Assembly (NCBI GenBank): GCA_036874045.1
Contig: CM072335.1
Span: 392,001 to 456,000 of the forward strand
Length of the DNA stretch: 64,000 nt
Direction: 5' to 3'
Origin: Cymodocea nodosa
Lineage: Eukaryota > Streptophyta > Magnoliopsida > Alismatales > Cymodoceaceae
In this document: positions 1 through 64,000 of the stretch, piece after piece
How the letters are laid out: each line of letters begins with the position of its first letter
Position numbering within the stretch: position 1 is the first letter of the stretch
The notes under the pieces: model-generated
The model's input: the letters and a program-made list of their open reading frames with translations, nothing else
The model's database searches: none
Told to the model about the DNA's origin: nothing
Program-made: the position numbers and the translations under genes

Positions 1-264
1 CGAACGAAAGAAGAGTATGAACTTGTTTTTAATCGATTTGGAAAAAGAAAAAGAAAAACGTGGCATTATCGATTACAACTCCAACTATTAAAAACTTCTT
101 CTTCCTCCTGATCATCGATGGAACTCCAGCAGACAGATCACCATCCAATCTTCAAGACGAACATCGTACTTGCCTTGTTCTTTCAGAAGCGATTCGTCAG
201 ACACATGCATGATAATACCCACCAACATTGTCGCCAGTGAAGAGGTGTAAGTTGAAGCCTTTAG

Positions 265-591
265 TTAGTAGTGGTGGTGGCGGCGGCGGTGGTGGTGGTC
301 GAACATCATCTTCCTGTCGAGACGGTCGAGCATCCTCTGGAACTCGCCAATGCTGTTGTCTATAGCCGTCATCTCCTCCTTCCTCCTCTGCATCATGACT
401 TTCAGCTTCTCCCCTTCGTCCACTATCTCGTACCCCCGCCTGTCCGCCAACTCTACGATCTTCTTGTACTCGCAAATCTTCGTGTCCACCGGGACGTCGA
501 TCCGGAGGACCTCGTCGGACGCGACCGCCCGCTCTACCAGGTCGTCAAAGCTCCTGATTTCCAGCGTTTTCACCCTCTTCTCGCTCGCCAT
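265..591 (-). CDS. Small intronless protein of unknown function
   Basis: A 108-residue single-exon reading frame starting MASEKRVKTLEIRSFDDLVE. I do not recognise the family. The middle part (about residues 60-95) is rich in Lys, Arg, Glu, Met and Leu with a heptad-like pattern, suggesting a coiled coil; the C-terminus is a basic run of His and Arg. The codons are GC-rich at third positions, like psbO and the MCTP gene in this window, which supports coding on this strand. A TATA-like box lies 75 bp upstream. Frames in the opposite direction over the same DNA also stay open, so the call rests on composition, the promoter element and the more natural protein. No signal peptide or membrane segment is visible. 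Confidence 0.5.
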   Translation of the reverse strand: MASEKRVKTLEIRSFDDLVERAVASDEVLRIDVPVDTKICEYKKIVELADRRGYEIVDEGEKLKVMMQRRKEEMTAIDNSIGEFQRMLDRLDRKMMFDHHHRRRHHHY

Positions 592-665
592 ACTTTCTCT
601 CCTCTCTCTCTCCCGTTTCCTTCGATGCCTTCAAGTTCTATAGACGATCCGACACCCATTGCATT

Positions 666-673
666 GCTTTATA
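666..673 (-). promoter_or_regulatory. TATA-like box of the 265-591 gene
   Basis: On the minus strand this reads TATAAAGC, 75 bp before the proposed ATG at 591. It is followed by a purine-rich GA leader. Spacing fits a plant core promoter with a short 5' UTR. Confidence 0.4.
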
Positions 674-2110
674 GCTCCTGCAACCAGAGACAACAGCCGT
701 CAATACAGATTTGTATAAAATTACATTTTTTGTTGATATTTTACACAAAGTTTGACTGAATAGAAAAAAAAGAAAGAACAAAATAGAGGCAAGTGGGAAT
801 GCTCGTGAGTTGCGATCCACCTGTGGCCGCACAGTGTCGGCCAGAGCATACGATGTGTCTCAGAACCGTCGAGGAGGTCCATTTTCGACGCAGGAATCGG
901 TTCCTGCGCACATGTCCATACAAGTTATACTACACGCGAATGAATAGTAGAACAGTAGCGGCAGCAGTGGTGGCAGCAGAAGCGGCGGTACTATCTTTTC
1001 AATTTCCGACCTTTCAGAGCCGGATCAGACTACGCACGGACTGAATGCTAACGCAAGTGTTGTCTCCCATCCATCAGTCACCGGACAAATTAACCTGCAG
1101 CGGCGGGAGGGTATCGATCGATCGATCGATCGATGTCCATGGAAGCCGCACCACTCCAGATGTGGAAAAAATGCCGGCAGCTGGCGGCATATGCCGACGG
1201 ACGCCGACGCCGTAGATACCAGCTAGGGAAGGGAAGGGGTCTCGCCGGCGCAGAGCATGCTTCGTCCCATCCCATCATGACGATACCACCGCCAACGGTC
1301 GGTCATCGATCTTTCAGGAAGCGGTGAAGACCATGTCTTTCTTCCGCGACTAACGATATGATTCAGAAAAGTCACGTGCAATTTGTATACGTGATATTAA
1401 TGATTTAGAAAATAATTATTAATAAGTATGGTAAGTTACGAAACGTTCGATAATTTGATTTATTTATTTTTTTGTTCACCTGTCGTAAACTTATTTTAAA
1501 ATATTTTTTATTTTTTTTTTAAAACATCAAACCCTCTTCTAATGTCTGTACCAATCACTGCAGCGACGTACACCAACAAACTAGAAGGTAGTGGTCCATA
1601 TCTAAACACGTACATCAAAATCTTTTTACTTTCTTTTTTTACCAAAAAAAACTAAGCATGTCCTACGTGGCATTTCCAATGGTCACCATCTGATAAATGC
1701 TTGCCTTCAACCATTCCTAAAAAATGGCAGACCATTTCTTTTCCGAATTGTGAGCTTTTAATGACAATATATATATAAATGCGTGGGGAGAAGCGTCGGC
1801 TTCTGGCCGAATCAAAGCATACGGTGCTGGAAGGGAAGGAACGCACGTGACTGATTCTCTCGTTGATCCAACGGTCAAAATCAAACGACTTCACACTCAT
1901 TGTAAGAATCCAAGCAAATACCAAAGATTACGGTAAATAAATTGCAAAAGTGCAAGATCTTGTTCACTCTTTGTTGGTGGTGCAGATATTATTATGACTA
2001 AAGACAACCTTGGATTAAAATTTACCCAGAAATACATATCATTGCGTGAAAAACAAAAAAAAAATTAATTTAATTGATCACTTGGTTAATCGTGCGGACA
2101 TAAGAGTTTT
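674..2110. other. Intergenic, no gene seen; (ATCG)n at 1113-1134
   Basis: No convincing coding sequence. The first half is moderately GC-rich and may hold promoter sequence of the flanking minus-strand gene. A short (ATCG)n microsatellite sits at 1113-1134. From about 1380 the DNA turns AT-rich. Confidence 0.5.
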
Positions 2111-2195
2111 TGTTAATGGATGATCATTGAAGATTAGATAAGGATAAAAAATAAAAATAAAAATAAAAACGGTCAATTGTTTGCTCTTCTATTCT
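2111..2195 (+). repeat. Direct repeat copy 1 (partner at 4481-4556)
   Basis: This stretch (GATCATTGAAGATTAGATAA and following) recurs at 4481-4556 with scattered substitutions and a small A-rich expansion. The two copies flank a block holding a Copia RNase H remnant and a nested TIR-type element. They could be fragments of a long terminal repeat pair, but similarity ends after about 80 bp. Confidence 0.5.
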
Positions 2196-2433
2196 CACCA
2201 TTCACTTGTGCGAGTGTCTTCTGATTGTGCTCCACTTCTTGAGTTTATCTTCACACAAGCATTACGTCTGCACTCAACTTTCCACGTGCACATCTGCCAA
2301 CTCCTATTATTACTCTCACCTCGACTTTCAGTAACATAATGGTAAATCAAAATGAGCAAACTCAAAATAAAATTAAATCAGTAAAGCCTAACAGCAAGAA
2401 AAGAGCAATGACTTAATTCACTTTTATGAGTAA

Positions 2434-3431
2434 GGGGGGGGGGGGCGGATTGTGCATTCGTAATCTCATGGAATTGAAAATTTTTTCTATTAGATTTCGA
2501 GTCATGAGTTGTCTGTGCATTTTGGAATTCAAATTTCTTGAGAATTTAAATTTCAATTATATGTAAAGGTTGGGAAAATAAATTTTCAACCTAAAATGTT
2601 GAAATTAATTTTCCAAAAGATCGTTCAACGCTCACCCTCGAATGTTGAAGTATATATTGTTAATATTTTTTTATTTAATTAATTATTTTAATATTATTTT
2701 TATTAAAAATAAAATATTAATTATTTTATTATTATTGATATTATTTAATTTATAATATTAAAATCATAAATATTATTAAATTTTATTATATTATTTAATA
2801 TATAATATCAAAATTTTAAAAACTATATAATTTTCCTAACTTTATGTGGCTAACACAAATGAAGTCTTAAAAGTCATTTATACCTAATAGAATGTTCAGA
2901 ATTATATTTTTTTATAATCAAAGTATTTCAATAATTATTTATTATTTACTTTCATTTATTCACTTCATAATAATTATATTTTTTAAAAAGTTATTTATTA
3001 TTACATTATGAGGAATATAGAATTTATAATTAACCTTTTATTGTTTTAAACATGTATTATAACTAAAAAGTTATCAAATTTTGTAATTTTTGATTTATTT
3101 TATATAATGATATACTTAATTAATTGATAAATGATATATAAACATTTAATTTAATAATATGTTCATTTATTAATGTAAGTAATTCATTTCTTGATTAATT
3201 ACATTTTCACTAATTACTTTAATTCATTACTTAACTTTATTAAAAATCAATTCTGTTCAATTCCATTCAATTCTGTTATGTGCACAAACACCTAAATTTC
3301 AATTTCTGTCAAATTCCTAAACGTGTATAAACACCTAGATTTTGAATTCTTTCCATCAAATTATGTAGAATTCAAATTTCGTTAAAATTCAAATTCTGCG
3401 AAATTCAAATTCTAGGTGCACAAACAGGCCC
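2434..3431 (+). mobile_element. ~1 kb non-autonomous TIR-type element, copy 1
   Basis: An AT-rich non-coding element bounded by TAA on both sides (2431-2433 and 3432-3434), a TWA-type target duplication like that of PIF/Harbinger elements. The right end, read inward on the minus strand, begins GGGCCTGTTTGTGCA. The left end starts with a run of G and then a similar TTGTGCA word. A closely similar copy in the same orientation lies at 50179-51198. No transposase frame is present. The terminal inverted repeats are imperfect, so the superfamily is an inference. Confidence 0.7.
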
Positions 3432-3845
3432 TAATTATTATTTGTATTATTATTAGATACTTTAATTGCTATAAATGATATTAATATGTTAAATAATACA
3501 ATAAAATAACTTAATAAAATATTTGAAATGAAAAACACAAAGAAAACGTCATATATTCTTAGAATTTAGATATTAAGGGATTAAAATTCTAAAATATTAA
3601 TTATAAATCAAGAAAAATACCGATACTAAAAAAAAGTTTGGAATTGACAATTACTCTTCATCCTTTATATTTTATGTTTTAGAGAAAAAATTAAGTGTGT
3701 TGTAAATATTATGCTTAAGAACATTTAAAAGTACATTATGCTTAAGTGGTTGTAACTTTGATATACGTTATGTTTGTATTATATTAAACTTGGAGTGTGC
3801 TATAAATATTATTAGTAGGTATCAAATTAATCTTAAAATAAAATA

Positions 3846-4300
3846 TTGAGAAGTTGTCAAAAAAATGATAAAATATGTAAAAGGAACTTTATATCATAAG
3901 TTGATTTATCAAACAGATAAACTTAAAGTATTTGATTATATACATGCAGATTTAGATGATAATAAAGATAATGAAAAGTTTACTTCAATACATATATTCA
4001 TATTTAAAGATGCAATTGTATATTGAGAAAGTAAGAAACAAATATATATAATAAAATACACATAAAAAATTGAATATGTTGTTTGAATCAAAAGATTTAT
4101 AAATGACTTAAATCTTAATTTAATCAATAGTCTTGTATTGTGACAATCAATAGATAATAAAATATTATATATAATAATGCAAATATGACAAAAAGATAAT
4201 ATATTAATATATATTATTACTATATTCGTGATATCGTAAAAAATAGAGAAATAAAATTAAGTTATACACTCATACATTGTTAATCCTATGATAAATAAGA
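3846..4300 (+). mobile_element. Decayed Ty1/Copia reverse-transcriptase/RNase H fragment
   Basis: Translation on the plus strand, interrupted by stops and small shifts, gives pieces that line up with the C-terminal Copia polyprotein. In order they are IKYVKGTLYHKLIYQTD, KVFDYIHADLDD, a word like the 'S-S-K-K-Q' RNase H motif (ESKKQ), YCDNQ, and a tail resembling 'H-I-D-I-R-Y-H-F-I-R' (INIYYYYIRDIV). Order and spacing match the family. Many stops show it is long dead. Confidence 0.75.
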
Positions 4301-4480
4301 TTACAATAGAAAGATTCATTAAGTTTATAAATTTAACGATACGAAGGAATATTTCCATAAATGATGAAAATGGAAAACATTTTCATAAACAGTGAGAATG
4401 AAAATTAACATATATACTAAAAAGTGAAAGATATCTCAATGCATGAAATATGTACATGATCTTAATGACCAGGTGAAATG

Positions 4481-4556
4481 TTAATAGATGGTCATTGAAG
4501 ATCAGATAAGGATGGATAAGAAGAAACGGTAAACTGTTTGCTCCTCTATCTTTTAT
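4481..4556 (+). repeat. Direct repeat copy 2 (partner at 2111-2195)
   Basis: Shares the GGTCATTGAAGATCAGATAA block and the following CGGT..CTGTTTGCTC..CTCTAT block with copy 1. It lies just downstream of the Copia RNase H remnant, where a 3' LTR would be expected. Confidence 0.5.
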
Positions 4557-5300
4557 GGCTGAAATAATGAACACCGAACTGTTATCTCTTATAGACAGAG
4601 GTGAAAACTTAAAAGAAGAATTATTCAGAAAAACATAATATTTAACATTTTCACTTTGACGGAGTCCCCCCCCTAATATCACCCAAGAAATTCTATTTTT
4701 CTTAACTCCGATAACCAACACTTTTAGATTAAAATTTTTTTAAAAAAAAAGTTGAAAAAAATATATTTTATTTACACGTCATTGAAAAGCTTGATAATTA
4801 CCTATATGTCATTGAAAAATCCATATTTACCTATATGCTATTAATAATTTATGAGTCTTGTAATAAAATATCATTACGATTCAATTCCGACCGTTACAAA
4901 TAGCGAATACTTTTAATTTGTAAATTATGATTAACGAGTTAATATGATTAATAGAAAAGTAGAGACATCGATTTTCAGACGAGACATAAAAAATTATCAA
5001 ATTTTTTGGGAACATGTAATTAAAAAAATACAGAAAAATAAAAAAAGTGATCCTCCCGATCCCCCAAGCCCATCCCCACCCAACTCACGTCTCTTCTGTC
5101 CTCTCTCCAATAATTTGTACAAGTTTAATTGATAAATATATTAACCACAACAATTTAACGTCACCGTTGCTTCTTTCACATGTTCGCTTTCTATTTAATA
5201 TATATATATATATAAATGGTCTCTTTTGGTAGGTGCCAAAAAGGAGAGAATTGTTGGTTTAATATCTATTAATAATAGATTTAAAAAATATATATATGGT
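4557..5300. other. AT-rich intergenic, no gene seen
   Basis: A/T runs and a short (TA)n tract near 5200. Nothing codes convincingly. The end of this stretch probably belongs to the promoter and leader of the amino acid transporter gene. Confidence 0.5.
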
Positions 5301-5729
5301 ATGAAATGAACGACGAACCTGTGGGATTTTCCCGGGGGCGTGAACGGAACAGCCGAATATCTCCTCCTCCTCCTACGCTTCTTCCATCGCCGCCGAATCC
5401 GAATCCCCAAAAGAGCTCTTCCCTTCCACGAAACAACTACCTTCCACCTGTGCACTTCTCTTTTGTTTAATCATCGTTCCTTGTTTTGGTGTGCACATTA
5501 TCTGAATAATTGACTTTTTTTGTGGTTGTTGCATTGGGGGGCGGTGCTGAAACAGAAAGGTCGGAATCTTTGACGTCCTCTTGTCCCTCTCTTTCTCTCC
5601 TGGTTGTTGGGTTCTTCTTTAGGTGCCGGTCGTTTTCTCTGGCTGGTTTGAGGTCGTGGGCGGAGGAAAGATTGGGTTTTTGGGTGTGTGTTTGTTGAAT
5701 TTGGCCTTGTCGGCGTTTGCTGGTCTGTG

Positions 5730-8700
5730 ATGGACGCGAGGAAAGGATGGCCGGAATGGGGGATTAGGAGCTTGATGAGGAGGAAGCAGGTAGATTCTGT
5801 CAGGACCAGAGGTGGAGGCGGCGACCATCATCAGCTCGCTAAGGAGTTGTCTGTTGTGCAGCTGATTGCTATCGGTGCAATTCTCGAACCTGCATTTCGA
5901 ACTCATCTTTTTCTCTTTGTTGTCTGAACATTTTTTTTGTTTGCTTGTTGATCAGCTTCGTTTTTTTTGTTTCTGAATTCCGTGTTCGGTTCTTTTCGAA
6001 TTTGTTGGAATCGCAGTTTTCTTCTGTTTTCCAAATAACAAACTTCATAATTTCGTCTAGCCTTTTTCGATAAATTTCTCATATTTACCAAGTTTTGAAG
6101 CTGGGATCTTAATACAATTTTAATGCCGTTTTGACGTAGAATTCGTTTTTCTAGATTTCGCGGAGTTAGCAATCTACTGGCTTTTGTGTGGTCAAATAAA
6201 GCCAATTTTTCTTACATTGCAGGAGTTGGTTCGACCATAGGAGCTGGAGTCTATGTTCTAGTTGGAACGGTTGCTCGTGAGCACTCTGGCCCAGCTCTAA
6301 CCATTTCATTTCTCATAGCTGGGATAGCTGCTGCACTTTCAGCTTTTTGTTATGCTGAGTTAGCCAGTCGTTGCCCATCTGCCGGAAGTGCTTATCACTA
6401 TTCATATGTATGTGTTGGAGAAGGGTATGTATCTTGTTTCTTAGAAGTTCCAGTTGCATCACATGAGGGAAAATATATAGAGCTTCACCAGCAATTTCAG
6501 AATAAATCAGCCCTGGAAAAAAATTCCATTGCTTGTGCTGCTTTTCTTCTTCCATCCATCTCCAATTAAGTCTAATGCACATGTCATCAGCATCAATTAA
6601 CTAGACAAAATGATTTAGTTCCTATCACTATTGATTTGCTTGTTCATTTAGCAAGTTGCACATGTTACGAGTTTACAGATTTATGAGATCCTTGCTGAGT
6701 AAGAAAGGGTGTCGTTCCTACTATACGATCTAAATACCCACTTGGAATGAGAAATCCATGCCAAGAGCTCAACGATAATGTTGTTCCATGGGGCATGAAC
6801 ATAGTTTACAATGATGTGGTGGTTATTTGATGGAATATCTTGGTGATCGTAACTTTTTTTTTTTCTTTCAGTGTTGCGTGGCTTATTGGCTGGTCTCTAA
6901 TACTAGAATACACCCTTGGAGGGTCTGCTGTTGCCCGTGGCATATCTCCAAACCTGGTACGTAAACGATTGCAAATCATAAAATTAGTTAACCCTCATTG
7001 TCTGCTACTTCCACCTGTTGAGGAAAATAGCTAATTCTCCTTTTCCTCTTCTACAGGCCTTACTTTTTGGTGGTCCAGATAGTCTGCCTTTCCCCTTTGC
7101 ACGTGCTCAAATTCCTGGAGTTGGCATTACAGTTGACCCATGTGCTGCCATCCTAGTCCTTATTGTGACTGCACTTCTTTGTGTGGGAATAAAGGAGGTA
7201 ATGATAACTTCAGGATCTATTTCTTTATTCTCTTTTAATATTTTCCTAAGGTTTGCATGTTAAATTTTCAGAGTTCATTTGCCCAAGCAATTGTCACTGC
7301 TGCAAATATTTGCGTCATGCTGTTTGTCATCCTAGTCGGTGGATATCTTGGGTATGAGACTGGATGGGTTGGCTATTCAGCTGCTACTGGGTAGGCAAAT
7401 CTCTTTTTCAGTGATGGTTTAGCAATTATAAACCAGCCACTAGTTCCGTTAAAGTAAGTTACTGCCAATTATTCAACTTTTATGATGCATAGATACTTCC
7501 CCTTTGGTGTGAAGGGCGTGCTTGCTGGTTCTGCAACAGTCTTTTTTGCATATATTGGCTTTGATTCCGTTGCTAGCACGGCAGAGGAGGTACATGATAA
7601 TCGATACAGATTTCTTCTAAGTAACCTTGCAATAGTTATTCTAAGTGTGATATGTATGTCACAAGTAATACCCTATCATCAAATAGGAAAATTCTTGAAG
7701 CCCGTAGAAAGTAATTCATTGCAATTTTGTTTTTAGATAGGATTTCAGACTTTCTGGTTGCCAAACTTTCAGGTGAAAAATCCTCAACGTGATCTGCCAT
7801 GGGGAATAGGTCTAGCATTGTCAATTTGCTGCTTCTTGTATATGATGGTCTCTGCTGTGATTGTTGGCCTTGTACCTTATTTTGCAATGGATCCCGATAC
7901 TCCAATTTCATCTGCATTTGCTAGTCATGGGATGCAATGGGCAATGTATGTAGAGTTCTTGCATGACAAAAGGTAACTTCCATTTGAATGATATTGAGAC
8001 TCAATACTTTGTTTGTCTAAAATTATAGGTATGTCGTCACAGCTGGAGCTATCCTTTCTCTCTGTGCAACATTGATGGGCTCAATTTTGCCCCAGGTATC
8101 AGTGATTTGATTTACCATCAGGTTTTACTTCTCTTATATGAATGAACATTATTTTTTAACAAGGGTAAAATGTAAATTTCAATCAAGATTTATCACTTGC
8201 CACATCTTCAGAATTTTTTTTGTTCATTCCACATTGAACTGTCATGTGATAGTCGATGATATGAAATGGAATGATTAGAATTGAGAGAGAATGAAAGTGA
8301 TCTCCTTACTGAGAGCAATTACATACTTGTAGGGAATAACTCATTTATGGATATCCATTTAATCTATATAACTATAAATCTAATCGAATAATATATTTAG
8401 TGATATGCCCTGCTCAAAAATATATTTAATGGTAATTCTCCCTCAAGTCAGAGAGAGTGAGAGATAGAGATCTTATATATTAATAATACCCAACATTTTA
8501 TGCAAAGTCTCGAACACAACTCAGACCCTTCTAGGAAGATATCAACCAACTACTTTAATAACCAAATATATAAGTTCTCATTATATCAATAATCCATTTC
8601 ATCACCATGCCACATACATAATGGCACTCAAGTAATCAACCTTAATATGCTTAGCATGCTTAAGAAATGGCAAGTGCACAAGGTATCTCATCACGAACTA

Positions 8701-11700
8701 GTAAATGCACATCTTGCCCACGTCTTCATTCTAAACCAAATATTGTCACCAATTGTAAATATTGAAGAGTACAATGAAAAAGGAAAAATGTTACAAAACA
8801 ATATAACTATTTGGTGATAGAACTAATGGAAAGCAAATTTATACAAAGTCAAATAAAGGACCTTTTCAAGTGTAGTCTAAGAGGAAATTTAAACAACCCT
8901 TTCACTGGACACTAACTATGACCATCAGCAATTGCACTTTGTGTATATCAGAAAACTAGGAAAGGCTGATGAAAAGATCACATTACCTAAAATATGTGAG
9001 GAGACTTCAATGTCTATAATCTAGAAACTATACTTGCATTGATACCTAATGTAGTGACATGAGATAGTAGCTGTGGTTTGGTTGACTTGCAATTGAACAA
9101 ACTTGTCATAATTAGTTTGAGAGATGGTCACTAATTGCAATGGTGGATTAAGAGTCTCTGTTCAAGCATAAGTGATTTACCATACTTGTCCCAAAATCTA
9201 TTTGTAGTATGGTTTGTTCTATAATAGCACACACCAATGAGTGTTCCAATCTCCCCTAAAAGATTTACCATGATCATTTCCAGATGGTGTAACCGCCACA
9301 GGCTGATATGGAACAACAGCAGGTGCAGCTCTTGAAATCTGTAAAATCCACAAATTTGAGATACAAAATCAAGGTTGAGTCTAATAAAAAATTTTAACTT
9401 TAAATTTTTCCTTGTACTCTATCTTAAAGATGTTACCATAAATGGTTGGAAAATGCCCCTATTAAGGCTTAAAGAGTACTATAAAAACCCTCAACTGACT
9501 ATTTTCCCTGTTTGTCTAAAAAGCTCCTCAGATTCTCGCAATGTTTTTTCATTTCCTTACATTGTATGCAATGCTCCAAAACTACTTACCCTGCTTGAGC
9601 ATCATTACACTCAAGGAGATTCTCTTCCATACTATCCAACCAAAAAATTATTAGCAAACTAATCATCGTAAGCAACATCTTTAATATTGGGTGATGAATA
9701 ATATGCTAGATCTTTTAATGTGTGCCAAAAATGTCTCATAAAATTTAAGACCAAAGCATGCAGTTCTTTTCATCCAAGTTGACAGAGGAAGTGGAACTTT
9801 TGAGCCATATGTAAGAGAGAAGGCCGTAACTTCATTGGAGCAGATTTGATTTTGTCAAAACAACCTTGAAACATGTACTAAGTACTAACATCATGAAATC
9901 AACACAAAAACTTGCCAGATAGCGTGTATCCAAGTTACAACTCATGGCTGAAAAGAAACAACACATCTAGGGTACATACACAGCCCTAGGCAAATATCCA
10001 AGCCAAATGTCACTACGACAACCTACAACATGTCTGAACAACCAATGCAGGCTTTACAAAAGTCATTGGTTTCCCCTAGAAGGGCCAGCAACCGCAGGTG
10101 AAGAGGGAAATGGAGACAATGGGGGTAGGAGACAGACCTGAAGTAGTGGCCAGAGGCAGCTCGATGGTAGATCAGGCTGCCTGGGTGGTGACAATGGCAG
10201 GTTTGATGGTGGTTGCCCTGGTTTTTTTTTTTTTTTTTGTGTCAGATGATTAGGTTGGCTAGGGCTTCGGTATCATGCTAGATTTGGGAGATAATGAAAG
10301 ATGATCTTATTACTAAGAGCACTTGTATATTTACAAGGATTAGCCAATATATGGATATCCATTTAGCCCGTATATAACTAATCTGGTAATAAAGTCTTAT
10401 GGGAACAATTTGGATGCCAAGAATACTAATTCATTGTACTCTTGATCTTGCAGCCAAGAATAATGATGGCCATGGCTAGAGATGGGTTATTGCCATCCAT
10501 TTTCTCTGATGTTAACGAAGTTACACAAGTTCCTGTCAAGAGCACAATCGTAACTGGTATTTGTGCAGCAACCCTTGCATTTCTCATGGATGTTTCAGAA
10601 TTGGCAGGAATGGTAAGATTTTACTTGGAAAACAAGACTTAACTAGAGAAACTGAAAGTAATAGTATATCTTGGAGCTTTTTCAGGGGAATAAAAGCTAC
10701 TACTTTTTTGATGCAGGTGAGTGTGGGCACACTTCTTGCATTTATAGTTGTTGCAGTTTCCATTTTGATATTGAGATATGTTCCACCCGATGAGGTACCT
10801 CTACCATCATCACTTCAAGAATCAATCCATTCAGTGTCATTACGTTACAGTTCTCAAAATAATGAGGAGGAAAGTTCAAAACATGGCATTTCCTCTATAA
10901 ATGATGAGGAAACAGCACCTCTTATTGTGAAGGAAGATAGCCAAGGTAGTCTTCATACAGATGACCATAAATATCAAAACTGTTTATACTAATCAAACTA
11001 ATACCTAGTTTATTGGACACTGCTATGAATGAAAATTGCCATCAATTTCTCTTCATAAATGAATGATTTTTATTGTATAGATACCTCTTTGACTATAAGT
11101 TGTGCATAATTGATATAACTGCTATCTCTTTTTCTTAAAAAACTATTTGCTAGATAAATTGGATGAGCAAAATCGACGAAAAATTGCAGCTGCAAGCATC
11201 ACATCTGTGTGTATGGGAGTTTTGATACTTACGTCTGCAGCTTCATTTGCAGTATTCCCTGCGTAAGTGAACTATTTCTGATGGCAACATTCATCACATT
11301 AACAAAGAATGTCTTTCAATTCTTATCAATGTGTTCCCATAGCGGGAAGACTGGAACTAGTTAAAAATTAATGATTTGATAAATTTATTGGGTGAATTAC
11401 ATCTTCACAAAGAACTTTATTGTTGACGTTGCTAATCCAATCATGCCTCTCAGAGAAATGGTCAATTGAAATTTTCTTAATTGTTTTAAATGTTCACCAT
11501 AAAATTTCGTTAAGAAACAGTTATTTGAGACTTCAGTTGGAAAATATTTTTTTGGATTAGCAAAGTTAATGGTCAATTATTAGGAAAAAAAATTTCCAAC
11601 TTATTTATGTTGTGTTGCTTATGTTTTTGCTTTTTACCAATTATGGAGTAGAAATGGTTGATTGAAATGTTCTTTAAAATATTAAATATTTGGAAATAGT

Positions 11701-12876
11701 TATTTGATACTTTAATCAAAGAATATTTAACCAATTGAATACAAAACTAATTATTCAAATTTTTATGTAATTAGAAATTGGATTATTACTAAAGCACGTT
11801 TAGGGTAGTACACTAAAGATGGTTGTGGTGGTGAGGTGTTCCTTCAGTTACATACATCAAGCTTATACCAAGCGTTATATGGAGGCCTTGTGTCACCTTC
11901 TCTGGAATTTACCTTTCTTCCCAGTATAGTCTGTAATTAATGCTAGAAAAATTTTCTTACCCTTTTTTTACTTTCTTTCTAGAGTTTTCTTCACACTTGT
12001 GTTATACTATGACAACTTACAACAATTCCTTACCTATTAATTTCTTAGGGTACAAGTGCGATGGTACCATGAATTTGATAAAGTATACTAACTCTTTCTT
12101 GGTTGTCTGGCGACCTGGTTACCTCTTTTTTCCCTTTTAGTGCTCTCCGAATTTCAATATGTCTATTTGGTGGTGTGCTCTTACTTTGCGGCCTTGGTGC
12201 ACTTTCCTATATTGACCAAGATGATGGCAGGCATAGTTTTGGACATTCTGGAGGTATTGTTCATCTCACCTTTCGTCATTTACCATCGCATGAGTAGTCA
12301 TTGCCATTGTTTCATGTGCATGCATGAAATGTTAACTTCAAGAAATTCTTCACTTCCTGCAGGTTTCAATTGCCCCTTGATCCCAGTACTGCCAATATGC
12401 TGCATACTCATAAACACCTACCTACTGATAAATCTCGGGTGTGTAGCCATACTGCCTTTGCAGAATTCTTTTACAGTTGGGCACTGTAACCATATCATGG
12501 GACGAGATTTTGGACAGCTTCATTCTAAGCCAGGGTTTTCATTACTAAATAATATCAATTTTATCCATACATTATCTGACTGTTTATATGCGTGTAGTTT
12601 ACCTATACATGATCAGCCTCATTGCATTCAGGGTTTTCAACACTTGCACCAATCAAAGCAGGAAAACTGTAGTTTTTGCTAATCCTTTTTTTTTCCCTTG
12701 TGAATTTCAGTGGAAGTACATGGTTCAAAGTTTCCATTTGGCTTGTCCTTGGGATTGTAGTTTACCTATTTTATGGGCGTACCCACAGCTCGCTGACAGA
12801 CGTGGTTTACGTGCCAAACGCCCATGTCGACGAGATTTACAGAGAGAATGAATCGGGGAAAGAAGAAAACCATTGA
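5730..12876 (+). CDS. CAT2: Vacuolar cationic amino acid transporter, CAT2/3/4 type
   Basis: Fourteen exons: 5730-5874, 6223-6424, 6872-6956, 7057-7197, 7272-7390, 7493-7589, 7773-7945, 8029-8095, 10454-10612, 10717-10945, 11154-11262, 12141-12253, 12363-12438 and 12711-12876. All junctions are GT-AG with consistent phase, giving 626 aa. Family hallmarks seen are [17 protein letters not shown] in the first membrane helix, [40 protein letters not shown], the cytosolic [14 protein letters not shown] loop and the C-terminal [13 protein letters not shown] segment. About 14 membrane helices are expected. The family (APC superfamily, AA_permease plus AA_permease_C) moves Arg, Lys and other amino acids; the CAT2-4 branch is tonoplast-located. 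A cytosolic loop carries an acidic dileucine-like ETAPLI (exon 10), consistent with vacuolar sorting. The start at 5730 matches the family N-terminus (W-G-x-RSLxRRKQVDS). Which CAT2/3/4 paralogue it is cannot be settled by eye. Confidence 0.93.
8267..10440 (-). mobile_element. Copia-type retroelement remnant in CAT intron 8
   Basis: Two diverged direct copies of a ~165 bp sequence (about 8267-8433 and 10276-10440) bracket this part of the 2.36 kb intron. On the minus strand the 10276 copy is followed by TGATACCGAAGCC (10263-10275), close to the initiator-Met-tRNA primer-binding site TGGTATCAGAGCC. The 8433 copy is preceded by a purine tract, GAGGGAGAATT (8435-8445). At about 9175-9230 (minus) a short frame, [19 protein letters not shown], looks like a Gag CCHC zinc knuckle that has lost two cysteines. 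Together these indicate an old, shortened LTR element inserted antisense to the gene. The pol region is not recognisable. Confidence 0.65.
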
Positions 12877-14700
12877 TGCCCCCAGCTGCATTTTCGGTAC
12901 AGTAAATATAGAAATTCATGCATCATTCTTATCATATATTCATTCATCATTTGGAAGATTTCATCATGCATCATTGATGCTCTCTTGCATGTATGGGAAG
13001 CATGGTGAGGCTCTCTTTGTAAATTGTGAATTGGAAATGCTGGATTCATTTGTTTCCTCCTATAAAAAGTGGTAATCCTGGGCTATATTATGTTTTCGAT
13101 CAAATTGTAATTTGCTTACTCTTCGCAAAACTTATGGTTTAAAGTGATCCATTCTCATTCTAACAAGTACTTGAAAAGAAAAGTGACCTGAATTCAAAAT
13201 TCATCATCATCATTAAGCACTGAACAAAAAAGAAAACAGGACAAACGAGCCAGACAGGTGAAACAACAATAACCTCTTAAAAAAATGGCCTGCAGTCTGG
13301 AGCACGATGGTTTCACAGATCAAGCCCATACTTTGTGCCCGAGCAGAATCTGCACCACAAGCGGTGAAGTTGACTCTCATGGAAACCTTGGGTATTGGTT
13401 ATGATGATGGATTGCTAGGATGCTGGTCGTAAATGTAAATGGAAGTAGGAAGCAGGAGTCTCTTGATGTGTTCATGGATATACGTATAGCTGTGTGTGCG
13501 TATTTGTGTTCGCGCGCTTACATGCAATGAGCTAAAATGAGAGAGAAAGCCCAACCCAAGACCCACTAAAATTACAGAGTCATCGAAACACTAAAACTAA
13601 ATTGAGAAAACTTGTACCACTCGGTCTGAAGTGACCAATGATGCCTGCATTCTATCTTTATATTTGTTTGCTGGGATACCCAAGTCATCGAAGTAAATAC
13701 AAAAGGACATTAAATGAGGCTTCTGAAGATGGGGAGTGTATAAATAAATGAATGGTGGTGGTGAAATTGAGACGTAATAAAGATGCTCTGCTTGGGTGCA
13801 GACACGGCATGCATGCACTTCTGACATATATATTTACGATTTACAGCAACAGCAACAGCAACAGCAACAGGTTCTTCGTTCAATGTTTGAAATTAGCGTA
13901 TGTGCTATGATTCGAATTTTGTTGAAATTCTACAGTTTTTTAACCAACAAAATTGGTTGACAGATTCTTGTTCCCGTTTCACGGCTGATCAGATGAATTA
14001 GCAAACCCATATTATTCATTACTCGAAACCTACAAGTAAGTGCAGGCACGGCAATGTTTGTTTTACAGAATGCGTTCTTCTTACCAAAAACGTGTTTGAA
14101 AACACACCTATTGAGATCATGGCTCCAATCTCTTTTAAAATAATAATAATAATAATAATAAAAGCATCATTTTGTGTGTTTTCAAATTCCCATACCTGTG
14201 AAAAAGTTGATGAGAACTGGAGCTTATGAAAATAATTATATAAACATTATGCTGCGTTTCCAAGGCTTGTCATATCCTTTTTTGCATTCATAAAATAAAC
14301 ATAACTGGTTTTGTGGTAGGAGAGCACTGCCGCTGCAGCTTCTGCACGTACACAAAGGGAGGAAACCATAAATAAGCAAACCAGTTTTTTTAAATATATA
14401 TATTTTACAGAATATCATCTACAACAATGATGGGTAAGAGTGGTCATCATCTTCGGTAATGGATTTTTAAATATGGGTAAAAATGTTATCATCACAATAA
14501 ATAAATAAAAAAAATGATCTGGGGCCCTGCACAATCTTCCTCTCCATGTGTCAAGTATGCATTCGTGGGGTTCCCCGTTCTAATCTACGATTGGTTGGCG
14601 GTGGCGGTCGCATGGATGATAATACATGTAAAAATTTTAACATGAGAATTGTAAGCGCCGTTGTTTATCATTGATTAAATGAAATCATTACAGTTAATTA
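12877..14700. other. Intergenic; CAT 3' UTR then spacer; (CAGCAA)n at 13844-13870
   Basis: The first few hundred bases are likely CAT 3' UTR. I see no further gene. Microsatellites: (CAGCAA)n at 13844-13870 and (AAT)n near 14142-14160. Confidence 0.5.
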
Positions 14701-14718
14701 AAATCGGCAAAAAAGACT

Positions 14719-14813
14719 CCCAATTGGTGCAGTGGACGTCCACGTGGCAGATACCCATCTGGGACTAGTGGTCAGCAACCCAAGTTCCCTTATCCACCTA
14801 AATCTTCCTTATC
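14719..14813 (+). promoter_or_regulatory. psbO promoter: G-box and paired GATA/I-box motifs
   Basis: A CCAAT-containing palindrome (about 14720-14726), a perfect palindromic G-box CCACGTGG (14740-14747) and two GATAAG I-box cores on the minus strand (14789-14794 and 14808-14813) lie 80-180 bp before the psbO ATG. G-box plus I-box pairs are the known light-regulatory unit of photosynthesis genes; assignment to psbO follows from position. Confidence 0.65.
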
Positions 14814-14896
14814 TCCAACCGCTCCTCTTCCGGCAATAAACCATCGCCTTCCCTCCACGCGCTCCTCCCAGCAACAGCAGCGGAAGAAAGACCACG

Positions 14897-15974
14897 ATGG
14901 CGGCGTCACTCCAGGCGACGGCGACTCTGATGCAGCCCACCAAGATGGGCATGGGCCTCCAGCTGAGGTCGGCACCACAGATCTCCAAGGCCTTCGGCAT
15001 CGACGGCTCCGCGGGTTCACGCCTCACCTGCTCGCTCCAGTCCGACGTCAAGGATTTCGCGTCCAAGTGTGCCGACGCCGGCAAGATGGCCGGCGTCGCC
15101 CTCGCCGCCTCCGCCCTCCTTGCCACGGTAATATATGGCTCTACTACTGACGGGTGTGACGGAAGCAAATTAACATCGATGGTCACCTCATCCTCCTTTC
15201 GATTTGCGTTTATTGCAGGGAGCCGGAGCCGAGGGCGTGCCGAAGAGGCTGACCTACGACGAGATCCAGAGCAAGACGTACATGGAGGTGAAGGGATCGG
15301 GGACGGCGAACCAGTGCCCGAGCATCGAAGGTGGGTCGGAGTCGTTCAGGTTCAAGGCCGGCAAGTACAACATGAAGAATCTGTGCCTGGAGCCGACTTC
15401 GTTCACGGTGAAGGCGGAGGGCGTGGCCAAGAACTCGCCACCGGAATTCCAGAAGACGAAGCTGATGACCCGGCTGACCTACACGCTGAGCGACATCGAG
15501 GGCCCCTTCCAGGTCGGCTCCGACGGGAAAATCACGTTCGAGGAGAAGGACGGCCTCGACTACGCGGCGGTGACGGTGCAGCTGCCAGGGGGGGAGCGCG
15601 TGCCCTTCCTCTTCAGCATCAAGCAACTGGTGGCCTCTGGGACGCCAGACAAGTTCGAGGGCAGCTTCATGGTACCGTCCTACCGGGGCTCCTCCTTCCT
15701 AGACCCCAAGGGCCGTGGGGGTTCCACGGGATACGACAACGCCGTCGCCCTTCCAGCCGGCGGTAGAGGGGACGAGGAGGAGCTGACCAAGGAGAACATC
15801 AAGGACTCCTCCTCCTCCACCGGGAAGATGAGCTTCACGGTGACAAAGTCCAAGCCCGAGACCGGGGAGGTGATCGGAGTGTTCGAGAGCGTGCAGCCGT
15901 CGGACACCGATCTGGGGTCGAAGTCTCCCAAGGACGTGAAGATCCAAGGCATCTGGTATGCTCAACTGGACTGA
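14897..15974 (+). CDS. psbO: Oxygen-evolving enhancer protein 1 (PsbO, 33 kDa)
   Basis: Two exons, 14897-15127 and 15219-15974, 328 aa, the normal family length. PsbO binds the lumenal face of photosystem II and stabilises the Mn4CaO5 cluster. The N-terminus (about 80 aa) is a bipartite transit peptide: a basic, Ser/Thr-containing stroma-targeting part, then a hydrophobic [12 protein letters not shown] segment and a GAGA cleavage site. The mature protein should start [20 protein letters not shown]. Mature-chain hallmarks include the two conserved cysteines (NQCPSIEGG and [10 protein letters not shown]), [28 protein letters not shown], the [20 protein letters not shown] loop and the C-terminal [11 protein letters not shown]. 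Codons are strongly GC-rich. The single small intron falls exactly at the transit-peptide/mature boundary region. Confidence 0.97.
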
Positions 15975-16876
15975 TGAGGAGGAGGAGGATGAAGAAGAGT
16001 GCTTCCTTCTCAGCTCAGCTCTCTCTGCTGCACCACCTGTCTTTCTTTCTTCTTCTTTATCTTTTTGTTTTGTTTTCAACCATGTACGCGCTACAGATTC
16101 CAATTTCCACATCTATATAAACTTGGCTGCTGCCCCTGCTGCTTGTATATTATTACATTGCTGTTGCATTTCGCTTGTATTGAAAAATTTATTTACCGGC
16201 TCATATATGGGTCGTATATAATTCATAAGATCCAATTCTTAAATTTTTATTAAAAAAAACTTAGATCGCAGACTGCACAGGACACAACACAACAGATTAT
16301 TTACTATCATCATTATATAAAAATTGTAAAGCGCGGGAAGACAGACAGAAACCCATGTCAGACCACCACTCCCACGTCACGTGCGTCCACAGGAACATCC
16401 ATCCTCTCCCCCCTAACGTTCATATGCGCCGTCTCGGACTCCTCCGCAGAACAGGACGCCGACGACAGGATCAGAACGGACGGATTCTTCGTTTCCTCGA
16501 ATACCCTCCTTACTGGGATCTTTTTACCCCAACACCGTCAGGCAACGGCAGCAATTAGTTAGTGGCAACTCCGTAAATGAGCACTATTCCCTCCTTCCTC
16601 GGCTGTACAAGCTGACCACCCCCGCTCTTTTCCATCATTCCCATGCATCGCTTGTACGACGTGGCACACTTGCGGGTCCCACTCCCCCCTCTCGCCCACC
16701 ACTTTCCATTTAAGCTCCCGCTTCTCTTCCGGTTGTCTCTTATCACCACTTGGAACCCAAGAAGGGAAGAAGAAGGAGAAGGAGAGATAATTCCGACATC
16801 TTCACGATTTTCTCCACCGGAAAAAAATTTTTAAGAAAAAATCAGAGCATTTCCTTCGGAGGCCGGCGGTTCGGCA
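15975..16876. other. psbO 3' UTR and promoter region of the MCTP gene
   Basis: No gene seen. The pyrimidine-rich stretch after the psbO stop is its 3' UTR. From about 16350 the sequence becomes GC-richer, as expected for the leader of the downstream gene. Confidence 0.5.
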
Positions 16877-19800
16877 ATGGCGGAGGGAGGAGGAGGAGGA
16901 GGAGGAGGAGGTGGTGGTGGGAAGAGGAGGAAGCTGACGGTGGAGGTCTGCAACGCGAGGAACTTGATGCCCAAGGACGGGCAGGGGACTGCCAGCGCGT
17001 ACGTGATCGTGGACTTCGACGGGCAGAGGAGGAGGACCATGACCAAGTTTCGCGACCTCAACCCACAGTGGGACGAGAAGCTCGAGTTCTTGGTGCATGA
17101 TCCGGACGCCATGCCGTTCGAGACGCTCGAGATCAACGTCTACAACGACAAGAAGAGTGGGAAGAGGACGACTTTCCTAGGGAAGGTGAGGATTTCCGGA
17201 GTCACCTTCGCCAAGGCGGGGACGGAGGCGTTGGTGTACTATCCGCTGGAGAAGAGGAGTGTGTTCTCGCAGATTAAGGGGGAGATTGGGCTGAAGGTTT
17301 GGTTTGTCGATGAGACTACTACTACTGATGGTGGTGGTAGTGTTCAGGAAGCGGCTGAGAAGAAGGCGGAGGCGAAGGTGGTGGAGGAGAAGAAAGGGGA
17401 GGTGAAGAAACCAGAAGGAGGTGAGAGATGGAGAACAGTTTTGCCTCTGAGCAGTTTTTCTTCAGATTTTATTTCGTGCGGGAAAAAGATTGCTTCTTTT
17501 TTTTTCCTTTGACATGTCTTCTGGACAGGGAAAGAGGAGAAGCCGGAGGAAGAGAAGGCGAAGGAGGACGGGAAGAAAAAGAAGAAGGAGGAAGATGGCG
17601 CCAAGGAAGAGAAAACGAAGCCAGAGGAGAAGGCGAAAGGGGAGATTACACCGGAAAAGTCGAAGAAGGAAGCGAAGGAGAAAGAAGCAGCGGCAGTTCT
17701 CGCGCCGCCAGAGCCGGTGTTGGCAGTTTCCTCGCCGGCAAAGGTTTCGATGAATAGAACAGGGGAGCTGGAGGTAAGGACGCAGTGGGAAGGAGATCGC
17801 ACCGGCAACTCCTACGATCTCGTCGAGAAGATTCCTTACCTGTTCGTGAGGCTTCTCAAGGCTAAGCGGTCGGAGTCGGACCGGTCGGTGTTCGCGAAGG
17901 TGTCGATTGGGACGTACAGTGTGAGGACCAGGACCGTGCAGAACAACTCCGACTGGGACCAAGTGTTCGCATTCCACAAGGCGAGCCTGAACTCGACGGC
18001 GCTTGACGTTTCGGTGTGGGTGGAGAAGAAGAAGAAGAATGTGAAGAAGGAGGACGAGGCAGAGGAGACGGAGGCGGCCGACTCGTGTCTTGGAGTCGTG
18101 TCGTTCGACCTACAGGAGATCCCGAAGCGATCGCCGCCCGATAGCCCGCTGGCACCGCAATGGTACACTTTGGACGGGGAGAATTCGGCAACGGAGGATG
18201 TCATGCTGGCCACTTGGGTTGGGACGCAGGTGGACGAGGCCTTCCCAGAGGCGTGGCAGTCGGACTCCGGCGGATACAACTCCCACACAAGATCCAAGTT
18301 TTATCTTTCTCCCAAGTTATGGTACCTGAGAGCAACAATCTTACAAACGCAAGACCTCCGATTCGCAGCGGCAGGGACGACCCGAGAGCTCTCCGTCAAG
18401 GCCCAGCTTGGCCCGCAGATTTTCAAGACGGCGAAGCCGGTACCGGCGACGAGTTCCAATGGCAGCACGGCGTGGAACGAGGATCTGGTGTTCGTCGCGG
18501 CGGAACCGTTCGATCCTTTCCTTCTCATAACCGTGGAGGACTCGGGGAAACCAGTGGGCCACGCCAAGGTGCACGTCTCCGGGATTCACCGTTGGACGGA
18601 CGATCGGTCGGAGCCGCCTTCTCGTTGGTTTAATCTAGCTACGGACGACACGGCCCGGCCCTACGCCGGGAGGATTCACGTCCGCGTCTGCCTGGAAGGC
18701 GGCTACCATGTGCTGGACGAGGCGGCACACGTGACGAGCGATGTGCGAGCGGCATCGACGCAATTATCGAAGCCACCGGTGGGGATTCTGGAGGTTGCCA
18801 TCCGCGGAGCCACGGGTCTCCTTCCCGCGAAGCCGACCGCGACGGATGGCTCCTCCGGCGGGACGACCGATGCGTACGCCGTGCTCAAGTATGGCCCCAA
18901 GTGGGCGCGAACTCGCACTCTCATAGACCAATTCAATCCACGATGGAACGAACAGTACGCGTGGGATGTGTTCGACCCTTGCACCGTCCTCACCGTCGGC
19001 GTCTTCGACAACGGGAGGCACACCGGGAAGCCACAAGCAAGGGACGCCCGCATCGGAAAGGTCCGGATTCGACTCTCGACGCTCGATACCGACAGAGTCT
19101 ACCTCAATTCCTACGCTCTTACGCTGGTCCAACCCTCCGGCGCCAAGAAGATGGGAGAGATCGAGCTGGCAATCCGCTTCACCTGCCCATCTTGGATGAA
19201 TCTGATCCAGTCCTATGGCTCCCCGTTGCTGCCCAGGATGCACTACCTCCGCCCTCTCGGCCTGGCTCAGCAGGACTTGCTCCGCCACACTGCGATGAGG
19301 ATCGTTTCGTCGCGGCTCGCACGGTCCGAGCCACCTCTTGGCCCGGAAGTGGTGCACTACCTGCTCGACACCGATGCTCACGCGTGGAGCATGCGGAGGA
19401 GCAAGGCCAATTGGTTCCGGGTGGTAGGGTGTTTGTCGTCCCTCGTCGGAATCGCGAAGTGGGTGCATTCCGTTCGGACGTGGCAGCAGCCGACGACCAC
19501 CGTTCTGGTCCATTTGCTCCTGGCGGCCGTCGTTTTCTGCCCCTACCTCCTCCTCCCCACAGTCTTCATGTACCTGTTCTTGATACTCATGTGGAGATAT
19601 CACCTGCGGCCCAGAGCGCCCGCCGTGGCCATGGACCCGAGGCTTTCCTGTGTTGAGTTAGTCGGATCCGACGAGCTCGACGAGGAATTCGACACGTACC
19701 CAAGCAGCCGATCGGCGGACGAAGTGAGAGCACGGTACGACAAACTCCGCGCGTTGGCGGGGAGAGCACAGTCGCTCCTCGGGGACGTGGCGGCGCAGGG

Positions 19801-20026
19801 AGAGAGAGTGGAAGCACTGATGGGCTGGAGGGACCCGAGGGCCACCGGCATCTTCGTAACATTCTGCCTAATCGCGGCGGTCGTCTTCTACGTGGTGCCA
19901 TTGCCCATCATGCTGCTGGCCATCGCAATGTACTACCTCCGCCATCCCAGGTTCCGTGGCGAATTGCCGCCGCCTCCCGTCAACTTCTTCCGCCGGCTAC
20001 CGTCGCTCGCCGACCGGATCCTTTAG
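16877..20026 (+). CDS. Multiple C2 domain and transmembrane region protein (MCTP, QUIRKY/MCTP15-16-like)
   Basis: Two exons, 16877-17420 and 17529-20026, 1013 aa. After an acidic/poly-Gly start, C2A (about 17-135) reads KLTVEVCNARNLMPKDGQGT and keeps aspartates typical of calcium loops. A Lys/Glu-rich linker (about 150-235) holds the only intron (108 bp). C2B starts near 285, C2C near 444 and C2D near 599. The C-terminal PRT_C region has the GSPLLPRMHYLRPL signature and two hydrophobic blocks (about 838-872 and 956-990), ending VNFFRRLPSLADRIL as in the family. MCTPs are ER proteins that tether ER to plasma membrane, notably at plasmodesmata; QUIRKY and FTIP members act in tissue patterning and florigen transport. 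Which subclade this belongs to is not certain. A polyadenylation signal follows the stop. Confidence 0.93.
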
Positions 20027-20089
20027 AAGAAGATCCATCATCAGCCTTTTTATTTACCGCCGTTATTTAAATTAGTTGTATGTTTATTC

Positions 20090-20095
20090 AATAAA
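20090..20095 (+). terminator. Polyadenylation signal AATAAA of the MCTP gene
   Basis: AATAAA 64 bp after the stop codon, within a T-rich 3' UTR; the usual near-upstream element position in plants. Confidence 0.55.
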
Positions 20096-21538
20096 AGTAG
20101 TTTGCTTTAGGGTGACCGTTGGATGTGGTGGTCTCTTCCTTTTCTCTGCAAAGAGTTTTGAATTCATCAGCCACCACCCTTTTTTCCTGCCGTACCTGTA
20201 GTAGTTGTGAAGAAATTGATGCCAAGTAATTAATAATAATAATAACTGGCAGTGATTCCTGATCCCATAGATTGACAACGATTTAAATTGAAGATTCCGC
20301 GCAAACACCATCAAAGATCAATCGGAGGATGGTGTCGGTCTATGGTTTGGCATTGCATTGCCATTTTTTTATGCTTCAAGATTGCTTTTATCTTTCTGCA
20401 ACTCACTCTGAGATTCACCACAGCCGCCTGAGATTCTACTTGCGACTGTGCATGTGAGCTTAATAACCATGCGGTCCATGACAAATATAGAAGGGCCATG
20501 CGACGCCAGAAGAGAAAAGAGAGCCGACTTTATTTGTTCATCCCTGAACAACTGCAATTTATGGAAAAACTAAGAAAAAGAGATTTGTATCGGAAGAAGA
20601 AACAGTGTGTATGAGGTTGGATCTAAAGACGAAGGTCATGGGAATTGTACATCTCTTTTTTGCAAAGAATATAGATAGTCAAGTAAAGCAGCTAATCTTT
20701 TCTACTAATTCTCTGCCTAGCATGGTAGCATTGCCCTCTAAAATTCCATTAGAGCTTGTGCTTAAATGTATTGTATCAACCTGCTCCAATGTTAAATGTT
20801 AGGATCTTAGGTTTTAATGATCTTAAATTAATCAGTAATTCATTACAGTTATGAACAAGGAGTTGATTGATAATTTGATTAAACTACATAAATAAAATAA
20901 GATCTTAACTGGCAAGTAGTGTGATTAATCTTTGGTACGACAAAAGTCTTTTTTATGTTGGAAGTCCAAAATAACATAAAAAAATAAAAACACTCAATAT
21001 GCTTTTTTTTATCTTACGACTGTCATATGGAGTCAAGGGTCAGGGTTTTAGAGTTGTTCTTCGTGTCCGGTATTTCATGCTTGTGAAGTTGCGATCTTGG
21101 GAAACTTTTTTTTCTTTCAACAACTGTTTATTAAATTCCACGCATCGCTTAGCGAGAGATGGGATGAAAAGGGTTCTTTCTCCTTTGTCAGGGAATTCAA
21201 ACTATCTCAGCTTGCACAGGATTATGTACCTTGTTAGGAAAATGTGGGCAGTTCATCTTTCACTTCTTCGTAAAGAACAGGTCTTTAAACCTGATTAAAA
21301 AAAGCACCAACATCATCAAAAAACAAAATTGAATGCTGCTGTCTTTTCACTTCTTTGTTAGGAAAAGGCTCCACAAAAAATAGGAAACTCAGCGGTTTAC
21401 TCAAGTTTCAACTAGCTAACTGTCCAGTGGATACAAATTAATTAGTACCTTAAATTATAAACCAATATTAAATTTAACGAGTCTGAACAAAAACAACTGG
21501 AATACCAAAAGAATACAGATGAAGGTGAAGGCTACCAT
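20096..21538. other. Convergent intergenic spacer, no gene seen
   Basis: Lies between the 3' ends of the MCTP gene (plus) and the kinase gene (minus). It contains 3' UTR sequence of both and AT-rich spacer. No frame has family resemblance or supporting splice structure. Confidence 0.5.
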
Positions 21539-29509
<7,971 letters not shown>

Positions 29510-31890
29510 TCACAAATTATCGTGTTCTATTACTTGAGCTCCTCTCCATCCTTCACCTGGATTTACTACTACAGGTACCAACATGGAAGCTGGTCCAGTG
29601 CAGATGAAATAATCATTCCCATATTTCTTTGATAAAGAACCAGGGCTACCTATGTAGATATCATCATATCCCATCCGTATCACCCTAAAGCCAAGACCGG
29701 TACCCTGTGGAATTGCAATAATCATGAGTAAGAGGAAAAATGATGTGATTTCCAAGGTATTTGTTACCAAATTCAAACGACATAATTATCTTATTTTGTT
29801 GTCTTTGTCCTCTTAGAAGTTTTATTGACAACATAAGGTTCAGGACCTGAAAGTGACCAATGTTCCAAAGCACATGAAATAGGCATGACATGAATTGTAT
29901 CTCTACATATATAATTAAAACATGGGCATGTAATGAAAAAAAGTCTAAGCTTTTTAAACAATTTAAAATAAATATTTGACAAATATATAGCCAACAATAT
30001 TCGTCAGATTCTAAATAAGGCAAAAAAAAAACTGAACTTCTCAATTCTAACATCAAAAACTCAAAGACCAAGTCCTAAATAGATGAAAATAGTGTGGAAC
30101 CAGAGCTTCTAAAGTATGAAATGACAGCGCTCAACTTCTAGACACAAACATGAAAATGACAACAGAAGAAACATACAATGAGCATATTTCTAAAAAAACG
30201 CAATTACAAGAACAGTAGGAGTTTCATTCTGTCCGGATTTTTTATGGGCTAAACGGTTTTTGGTTACATGGTTTAGCAATGTATACGCCCATCCATGATG
30301 GTGTAGATCCAACAACATGGTCATGTAAACAGAGGTCAAAGTAACAAAACCATTTAACCTTCTATACCTAAAACAAGATATCAGGTTCAATTACAAGTGT
30401 ATGCGATATGTAAATGGCAGTGCCAGCCATTCTTTGAAACACTGAAAATTTACAATATTGCAAGAACTGCACTTTCGAGATCCGACATTTTGCCCAAGTG
30501 TAATTTGTTCAAAATGATATTCAAACCTTCCAAAATCAGATTGCATAAATGACTTAAATTCTGTTCCCCATGAATTATGAAATCAGCATTTTTTATCATT
30601 AATTGCTTTATATAATAATGCTGTTATTAGCTTCTGTTTAGATAGAAGGGAGAAGAGCTTCTTCAATTTCTTCTCAATTCGATGAACCATAATCATAATT
30701 CTTCTGTCAGCATCGCAGCGTAATAACCTCAGACATTGTCAGAGAATGCATTAAGCTAGATAAATTAGAAAACAGAGCATACCTGATCAACGGTTTCATA
30801 ATTTGAAGGTGGGGTATTATAAATGCGTTTCAGCCTGTCCATTGGTGGAGCTGCATAAACCCTACTAAGTTTGTTCCTCAATATGGTATACTTTTCTTCT
30901 TCTGGAGTCCATGTGTCAGGTTTTGATTGATTCTTATTGCCACTGGAGCCTAGAAGGAACCAACCAGAATCCTCTGGCTTCATGGCATCAGCAGGTGACA
31001 TTATTTGGAATTTGGAAGCAAGGGGAGGGTGAGAACAATAAGAACATCCCTTGAGACCATGGATTGCCGAGCCACGTCTACTTTTGATCTTGAGATGGCT
31101 CATCATTGCACTTGTCAGAGTTACTGGTTTTGAGCCTTTGTTCTTCACAATAACTGCTGTTGCCATGCTCACCTCATACAGAGAGACGACATATCTGATA
31201 TCCAGAGAACCATCTCCATTGGTGCAGCTCAGTTCCACCTGGAACGAATCCAGCAATTCGAATTCATGAAAGATTTCTCAGAAAATACAGTTTCTAAAAT
31301 CAAAAGGGAAATTTTAAGCTCGTGATTTTTTTCAGAAATTGTCGATAGATAACAGACTCACGATTTAGAATGCAATGCATTCCGTCATTGGTCAAATTCC
31401 CGATTCCCAGATCCCACGCACATAAAAATTCCGATTTTTTACACTTCCAGCCAAGTAAAATTTTTAAAAGCTATACTAGAGCAGGAAATTCATCAAGCAC
31501 CTGAACCGCATCTATGGAATCGGAGTCGGAATCCCTGACGTCCCACTCCTCCGCAGACCACACCATCTCGCCGCTCCCCCCATTGGACACGTCGTTCAGA
31601 ACCAACCCAATCCCGCCCTTCTCACCCACCACGTGAACAATCTCCTCGAACCCATTGTCCCTCCAGTACACCTTGGGGCGGTAGGACGTCACGACGCCGT
31701 CGGGAAGCCTGAGCCGTAGCGAGCTCCCGTTTCTCACGCTCAGCTCCACCGCCGGGGCTCCCCCGGGTGACTGCGTGAACTTGATCCCTTTCCGGCCGAA
31801 CTTCTGTTCCAGGGTCTGAAGAGGGGTCTGGGTGGTGGTGGTGGTGGCGGCCGAGGCGCGAATTGGATGGGAGATGAGGGCGGAAGCCAT
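29510..31890 (-). CDS. PnsB2: Photosynthetic NDH subunit of subcomplex B 2 (PnsB2/NDF2/NDH45)
   Basis: Three exons on the minus strand: 31501-31890, 30783-31238 and 29510-29704, all phase 0, 346 aa. The N-terminus [20 protein letters not shown] is a plastid transit peptide. The body is a galactose-mutarotase-like fold as in PnsB2. Recognised family stretches are [61 protein letters not shown] and the C-terminal [13 protein letters not shown]. The protein is a nucleus-encoded, plant-specific part of the chloroplast NDH-1 complex that carries cyclic electron flow around photosystem I. Despite the fold, no sugar-epimerase activity is known for it. It is divergently arranged with the NusB-domain gene. 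Confidence 0.9.
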
Positions 31891-32626
31891 GGAGTGGGAA
31901 GTGAAGGTGGTGGTGATCAGAGGCCTCTCGTATCCTCACGTTCGTTCTGCCGCCCTTCCTCCTTCCACTTCTTATCTGATTCAAATTTGCCATGCCAGTT
32001 GGTGGATTCTCATTGGCTGTATTTGCCACGTCAACCAAGTGACGGTTTAATCCCATCTCTCATTTATATTCACACTTACGAGTTGTTTTTTCAATTAAAT
32101 TATTATAATTTTACTATTTAAAAAGTTCTTTTATCATTTTTAAGTGGGACTCAGATTTTTTAGAGAATTGAGAAAAATTTTAAAAAACAAGGATTGAGAG
32201 TTTTTTATGCAATTATATTGACTTTATTTCTTTTATTTTGACAGATTCTTCCATATCTAGATTATCTAAAATTAATTTCTGTTTTAGTACAAATATTATT
32301 ACCATTATCAAAAAATACAGATTATGACAAGCATCTAGAGTCCATGGTATTCTTACACAACATAAATTTTAATATTTTAATTTTAATGATATATTTAAAT
32401 ATATTAATGACAAGATTTAAATTTAAAAATAAATACTTATAAATATCAAATAGATGGTTACTTTTCGCGTAAGATATGGACACCTTAGATATTTTTCTCC
32501 CGTAGAATAATTTGATTTTCTATGACTAAAATACCCCTAACAGAAAACTGTAAGGACCAAAAAGTCCTCACTCACCTTATCCTCTGGCCCTTCCTTCTTC
32601 CCACGGTAAACGAAGTGAACAAAAAA
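31891..32626. promoter_or_regulatory. Divergent intergenic region between PnsB2 and the NusB-domain gene
   Basis: A 736 bp spacer separates two start codons facing away from each other. Ends are moderately GC-rich leaders, and the middle (about 32100-32480) is AT-rich. No TATA box stands out on either side. A shared promoter is possible from layout only. Confidence 0.4.
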
Positions 32627-35600
32627 ATGGAGGGAACCGCCGCTTTGGCGACCTCATCCTCTCCAACACCCAGAACCCACTTTTCTTCCACCCTCCTCCC
32701 CCCTTCTCCAGCCACTTTCAGGCAAACCCAGGTCATACGGTTCCACCCCAGGCTGTCCAAATGCCGGCACTTGGTCCTCCTGCCACCGCCTTCGGCTTCT
32801 GCCGTGGTGGAGGCCGTAGATGCCGAGCTGGAGAAGCCCGATGTCCAAAAGGAGGTGTCCAAGCGGATCGACAAGACTGGGAGGTTCTGCACCCCTAGAG
32901 CTGCAAGGGAGCTGGCCTTGTGAGTGTGGAATTGTGGAGCTTTTGGTTTTTTCTTCGTGGTTCTGTAGATTTTGATGAATTCGTAAAAAAATCGGCATTT
33001 TTATGTTGTAGATTGATTTCCTATGCTGCTTGTTTAGAAGGGAGTGATCCTGTTCGGCTTTTCCATAGGAGGGTCAATGCCAGAAGAAGTAAGTGAGAGG
33101 TTTATGTTGTTGAATTTGGTGTTCCGTAGAAGAGAAGCTATATTTGATATGATCTTTTTGCGTATTGTTTTTTACTAGTTCCTGGATATGTGTTTGATAA
33201 GGCGACTTTATTGGACTATGACCACATGAGCTTTAGTGGGTCGCCTGTTAAGACTGGCACAGAAGAAGAAGCGGAGGAACTTATGCTTAAGAATGAAAAG
33301 GAATCCACCATTGGTGAGTATTTTAGAATTTTAATTGGTTTGTCCATGGACTAGTTGTCTGTGAAAGAATGAACTAGATATAGCAATACACAATGAAGTT
33401 TTTACACGCTTACTTGGTAATCTGTACCATTTCTCTATGTGTGAAGTGTTCGCTAATGTTTCATATATAGAAGCCTGATAATTTTTGTTGTTTTTTAATA
33501 CTATCATTGCTTAGACTTCTTTGTATGTTTACTTCAATTTTTATTCTGCTGCTTTTTCTTGTTGTCTTTTTTTATTCCTGCTATTTTTCATATTGTCTAA
33601 GGTTTTTATTGATATATTTCTATAAAGAAATTTTTTGCCATCTTGTACCAATGTGAAGTATGTTTTTTTTTTTTTTTCTTTTTTCATATTCCAGAAGCTG
33701 AAGTTCTTTCTGCTCCACTCAAGCTGGTGTACAATAAATTTGTTTTGAGGTATTTCTCTTCTCCTTATCGATGGTTTTCAGGCTGAAGTTAATACAGGAA
33801 CTTCCACTTGTATTTACCAATCATAAATAGAATATCTCATGTGATGTGATATTAATCCTCATTTTCTAATTGTTGATTTGTTATTCCAGGGATTTCTGAG
33901 GTATAATTACGTTAATATAGTACCCTGTATTGTGAAATTACTTAATAATTTTCTTCACGTTGTTCATCTGTAGTTTGACGAGGGATATTTTGGAGGCTGT
34001 TGTGGAAAGATGGAATGAGCATGTCAGGATTATTGACACAATAATACCCATAAGTTGGAAAGTATGCCATTGAACACCGATACCTCTCTTTGCACACAAT
34101 TTTTTTGTGTCTCACATCTTTTCTACGAATTTCAGTTTTTCCTCATCAAGTAATATCATTTTCATTAAAGCAAAGCACATGCTACTGCTTACTAATTTTA
34201 AGTAATTGAGTTGGTTAGGATTTTGTGTTTCTCACTAGGATCCAAACATTGATGGCAAGATGTTCTTACTAATTTTAAAAAATACACATCTAACTGCTTT
34301 TAGTTTTTTACTTGCATTTTTCGCAAATCATAACAGAAGGCTAGTACAAATAATTGGTTTTTTAGTAGATGGTATTAATTTATACAACATAAGTTTGCAT
34401 CAACAATTAATAGGCAGGAATCCTATTGTATGAGACTGGAAAAGGTAAAACACAACTTGAATAAGATAAAATAAAAGAAAGGTATGATGCACCAGCAGAG
34501 ACACCACACATAAAATATAAAACCAAAACTATAACTATTACCTTGGACATGACTGCCCCAATTCCTAATCCTCATCCTACTAGCAGCATTCTAAACACAG
34601 GTTCTCTCCCCACTGCAGAGCTTGTCAATGCTCTCCCATTATAGGCTCTGTAGCCATAGATTCCTTCTAAGGATCAGTAGGGTTCAATCCCTGCCATAAT
34701 CAAAGTTTTCAGAGTACTCCATCTTCTTTGTCCAAAACTCTATAGAGTTTTGTTTGCCATAAGCAAAGTCTTCAGATAACTCCCTCGTCTTTGTCCAGAA
34801 TTCTTCTCTATAGGGTTTTGTTGAATATATAAAACCTCATAAGATGCTGCAAATCTCCTTCACTATTTTTGCAAAGTTCATATTTCGCCCCTTTTTTTAA
34901 TGATGGTATTAGTTTTTACGTTTACTAGGATTTGAATCTTAGTAAAAGTTACTAGTATTGCAACTCTTTATGAACTGAGCTATTGCAGTTTGTTCACATT
35001 TCACCTTATTACTAGGCTCCTTTTTATGCTATTTATTATAGATATGGCCCTTCCTCTCATCAAAAAGCGAGAGCCATGTTGTAAAACCCACATTTTGTAA
35101 AGAATTAGTTAGTCTAAATTCTGAGACTTACTTTCTTAATTAATACTGTCATTTATTGGAGCCTGAGTTCTCATTGTGGATCATTGATTAGTCCCAATCC
35201 CGCAACAAAACCATGTTCTCTTTCTTGGTCCCTGTCATGACTTGGTCATTTTCCCACCAGCAAATGACCACCCATCAAGCAGTATAAACAACTTGTTGAT
35301 CTTAACTACATCAAAGTTTCTATTTTATAATAATAGAAGTTGTGTTCAGCAGAATTTGAATCCTAATGAGAGTTACAACTACCATTGTCCTTGATCAATT
35401 AAGTTATTACAGTTGGTTTGACTACATCACTGTTCTTGACGTTTTTACTTAAAGAGTGAATTCTCATATTTTTGTTTCTAATTCAAACACATATAATTAT
35501 CCTAATTTAAATTGATTTGAATAATGGAAAAAAACTTCCAAGCAAAATCACGGTAGTTTCTCTCTGGATAATTCAGCACCCTGGCAATCAGTGGCCATGC

Positions 35601-36739
35601 CATTACTAGCAGCTCTTATTTGCCAACTCATTTCAAGCATTCCTCTTTGACCATAAGAATCTCTTTCCAAAAGCATGTCCCTGTTAAAAATTTATCTTAT
35701 TGCTTCCAACTTGCAAATGATGCTATTCCTCCCAATGTGCCCTTTCCAGCTTTACTCAATTTTCACATAAATATTGAGATGGTCAAGACCTTGAATTTCC
35801 TTTAAGGCCCTTTTTGGCCAACATATGAATATTCAGTTTGAAGACAGTCCACAAAACTGGTCCAATGTTCAACATTTTGTCAATTTGCATAGTTCAATTT
35901 AGAAGATTACTTCCTTACAGATATCTTTGTCCTATAGGGATTAGGCAGTCTACCGATTCTGCTGAAACTCAATGATGTTTATGAAAATAGCATGCTGCAA
36001 GAACTCTTCCTTACCATTAATCTTCACTCCGAATTTGGTTATAAGTGGAAAACTTGTAGGTGTTTCTCTTCCCTGTATGATGAAATACCCTACACTTCTC
36101 AAGGTTGAGAGCTAGTACTGCTTTTTGTGCTGTTTCAACACAATCTTTCCCAGTAGCCAAGCTTCCAGCAAAGCTCTGTTTTCTGAGAAAATTTGAATTT
36201 TCCATCAATATGCCAGTGTTTATCTATTAATATAACGATCACCATGTTCGGCAACTGCAATCTCAGTTTGGAAGGGAATAACAACATTTAGTCTAGAAGC
36301 AGCTTCCAGAGTAAAAATTTTGTTAAATGTAAACAGGAATCCTGCACTTGCAGGCATTCTCACACCATTGCTTTTTTGAATGCTCGCTCTATTACTACAT
36401 CACAAACAATAACGTCCCTTGGAATTTTTTTTGTCACAGGATGAACCAGCGGCAAGGATCTTAGAGCTTTGCATTCTGCATCTTGCCATGGCTGAGATTG
36501 TGAGGATTGGTACGCGCCATCAAATCGTAATAAATGAGGTCCGTCATGCTCTCCCAAAATTTCAAGCTTCTCAACCTTTTGTCGTGTTATCGTCGTCACT
36601 GACATCTCATTTTGCCATGTCTGTCAAGGCGGTTGATCTTGCCAAGCGCTTCTGCGATGGTTGTGCTCCACGGGTCATTAATGGATGCCTCAGGACCTTC
36701 GTCAAGGATCACAATTCGCCAGGAAATTTTCAGCCATAG
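32627..36739 (+). CDS. NusB-domain (antitermination NusB-like) protein, probably chloroplast
   Basis: Seven exons: 32627-32919, 33012-33088, 33179-33313, 33695-33749, 33974-34061, 36440-36538 and 36629-36739, 285 aa. The N-terminal ~70 residues are rich in Ser, Thr, Pro and Arg with few acids, like a plastid transit peptide. The NusB fold follows: TGRFCTPRAARELALLISYAACLEG..P, then RILELCILHLAMAEIV..G and EAVDLAKRFCDGCAPRVINGCL, the C-terminal helix pair of NusB. Bacterial NusB with NusE/S10 acts in rRNA transcription antitermination; the plastid protein's job is not established. The start at 32627 opens the transit peptide; an upstream in-frame ATG at 32522 is unlikely. The last intron (36539-36628) is 90 nt and has no in-frame stop. 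Confidence 0.85.
34694..34820 (+). repeat. Imperfect tandem duplication, period ~63 bp
   Basis: Two adjacent copies starting GCCATAATCAAAG and GCCATAAGCAAAG, each with a TCTTTGTCCA word and a CTATAG.GTTTTGTT end. They lie within the 2.38 kb intron 5 of the NusB-domain gene. The rest of that intron shows no coding sequence I can identify. Confidence 0.6.
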
Positions 36740-37620
36740 GACAAAGGGAAGGTCATGTACAGACCATTTAAGTTGAACGACTTCCACCAGAATTCTGGGC
36801 AGAAAAGAGCAGACTCCCAACAAGCAGGCAGGATATCGTCATGATCGGTGTACGGGTCAGCAATGGAATTTTCAACAATGCTATCAGGAATTTTCTTGCT
36901 TCCTTCGTGGATGATGGCCTGCCTTGTACTCTACCGTACGCATCATTCTAGAATTAATCGCAAAATCAAGAAAGCTTGCCATCTGCATCTTGCAACATTT
37001 GTGTCGCCTGTCACGAGATTGCGGAAAGCTGGTGTTTGTTTTTTTTTTGGAGTAATAATCATCCATGATTATACCAGAGAAACAGTTAAACAAATGTGAA
37101 GATGTTGTCAAGATTCGTCTGTTCATCTCCACTATTCCCAGATGAAGCTTCAAACCCATTTATTGCTCTACCAACATTAGCTATCTTTTGCCAATATCAA
37201 GTAAAAAAATGTTTTTCCAATATTATGTAATAAGAGGATGTCTTTAAGATTAAAAGAAAAAATTTGTATTACTATTATTCATCCGGTTGCGGTTTATGAT
37301 TCAAGATCCTAGACTAGAAGTGTCATCATGTGTAAAAAGTTCATGATAATAATTTTATCAGAAATAATACAATTTCATAAATTCTCGGTGACATGGTTTT
37401 GTGAAGTATGATACATGTAGAAATATGTTAATATATAAAAAAATTTAATTAATAAAAATAAATCAATTTATGCAAATAACGATATTCGTATTTTTTTTTT
37501 TTAAAGTTATTTAAACATTTTTAAAATATAAAGAAGGTAAAAAATACTATTATTCTGTAAAGAAGGCATTTTTAAAAATCTCACGAGAAAAGAGAGAGAG
37601 AGAGAGAGAGCACGTACGCT
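36740..37620. other. 3' flank of the NusB-domain gene and AT-rich spacer
   Basis: Likely 3' UTR up to about 37150, then AT-rich spacer, then a (GA)n run at about 37592-37611. No gene seen. Confidence 0.5.
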
Positions 37621-37635
37621 GGCGATGAAGTTTGA

Positions 37636-37670
37636 AAACCCTAACGTTGTTTGCAACACATCTATTTAAG
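37636..37670 (+). promoter_or_regulatory. Telo-box and TATA-like element upstream of the snoRNA genes
   Basis: AAACCCTAA (37636-37644) and TATTTAA (37664-37670) lie about 470 bp before the first snoRNA, with an inverted telo-box (CTAGGGTTT) near 37701-37709. Telo-boxes are typical of plant ribosomal-protein and snoRNA promoters. Assignment to the snoRNAs is by proximity; no protein-coding frame follows. Confidence 0.45.
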
Positions 37671-38136
37671 CCGAACCCTCGCCGCAGCCTGCCTTCGCCG
37701 CTAGGGTTTGTGGAACGTGGCCTTCCCTTTCGTCTCTCGGTGATAGGGTGGTGCCTCCGCCGTCGTCTCTGCTCTTTCCCTCGATCCCTACGCTCTATGA
37801 TACTGGTTTTTCCGCTTCGTTTCCACCGTTTGGCTTCTCTCGTTTGTCGATCGGGTAGCATCCAGCCTTTGCTCCTGGTTTTCATCGTGTTCTGATTTTG
37901 ATTCGTGCTTCGTTCGATGCCTATATTGCAATTCACTGTAGCTGGATTTGCTTCGAGCAAATCCCGTGTGCTGCAAGGAATCTATCGTTAGGCAACATGC
38001 AAAACCTTCTGCCTTCAGCTCTGATGATCCTCTTCTTTCTCGATCTACGTAGGATTTTTCGGTGACGAGGTAGATACATATTTTAGTATGTTCTTGTATG
38101 TTTTCTCTTACCTTTGCTTATATTCCGCGGCGTCTT

Positions 38137-38223
38137 CGATGTGGATGATGAAAAAAATTCATTCGGATTCCCATTGATTTTTTCGTAAAACATGATATAC
38201 AACCAGCTACTTCTGACACATCG
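38137..38223 (+). ncRNA. C/D-box snoRNA candidate, guide to 25S rRNA (snR72-like site)
   Basis: Box C ATGATGA (38145-38151) and box D CTGA (38213-38216) are bracketed by a perfect 7-bp terminal stem, CGATGTG (38137-38143) with CACATCG (38217-38223). Directly upstream of box D lies AACCAGCTACT (38201-38211), complementary to the 25S rRNA stretch AGTAGCTGGTT as I recall it (in ..CTAGTAGCTGGTTCCCTCC..). The box D + 5 rule would put 2'-O-methylation on the A of AGTA, the site methylated in yeast by snR72. A possible C' (ATGATAT) lies near 38192. Structure is seen directly; the target is from memory. Confidence 0.8.
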
Positions 38224-38344
38224 CTTCATCCCAGACGCTTCACTTCTCTCTTTTGGTTTGCTGGTCTTGAATCCTTTGACGTGTTGGGCGGCAGGGATGG
38301 TTTTTGTTATTCTCTGTAATATCGGTTGGTTTTATTTACGTTTG

Positions 38345-38426
38345 GGGCCAGTGATGTGAGAATAATATTTGCTACTCTTGATGGGAACGCTCATCTGATG
38401 AACATCCACCAAGATCTCTGAGGCTC
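38345..38426 (+). ncRNA. C/D-box snoRNA candidate with two guides to adjacent 25S rRNA sites (U18/snR58-like region)
   Basis: Box C GTGATGT (38351-38357, one mismatch to RTGATGA), C' CTGATGA (38395-38401) and box D CTGA (38418-38421) are enclosed by a 5-bp terminal stem GGGCC (38345-38349) with GGCTC (38422-38426). CCACCAAGATCT (38406-38417), abutting box D, is complementary to 25S AGATCTTGGTGG. AATATTTGCTACT (38364-38376), before the weak D' region, is complementary to AGTAGCAAATATT, which follows immediately in the same 25S stretch as I recall it. The D+5 rule points to the C of AGATC. A short T-rich tract follows. Confidence 0.8.
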
Positions 38427-38639
38427 TTTTCCTTTTCTTTTCTTCTTTATATTTCATCAACTTTACATTCCATTTTAGGAGAGATTCGTATACGTGTAAT
38501 TAGACGGAAAGAAAAAAAAAAATCGTTTAATTTCGCGAAGAAGTTTGTGAATAAGTGAATTTCGTTTGTATGTTTGTCATCTCTTAATTGTATGTTTTCT
38601 TTTGCGAAAGATTACTAGAGAGAGAGAGAGAGAGATGAT
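38427..38639. other. Spacer after the snoRNAs; (GA)n at 38618-38634
   Basis: T-rich then mixed sequence without a further box C/D pair that I can support. It ends in a GA microsatellite. Confidence 0.4.
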
Positions 38640-38805
38640 TTTTTTAATTATTTTAATTTATTATTTAAAAATTAATTCTATTTAATTTTGTTACGTGTAT
38701 AAATATTTGAATTTTAATTTTTGTAAAATTTTTGAATTTTAAATTATCTTATCAAATTTTGTTAATATTTAAATTCTACAGAATTTAAATTTAAATTTAT
38801 TTTAG
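38640..38805 (+). mobile_element. Truncated, decayed third copy of the 1 kb TIR-type element (right part)
   Basis: The order of words TTAAAAATTAATTCTATTTAA, then GTGTATAAATATTTGAATTT, then ATTTAAATTCTACAGAATTTAAAT matches the right end of the elements at 2434-3431 and 50179-51198, but with many changes and no terminal CAAACAGG. Confidence 0.5.
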
Positions 38806-39636
38806 TGGTAATTATTTTTCTATCTTTAATTACTCTAATTGTTATTTTATTTCTACTAAAATCGTGTCTTTTGTAATATTATCATCTATCCTTCGTGCTT
38901 TCTATTTAACATTCTAACTCGAATGCAATGTCAAGGGGATCTTTGTCAGGATCGAAAGTCAAATGCAATCATTGCGTTATGGCTCTCGTGCGCGTTTGCT
39001 TTCTCAATTTTTTTTGGCCAGAAATGTTTCATCGTCCTCACAATCTATGGGAAGGTTTGCTTCTGAGAATTAATTATTATTTAAAATTCCATATTTCTAG
39101 AATTCTTAAAAAAAATTTATGATACTCGGCAACATTAGAACTGCCGTGACGGAGCAACTATAAGAGAAATAATATGAAATGAAGACACGGACACTTATTC
39201 CCATTAGTCAAGTAACAGGACACCACTCAAACAAAGTAACAGAGAAGCTGCGGGCGGTGCATTTATCGGCGTTCGATTTTTACCTACCCTGAAAGTAATT
39301 TTGAATTGAATGTGATTTAGTAGAGGAAGGTGCAATCAATCTTATCATATACCATGATCTCGATTAGAGTTGATACAAAAAAAGAAACCATTATCAAAGA
39401 AAATGAAGAGGATTTCAATGCTCGTAAGCAACCGAGTAAATTGATTTTGAGAGCAAATGAAACTTTTAAGCACCATCGGTTGATCGAGGGCAAGTACGAC
39501 AAAGAATAAATAGTTTGGAAACAAGTGAACGGCTTTCATGCATCATTCCCATCGGACGAAGGAATAAATTCACGAAATAGAAGGCCTCTTGCTACTTCTA
39601 TTTGTACTCTTAAATTCACGAAAGTATCCTGTCAAC

Positions 39637-39893
39637 TCCTCCACAATGTCAAAGCCCTTGGATTCCATGTAAGTTCTAGTCACGTTAATAATGCAAGTAA
39701 GGATACCTTAAGAGTCTCTCTATACATGGCTGAGGGTGTAGAAGACTTTTAAGAGTACTCCTAAGAAAACTCAATATTAGAGACTCTCAAAAGTCTTTTA
39801 AACCTCCAACCATGTATAGTCTCACTTGCAACACTGACATAATTAGAGCCTATATAGAATCCCAAGGCATTGGCATTATGAAGAAACTAAAAA
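39637..39893. repeat. Imperfect inverted repeat (foldback), arms ~110 bp
   Basis: Left arm 39637-39756 and right arm 39783-39893 are imperfect reverse complements, sharing blocks such as CTATACATGG, AGACTTTT.AGAGT and TGCAAGT.AG.A. The loop is about 26 bp. A transcript across it would fold into a long hairpin. No TIR/TSD was identified, so it may be a MITE-like element or two opposed repeat copies. Confidence 0.65.
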
Positions 39894-39923
39894 GACATCT
39901 ATGCAAGTTTAGAACACAGAAAC

Positions 39924-41017
39924 TGTTAGGTTAATGGTAATTTTTTGATGATATTAAGTTAACATTTAAGTGTTTAAGCATAAATCCAACAAAATATAAA
40001 TAAGTCTGTAATATTTAGATGAACCATACGAAAGTTCATATAATTTGTGTAAACCTAATGAAGTTAATTCATTGTATTTAAACTTTATATTTTGACGATG
40101 AAAAACTATAAACTTATTCTCAAATGTCTCAAAAGCTAAGTCTCTATGTGTTTTAAGACTCTTTGATCACTTAAGATAGTAAGTGTCTATGATTTTAATT
40201 CGTCAGATGACTGTTTCAATTATCAAGTGAGTCACTTTCGAAAACTTATAAATTAAATCTTCGGATTTCTCGGTCACATAGAAAGCTAACTTTTCATGAC
40301 CTAGAGTTTAATGATTTTTGATGGTCAAAAGTTTAAATGATAACTTTCCAATAAATTAAGACTTTATCAGTGACTTTGAACATTAACTATCTGAAAATCT
40401 AAATGTTGAATTACTTAATAAGTTTATGGTTCTCCGAACATTTTCAGTCACTTATTTTATTAATTGTCTGGCGGTCATACAAAGTCAAATGTTAAGTACC
40501 TGTGTGTTATTTATGGAATGATTATTCATATCTAGATAACTTATTACATTGTAGATTTGTAAGGATTTATTTCATAGGTTGATTTTAAGGAAAAAAAAAA
40601 CATTCGATGCATTCAATTTGACAGAATGGCAAATCACACTAATTGACAACTTTACAAGAAGCAAAATCAATGCTGCAAACACTCCAGAATAATATATGAG
40701 AAAGAACACAAAATAGGAAAAACAACGAAGGAAAACATATTCTCTATATACCTTTTGATAGATTGAGTGTAGAAATAATTCTCAAGGTTGAGATCTTGAG
40801 AAGTGAACTAACTCATTTAAGTGAACCACTATAAAAACTTTCTATATGTTCTTATCATTTTATCTCTATAGTATCTTTAATTGTTATTTCAATTGTGAAC
40901 TGTTAGAAATAAAAGTGAACTCTAATCTATAAGTAGAGAAATTGAATTTAATATCAATAAAATTTTAAAAGAAATTCATTATTCACCCCCTCCTCTAATG
41001 AGCATTGATCCTTAACA
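39924..41017 (+). mobile_element. Solo LTR of a Copia retrotransposon (SIRE/Maximus-like)
   Basis: Starts TGTTAGGTTAATGG and ends CTTAACA, with TG..CA termini. It is flanked by near-identical 5-bp sequences GAAAC (39919-39923) and GAAGC (41018-41022). Near the end it has the ATTCACCCCCTCCTCTA..GATCC signature found just inside the 3' end of many plant Copia LTRs. About 1.09 kb, non-coding, with no internal region beside it, hence a solo LTR. Confidence 0.75.
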
Positions 41018-41043
41018 GAAGCAACATAAGACCTAAGTTGAAT

Positions 41044-41247
41044 CTGTATATTAACAGATACGAAACTATTCCAACACTCTCCCTCACTTATGACTCATTT
41101 TATGTTCGCAAATGTCTTACATATAAATCTGTTCTAATTTTATATTGAAAGTTAGTCTCAAAATCAATTAGTGATGAGTAAAAAGAATTCATCATATACT
41201 AGCTTAGGTTCAAATCTTATATTAACAAATATGGGACTACTCCAACA
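41044..41247 (-). repeat. Diverged direct repeats of an LTR-like end
   Basis: On the minus strand TGTTGGAATAGTTTCGTATC (from 41076) and TGTTGGAGTAGTCCCATATT (from 41247) begin two similar ~33 bp units. The first is preceded by a polypurine-like GTGAGGGAGAG. This resembles the PPT/LTR junction of an old element, into which the solo LTR was later inserted. Confidence 0.45.
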
Positions 41248-41310
41248 ATGACTCCTCGAACAATCTTGGTAGTCTTTGCCTTTGGAATCAAAGAGAAGAA
41301 GAGCCTAAAG

Positions 41311-41563
41311 TTAGTCAACGGACCTTGAAGATTTTCCCAAGCAGGTCAGGAGAGGTCGGTGATTACCTATTCTTTCATATGCAGTGCTTCCAAAGACGAT
41401 GAGGGGTTCTCGAGCACGCGGTAAAGGATAGATATTGATTGAGTCAAAAGCATCCCTGGCCTCCAAACCCCGTGCTATTGAATCAGTGATTGCTGGAAGA
41501 TGTGAAGAAAACATGGCCACAGATGAGAAATGAAAATTCCGTCTGGAACCTTCAAAATTCAAC
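41311..41563 (-). pseudogene. Possible orphan exon / truncated gene of unknown function
   Basis: On the minus strand an acceptor-like ...TTTTGAAG at about 41564 is followed by an open stretch. From ATG 41514 it codes MFSSHLPAITDSIARGLEA and RDAFDSINIYPLPRAREPLI, then reaches a GTAATC donor-like site or a stop at 41311. The composition looks protein-coding but I do not recognise the family, and no following exon is found downstream, where repeats begin. A 5' leader-like exon could lie at about 41825-42130. It may be a gene broken by insertion, or chance. Confidence 0.35.
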
Positions 41564-42306
41564 ACATATAGAAGATTAACAAAGCAACATTTTAAAAACA
41601 ATTAGATAGATAATATAAATTAACGTTCCTCAAGCATGAACTAGTACATGGTTGACAAACAGAAATCTGTAATGCATGTAAGAAGACCTGGTTTCACAAA
41701 GTTCTGGATGGAAGGATCAAAGAAACAAACATGAAAAACAAAATTTATAAGATACAGTAGCTGCTTAGAAATTGATTAATTGCATCTACCCTAGGCGTAA
41801 AGCTTATCCATCCTACCTTACGATAAAAGAACTTTGCCCCCATCAACAACGGCAGCCGCTTCACGAAACGCCTTCCATGTCGCTTGGATGCAATAGACTC
41901 CTTATCCATCCGCAAACAAAAACGCAAGGCAATCTCGTTCCTCGTCCTACATTTGTAGGAATCCATCCATTTACACCCATACAATACAACGGCTTTTCCA
42001 ACACCGTAACAAAAAATCGGAAATCTCACGAGCATCAGGAAGAAAACAAATCGATCCGGAGGGGGAAGAAAAGGAAAGAAACGTACTCGAGACGACACCG
42101 ACGATCACCACCCAGTGAGAAGGAGGCACAAATGATGCCCTAACCAGACCACAATATTCGTCCCTATATTTATTTTCTAGAGGTATTTTTATTAAGTCAA
42201 ATTTATGGAATGTATAATATAATCTATTATAATAGCGATTATTAGTTTCTTCCTGTGTTACATGTCACTTCGGTTGTTGATACTTACATTTAATTAAAAT
42301 AAAATT

Positions 42307-42313
42307 AAAAAAA
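42307..42313 (-). terminator. Pol III terminator of tRNA-Glu
   Basis: A run of seven T on the minus strand, six bases after the tRNA 3' end. Confidence 0.8.
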
Positions 42314-42319
42314 GTAAAT

Positions 42320-42392
42320 TCCATTGCCGGGATTTGAACCCGGGTCGCCTGGGTGAAAGCCAGGTATCCTAACCGGACTAGACGACAATGGA
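42320..42392 (-). tRNA. tRNA-Glu (anticodon UUC)
   Basis: 73 nt, minus strand. The acceptor stem TCCATTG pairs with CAATGGA. The A box TCTAGTCCGG and B box GGTTCAAATCC are intact. The anticodon stem-loop CCTGG-CTTTCAC-CCAGG carries TTC. No intron is present, and a T7 terminator follows. It looks functional. Confidence 0.96.
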
Positions 42393-44393
42393 ATATGTCT
42401 AAGTGGAGAGATAATTGTTTGTAAAAACTATAAACTCGAACATCATCGGTTCATCTGTCCCTACCCTTCTTCAAGAGGCTACCAGCATGATAGTTGCTTT
42501 CCTTCATGTTTGCTTGATCGCTAACTGCATTTTTCCCGATAAAATTGTAGATAAAAGTATAACTGGGAGAAAGAAAAGGCAAAGCAGAGAACAAAATAAG
42601 ATAGAAGGAAGAGAAATGGAATGGGAACCAGGGGTTGGAGGTGAAAAGCGAAATTTGAGGAAATATGTAAAAAAATATTACTTACAATAAATATTTTCCC
42701 GTAACCATGACAATCCATCGGCGTCTCCAAGTTAGACAGACCCCTTAGCCATATATCGTGTGCTTGGCATGGGCATTGTTGCTTGCGAATAATCATAAAT
42801 CATAAGACACAGAATAATAAGACATTACTACATCACACAAAGTCTGGTGGAGAGTGTTGTGAGGTAAATCACCTGTTTTCTACTTCAGCCAACTTTCTAA
42901 TAACCATGGATTCACGGTATTCCAACGTGCGCCTCATCTCAGATCAGTTGTCTCGGTATATTATTTCTGACATTCTCCAATTTCATGATATTCTTCATTA
43001 TTAAAAAGATAAAGGAATCTGCAACATCGTAATCGATTAAACTCTATAAGTTGCTTATAGCACATCATTCTTTTGGCTCTGGATTTTTTTTAAAAAAAAA
43101 AAAATTGTAGGTTAGAAAAAGGAAAACTAAAATGAAACTTCTAAGAACAAGTTCTGGTAAGAAATTAAATCTTGAAATTATTGGTTAAAACAAATTATAA
43201 TTATAATCAAGTACGTGGCGAAGTTGCGTATAGTATTTGACAATACGTTGTGCAAAACTAAAATGGTATTGTACGCCACAACTAATTGTGAATCAATATA
43301 TTTCGATACTTAAATTAAGATCGAATGGTATATGATAAACGTCCATTGGACGCTTCTCTCCACCTTCGGTCCACTGCCTTTCGCCAGTAAAATTAAAGAA
43401 AGACAAAATCCATGAAAGAGGGATAATGTTTTCCGCTGGTTCGAACACCACCTCTTATTTTATTGCCTATTTGAGGGAATTACATGACGCCTTCCTTGAA
43501 CATAATAAATAAGGAATCTCGTGGCAAGGATTTTAGCTTTTCTCCAGAAAACTTAAAAGAATTTTGCATACGTAATATGAAAAATTATTAAATTACTTTT
43601 TGTATACTAAAAAACAACTTTTTAATGACAAACAAGTAAATACAAAATAAAAATCCAGAGAGCAGTGCAACACACTTTCTGCATCGTACTATTTGGAAGA
43701 GGCTTTCCCACGATTCCACGTTGCACACCATAATCCCAACTGGGTAACATCATAAAGGCGATCATTTAAGGATATCAGACCGTGACACTAACAAATCAAT
43801 GGAAGGCAACTCGCATTTCCATCATTTCTAGCTTGACGCCAAGGAAAACACCAACAACGCCAAAAATACCGAACATCCGTCTTTCCATCGAACCACACGA
43901 CAAAGGGAAACTGCTGGATTGAATACAAAACGCAAACATATCGTGAATAAACAAAGCATTCATTCTAATACACGAAACAAGTAAACTTTTAACGCGAAAT
44001 CTGATTCCCTTACGGTAAATGACCTTGACAGATTGAGTGTCATTAGCACTCCCGAGTCTCTTCTCTATCGCAATACTCGAACTGCATATTGGTTCTTACA
44101 GAAGAAGACCAAACTTCACTAAATTTACATGATACAAAGCAGGAAAACCCATTAAAAGGAAAATAAACCGCAATCCGAACTAGAAATACCACACCACCGC
44201 ACCCAAAAGCAACGGAATGAAAAGATATCCGTCGGATTGGAAGACCTCCCCCTTGTTAAAACCCGGCACATTTAAGAGAAGATTTCGAAGAACCTGCGCA
44301 AGTTGACCGCATATCTAAAACAAGATAGACGCAAGGCAGCTGGCAATAGCAACCAGATACTCCTTTCATTCGATGCATCGGAAACGCCTATGA
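42393..44393. other. Intergenic, no gene seen
   Basis: AT-rich spacer. The right part, from about 44000, is probably 3' UTR of the YTH gene on the minus strand. No tRNA, snoRNA or transposon domain was recognised. Confidence 0.5.
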
Positions 44394-47300
44394 TCAACAG
44401 CCCTTCGAGACACCATTAGCAAAACCATTGGCAACGCCATTAGCGATACCATTTGTAAGAATCCGCTTATCAGGTACCGTTTTCACGACCTTCGCAGCCT
44501 CCACAGAAGCTTTAACCACATCACCTTGATCGGTTAGTTTGTTCTCGGTTTCCTTGTTCAGAACAGAAGTTACTTCCAACGGTTTCTGTATTCTTGCCTT
44601 CATAATCCCGTCCTTGTCCACAACCGTGGCACCCGTTACCTTTCCATCCCATCCCTGCGAGAAAGAAATTGGCATCAGAAATTTGAATTCTCCTACAAGC
44701 GTGTAAATTAAACATTGAATTCTCCACTCGAATAAACATGCCTCTTTCTGGAACTGTTGCTTCGCTCTTTTCTCTTGCATGGCCTTCTGCCGTGTCTCAT
44801 AGAACCCGAAATCATCAAGTATGTTTGTCTTGCTAACATAATCCTTAAATATTTTGAGTAGTTGAATACCCTGATCAAATTTCACCTGCAGCAAGCAACA
44901 CAACAAAAATCAATAACGAAAACAGTACTTGTACCAAAACAAGGTTCTTCTTTACCACCAACCTCTTGAGTGTCTCTGCTATTTGTCACTGGTTTATTAT
45001 CATTGTTCTCAAGTGTAACGTGCTTAAGCGCACTGTTGGGTACATCCTTCACAATGTGCCACTTGACAGGAAAGCAACCATTCCACTTAGGCTGTTGCCA
45101 GTAATCTACAGTTTTATTGAAATCAACAGGCCCCACCATCTCAGCGACACCAACGAATTGCCCACTGGTGTTCACCTGAAAAGTTCGTAGATGTATTCCA
45201 CCGCTAAGCAACAATGCAAGATGAATGCTATATTATAGCAACTTAAAGAATCTCATTAGTGATACATACAGAGAAAAGTAAAAAAACAGAACAGTTTGAT
45301 TTCTCCTGAGCTTCCTGGTATCCAGCATCAAGCTTCTTGTTTCCATTGGGTGTACTGGCCCAAACGCCATACTTGACACTCTTATGAACGTCATCCTCGC
45401 TGTAAGATTTAATAACATAAAATTTTGCATCAGGGTATTTCTCAGGGAAATCTGCTCGGTTGTATTGCTCCCTGTCAGGAACCAAACTAGAATCATCAGT
45501 ACTGGTGTTTGAAGGGAGGCTCTGTCCTTTGACAGCAATAACAACGTTAGGCCCCAAAATCTTTGGATTATTCTTCAAGCGACCTGACCGTGGACCTCTG
45601 TTCAACTCATTCAAATGATCCATGTTTTCATTTCCATAACCAAGGAATCCATTACCACGTCCTCTAGGTCTATACTTGCCATCCATGGCAAGCCAGTTAC
45701 GTCCATTTGCTCTGGAATCATAACCATTTGTTAAGAAACCCTGACCAGTTCTAAATGGACTGGGACATTGCCCATACAATCGACTGTTTGGGTACATCCT
45801 ATTCATATATCCTGGACCAGCTGGACCCATTCCTGAAGGTGGACCAGGAGGGTGCAAACCCTGCAACCAAAAAATAATTAAACAAAGCATATAGGTCAAA
45901 GATGCGATTTAAAACATGGCATTCTATTCATGTTAGAAAGGCATTCAGTAGGGCAGCACAACACGCTTGAATGCATTGATGCCTACTACCATAGGAACCA
46001 AAAAACAAATTTTGAAAAAAAAAAATGTAAGGATGAGGGTAATCCATTTACCATTGGAAGAGGATGGAGGTTCTGGTTTCTCGCTGAAGAGATATTACTT
46101 GCATGTGTAGCAGACGTTGAGACACTGCTCGTTGCAACTGGTCTGTGATGCCAATCAGGTACACCATGGCCATCTATCCATGGGCCAGGTGATCCATATC
46201 TAGGAACCTGATAAGCAGACGTAAAACCACCAGGTAAAGTATTTCTACCATCAGATGACAAGGATGAATTCTTCGGGTTTGCCTTGACAGTAGCTGGTTC
46301 ATTTTTCCCATTTGAATTCGCTATTCCATTGGAGTTGGATTTTGCAATATCTACACCTAACGGTGCTGGGTCAGAAGTGACAGATGTGGTGTTTTCACCT
46401 TGCGACGTAGGAGGTTGGGAAGGTGCATGTACTGAACTTGCTGGCACAGGTGGTGTGTAGTACGCCCCTGGATATGCATAATGCTGAGGACCATACAAGT
46501 GCCCATCTTGTCCCACAGTTGGAACTTGTGAAACAGGAGGGTATGCACCAAATGGAGCATAACCATATCCTGGGTACGCATCCCCATAAACACCCTGTCA
46601 AAACAAGAATTTATTGGAACACAGAAATTTATTCTGAATGCATACGAAAGACTAAACAGGAAGTTGGAAAGGAAACCTAAAGCGTGATTTTCAAATATAT
46701 GCATCAAATGCAATCTTTACATGGAGATGTATTTGCCAACCATACAATATAAGCTAAATCAAAATAATCCATGGTTGGTGAAGAAGTACTGAAAACATGA
46801 TTTTCAATTCATCAAGAGTATATTAGCCGTTAGACATTTACAAAGCAATCCAAACAACAAATCCATCCATATTCAACGAAACATCAATGATAATGCATTG
46901 TGCAGATCACACCCAAGAGGAACTGAAACCAAACACAAGAAACATCCAAAAAAATTTTACGTACATGAGCTTCCTAAAAGCTAGACAATAAGTAAGAATC
47001 TAAGATTGATTTAAGATTAAAAAATAATGTGGTAACTTATAAAATCTCTGCAACGTAACGTCAAGCAATAACTGTGACCTCTTTCCTTCAATTTCAGTAG
47101 AAAAATTTTGATATGAAAAACACAAACTTACATGAGACATGTCCACTCCGTCAGGGCTCAGATATCGTGGAAAGTCCTCCCACTCATTCAAAGAACCTTC
47201 ATAGCCTGAAGGTCCAACAAGACAATAGTGTCATCAGATTGCATCAACGTAAAAGTTCGGCATAACTAACAAGATGTCAATAATGACGGGAAAGAGTTCG

Positions 47301-48256
47301 AAAATTCATGCTGTTGTACTCATTGAACAACTGCGATGTCCTAACTTCAATATGTATAATAGTAAAAGGGAGTGGTTTGGTATTGTAATGGCATTCAGAA
47401 TCAGTAGCTCTGAAAGGATATCCTTACCCCCATAGAAATAGGCAGGTGGTGCATAGTTAGGAACATAGCACATATTTGGATCAATATAATCCTGCATAAC
47501 TGGGGTTACAGACCGATCGTATGAAGGAATTGGCAAGTTGGTGGCTTCGTTATTACCCATGTTGCCATTTTGAACGACAGGGGGCTACAGCATATAAGAA
47601 CGTGAATCAGCACCAATATTGAAAACTTTAGAGAGAAAGCACAGGGCCGTATTACTCTATCGACCATTTCCATCGATCATGAAACAAAAACAATGAAAAT
47701 CATGCCTTCTTGGTAGGTTCGGGTACATCGTTGTTCTTGGTCTTCGCATCCAAGGACAGATTCTGCAGCAACTCCGTAGCTTCTGCGTTGGATAAGTCAA
47801 AGGAAGAAAAACAATGATATTCCAATTAGTGAACTTCAACAAGTTCTAAGTCAACTACCAAATAAAAGAGACTACTTGTTATCGGATGGATAGCACATCA
47901 AATCATCGATACACGTAAAGCAAAAATAAGCAGAAGAAACAATATACGCATAAAGAAACTTCGTTTGCCATCTCGAAAAAACCATGTGAATCAAAATTAA
48001 ACACCAAAAAACCACGTAAATCACATAAGGCGGCGTATTGACTCAAAAGAAGAACCCTAACAAGAGCTTCCGACGAAACACCGCCTCACAAGATCTGAAT
48101 CATAAACCCGTGATCCACATAACAGAGCCCCGAATAAATCGACCCCTTCCGCGGGAAACCGACAGATCCCGCAGAGAAGACACTAGATCCGGAAAAGGGA
48201 ACAAGACGAAAGGGGTGTGGAAGCATACTTTCAGCTGCGGGGGCAACGGCCGCCAT
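44394..48256 (-). CDS. YTH-domain m6A reader, ECT family (ECT2-like)
   Basis: Nine exons on the minus strand: 48229-48256, 47706-47782, 47428-47584, 47132-47205, 46052-46594, 45270-45860, 44963-45175, 44742-44885 and 44394-44654, 695 aa. The long Tyr/Pro/Gly/Ser-rich N-terminal region (to about 430) is disordered, with ECT words such as [28 protein letters not shown] and [14 protein letters not shown] [13 protein letters not shown]. The YTH domain (about 436-575) has [46 protein letters not shown] and [15 protein letters not shown], including the tryptophans that cage m6A. The C-terminus has repeated NG-A units and ends KGC, like AtECT2. Cytoplasmic ECTs bind m6A mRNA and promote organ growth. 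The donors of introns 2 and 8 read GC, not GT. Intron 8 (87 nt) has no in-frame stop. Confidence 0.93.
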
Positions 48257-48260
48257 GGTC

Positions 48261-48604
48261 CTAGGGTTTGCCGGGGGAGGGTGGGAGGGAGCTGTTCCTC
48301 CGACGAGATGTTGATATCGGTCCCGGGTGGGAGAGGGGGAGGGAACAGATCCGGCGCCTCTGGGTTGGGAGTTGGGGAAGAAAACCCTCTCGGAACCCTA
48401 GAAAACCCTAGATTTGGAGAGGCAGAAGATGGAAGCGGGGGGGGTCAGGAGGCGGAGTGAACGCCGCCGCAACGAAAGAGGGGTTTTGAGGATGAGAGAG
48501 CGGTGATTCAAATAGGGGTTTTCCGAAAAGTCCGGATATTTTTGTTTATTTAACGAAATGGTCCTTTCGAATGCCATGACAAGGTGCCTTAAGTCAAACC
48601 CTAA
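48261..48604 (-). promoter_or_regulatory. Leader/promoter of the YTH gene with telo-box motifs
   Basis: Telo-box cores occur several times: CTAGGGTTT at 48261-48269, AAACCCTA at 48403-48410 and AAACCCTAA at 48596-48604 (plus-strand reading). Such motifs mark genes of the translation and RNA machinery. No TATA box is clear. Confidence 0.45.
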
Positions 48605-48930
48605 CACGACTCTTCTTCCATTTTAATAATCTTTTCTTTCTTTCCTCCTCTTGTGGTGATTAGTTTCAGAATCTCATACGATGCCGTGTAAGTCCTTCGT
48701 TTCTACGATTACTTCCATCGTAAGTTGGACTTTTCTCTCCTTTTTAATGATTTTAATCAATTACCCGTGTCTCTAATTTTTTTTCATCACGTAAATTAAT
48801 CTCTCTTCTTGCTCTCTCTCTCTCTCTCTCTTTCTTATTTTTTTATATATAAATTAACGATTTAATTAGCCGGCCTATCGTATGTACGTACACTATCTCG
48901 TACGTTCTCTTTTTTCTTCCATGTATTTGT

Positions 48931-48961
<31 letters not shown>

Positions 48962-50178
48962 GGTGAATTTATTGTGAACGACCGACGACCAAGGAAATTC
49001 TAAAATTTTCATTGAATATATATATAACGTGTCGTTATTTCGTTTTTATTGATTTTTCGTAAATTAATTAAAATATTTTAAATGCTGTCGTCGACTTCTT
49101 GACCACTGGACGAGAGTTTCTGAGTACACAAATTCTTTTTACTTTATAATTAATCAATTAACTTCTCATTTTCCAATGATATGTACAGTTGATTTATCGG
49201 ATTTAAAGGGACATTACGTTCTTCGGTCAAGATCAACGCTCGTGTCTTGTCCGTGTTTACGTAAAGCCACCTTCTTCTAATGTCAAGGAAATTATTGTCA
49301 ATAACGTTTCTTGCCATTTCTTCTATTTTATGTTGAATATTATTTTATTTCTTGCCGCCCCTTTTTTATTCAATATTTTTATCTATTTTAAAAAATGGTC
49401 ATTTTCTACTGTTAAATTCCAATACAACTCTTCCATTGGGAAAAGTAGTAAAAAAGGGGAAAAAATCATTTGGTGGTGATTGGATTTGAAAGCTCGTATT
49501 ATCATGTGATGCAGATCTTTCGCTTATACGTGGTGAGTTTAATTTGGAAACATTCATTAATTAGTTAATTAAGTTCACTAGCTTATAAACACTTGACATT
49601 TTTTATAAAATTATGATAATATGTACAATATTTCATACAAATTATATGAAAGAGTAAAGTCTCTGCTATTTCATTGCCATGGATGTAGTATTTTTAAAAC
49701 ACTGTTTGCCATGAAATTATACCTACAAATATTTGAGATCTCTGATATAAATGACATAATAAAAATTAAAAAAAGAAAAGAAAAATATATAATAGTAAAG
49801 TCCTGTATATGGGATATCTTACTTACTTGATTAAGAATGTCAAAATAAATGTGATGGTCACTGCAATTTAAAAGGATACACCATCGATATATAGTTTTCG
49901 ATGGTATTAAAGATATATGATTGATTAATTATCGATTAATTCAAAAACAAGAGATTTAAATATTTGTTTTACACTGAACGGTGACATTGCGGAGAAGTCA
50001 AATCATACCATCTCAATCAAACGTTTTTAAATTAAAATTGTATTCTTTAGCCAAGATCAATACTCATGAAAATTATTGCTAAGAGTTAAGGATGCGTTGA
50101 AAAAAAAACAATGTTTTTATTATTATTCATGCATTTTGTAAATTTAAGACGAGTTTAGAGTATAAAAGATTAACTTTA
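48605..50178. other. AT-rich intergenic; (CT)n and (TA)n microsatellites
   Basis: (CT)n at about 48808-48830 and (TA)n at 48930-48956. No gene seen. Confidence 0.5.
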
Positions 50179-51198
50179 GGGTGGGGTTTATGTACGGGGA
50201 ATCTGACGGAATTGAAAATTTTTTCTGTCAGATTCCGAGTCATGAGGTGTTTGTGCATTTTGGAATTCAAATTTCTAAAGAATTTAAATTCTAATCATGT
50301 GTAAAGGTTGGGAAAATGAATTCCCAACCTAAAATGTCAGAATTCATTTTCCAAAAGATCGCTCTATGTTCACCCTCCATTGTTGAAGTATATATTGTTA
50401 ATATTTTTTATTTAATTAATTATTTTAATATTTTGTTTATTAAAAATAAAAATATTAATTATTTTATTATTATTAATATTATTTAATTTTATAATATTAA
50501 AATCATAAAATATTATTTAATTCGATCATTATTATTATTTATTATATTATATTATATTATTTAATATATAATATCAAATTTTCAAAAACCATATAATTTT
50601 CCTAACTTTATGTGGTTAACACAAATGAAGTCTTAAAAGTCATTTATAGCTAATAAAATGTTCAGAATTTATTTTTTTATAATCAAAGTATTTAAATAAT
50701 TATTTATTATTTACTTTCATTTATTCACTTCATAATAATTATATTTTTATAAAAGTTATTTATTATTACATTACGAGGAATATAGAATTTATAATTATCC
50801 TTTTGTTGTTTTAAACATTTATTATAACTAAAAAGTTATCAAATTTTTTGTAATTTTTGATTTATTTTATATAATGATATACTTAATTAATTGATAAATA
50901 ATATATAAACATTTAATTTAATAATATGTTCATTTATTAATGTAGTTAATTCATTTCTTGATTAATTACATTTTCACTAATTACTTTAATTCATTACTTA
51001 ACTTTATTAAAAATCAATTATATTCAATTTCCTTCAATTCTATCATGTGCACAAACACCTAAATTTAAATTTATGTTAAATTCCTGAATATGCACAAATA
51101 CTTAGATTTTGAATTCTTTCCATCAAATTCTGTAGAATTCAAATTTCGTTAGAATTCAAATTCTACAGAATTCAAATTCTAAGTGCACAAACAGGTCC
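50179..51198 (+). mobile_element. ~1 kb non-autonomous TIR-type element, copy 2
   Basis: Closely similar along its length and in the same orientation as 2434-3431: shared blocks include GGAATTGAAAATTTTTTCT, CACAAATGAAGTCTTAAAAG and ATTCACTTCATAATAATTAT. The right end is TGCACAAACAGGTCC followed by TAA; TTA precedes the left end (50176-50178). Non-coding and AT-rich. Confidence 0.7.
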
Positions 51199-52800
51199 TA
51201 AGTAAAAATTAGAAGTAAAGTTTCCATCTTAGTCAAGTTTATTATTTGTTTTATTTTTTATATATTATATATTTTACTTTAAATATGTATTACATATGTC
51301 ATCTCCTAAATCTCATGAATAATATTTATTATAGTTTTTCATACATCTTATGTTACAATTAAGGGTATTTGTTTTTAAAAAAAATTCATAGTAATTTGGT
51401 AACTCAATTATATTTCTAAGCGTCTGCAATAATAACACGAGAAATACGTGGATTTTCTTACATATTTTTCTGTAAATTATTTTATGCAATCGTATCAAAT
51501 CCGCCCATGATTAGTCTATTTTTTTTTAAGTTTCTCTTCATTTTTCTTTATAAACCTAGTGTTCGACCGATTCACTTTGATTTTTTTTAATTTTTATCTT
51601 ATCTTCTACCATAAGGTAAATATGAAATAAGTGAACAAAAATGAGTTTGGCTTCAAAGACTTTAAACCTTTTTAAAAAAAATAAATTTGATTTTTTAAAT
51701 AGTCTTATACCTTGATATTTTGAAAATACCGATTTTACCAATGTCAGATATCATATTACACTAAACCAAATGTTTTATTGGATGAGTTTAGCTTGTCGTG
51801 AGTCTTATCCTCTATGTTGCTGTAATGTTTGTTAACATATATCTGGGAAAAAATACATTACTTATGTTAGCTTTCAATAATTTCTATACACAGTTCATGA
51901 CATTAATGACATTTTATAAAAAAAATTTTCCTTTTAATCAATCGGCGAAGGTAGATATGTGTCAACATATATCATTTTCCATTATTATATTATGTCCGTG
52001 ATGATGTGCTTGCCATGCAATACATACAATATGTCGATGTGAAAAACACATTTATAATTGATGTATAAAAGCAAAAAAAAAAAAGTCAAAATTTTAACAC
52101 AACTAATCAAGGCATTGGTGTAAAATATTTTATCTCAAAATCAATTGGTAAATGAATTTATTATATTTTAGGGTAAGTCTTATCTAGTATTTAAGTTCAT
52201 AAATGTAATGTAGGACTTTTCATACCTTTCATTATCTGTTCATTTTTAAATCTACAAGTGTTATACAAAAGAGAGGCGTATAAAAACTAATTGGTCATTA
52301 ACGAAATAAATATTTCGTCTCAAAATCGATAAAAAGAAATTATCTTAAATAATTTTTTTTTACTTGCAACCAAAACCATAGGTAGACGATAAATTTAATA
52401 CGTTCTATTTCCAAGAGGAATAAATACACGAAATGATTTAAATATCTGGTAGAGCGATAATTACATTAAAAAAGGGGGAAAAAAAAGGCTTCCATGCTAT
52501 TAATATATGTTTCCATGAATAGTTAAAGATTTAACTTTACAAGCATATGTACCTAAAATCACAGGGTGTCATGGCAACACCGCAAGATCTGAAAGGAGCA
52601 TCTACGGAATAAGTTAAAGAGAGTTTATATTAAAAATAAATTTATATAAGAGAAAAATATATCGATATTAAATTTGTTTTAGTATTACGACTATAATACG
52701 AGGTGATAAATATTTTTATTATTTGTTTGATCGTAAATTCGAAAGACGTATTCGCCGCAGTGAAGTGGGAAGGCCGCTCTTCCTCTCGCTTCTCGAACGA
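51199..52800. other. AT-rich intergenic, no gene seen
   Basis: Low-complexity A/T sequence. The last ~200 bp leads into the core promoter of the MUT9-like kinase gene. Confidence 0.5.
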
Positions 52801-52806
52801 TCCATG

Positions 52807-52814
52807 TATAAATA
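52807..52814 (+). promoter_or_regulatory. TATA box of the MUT9-like kinase gene
   Basis: TATAAATA followed about 30 bp later by a pyrimidine-rich start region (CTATCTCCTCTTCC). The coding start is 1.2 kb downstream, implying a leader intron. Confidence 0.6.
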
Positions 52815-53000
52815 GAAGCCCGTCACACACATTCTATCTCCTCTTCCCCGTTTCCCATCGATAATCGCAAAATCCGAAAAATCGCAAATCTAAATCCACC
52901 CTCAATCGGCATCCACTCCCTCCTTGGCTCCTCCACCTCCACCTCCACCTCCTTCCCCCAGCCCTAATCCCATCACAAGCACTCCTTTCCTTTTTCTGCC

Positions 53001-53056
53001 TCTTCTTCTTCTTCTTCTTCTTCTTCTTCTTCTTCTTCTTCTTCTTCTTCTTCTTC
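53001..53056 (+). repeat. (TTC)n microsatellite in the kinase gene leader
   Basis: About 18-19 pure TTC/CTT units, about 190 bp after the TATA box, so within the predicted 5' UTR and transcribed as a pyrimidine tract. Confidence 0.85.
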
Positions 53057-54036
53057 GTTGTCATCGTCGTCCTCATCCGGTGTTGTAACTGCTGGGAGCT
53101 GCGATCGACTTTGGCCGCTGCAATGCTGGATCGAGCGGGAGTCCGGGGGAAAGATCTGCAGCCGATCATCGGGACGGCAAGCAGGTGAAGGTGCAGTCGT
53201 AAGGGGTCAGGCCCGATCCCATCCCCCCCTCTCTTTTTCCTTTCCCGTGCCAAGCCGATCGTTGTGTTCGTGACGTTCTTTTTGACGGGAAAAAAAAAGC
53301 GCGTGCTGACCGATCTGATTTGTCTGCGTTTCGATTTCTTGGCGCTAGAGTGGAGGCGATCTGCGGGATGAAAGATTAGATTTTTTTGTTTTTTTGTTTT
53401 ATCGATGGTTTTGGTTTTGGGGGGTGGAGGATAAGATTGGGGTGGGTGTGGGAGGGGACTGGGTTGGATCGAAGGTGGCGGGATGTGGATTTGTTGAGTG
53501 TGGCTGTTGGATAGGAAAGTTGTTTGGAAAACTGTCCCCCCCTTTTTTAGGCTTGTAATGTTTCTCGTTCTGGTTCTGCTTCCGAGGCTTCTTCGTGTTC
53601 TTTCCATTCTCTCAACGGCTATCGATCTTTCTTCCGATGATGGGAAAAAGTAGTCATGTGGATGATCCTTTTTTTATTACATAAGCTCTATACTTGTTCT
53701 CCTAAAATGGTGTCTTTTTGCCGTTTCTGTGCATATGTCGTTCATCTTATATGGGAAGCTCGTAATGCTACTGTTTTTTCACATTTCCGATCCACAATAT
53801 CATCCTCTTTTCAGATGATGATTGCTTATTCTCCAATGGATGATTGCTTATTATATTTTTAAAGTTAATGCCTTTTTCTTATGCTCAGTAAACTTCATCT
53901 ACTGAATGCTCTGTTCTCCCTTCAGTCCTGTTTCTGCCATCTGATCTTATTTTTCATACTTATTTTGCTAGTGCTGCTCCTAGATTGGAAGGGAGTTCAG
54001 GGAATTTAATGTGTGCGTGACTTGCATGGGGAGAGG

Positions 54037-57000
54037 ATGCCAGAGCTGCGAAGTGGAGCCCGGCAGGCACGTTTGAGGTCCAAAAGACTTGATGATATTC
54101 CACCCCTACCTCCGACTTTCGAACAAGCTGAGAACCAGGTACAACCAGCTCAACCGGCTCCTGTCAGAGCAGGGAGACGGGGAGGTGCAGGAAGAGGAAG
54201 AGGGAGAGCTGCTGGAGGAAGAGGATCTGGTGCACCTGTTAGGCCAACTGTTGCAGGGAGAGGCCGAGGTGCCAGATTGGCTGACCTAAACACAGATCAG
54301 CCTTGTGATAATCTGCCTGTTCCTGCTGTTGGAGTTGCTCAACAGCCCATTGCAAACCAGGGAGCAGAGGGTAGAGCTGACAAGGGTGTGGCAATGGATA
54401 ATGGTAGCGCCGATAAGTTGTTGGGAGCAGATGATGAAACAACTGCAGCTCCTGTCCCTGAAAGGGTATAAATCACACTGAATCCTCGTATTTGGTACTC
54501 TCAACAAAAGCCAAGAGGCTGTGGGATGTTTTATTTCTCGGTGTTATTTTTGGGAATCTTGTGGCACAAATTTTGTAGTTCTAACTGGTTGCCTGCTACA
54601 CCCCCCACCACACACACACAATGTGTAGTTCAATTAGGATCTAATTGTTCCACGAACAAAGAAGCTGTTTCATAAGATTCAAACATAGGACTTCTAATTA
54701 ACAATGGAATAGCTTTACAATTTTTTTGGTTGGAACAGGCTACTGTTATGCTCATACTATCCATGATTTTCAATGCTAATATTGTGATTCAATGTTATCA
54801 TTCATGAAAGAATTGCTAATATACAGAAAATATCATGTAAATTGTAGGTGCTTTTATTTTGTAGCTTAGCATATGTACTGTGTGGTATAATAATTTTATC
54901 ATATGATCGTACATAAAATCACAGCTTCCATCATTACCATGAGTCCAATGCATCCCGAAATCAATTCTTCTGGCAAATTTCACATGTTTTATTTATCATT
55001 CCTAGAGTCTTTTTGGAAAGGCCTTCTTTGCTGTAACTACTGAGTGTTGTTTTTTAAATATATTCCACCAAGTACGTAGGACTCCTAGGAAGAATAATCC
55101 ATTTACAATCAAGCTAGTTTCTATCTCACATGATCACCACTGCTCATGTCATTCATATGCATGAACTGTATCTTCAGGAAGGGGATGCTGATTTTACTTG
55201 TCTACTGCATCTACAGCAATGTTTAATCCGTTATTGATCAATTACAGTCCTTTAGGATTTTTGCCTGTTTGCAATAAGTATTCATGAAGTAATTTTTTTT
55301 TTGAAAAGGGTGGATATTGTTAATAAAAGTCATTGACATACATCCAAAGAAGAGAAAGGAAATGGTTTATCAATGTAATAACCAAGTGACAGCTCTTATT
55401 TGTTCTTGTAGGTACAAGTTGGCAATTCTCCTGTATATAAGATTGAGAGAAAACTTGGAAAAGGTGGTTTTGGTCAAGTTTATGTAGGCAGGAGGTTATC
55501 TGGTGGAACAGAACGAATTGGGCCAGATGCTTTTGAGGTACTGCCTAATATTCATTTACTAAAATGTAAAAACGAAAGACAGTTTTTGGCATTTCATTGT
55601 ATTTCATAATTGGCTCCAGGTTGCATTGAAGTTTGAACATCGAAACAGTAAAGGATGCAGTTATGGCCCTCCTTATGAATGGCAGGTCTACAAGTAAGTT
55701 TTCTTTATCAAGTTTTTAAACCTGCACTTTCTTCTTCTGATCTGCATTGTATATCTGACTTTATAACATAATGTCAAAAAAGCACTCTCAATGGCTGTTA
55801 TGGAATACCGTGGGTTCACTACAAAGGTCGTCAAGGGGACTACTACATCCTGGTGAGGAACACCTTGCTGATCTATGCATACAAATTGATATTGTTGCAT
55901 TCGTGTAAACCTTACACTATTTTTAGGTAATGGACATGCTTGGACCAAGTTTGTGGGATGTTTGGAACTCTGTAAACCAAGCGTAAGAAACGTGAATTTT
56001 CTTCTTTTTTGTAAGAAAAACTTTTATTGCTAAATTCTGATTTTGGATTTTTTCCTCAAATAGCATGTCACCAAGTATGGTAGCTTGCATTGCTGTGGAG
56101 GCTGTTTCTATTCTCGAGAAGCTTCACATGAAAGGGTGTTTACTCTGTTCTGTGTTGATTACATCAGATGGTATAATTTGTTTATGTTACTCGATAAATG
56201 TTGCTGATTTAGATATCTATTTTATAGGTTTGTGCATGGTGATGTTAAGCCAGAGAACTTCTTGCTTGGCCAACCTGGAACGGTTGATGAAAAAAAGCTT
56301 TTTCTTATAGACCTTGGTTTGGGTATTCATCTTTTCTCTTCAGATAGTCTTTTATTTCGGCTACCAATTTTAGCATTAGTTGATTCGTGCTTCTTTCAGT
56401 TGCATCTATCACAGAATGTATTGTTTTCTACTTGTGACAATCTCTCTAGATGATATGCTTGTTATGCAACTGTTACTGAAATAATACCACTAATTTTTGC
56501 AGCATCGAAATGGAAGGATATATCATCAGGTCAACATGTTGACTATGACCAACGGCCAGATATATTCAGGTTTTCTGTGTTCTTATCTTCACCTAAGGTA
56601 TATTGCCTTCACTGCTCTGACATTCCTTATCATTTTATATCAGGGGAACTATAAGGTATGCAAGTGTACATGCACATTTGGGTCGAACAGGTAGCAGGAG
56701 AGATGATCTTGAGTCATTGGCTTATACATTGATATTCCTCATAAAAGGGCGATTACCTTGGCAAGGGTATCAGGTATCCAACCATAACAATCTTTCTCTT
56801 GCTGTTCATCTTTTTGAATCTGATGGATTCAATATATTACATACTTTCTGCATGGTAATGCAGGGGGATAACAAGAGTTTTCTTGTTTGTAAGAAGAAGA
56901 TGGCTACTTCACCAGAAATGTTGTGCTGTTTTTGTCCTCCTCCATTCAAGCAATTCCTTGAAGTTGTAACAAATATGAAATTTGATGAAGAGCCAAACTA

Positions 57001-59962
57001 TGCCAAGCTTATTTCTCTCTTTGACAATTTGATTGAGCCAAGCACACCCTTGAGACCCATCAGGATTGATGGGGCTCTAAAGGTTGTACGAGCATCACAG
57101 AGTTTTGATTTTCAACAAACAAGAACTTCATCCTTGTGAATTGGTTTATGAGATTTTGTCTGATCCACTTCCCTGTTGTCCTTTAAATTATTAGGTTGGG
57201 CAGAAACGGGGCAGGGTGGTGGTAAATCTCGAAGAAGATGAACAGCCCAGGAAGAAAGTACGACTAGGAAGCCCTGCAACCCAATGGATATCTGTATACA
57301 ACGCAAGGAGGCCCATGAAACAAAGGTACTGAATTCTCTAGGTCCATGTTATTTATTTTTGGAGCTTCAATTATGCGTGACCATCAAGAATAAATACCAT
57401 GTAAGAAGTCTGTTTGGCTTCTTTTGCTTGAATGCTTTATCATCATGACCATTTGTGTGACCATCAATTTTACCTTTCATCAATTATTTCTGTCTTCATT
57501 AGCACGAGCCATGCATAACCATTCAAGCGTGTTCACAGTGGTTCATTTTGTATTCATGCACTCAACAGGTTTTAGATAATTTTTCAGTCTTGTTATTGTC
57601 ATGGTAGTAGGTTTGACAAATGTTTATGATCCTTAGTTCAGTGCCCTTCTCTTAAAACAATGCAATAGTTTATACTTGTGATTTAGAACAGGTTGTTGCA
57701 TATTACTTACCTTGAGGGTCCCGTGTTTTTACATCAAAACAAGCAATTTTCTTGAAGTGTTTTTTTTCCTAACATGGATCTCCAATCTTGTTGCTTTTAA
57801 ATGCATCTGATAAGATTCCTTAATTTCCTACTGCTAATGGAATGATAATCTTTTGTCAATGCAATTTTCCTTGTGGGTAGACTTGATCAGCTTACTTATG
57901 ATCTCTAGATTCGTTAGAAGCATGCATGAAAATGATTTATTAGGTTTCCTTGGCTAAAGGTTAAGCTAATATTTTGTGGCCATTTGTCATCCATAGTTTA
58001 ACATTAGTAGGAATGATTGCTTTTTTATGAATTTCCTTTCTATCTTTTTTTTTTATTATGTTTACCACTAAGTTGTGTCTAATCGATTACATTTTTTTTC
58101 CTTGCATGCTTTGATCTTTAGGTATCATTATAACGTTGCAGATGCAAGGATCCCTCAGCACGTAGAAAAAGGAAGAGAAGATGGCTTGTTTATTAGTTGT
58201 GTTGCCTCTTCTGTCAATCTGTGGGCGCTCATCATGGATGCAGGAACGGGTTTTTGTAACCAGGTTTATGACTTGTCACCTGTTTTCTTACATAAGGTAT
58301 GTTATCCTTAACTTTGTTCTGTTTTTGTTCCAAGCTTTTAATGTATGAATGCCGATAACTTGATTATTTCAAACTACGACCTATGGTAGGATTGGATTAT
58401 GGAGCAGTGGGAGAAGAATTTTTACATCAGTGCAATTGCTGGTGCAAGTAATGGAAGCTCCTTGGTTGTTATGTCCAAAGGTCTGTGTTGAACATTCAAA
58501 ATCCAGAGTACTTTTATATTATCTACTTCATCCTGGAATTTTTTCTGTTATGAAATTGGTTTCACTTGCCTTTTTTTGTTGTCATGCATTGGTCAGGAGA
58601 CTGTAGTGTTGACAGTCAAAGACACTGCATATCAATGCATGTCTCAGAGTGGTAGTTCCAGCATATTTTGTTTATTTTTGGACGTGATCATCATTACAAA
58701 TAAAATCATCCAGCCATTCACTGAGATTTTCTTTCTTAATTATTGATTTCAATTTGTCTTTCTGCCCTTGATTTGTAAAGAAGGTTTTACTTTCCTTTTC
58801 TTACCGCACAGGGACCACCTATACTCAACAATCATATAAAGTAAGCGAATCATTTCCCTTTAAATGGATTAATAAAAAATGGAAAGAAGGTTTTCATGTT
58901 ACATCCATGACCACAGCTGGTAGCCGTTGGGGGGTGGTCATGTCCAGAAATTCTGGCTATTCAGACCAGGTATATTCATTTTTCTCTATTTGCATTGCAT
59001 TTGCGTTGTTACATGGGTGCAATATTGTTCTCCGTGCGTGTTTTTATTTGGTTTATGGCTAACTAATAAAACTTCTGAATGTAGCATGTTTTTATTGAGT
59101 TTACAGATGATAAAACTCCTGTGTGTAGAAAAATATGATCTGAAAAAAATGACTTGTGCACATTTTCTGTTTGGTAAAACTCATGAATGTTTTTGTTTAA
59201 TTGCAAAGTTAGGTAACTCATTTTCTGACTAAGATTGGTGAATCTTCCCATTGATGCAGGTAGTTGAGCTAGATTTCCTCTATCCAAGCGAAGGAATCCA
59301 CAGGAGATGGGAGAGTGGCTACAGGATAACTGCTACTGCAGCTACACCAGATCAAGCGGCCTTTATATTGAGCATACCTAAACGGAAATTGATGGATGAG
59401 ACACAGGAGACCCTGCGCACTTCTGCCTTTCCTAGCAACCACGTAAAGGTATGCAATGTTGATCAAGTTGCCTTTTTTTGCTTATACATTTGACACAAAA
59501 ATGTCAGTATTTGAAGCTGATTTGAGTACTTGTTCCATTTGAAGTGTGATGCCTTATTACTAAATTATATGCGTATATAGAACTAATTTAATTGTTTATG
59601 TTAAGAGAATAATATGTTTGGGTTGTTTGTGTATTGTGGATTTAGTCTCACATTGGTTATGTTTATCTCTTTTATGTAGCCTTTATATATAGAGGAATGT
59701 GTCATTTCATTTCTACCTATTTCTTGTATTCTCATATGATACTAAAACTTGGGTTTTGAGAATCTAAAAAGTGATAGATTTTTGTAGGGAGGAGGGAAAC
59801 CTTAACCACTGCCCTTCCTCCCAACCACCACTGTTGATGAATCTTGTTGAGGCCAGCACCATTAGTGCTGCTAGTCTCTATCTAGCTATTCAAGCCACAT
59901 CCTGTTCCCAACCACCACCACCCCCATCCTCTATTGACAGCACTACCGTCTGAACTTCTCTT

Positions 59963-60007
<45 letters not shown>

Positions 60008-61432
60008 CATTAGGAGTTTTGGCCATGTTTAACATTTCTATCAGTTGTCTATCTCTCCTTTCTCTCTACCCAATTGCTTAGGCCTCCCTCCTGGTTCCAT
60101 GTACATCTTCCCCTTGTCCTCCCAACCACCATCATCATTAGCAGTTGTCTGGGTTGCCACCACTGGTTGAAATCACCCTCCTGGATTGTTCACTCCTCTC
60201 TCTCCTATGTCAAGACCACTTTTCTTGCCATTGGCTCTTGTCCACCTCTTCTTTGTGTATTGTAGGTGAAGCTCAGTAGAAGAATCTAATCCAAAACTTT
60301 GACAATGGCTAGCACCATCATCATTGACATCGATCTCTGAAGTGGTTTTGCTTGGCAATTGGCATATTTCAAAGATGGCAAGTTCCAGTCATACTCCCTG
60401 AAGCGAAAGAGCTCGCTATCTTCTTCGTCTCCACTGATCCCGTGCACTCCACCACCCACTCCTCTCCATACCCAACCGTTGACGTGAGTATTTGAAGGTT
60501 GTGGATAAGTGTAAAGGGGAGCTCTGAGGATTCATTGTCCAGACAAACCGTGCTCCAATATTGCTCTGCATTGTGTGGCACTCTGCAAGGACTTACGTGA
60601 AGACCAAAGGACTCCGTGAGCAACTAGCATTGTAACCTATTAGGATTTTTTGGTGGGGAGAGGAGAAATGTGGAAGGGAGGGAGAGGATGGAGTGTAGGA
60701 CGAGACATGGTGAGTTTGAGAAAAAAGAGAGTAAAACATGGAGAAGAGAGAGAGAGAAGATAAAAAGAAAAAGTTGAGAGAAAAAAAGAACAAAAGAACA
60801 AAAATAAGGCTTTATATATAAAGATTACACTAGATGAACTAACATAAGTAATGTGGGACTAACCCACACACAACACAACCTTAATAATATAAGATACCAA
60901 TTTGAACCATAATCTCACCACATGGGGTTGGCTACATGAATCATACCTAACCTCTTTTTTGTTATGATTCCTAAGCAAGTAATTTTAAGACTTTTAAAAT
61001 TTTTTTTTTTTCTATACTAATTAAATCTCCTCTCTTAACTGATGCATTTTTTCTGGTTTCCCTAACCAAACCATTTAAGTAGATTTTCTCTCATGTTATC
61101 TTCAATTATTACAATTTCCATTCTATTCATATAACAAAATTAGCATATCCTTATATTAACATAACCTTAATAATACATCCTAACCAAAACGAAACACTAT
61201 AGGTTGTTCCAAGGTGTATAAAAATCATAATCGTTTTCCTTTTAAAACTTTCTAAGTGATGAGAGGGGAGACCTTCTAAGCTTCCAGAACCAAGTAATCA
61301 CTCTCGATATGTTAAATGGGTCATGGCTTTTTTTAGGATGTAAGTGGCGATTGACATGCCTTGTTTTTGCAGGAAAAATGGGCCAAAAACCTTTACATCG
61401 CATCTATTTGCTATGGTCGGACTGTATGTTGA
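54037..61432 (+). CDS. MUT9-like / casein kinase 1-related protein kinase (MLK/PPK; EL1-HD16-like)
   Basis: Exons: 54037-54465, 55412-55537, 55620-55693, 55783-55852, 55927-55982, 56064-56135, 56228-56322, 56503-56569, 56644-56773, 56864-57082, 57195-57325, 58122-58296, 58390-58480, 58812-58969, 59260-59448 and 61373-61432, 713 aa in frame. The start [20 protein letters not shown] is the family N-terminus, followed by a Gly/Arg-rich disordered part. The kinase has GKGGFGQV (159-166), VALKFEH (K189), HGDVKPENF (D281) and LIDLGLASKW, with DLG for DFG and HGD for HRD, as in this branch. A C-terminal plant-specific domain ends [19 protein letters not shown]. Arabidopsis MLKs phosphorylate histone H3 Thr3 and circadian/photoreceptor proteins; rice EL1/HD16 acts on SLR1 and Ghd7. 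Likely nuclear. The last exon is separated by a 1.9 kb intron carrying an insertion. Confidence 0.93.
59619..60885. mobile_element. Inverted-repeat insertion in the last intron of the MLK gene
   Basis: The left ~85 bp (from 59619) and the reverse complement of the right ~85 bp (to 60885) align: GGTTGT..TGTGT, TTAGTC.CACATT, CTTATGTT/GTTATGTT and CTTTATATATA. The ~1.27 kb between holds a (TC)n run (59965-60005) and no recognised coding domain. It could be a foldback transposon or two opposed LTR-like repeats. Confidence 0.55.
59965..60005 (+). repeat. (TC)n microsatellite
   Basis: About 20 TC units inside the inverted-repeat insertion. Confidence 0.9.
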
Positions 61433-63300
61433 TTGTCTCAGCTACTGGCGACCTTTTCGGCTAGGTGAGAAGCTATGGAAAATATTTGATTTTCACAATT
61501 ATATGAGCTTTTTATCGCCTTCCCTATTCCTTACGTAAGGTTCAGTCAAAGTGCTGTTGGTTTTGACAGCCTTACGTTGTAGAGTTACTGAAAGGGAATA
61601 AGAGGAGGTAAGAAAGGAAAGAAAATGCCAGCCCCTTATTCCTATTTATGCGTCTCTGTAGAAATACCACCAAAGCTTTTCTTTCTCATTTCATCCCATA
61701 GTAGTGCTATGAAGAGGTGCTTTAAGCATGTGCAATATGGGTTTCTTTTTTGAAAGGAAGAAAACCGGCGGAGGTTTCTTCCGTGCAGGGTATCTTAACC
61801 CGTCCTTTTAACAGGATTGGCTGTGTAAGGCATTGTCGTTTGAACATTTATCTTCAACAGATTGTTGGTGTACAGATGATTAGCTCTTCAAATGACAATC
61901 CGTTCTCTTTACGAGCGTAGACCGCATCTAAGCCATCTCAGGTTGAGCATACCGCTCCTCCCTGCCCGTATCAATTATAACCTGATTTGTGGTTCTGATG
62001 GCACATCAGGTGTACAATTACCATGAAAGAATATAAAGTAAACATCAACTATTAACAATGGCAGCATTATAACGTGTGGTATTTCTAGGTATTCACACGG
62101 GAAACATATATGCTATAGATGTTTGGGTGTGTGACTTCCTTGACATAGCTACATATTTTTTCGGTTAAATGATAGGACCACATTAGGGTACTTATTTCAA
62201 AAAAATCGAGTTATAATAAACCTTTTAAACTAGTAATGGTGTAGCTCATTTGGTAAATTTAAGTAATGCGGTATGGTAATAAAATAGTTGGCGTTAGATG
62301 TGTACGCGTTTCATTCAAAGGTTTTTAACAAGATCATTTCACTCATCGTTCATTAAAATTTACGAAATTCGGTAAGTAATGCTTGCACTCGACGGTATCT
62401 CAATGATCTTTTTTCATTATAAAAAAAGATGAATGGCAGACTTAACTTGGGTAGGGCGGGACGTTGATATTTCCTGAATTCATTACGGGCAGTGTGCATG
62501 ATAATTTCTCGTTTTATTGAGGAAATAATTTAGAATCGAAATCATATGACATTATTATGTAATCATTTATTAAAAAAATTGTGTACAAAGCTAATTCAAT
62601 CTCGATCTTGATCTACTAAACAAAAATTTTAGAAAGATTTAGACATTTACCTACTAGCAAAATGCTCTTTATTAAATGACATCTAAATGATCATGTAAGA
62701 GAGAAAAATAAAAAATATAAAAGAAACCATAAAAATTTGTTATTTTCATAAAAACTGATACTTTTTACAATGCAAAATGCTAGATTGTAAAACATAACAA
62801 TATGCAAAAGGTCATTGTTGTAAAGATGTAAATACTTTCATAAATAAGTGGTGATATTATAAGGGAAAAGCTTAAAAATGAATATTACAAATAGATTAAG
62901 AGTTGTATCAGTTGAAGGATAAAGGAAAATTAATTTAAGTGATTTGATCATATCCTCAAAAAGCTAAGGTGTATACCATTTGAGAGAGGAAAATTAACTA
63001 GTATAGAAGAAACTCAAAATAGAAGAAAGACTAAAGACTAAAGCTACTTAGTTAAAAATTGTAAACAAAAAAAATTATGTACTTTATGGAAGAAATAATA
63101 TTTAATGCTTAATATCTTTACAATATTATTCTAACATTAATCACCAAGGGAGAGAGCTAAAAGAACCCCAACTCCAATCACACCTTTCGGCTCCCATTCA
63201 AGATAAGGAACAAATGAAAAAGAAACTACTTCGGAAGTTCATGACTGATTTTAAAGTAGCAAGAAAAGGAAGAAATGGAAGCTTCAAACAAAAAAGAAGC
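61433..63300. other. Intergenic; possible decayed SINE head at 62238-62330
   Basis: MLK 3' UTR for the first few hundred bases, then AT-rich spacer. At 62241-62262 GGTGTAGCTCATTTGGTAAA fits a tRNA-type A box. A weak B-box-like GTTTCATTC follows about 65 bp on. This could be a SINE remnant, but no poly(A)/TSD was identified. Confidence 0.35.
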
Positions 63301-63314
63301 TTTTCTATCACATA

Positions 63315-63486
63315 CATTCTAAATTTAACCACCTTCTAGCTTTTATTTCATCCTTGATTGGTGCATCTCTTCTTATATTCCAAATTAACAATTTTATCAC
63401 TACTCATCCATATTAGCATTCACATCTCAACTACACTATACAGATGTTCATGTTTAACAATCCAACATTTTGCACTATAAAGTATA
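63315..63486 (-). mobile_element. LINE (L1-type) reverse-transcriptase C-terminal remnant
   Basis: Minus-strand translation across one frameshift and a stop gives ILYSAKCWIVKHEHLYSVVE, then M.MLIWM and IRRDAPIKDEIKARRWLN. This is the order of the plant LINE pol tail (A-M-L-Y-G-x-E-C-W-x-V-K ... M-R-M-L-R-W-M ... G-V-A-P-I ... R-L-R-W-F). It is clearly inactive. Adjacent sequence on either side may belong to the same element but is too decayed to call. Confidence 0.75.
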
Positions 63487-64000
63487 GTTATTAAATAAAT
63501 CCTTAGGATTTGAAATTTAGATATTTGGCATGTATAACAAGTAAAAATGGAAAAATTAATAGCATAGTTGATCATCAAAAAGTTTATCAGAATATCTACA
63601 CTATGTATCTTTAATTTTGCTAACTTTTACCAAGACTATTGTACTGTTTTACAAATATTTAATCTCGTTTCTCTTGCCATAATCATCTTATAAATACCGT
63701 TTACACCTTGTTTCGTGTTCAAACATACTCAAAAGAAAGAAATGGAAAAATCCATTCCAACTAACATTGTGAATTAGACCAACAAGATTCAAAAATTAGT
63801 AGCATAATGAAATAGCAAGTAATGTCCTGCTACTATATTAAGTTGGGAACATAAATCATTTCATTCCATGGTTTTCACTTATTCTTACCCATCATTAAAT
63901 TTTCCAGTAAATAATTTAGTAATAACTTTTCATTAGATTATGTAAATTTAAATCTTCACTCTTTCGAACCAAGTAATTTTTTATCTTCCTAAAACACCAT
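63487..64000. other. AT-rich sequence to the window end, no gene seen
   Basis: May include more upstream parts of the LINE remnant on the minus strand. No frame or motif is strong enough to annotate. Confidence 0.4.

Follow-up and report, generated by a model that had tools for sequence, protein, structure and literature searches.

The 64-kb window analyzed here, the whole 64,000-nucleotide stretch from 392,001 to 456,000 of Cymodocea nodosa contig CM072335.1 (assembly GCA_036874045.1), carries a pair of box C/D snoRNA genes on its forward strand (Table 1). The downstream member is almost certainly the U24 (SNORD24) gene of the plant snoR12–U24 cluster. Its match to RF00069, the Rfam covariance model of the U24 family, runs from 38346 to 38425, spans the model at full length (positions 1 to 76 of 76) and scores 56.5 bits, compared to a gathering score of 41. 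The corresponding E values were 3.1e-07 when the whole window was scanned and 1.1e-08 in a local scan, and the Rfam consensus is matched through both guide cores. The upstream member, snoR12, lies on the same strand at a distance of 124 nt, and this arrangement identifies the pair as the known plant snoR12–U24 cluster, conserved and described as "cluster 19" (PMC5122169). Both snoRNAs are also reported from tomato (PMC7762058). The family assignment is supported by the full-length Rfam match above the gathering score, the pairing of the guides with rRNA, the spacing of the sites that they select and the presence of snoR12 upstream. A protein-coding host was also sought, and no ORF of 60 or more amino acids overlaps 38139–38426.

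Table 1. Features of the snoR12–U24 locus of C. nodosa (window coordinates)
Feature	Position	Strand	Basis or remark
Telo-box AAACCCTA, putative element of the snoR12–U24 promoter	37636–37643	+	Motif scan
TATTTAA, TATA-like, between the two Telo-boxes	37663–37669	+	Motif scan; weak, putative role
Second Telo-box	37702–37709	−	Motif scan
snoR12 box C/D snoRNA	38139–38221	+	RF00204, 82.7 bits (gathering score 39)
U24 (SNORD24) box C/D snoRNA gene	38345–38426	+	RF00069, full-length model match
Terminal stem, 5′ half, GGGCC	38345–38349	+	Pairs with GGCTC at 38422–38426, one G-U; MFE and centroid folds
Box C, GTGATGT	38351–38357	+	Motif scan; Rfam consensus here AUGAUGU
D′ guide AATATTTGCTACT	38364–38376	+	Complementary to LSU rRNA AGTAGCAAATATT
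Box D′, TTGA (38378–38381) or five-nucleotide box CTTGA	38377–38381	+	Motif scan
Candidate D′–C′ hairpin, 6 bp, AACG loop	38380–38395	+	Fold of 38376–38401 alone
Box C′, CTGATGA	38395–38401	+	Read from the sequence; inner CTGA listed by motif scan
D guide CCACCAAGATCT	38406–38417	+	Complementary to LSU rRNA AGATCTTGGTGG
Box D, CTGA	38418–38421	+	Motif scan

Boxes C, D′, C′ and D are present in order within the U24 gene, which is closed by a terminal stem of 5 bp in the fold of the whole RNA. The D′ guide (13 nt) and the D guide (12 nt) each have one exact occurrence in the window when both strands are searched. A C/D snoRNA with precisely these two guides had been read here by eye in the first-pass annotation, and the RF00069 match bears out that reading and its coordinates. 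The gene departs from consensus in two places: box C ends in T, and the D′ box is degenerate (TTGA, not CTGA). The D′ box can also be read as five nucleotides, CTTGA, by analogy with the CUCGA box of snR13 (PMC5389607). The candidate hairpin between D′ and C′ reached −6.1 kcal/mol, with a z score of −2.24, when 38376–38401 was folded alone; it is perhaps stem II of an internal C′/D′ motif. When the entire U24 RNA is folded, the minimum-energy structure lacks this hairpin, and that structure, calculated for the lone strand, is not unusual (z 0.57).

The two box departures, together with the G-U pair in the terminal stem, might be read as signs that the U24 gene has decayed or fallen silent while retaining its guides. 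Against such decay, none of the boxes is missing, the two guides and the terminal stem are retained, and box C is close to the Rfam consensus. Moreover, no second U24 emerged from the 374.6-Mb assembly, where the DNA search and the Rfam family search each returned one (a lower bound), and the adjoining snoR12 is high-scoring and likewise the sole copy found there (family-model search, also a lower bound). We therefore consider decay very improbable.

Searches of the C. nodosa assembly for its own 25S target, either exact with a flexible gap or with up to three mismatches, gave no matches; the nuclear rDNA of the species is probably unassembled. Guide pairing was checked on rRNA contigs of other origin. 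Six contigs, one viral and five titled as bacterial MAGs, were selected by a 25- or 23-nt rRNA motif; selection by the target motif means that they reveal the identity of the target and are uninformative on its conservation. Rfam detects eukaryotic LSU rRNA on five of the six (L005 and L007–L010). The remaining contig, L006, contains the rRNA motif but gave no Rfam match, and it is kept separate from the confirmed five. As a side observation, the records of L007–L010, which are titled bacterial MAGs and bear eukaryotic LSU rRNA, look contaminated.

On all six motif-selected contigs, the D guide forms 12 Watson–Crick pairs with AGATCTTGGTGG. For the D′ guide and its target AGTAGCAAATATT, the count is 13 pairs on four contigs (L005, L007, L008 and L009) and 11 on the other two (L006 and L010). 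A single nucleotide, T, separates the two targets on the rRNA, and the first-pass claim that the guides match neighboring LSU sites holds on these contigs. The D+5 position, G38413, lies opposite a target C, while the D′+5 position, T38373, lies opposite an A and the D′+6 position, C38372, opposite a G (six of six contigs in each case). The target A and G sit 12 and 13 nt downstream of the target C, which is the spacing of the yeast sites 1437/1449/1450 and of the Arabidopsis sites 1447/1459/1460. The first-pass annotation had anticipated two cytidines as the methylated residues. The D-guide target is indeed a cytidine, but for the D′ guide the D+5 rule selects an adenosine, with a guanosine adjacent.

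PMC8053127 attributes yeast C1437 to the D guide of U24 and both A1449 and G1450 to its D′ guide, and it lists Arabidopsis C1447, A1459 and G1460 under U24. The same source reports two Arabidopsis mutants blocking U24.2 expression, in which methylation was reduced at all three sites (n = 1 each); the assignment of G1460 draws support from these mutants. SnoR12.2 of the U24.2 cluster and its target A945 were also affected in these mutants; Arabidopsis SnoR12 is assigned there to 25S A945 and A2127. A U24.1 mutant, in which neither U24.1 expression nor methylation was lowered, is uninformative. The first-pass annotation had assigned the yeast sites to two different snoRNAs, U18/snR18 and snR58, and had recommended comparison with Arabidopsis and rice U18 and snoR58. 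That assignment was wrong, as U24 alone guides C1437, A1449 and G1450 in yeast (PMC8053127; PMC9045821). Since yeast itself has one dual-guide U24, the surprise of a dual guide disappears. In Arabidopsis, U18 and SnoR58Y are tabulated at A661 and C675/U676, a different 25S region (PMC8053127). A U18/snR58 identity was rejected because no such family appears in the Rfam listings and the published sites lie elsewhere in 25S, both guides here pairing within the U24 target region; no match to a U18/snR58-type family was obtained at gathering score in the window or at E ≤ 2 in 37000–39400.

The U24 genes of Arabidopsis, rice and tomato were compared with ours through the Rfam model and published papers, not by direct alignment. 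Plant U24 (Arabidopsis U24.1 and U24.2, cluster 19 and tomato) agrees with our gene in Rfam family, in having snoR12 upstream on the same strand, in both guides and in the three nucleotides predicted as targets. Copy number differs, with one U24 and one snoR12 found here (both lower bounds), whereas Arabidopsis has two U24 variants, one of 83 nt and one of 94 nt (PMC7464842). Yeast U24 (snR24) resembles the C. nodosa gene in that a single snoRNA serves C1437 through its D guide and both A1449 and G1450 through its D′ guide. Its C′/D′ motif deviates from consensus, as do those of yeast snoRNAs with two-site D′ targeting (PMC5389607), and the D′ box here is likewise degenerate (TTGA/CTTGA). When the yeast U24 C′/D′ motif was moved into an artificial snoRNA, only position 6 was methylated rather than two sites, so double targeting is not explained by this motif alone; the same paper adds that U24 in human may likewise act on several positions of a target region. 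Yeast U24 is intronic (PMC9045821), whereas the C. nodosa gene sits in an apparent two-snoRNA cluster.

According to PMC2780460, dual-function U24 is conserved in budding yeast, Arabidopsis and rice. In contrast, the U24-type snoRNAs of Schizosaccharomyces pombe, Neurospora, human and mouse address the same rRNA region with the guides split over two snoRNAs, namely U24 and U24b in S. pombe, CD50 and CD51 in Neurospora, and U24 and U76 in the human column. The Neurospora 26S sites, Cm1418 and Am1430, are 12 apart. Orthologs that keep only one guide, which the first-pass annotation had named as evidence against its reading, are seen in part outside plants. Arabidopsis U24, by contrast, serves both sites (PMC8053127), and the Rfam consensus, to which the C. 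nodosa gene conforms in both guide cores, does not bear out the loss of a guide either.

A second alternative is that the RNA is chiefly a bridge that holds or folds its 25S region and methylates it only secondarily. The targets of the two guides are separated by a single nucleotide, and U24 is among six Arabidopsis dual-guide snoRNAs, with sites 11–18 nt apart, that are proposed to bind simultaneously (PMC8053127). In addition, single-molecule data from yeast show concerted modification of the three U24 sites (PMC9045821). The evidence at this locus, however, does not separate holding from methylation, and the guides are reported on two RNAs each in S. pombe, Neurospora, human and mouse (PMC2780460), so one bridging RNA is not needed in every eukaryote. 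We thus regard a primarily bridging role as highly unlikely. Acting as a methylation guide, U24 may nevertheless engage both sites at once. The first-pass suggestion that one RNA could hold the two is reasonable and, for Arabidopsis U24, already published.

The guide sequences were also evaluated against a chance model of 60 first-order Markov strands of 64 kb, simulated with the base statistics of the window and searched with the 11-nt guide cores at up to one mismatch. The simulated strands yielded 103 and 28 single matches to the two cores and no ordered pair within 80 nt; the real window contains one ordered pair on the plus strand and none on the minus strand. Among IMG/VR viral contigs, one (L003) carries both exact cores in order. 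Lacking any Rfam match at gathering score, L003 was rejected as a U24 relative and attributed to chance; in a collection of this great size, such guide-core pairs do, then, occur by coincidence. For the C. nodosa locus, the empty simulations, the boxes in register, the E value of the whole-window scan and the neighboring snoR12 make chance complementarity in ordinary intergenic DNA vanishingly improbable. A blastn search of 38100–38450 against plasmids returned nothing, as expected for a plant gene.

Upstream of the U24 cluster, the block formed by the two Telo-boxes and the TATTTAA motif (37636–37709) lies ∼430–500 nt from snoR12. The rule reported for plant polycistronic snoRNA genes is an upstream promoter with a Telo-box and a Site II element (PMC4660826). 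Here, two Telo-boxes (at 37636 and 37702) are accompanied by no Site II element, TGGGCY, on either strand in the range scanned, 37400–38500, a possible difference from the plant snoR12–U24 cluster. Telo-box octamers (AAACCCTA) occur at nine sites in the window, compared to 2.65 expected, and none of 100 shuffles reached nine; three of the nine sites fall at 48262–48603. The cluster leader also contains a stable hairpin at 37930–37985 on the plus strand, with the core GGATTTGC/GCAAATCC and z scores of about −2.6 in two folds. A further snoRNA was sought at this hairpin, with no Rfam match up to an E value of 2.

Elsewhere in the window there are 20 ORFs of at least 150 amino acids. Seven were searched against Pfam and four of these seven matched; the matches, C2/PRT_C, kinase and YTH domains among them, agree with a plant nuclear origin. 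In a GC-rich region at 16877–20026 (plus strand), two ORFs encode a protein that combines a C2 domain with PRT_C, the plant phosphoribosyltransferase C-terminal domain. On the minus strand are an ORF with a partial protein kinase domain (25363–26298), a tRNA gene (42319–42392; RF00005, 62.8 bits) and an ORF in which a YTH (YT521-B-like) domain begins (45243–45899), which is probably one exon of a longer gene.

Taken with what is known from Arabidopsis and yeast, the locus suggests the following pathway. The precursor would most likely be a Pol II transcript from the putative Telo-box promoter near 37640, and this one transcript would be trimmed to snoR12 and U24, with U24 assembling with the usual C/D proteins. 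The D guide would then direct 2′-O-methylation of the cytidine equivalent to yeast C1437 and Arabidopsis C1447. The D′ guide would direct methylation of the adenosine equivalent to A1449/A1459 and probably of the neighboring guanosine, G1450/G1460, such that U24 is predicted, by analogy, to methylate a C, an A and probably a G in this species. If the CTTGA box works like the D′ box of snR13, which also has five nucleotides, it may give two registers. A more far-reaching model, which we advance tentatively and consider somewhat doubtful, is that plant U24 clamps both targets in one binding event and methylates the three nucleotides processively, with CTTGA giving the two registers, so that, near the peptide exit tunnel, it would also serve transiently as a folding clamp.

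A single processive binding event has been discussed as a possibility for yeast U24, and the question of whether its three sites are methylated in one such event was already posed in that system, independently of this locus (PMC9045821). The dual guide, the snoR12–U24 cluster and the bridging idea are likewise already published, and what is new is only the copy in C. nodosa. The locus therefore adds one plant to the well-described U24 family and matters little as a discovery. It is useful as a positive control for by-eye reading, being a true snoRNA whose coordinates and guides were read correctly.
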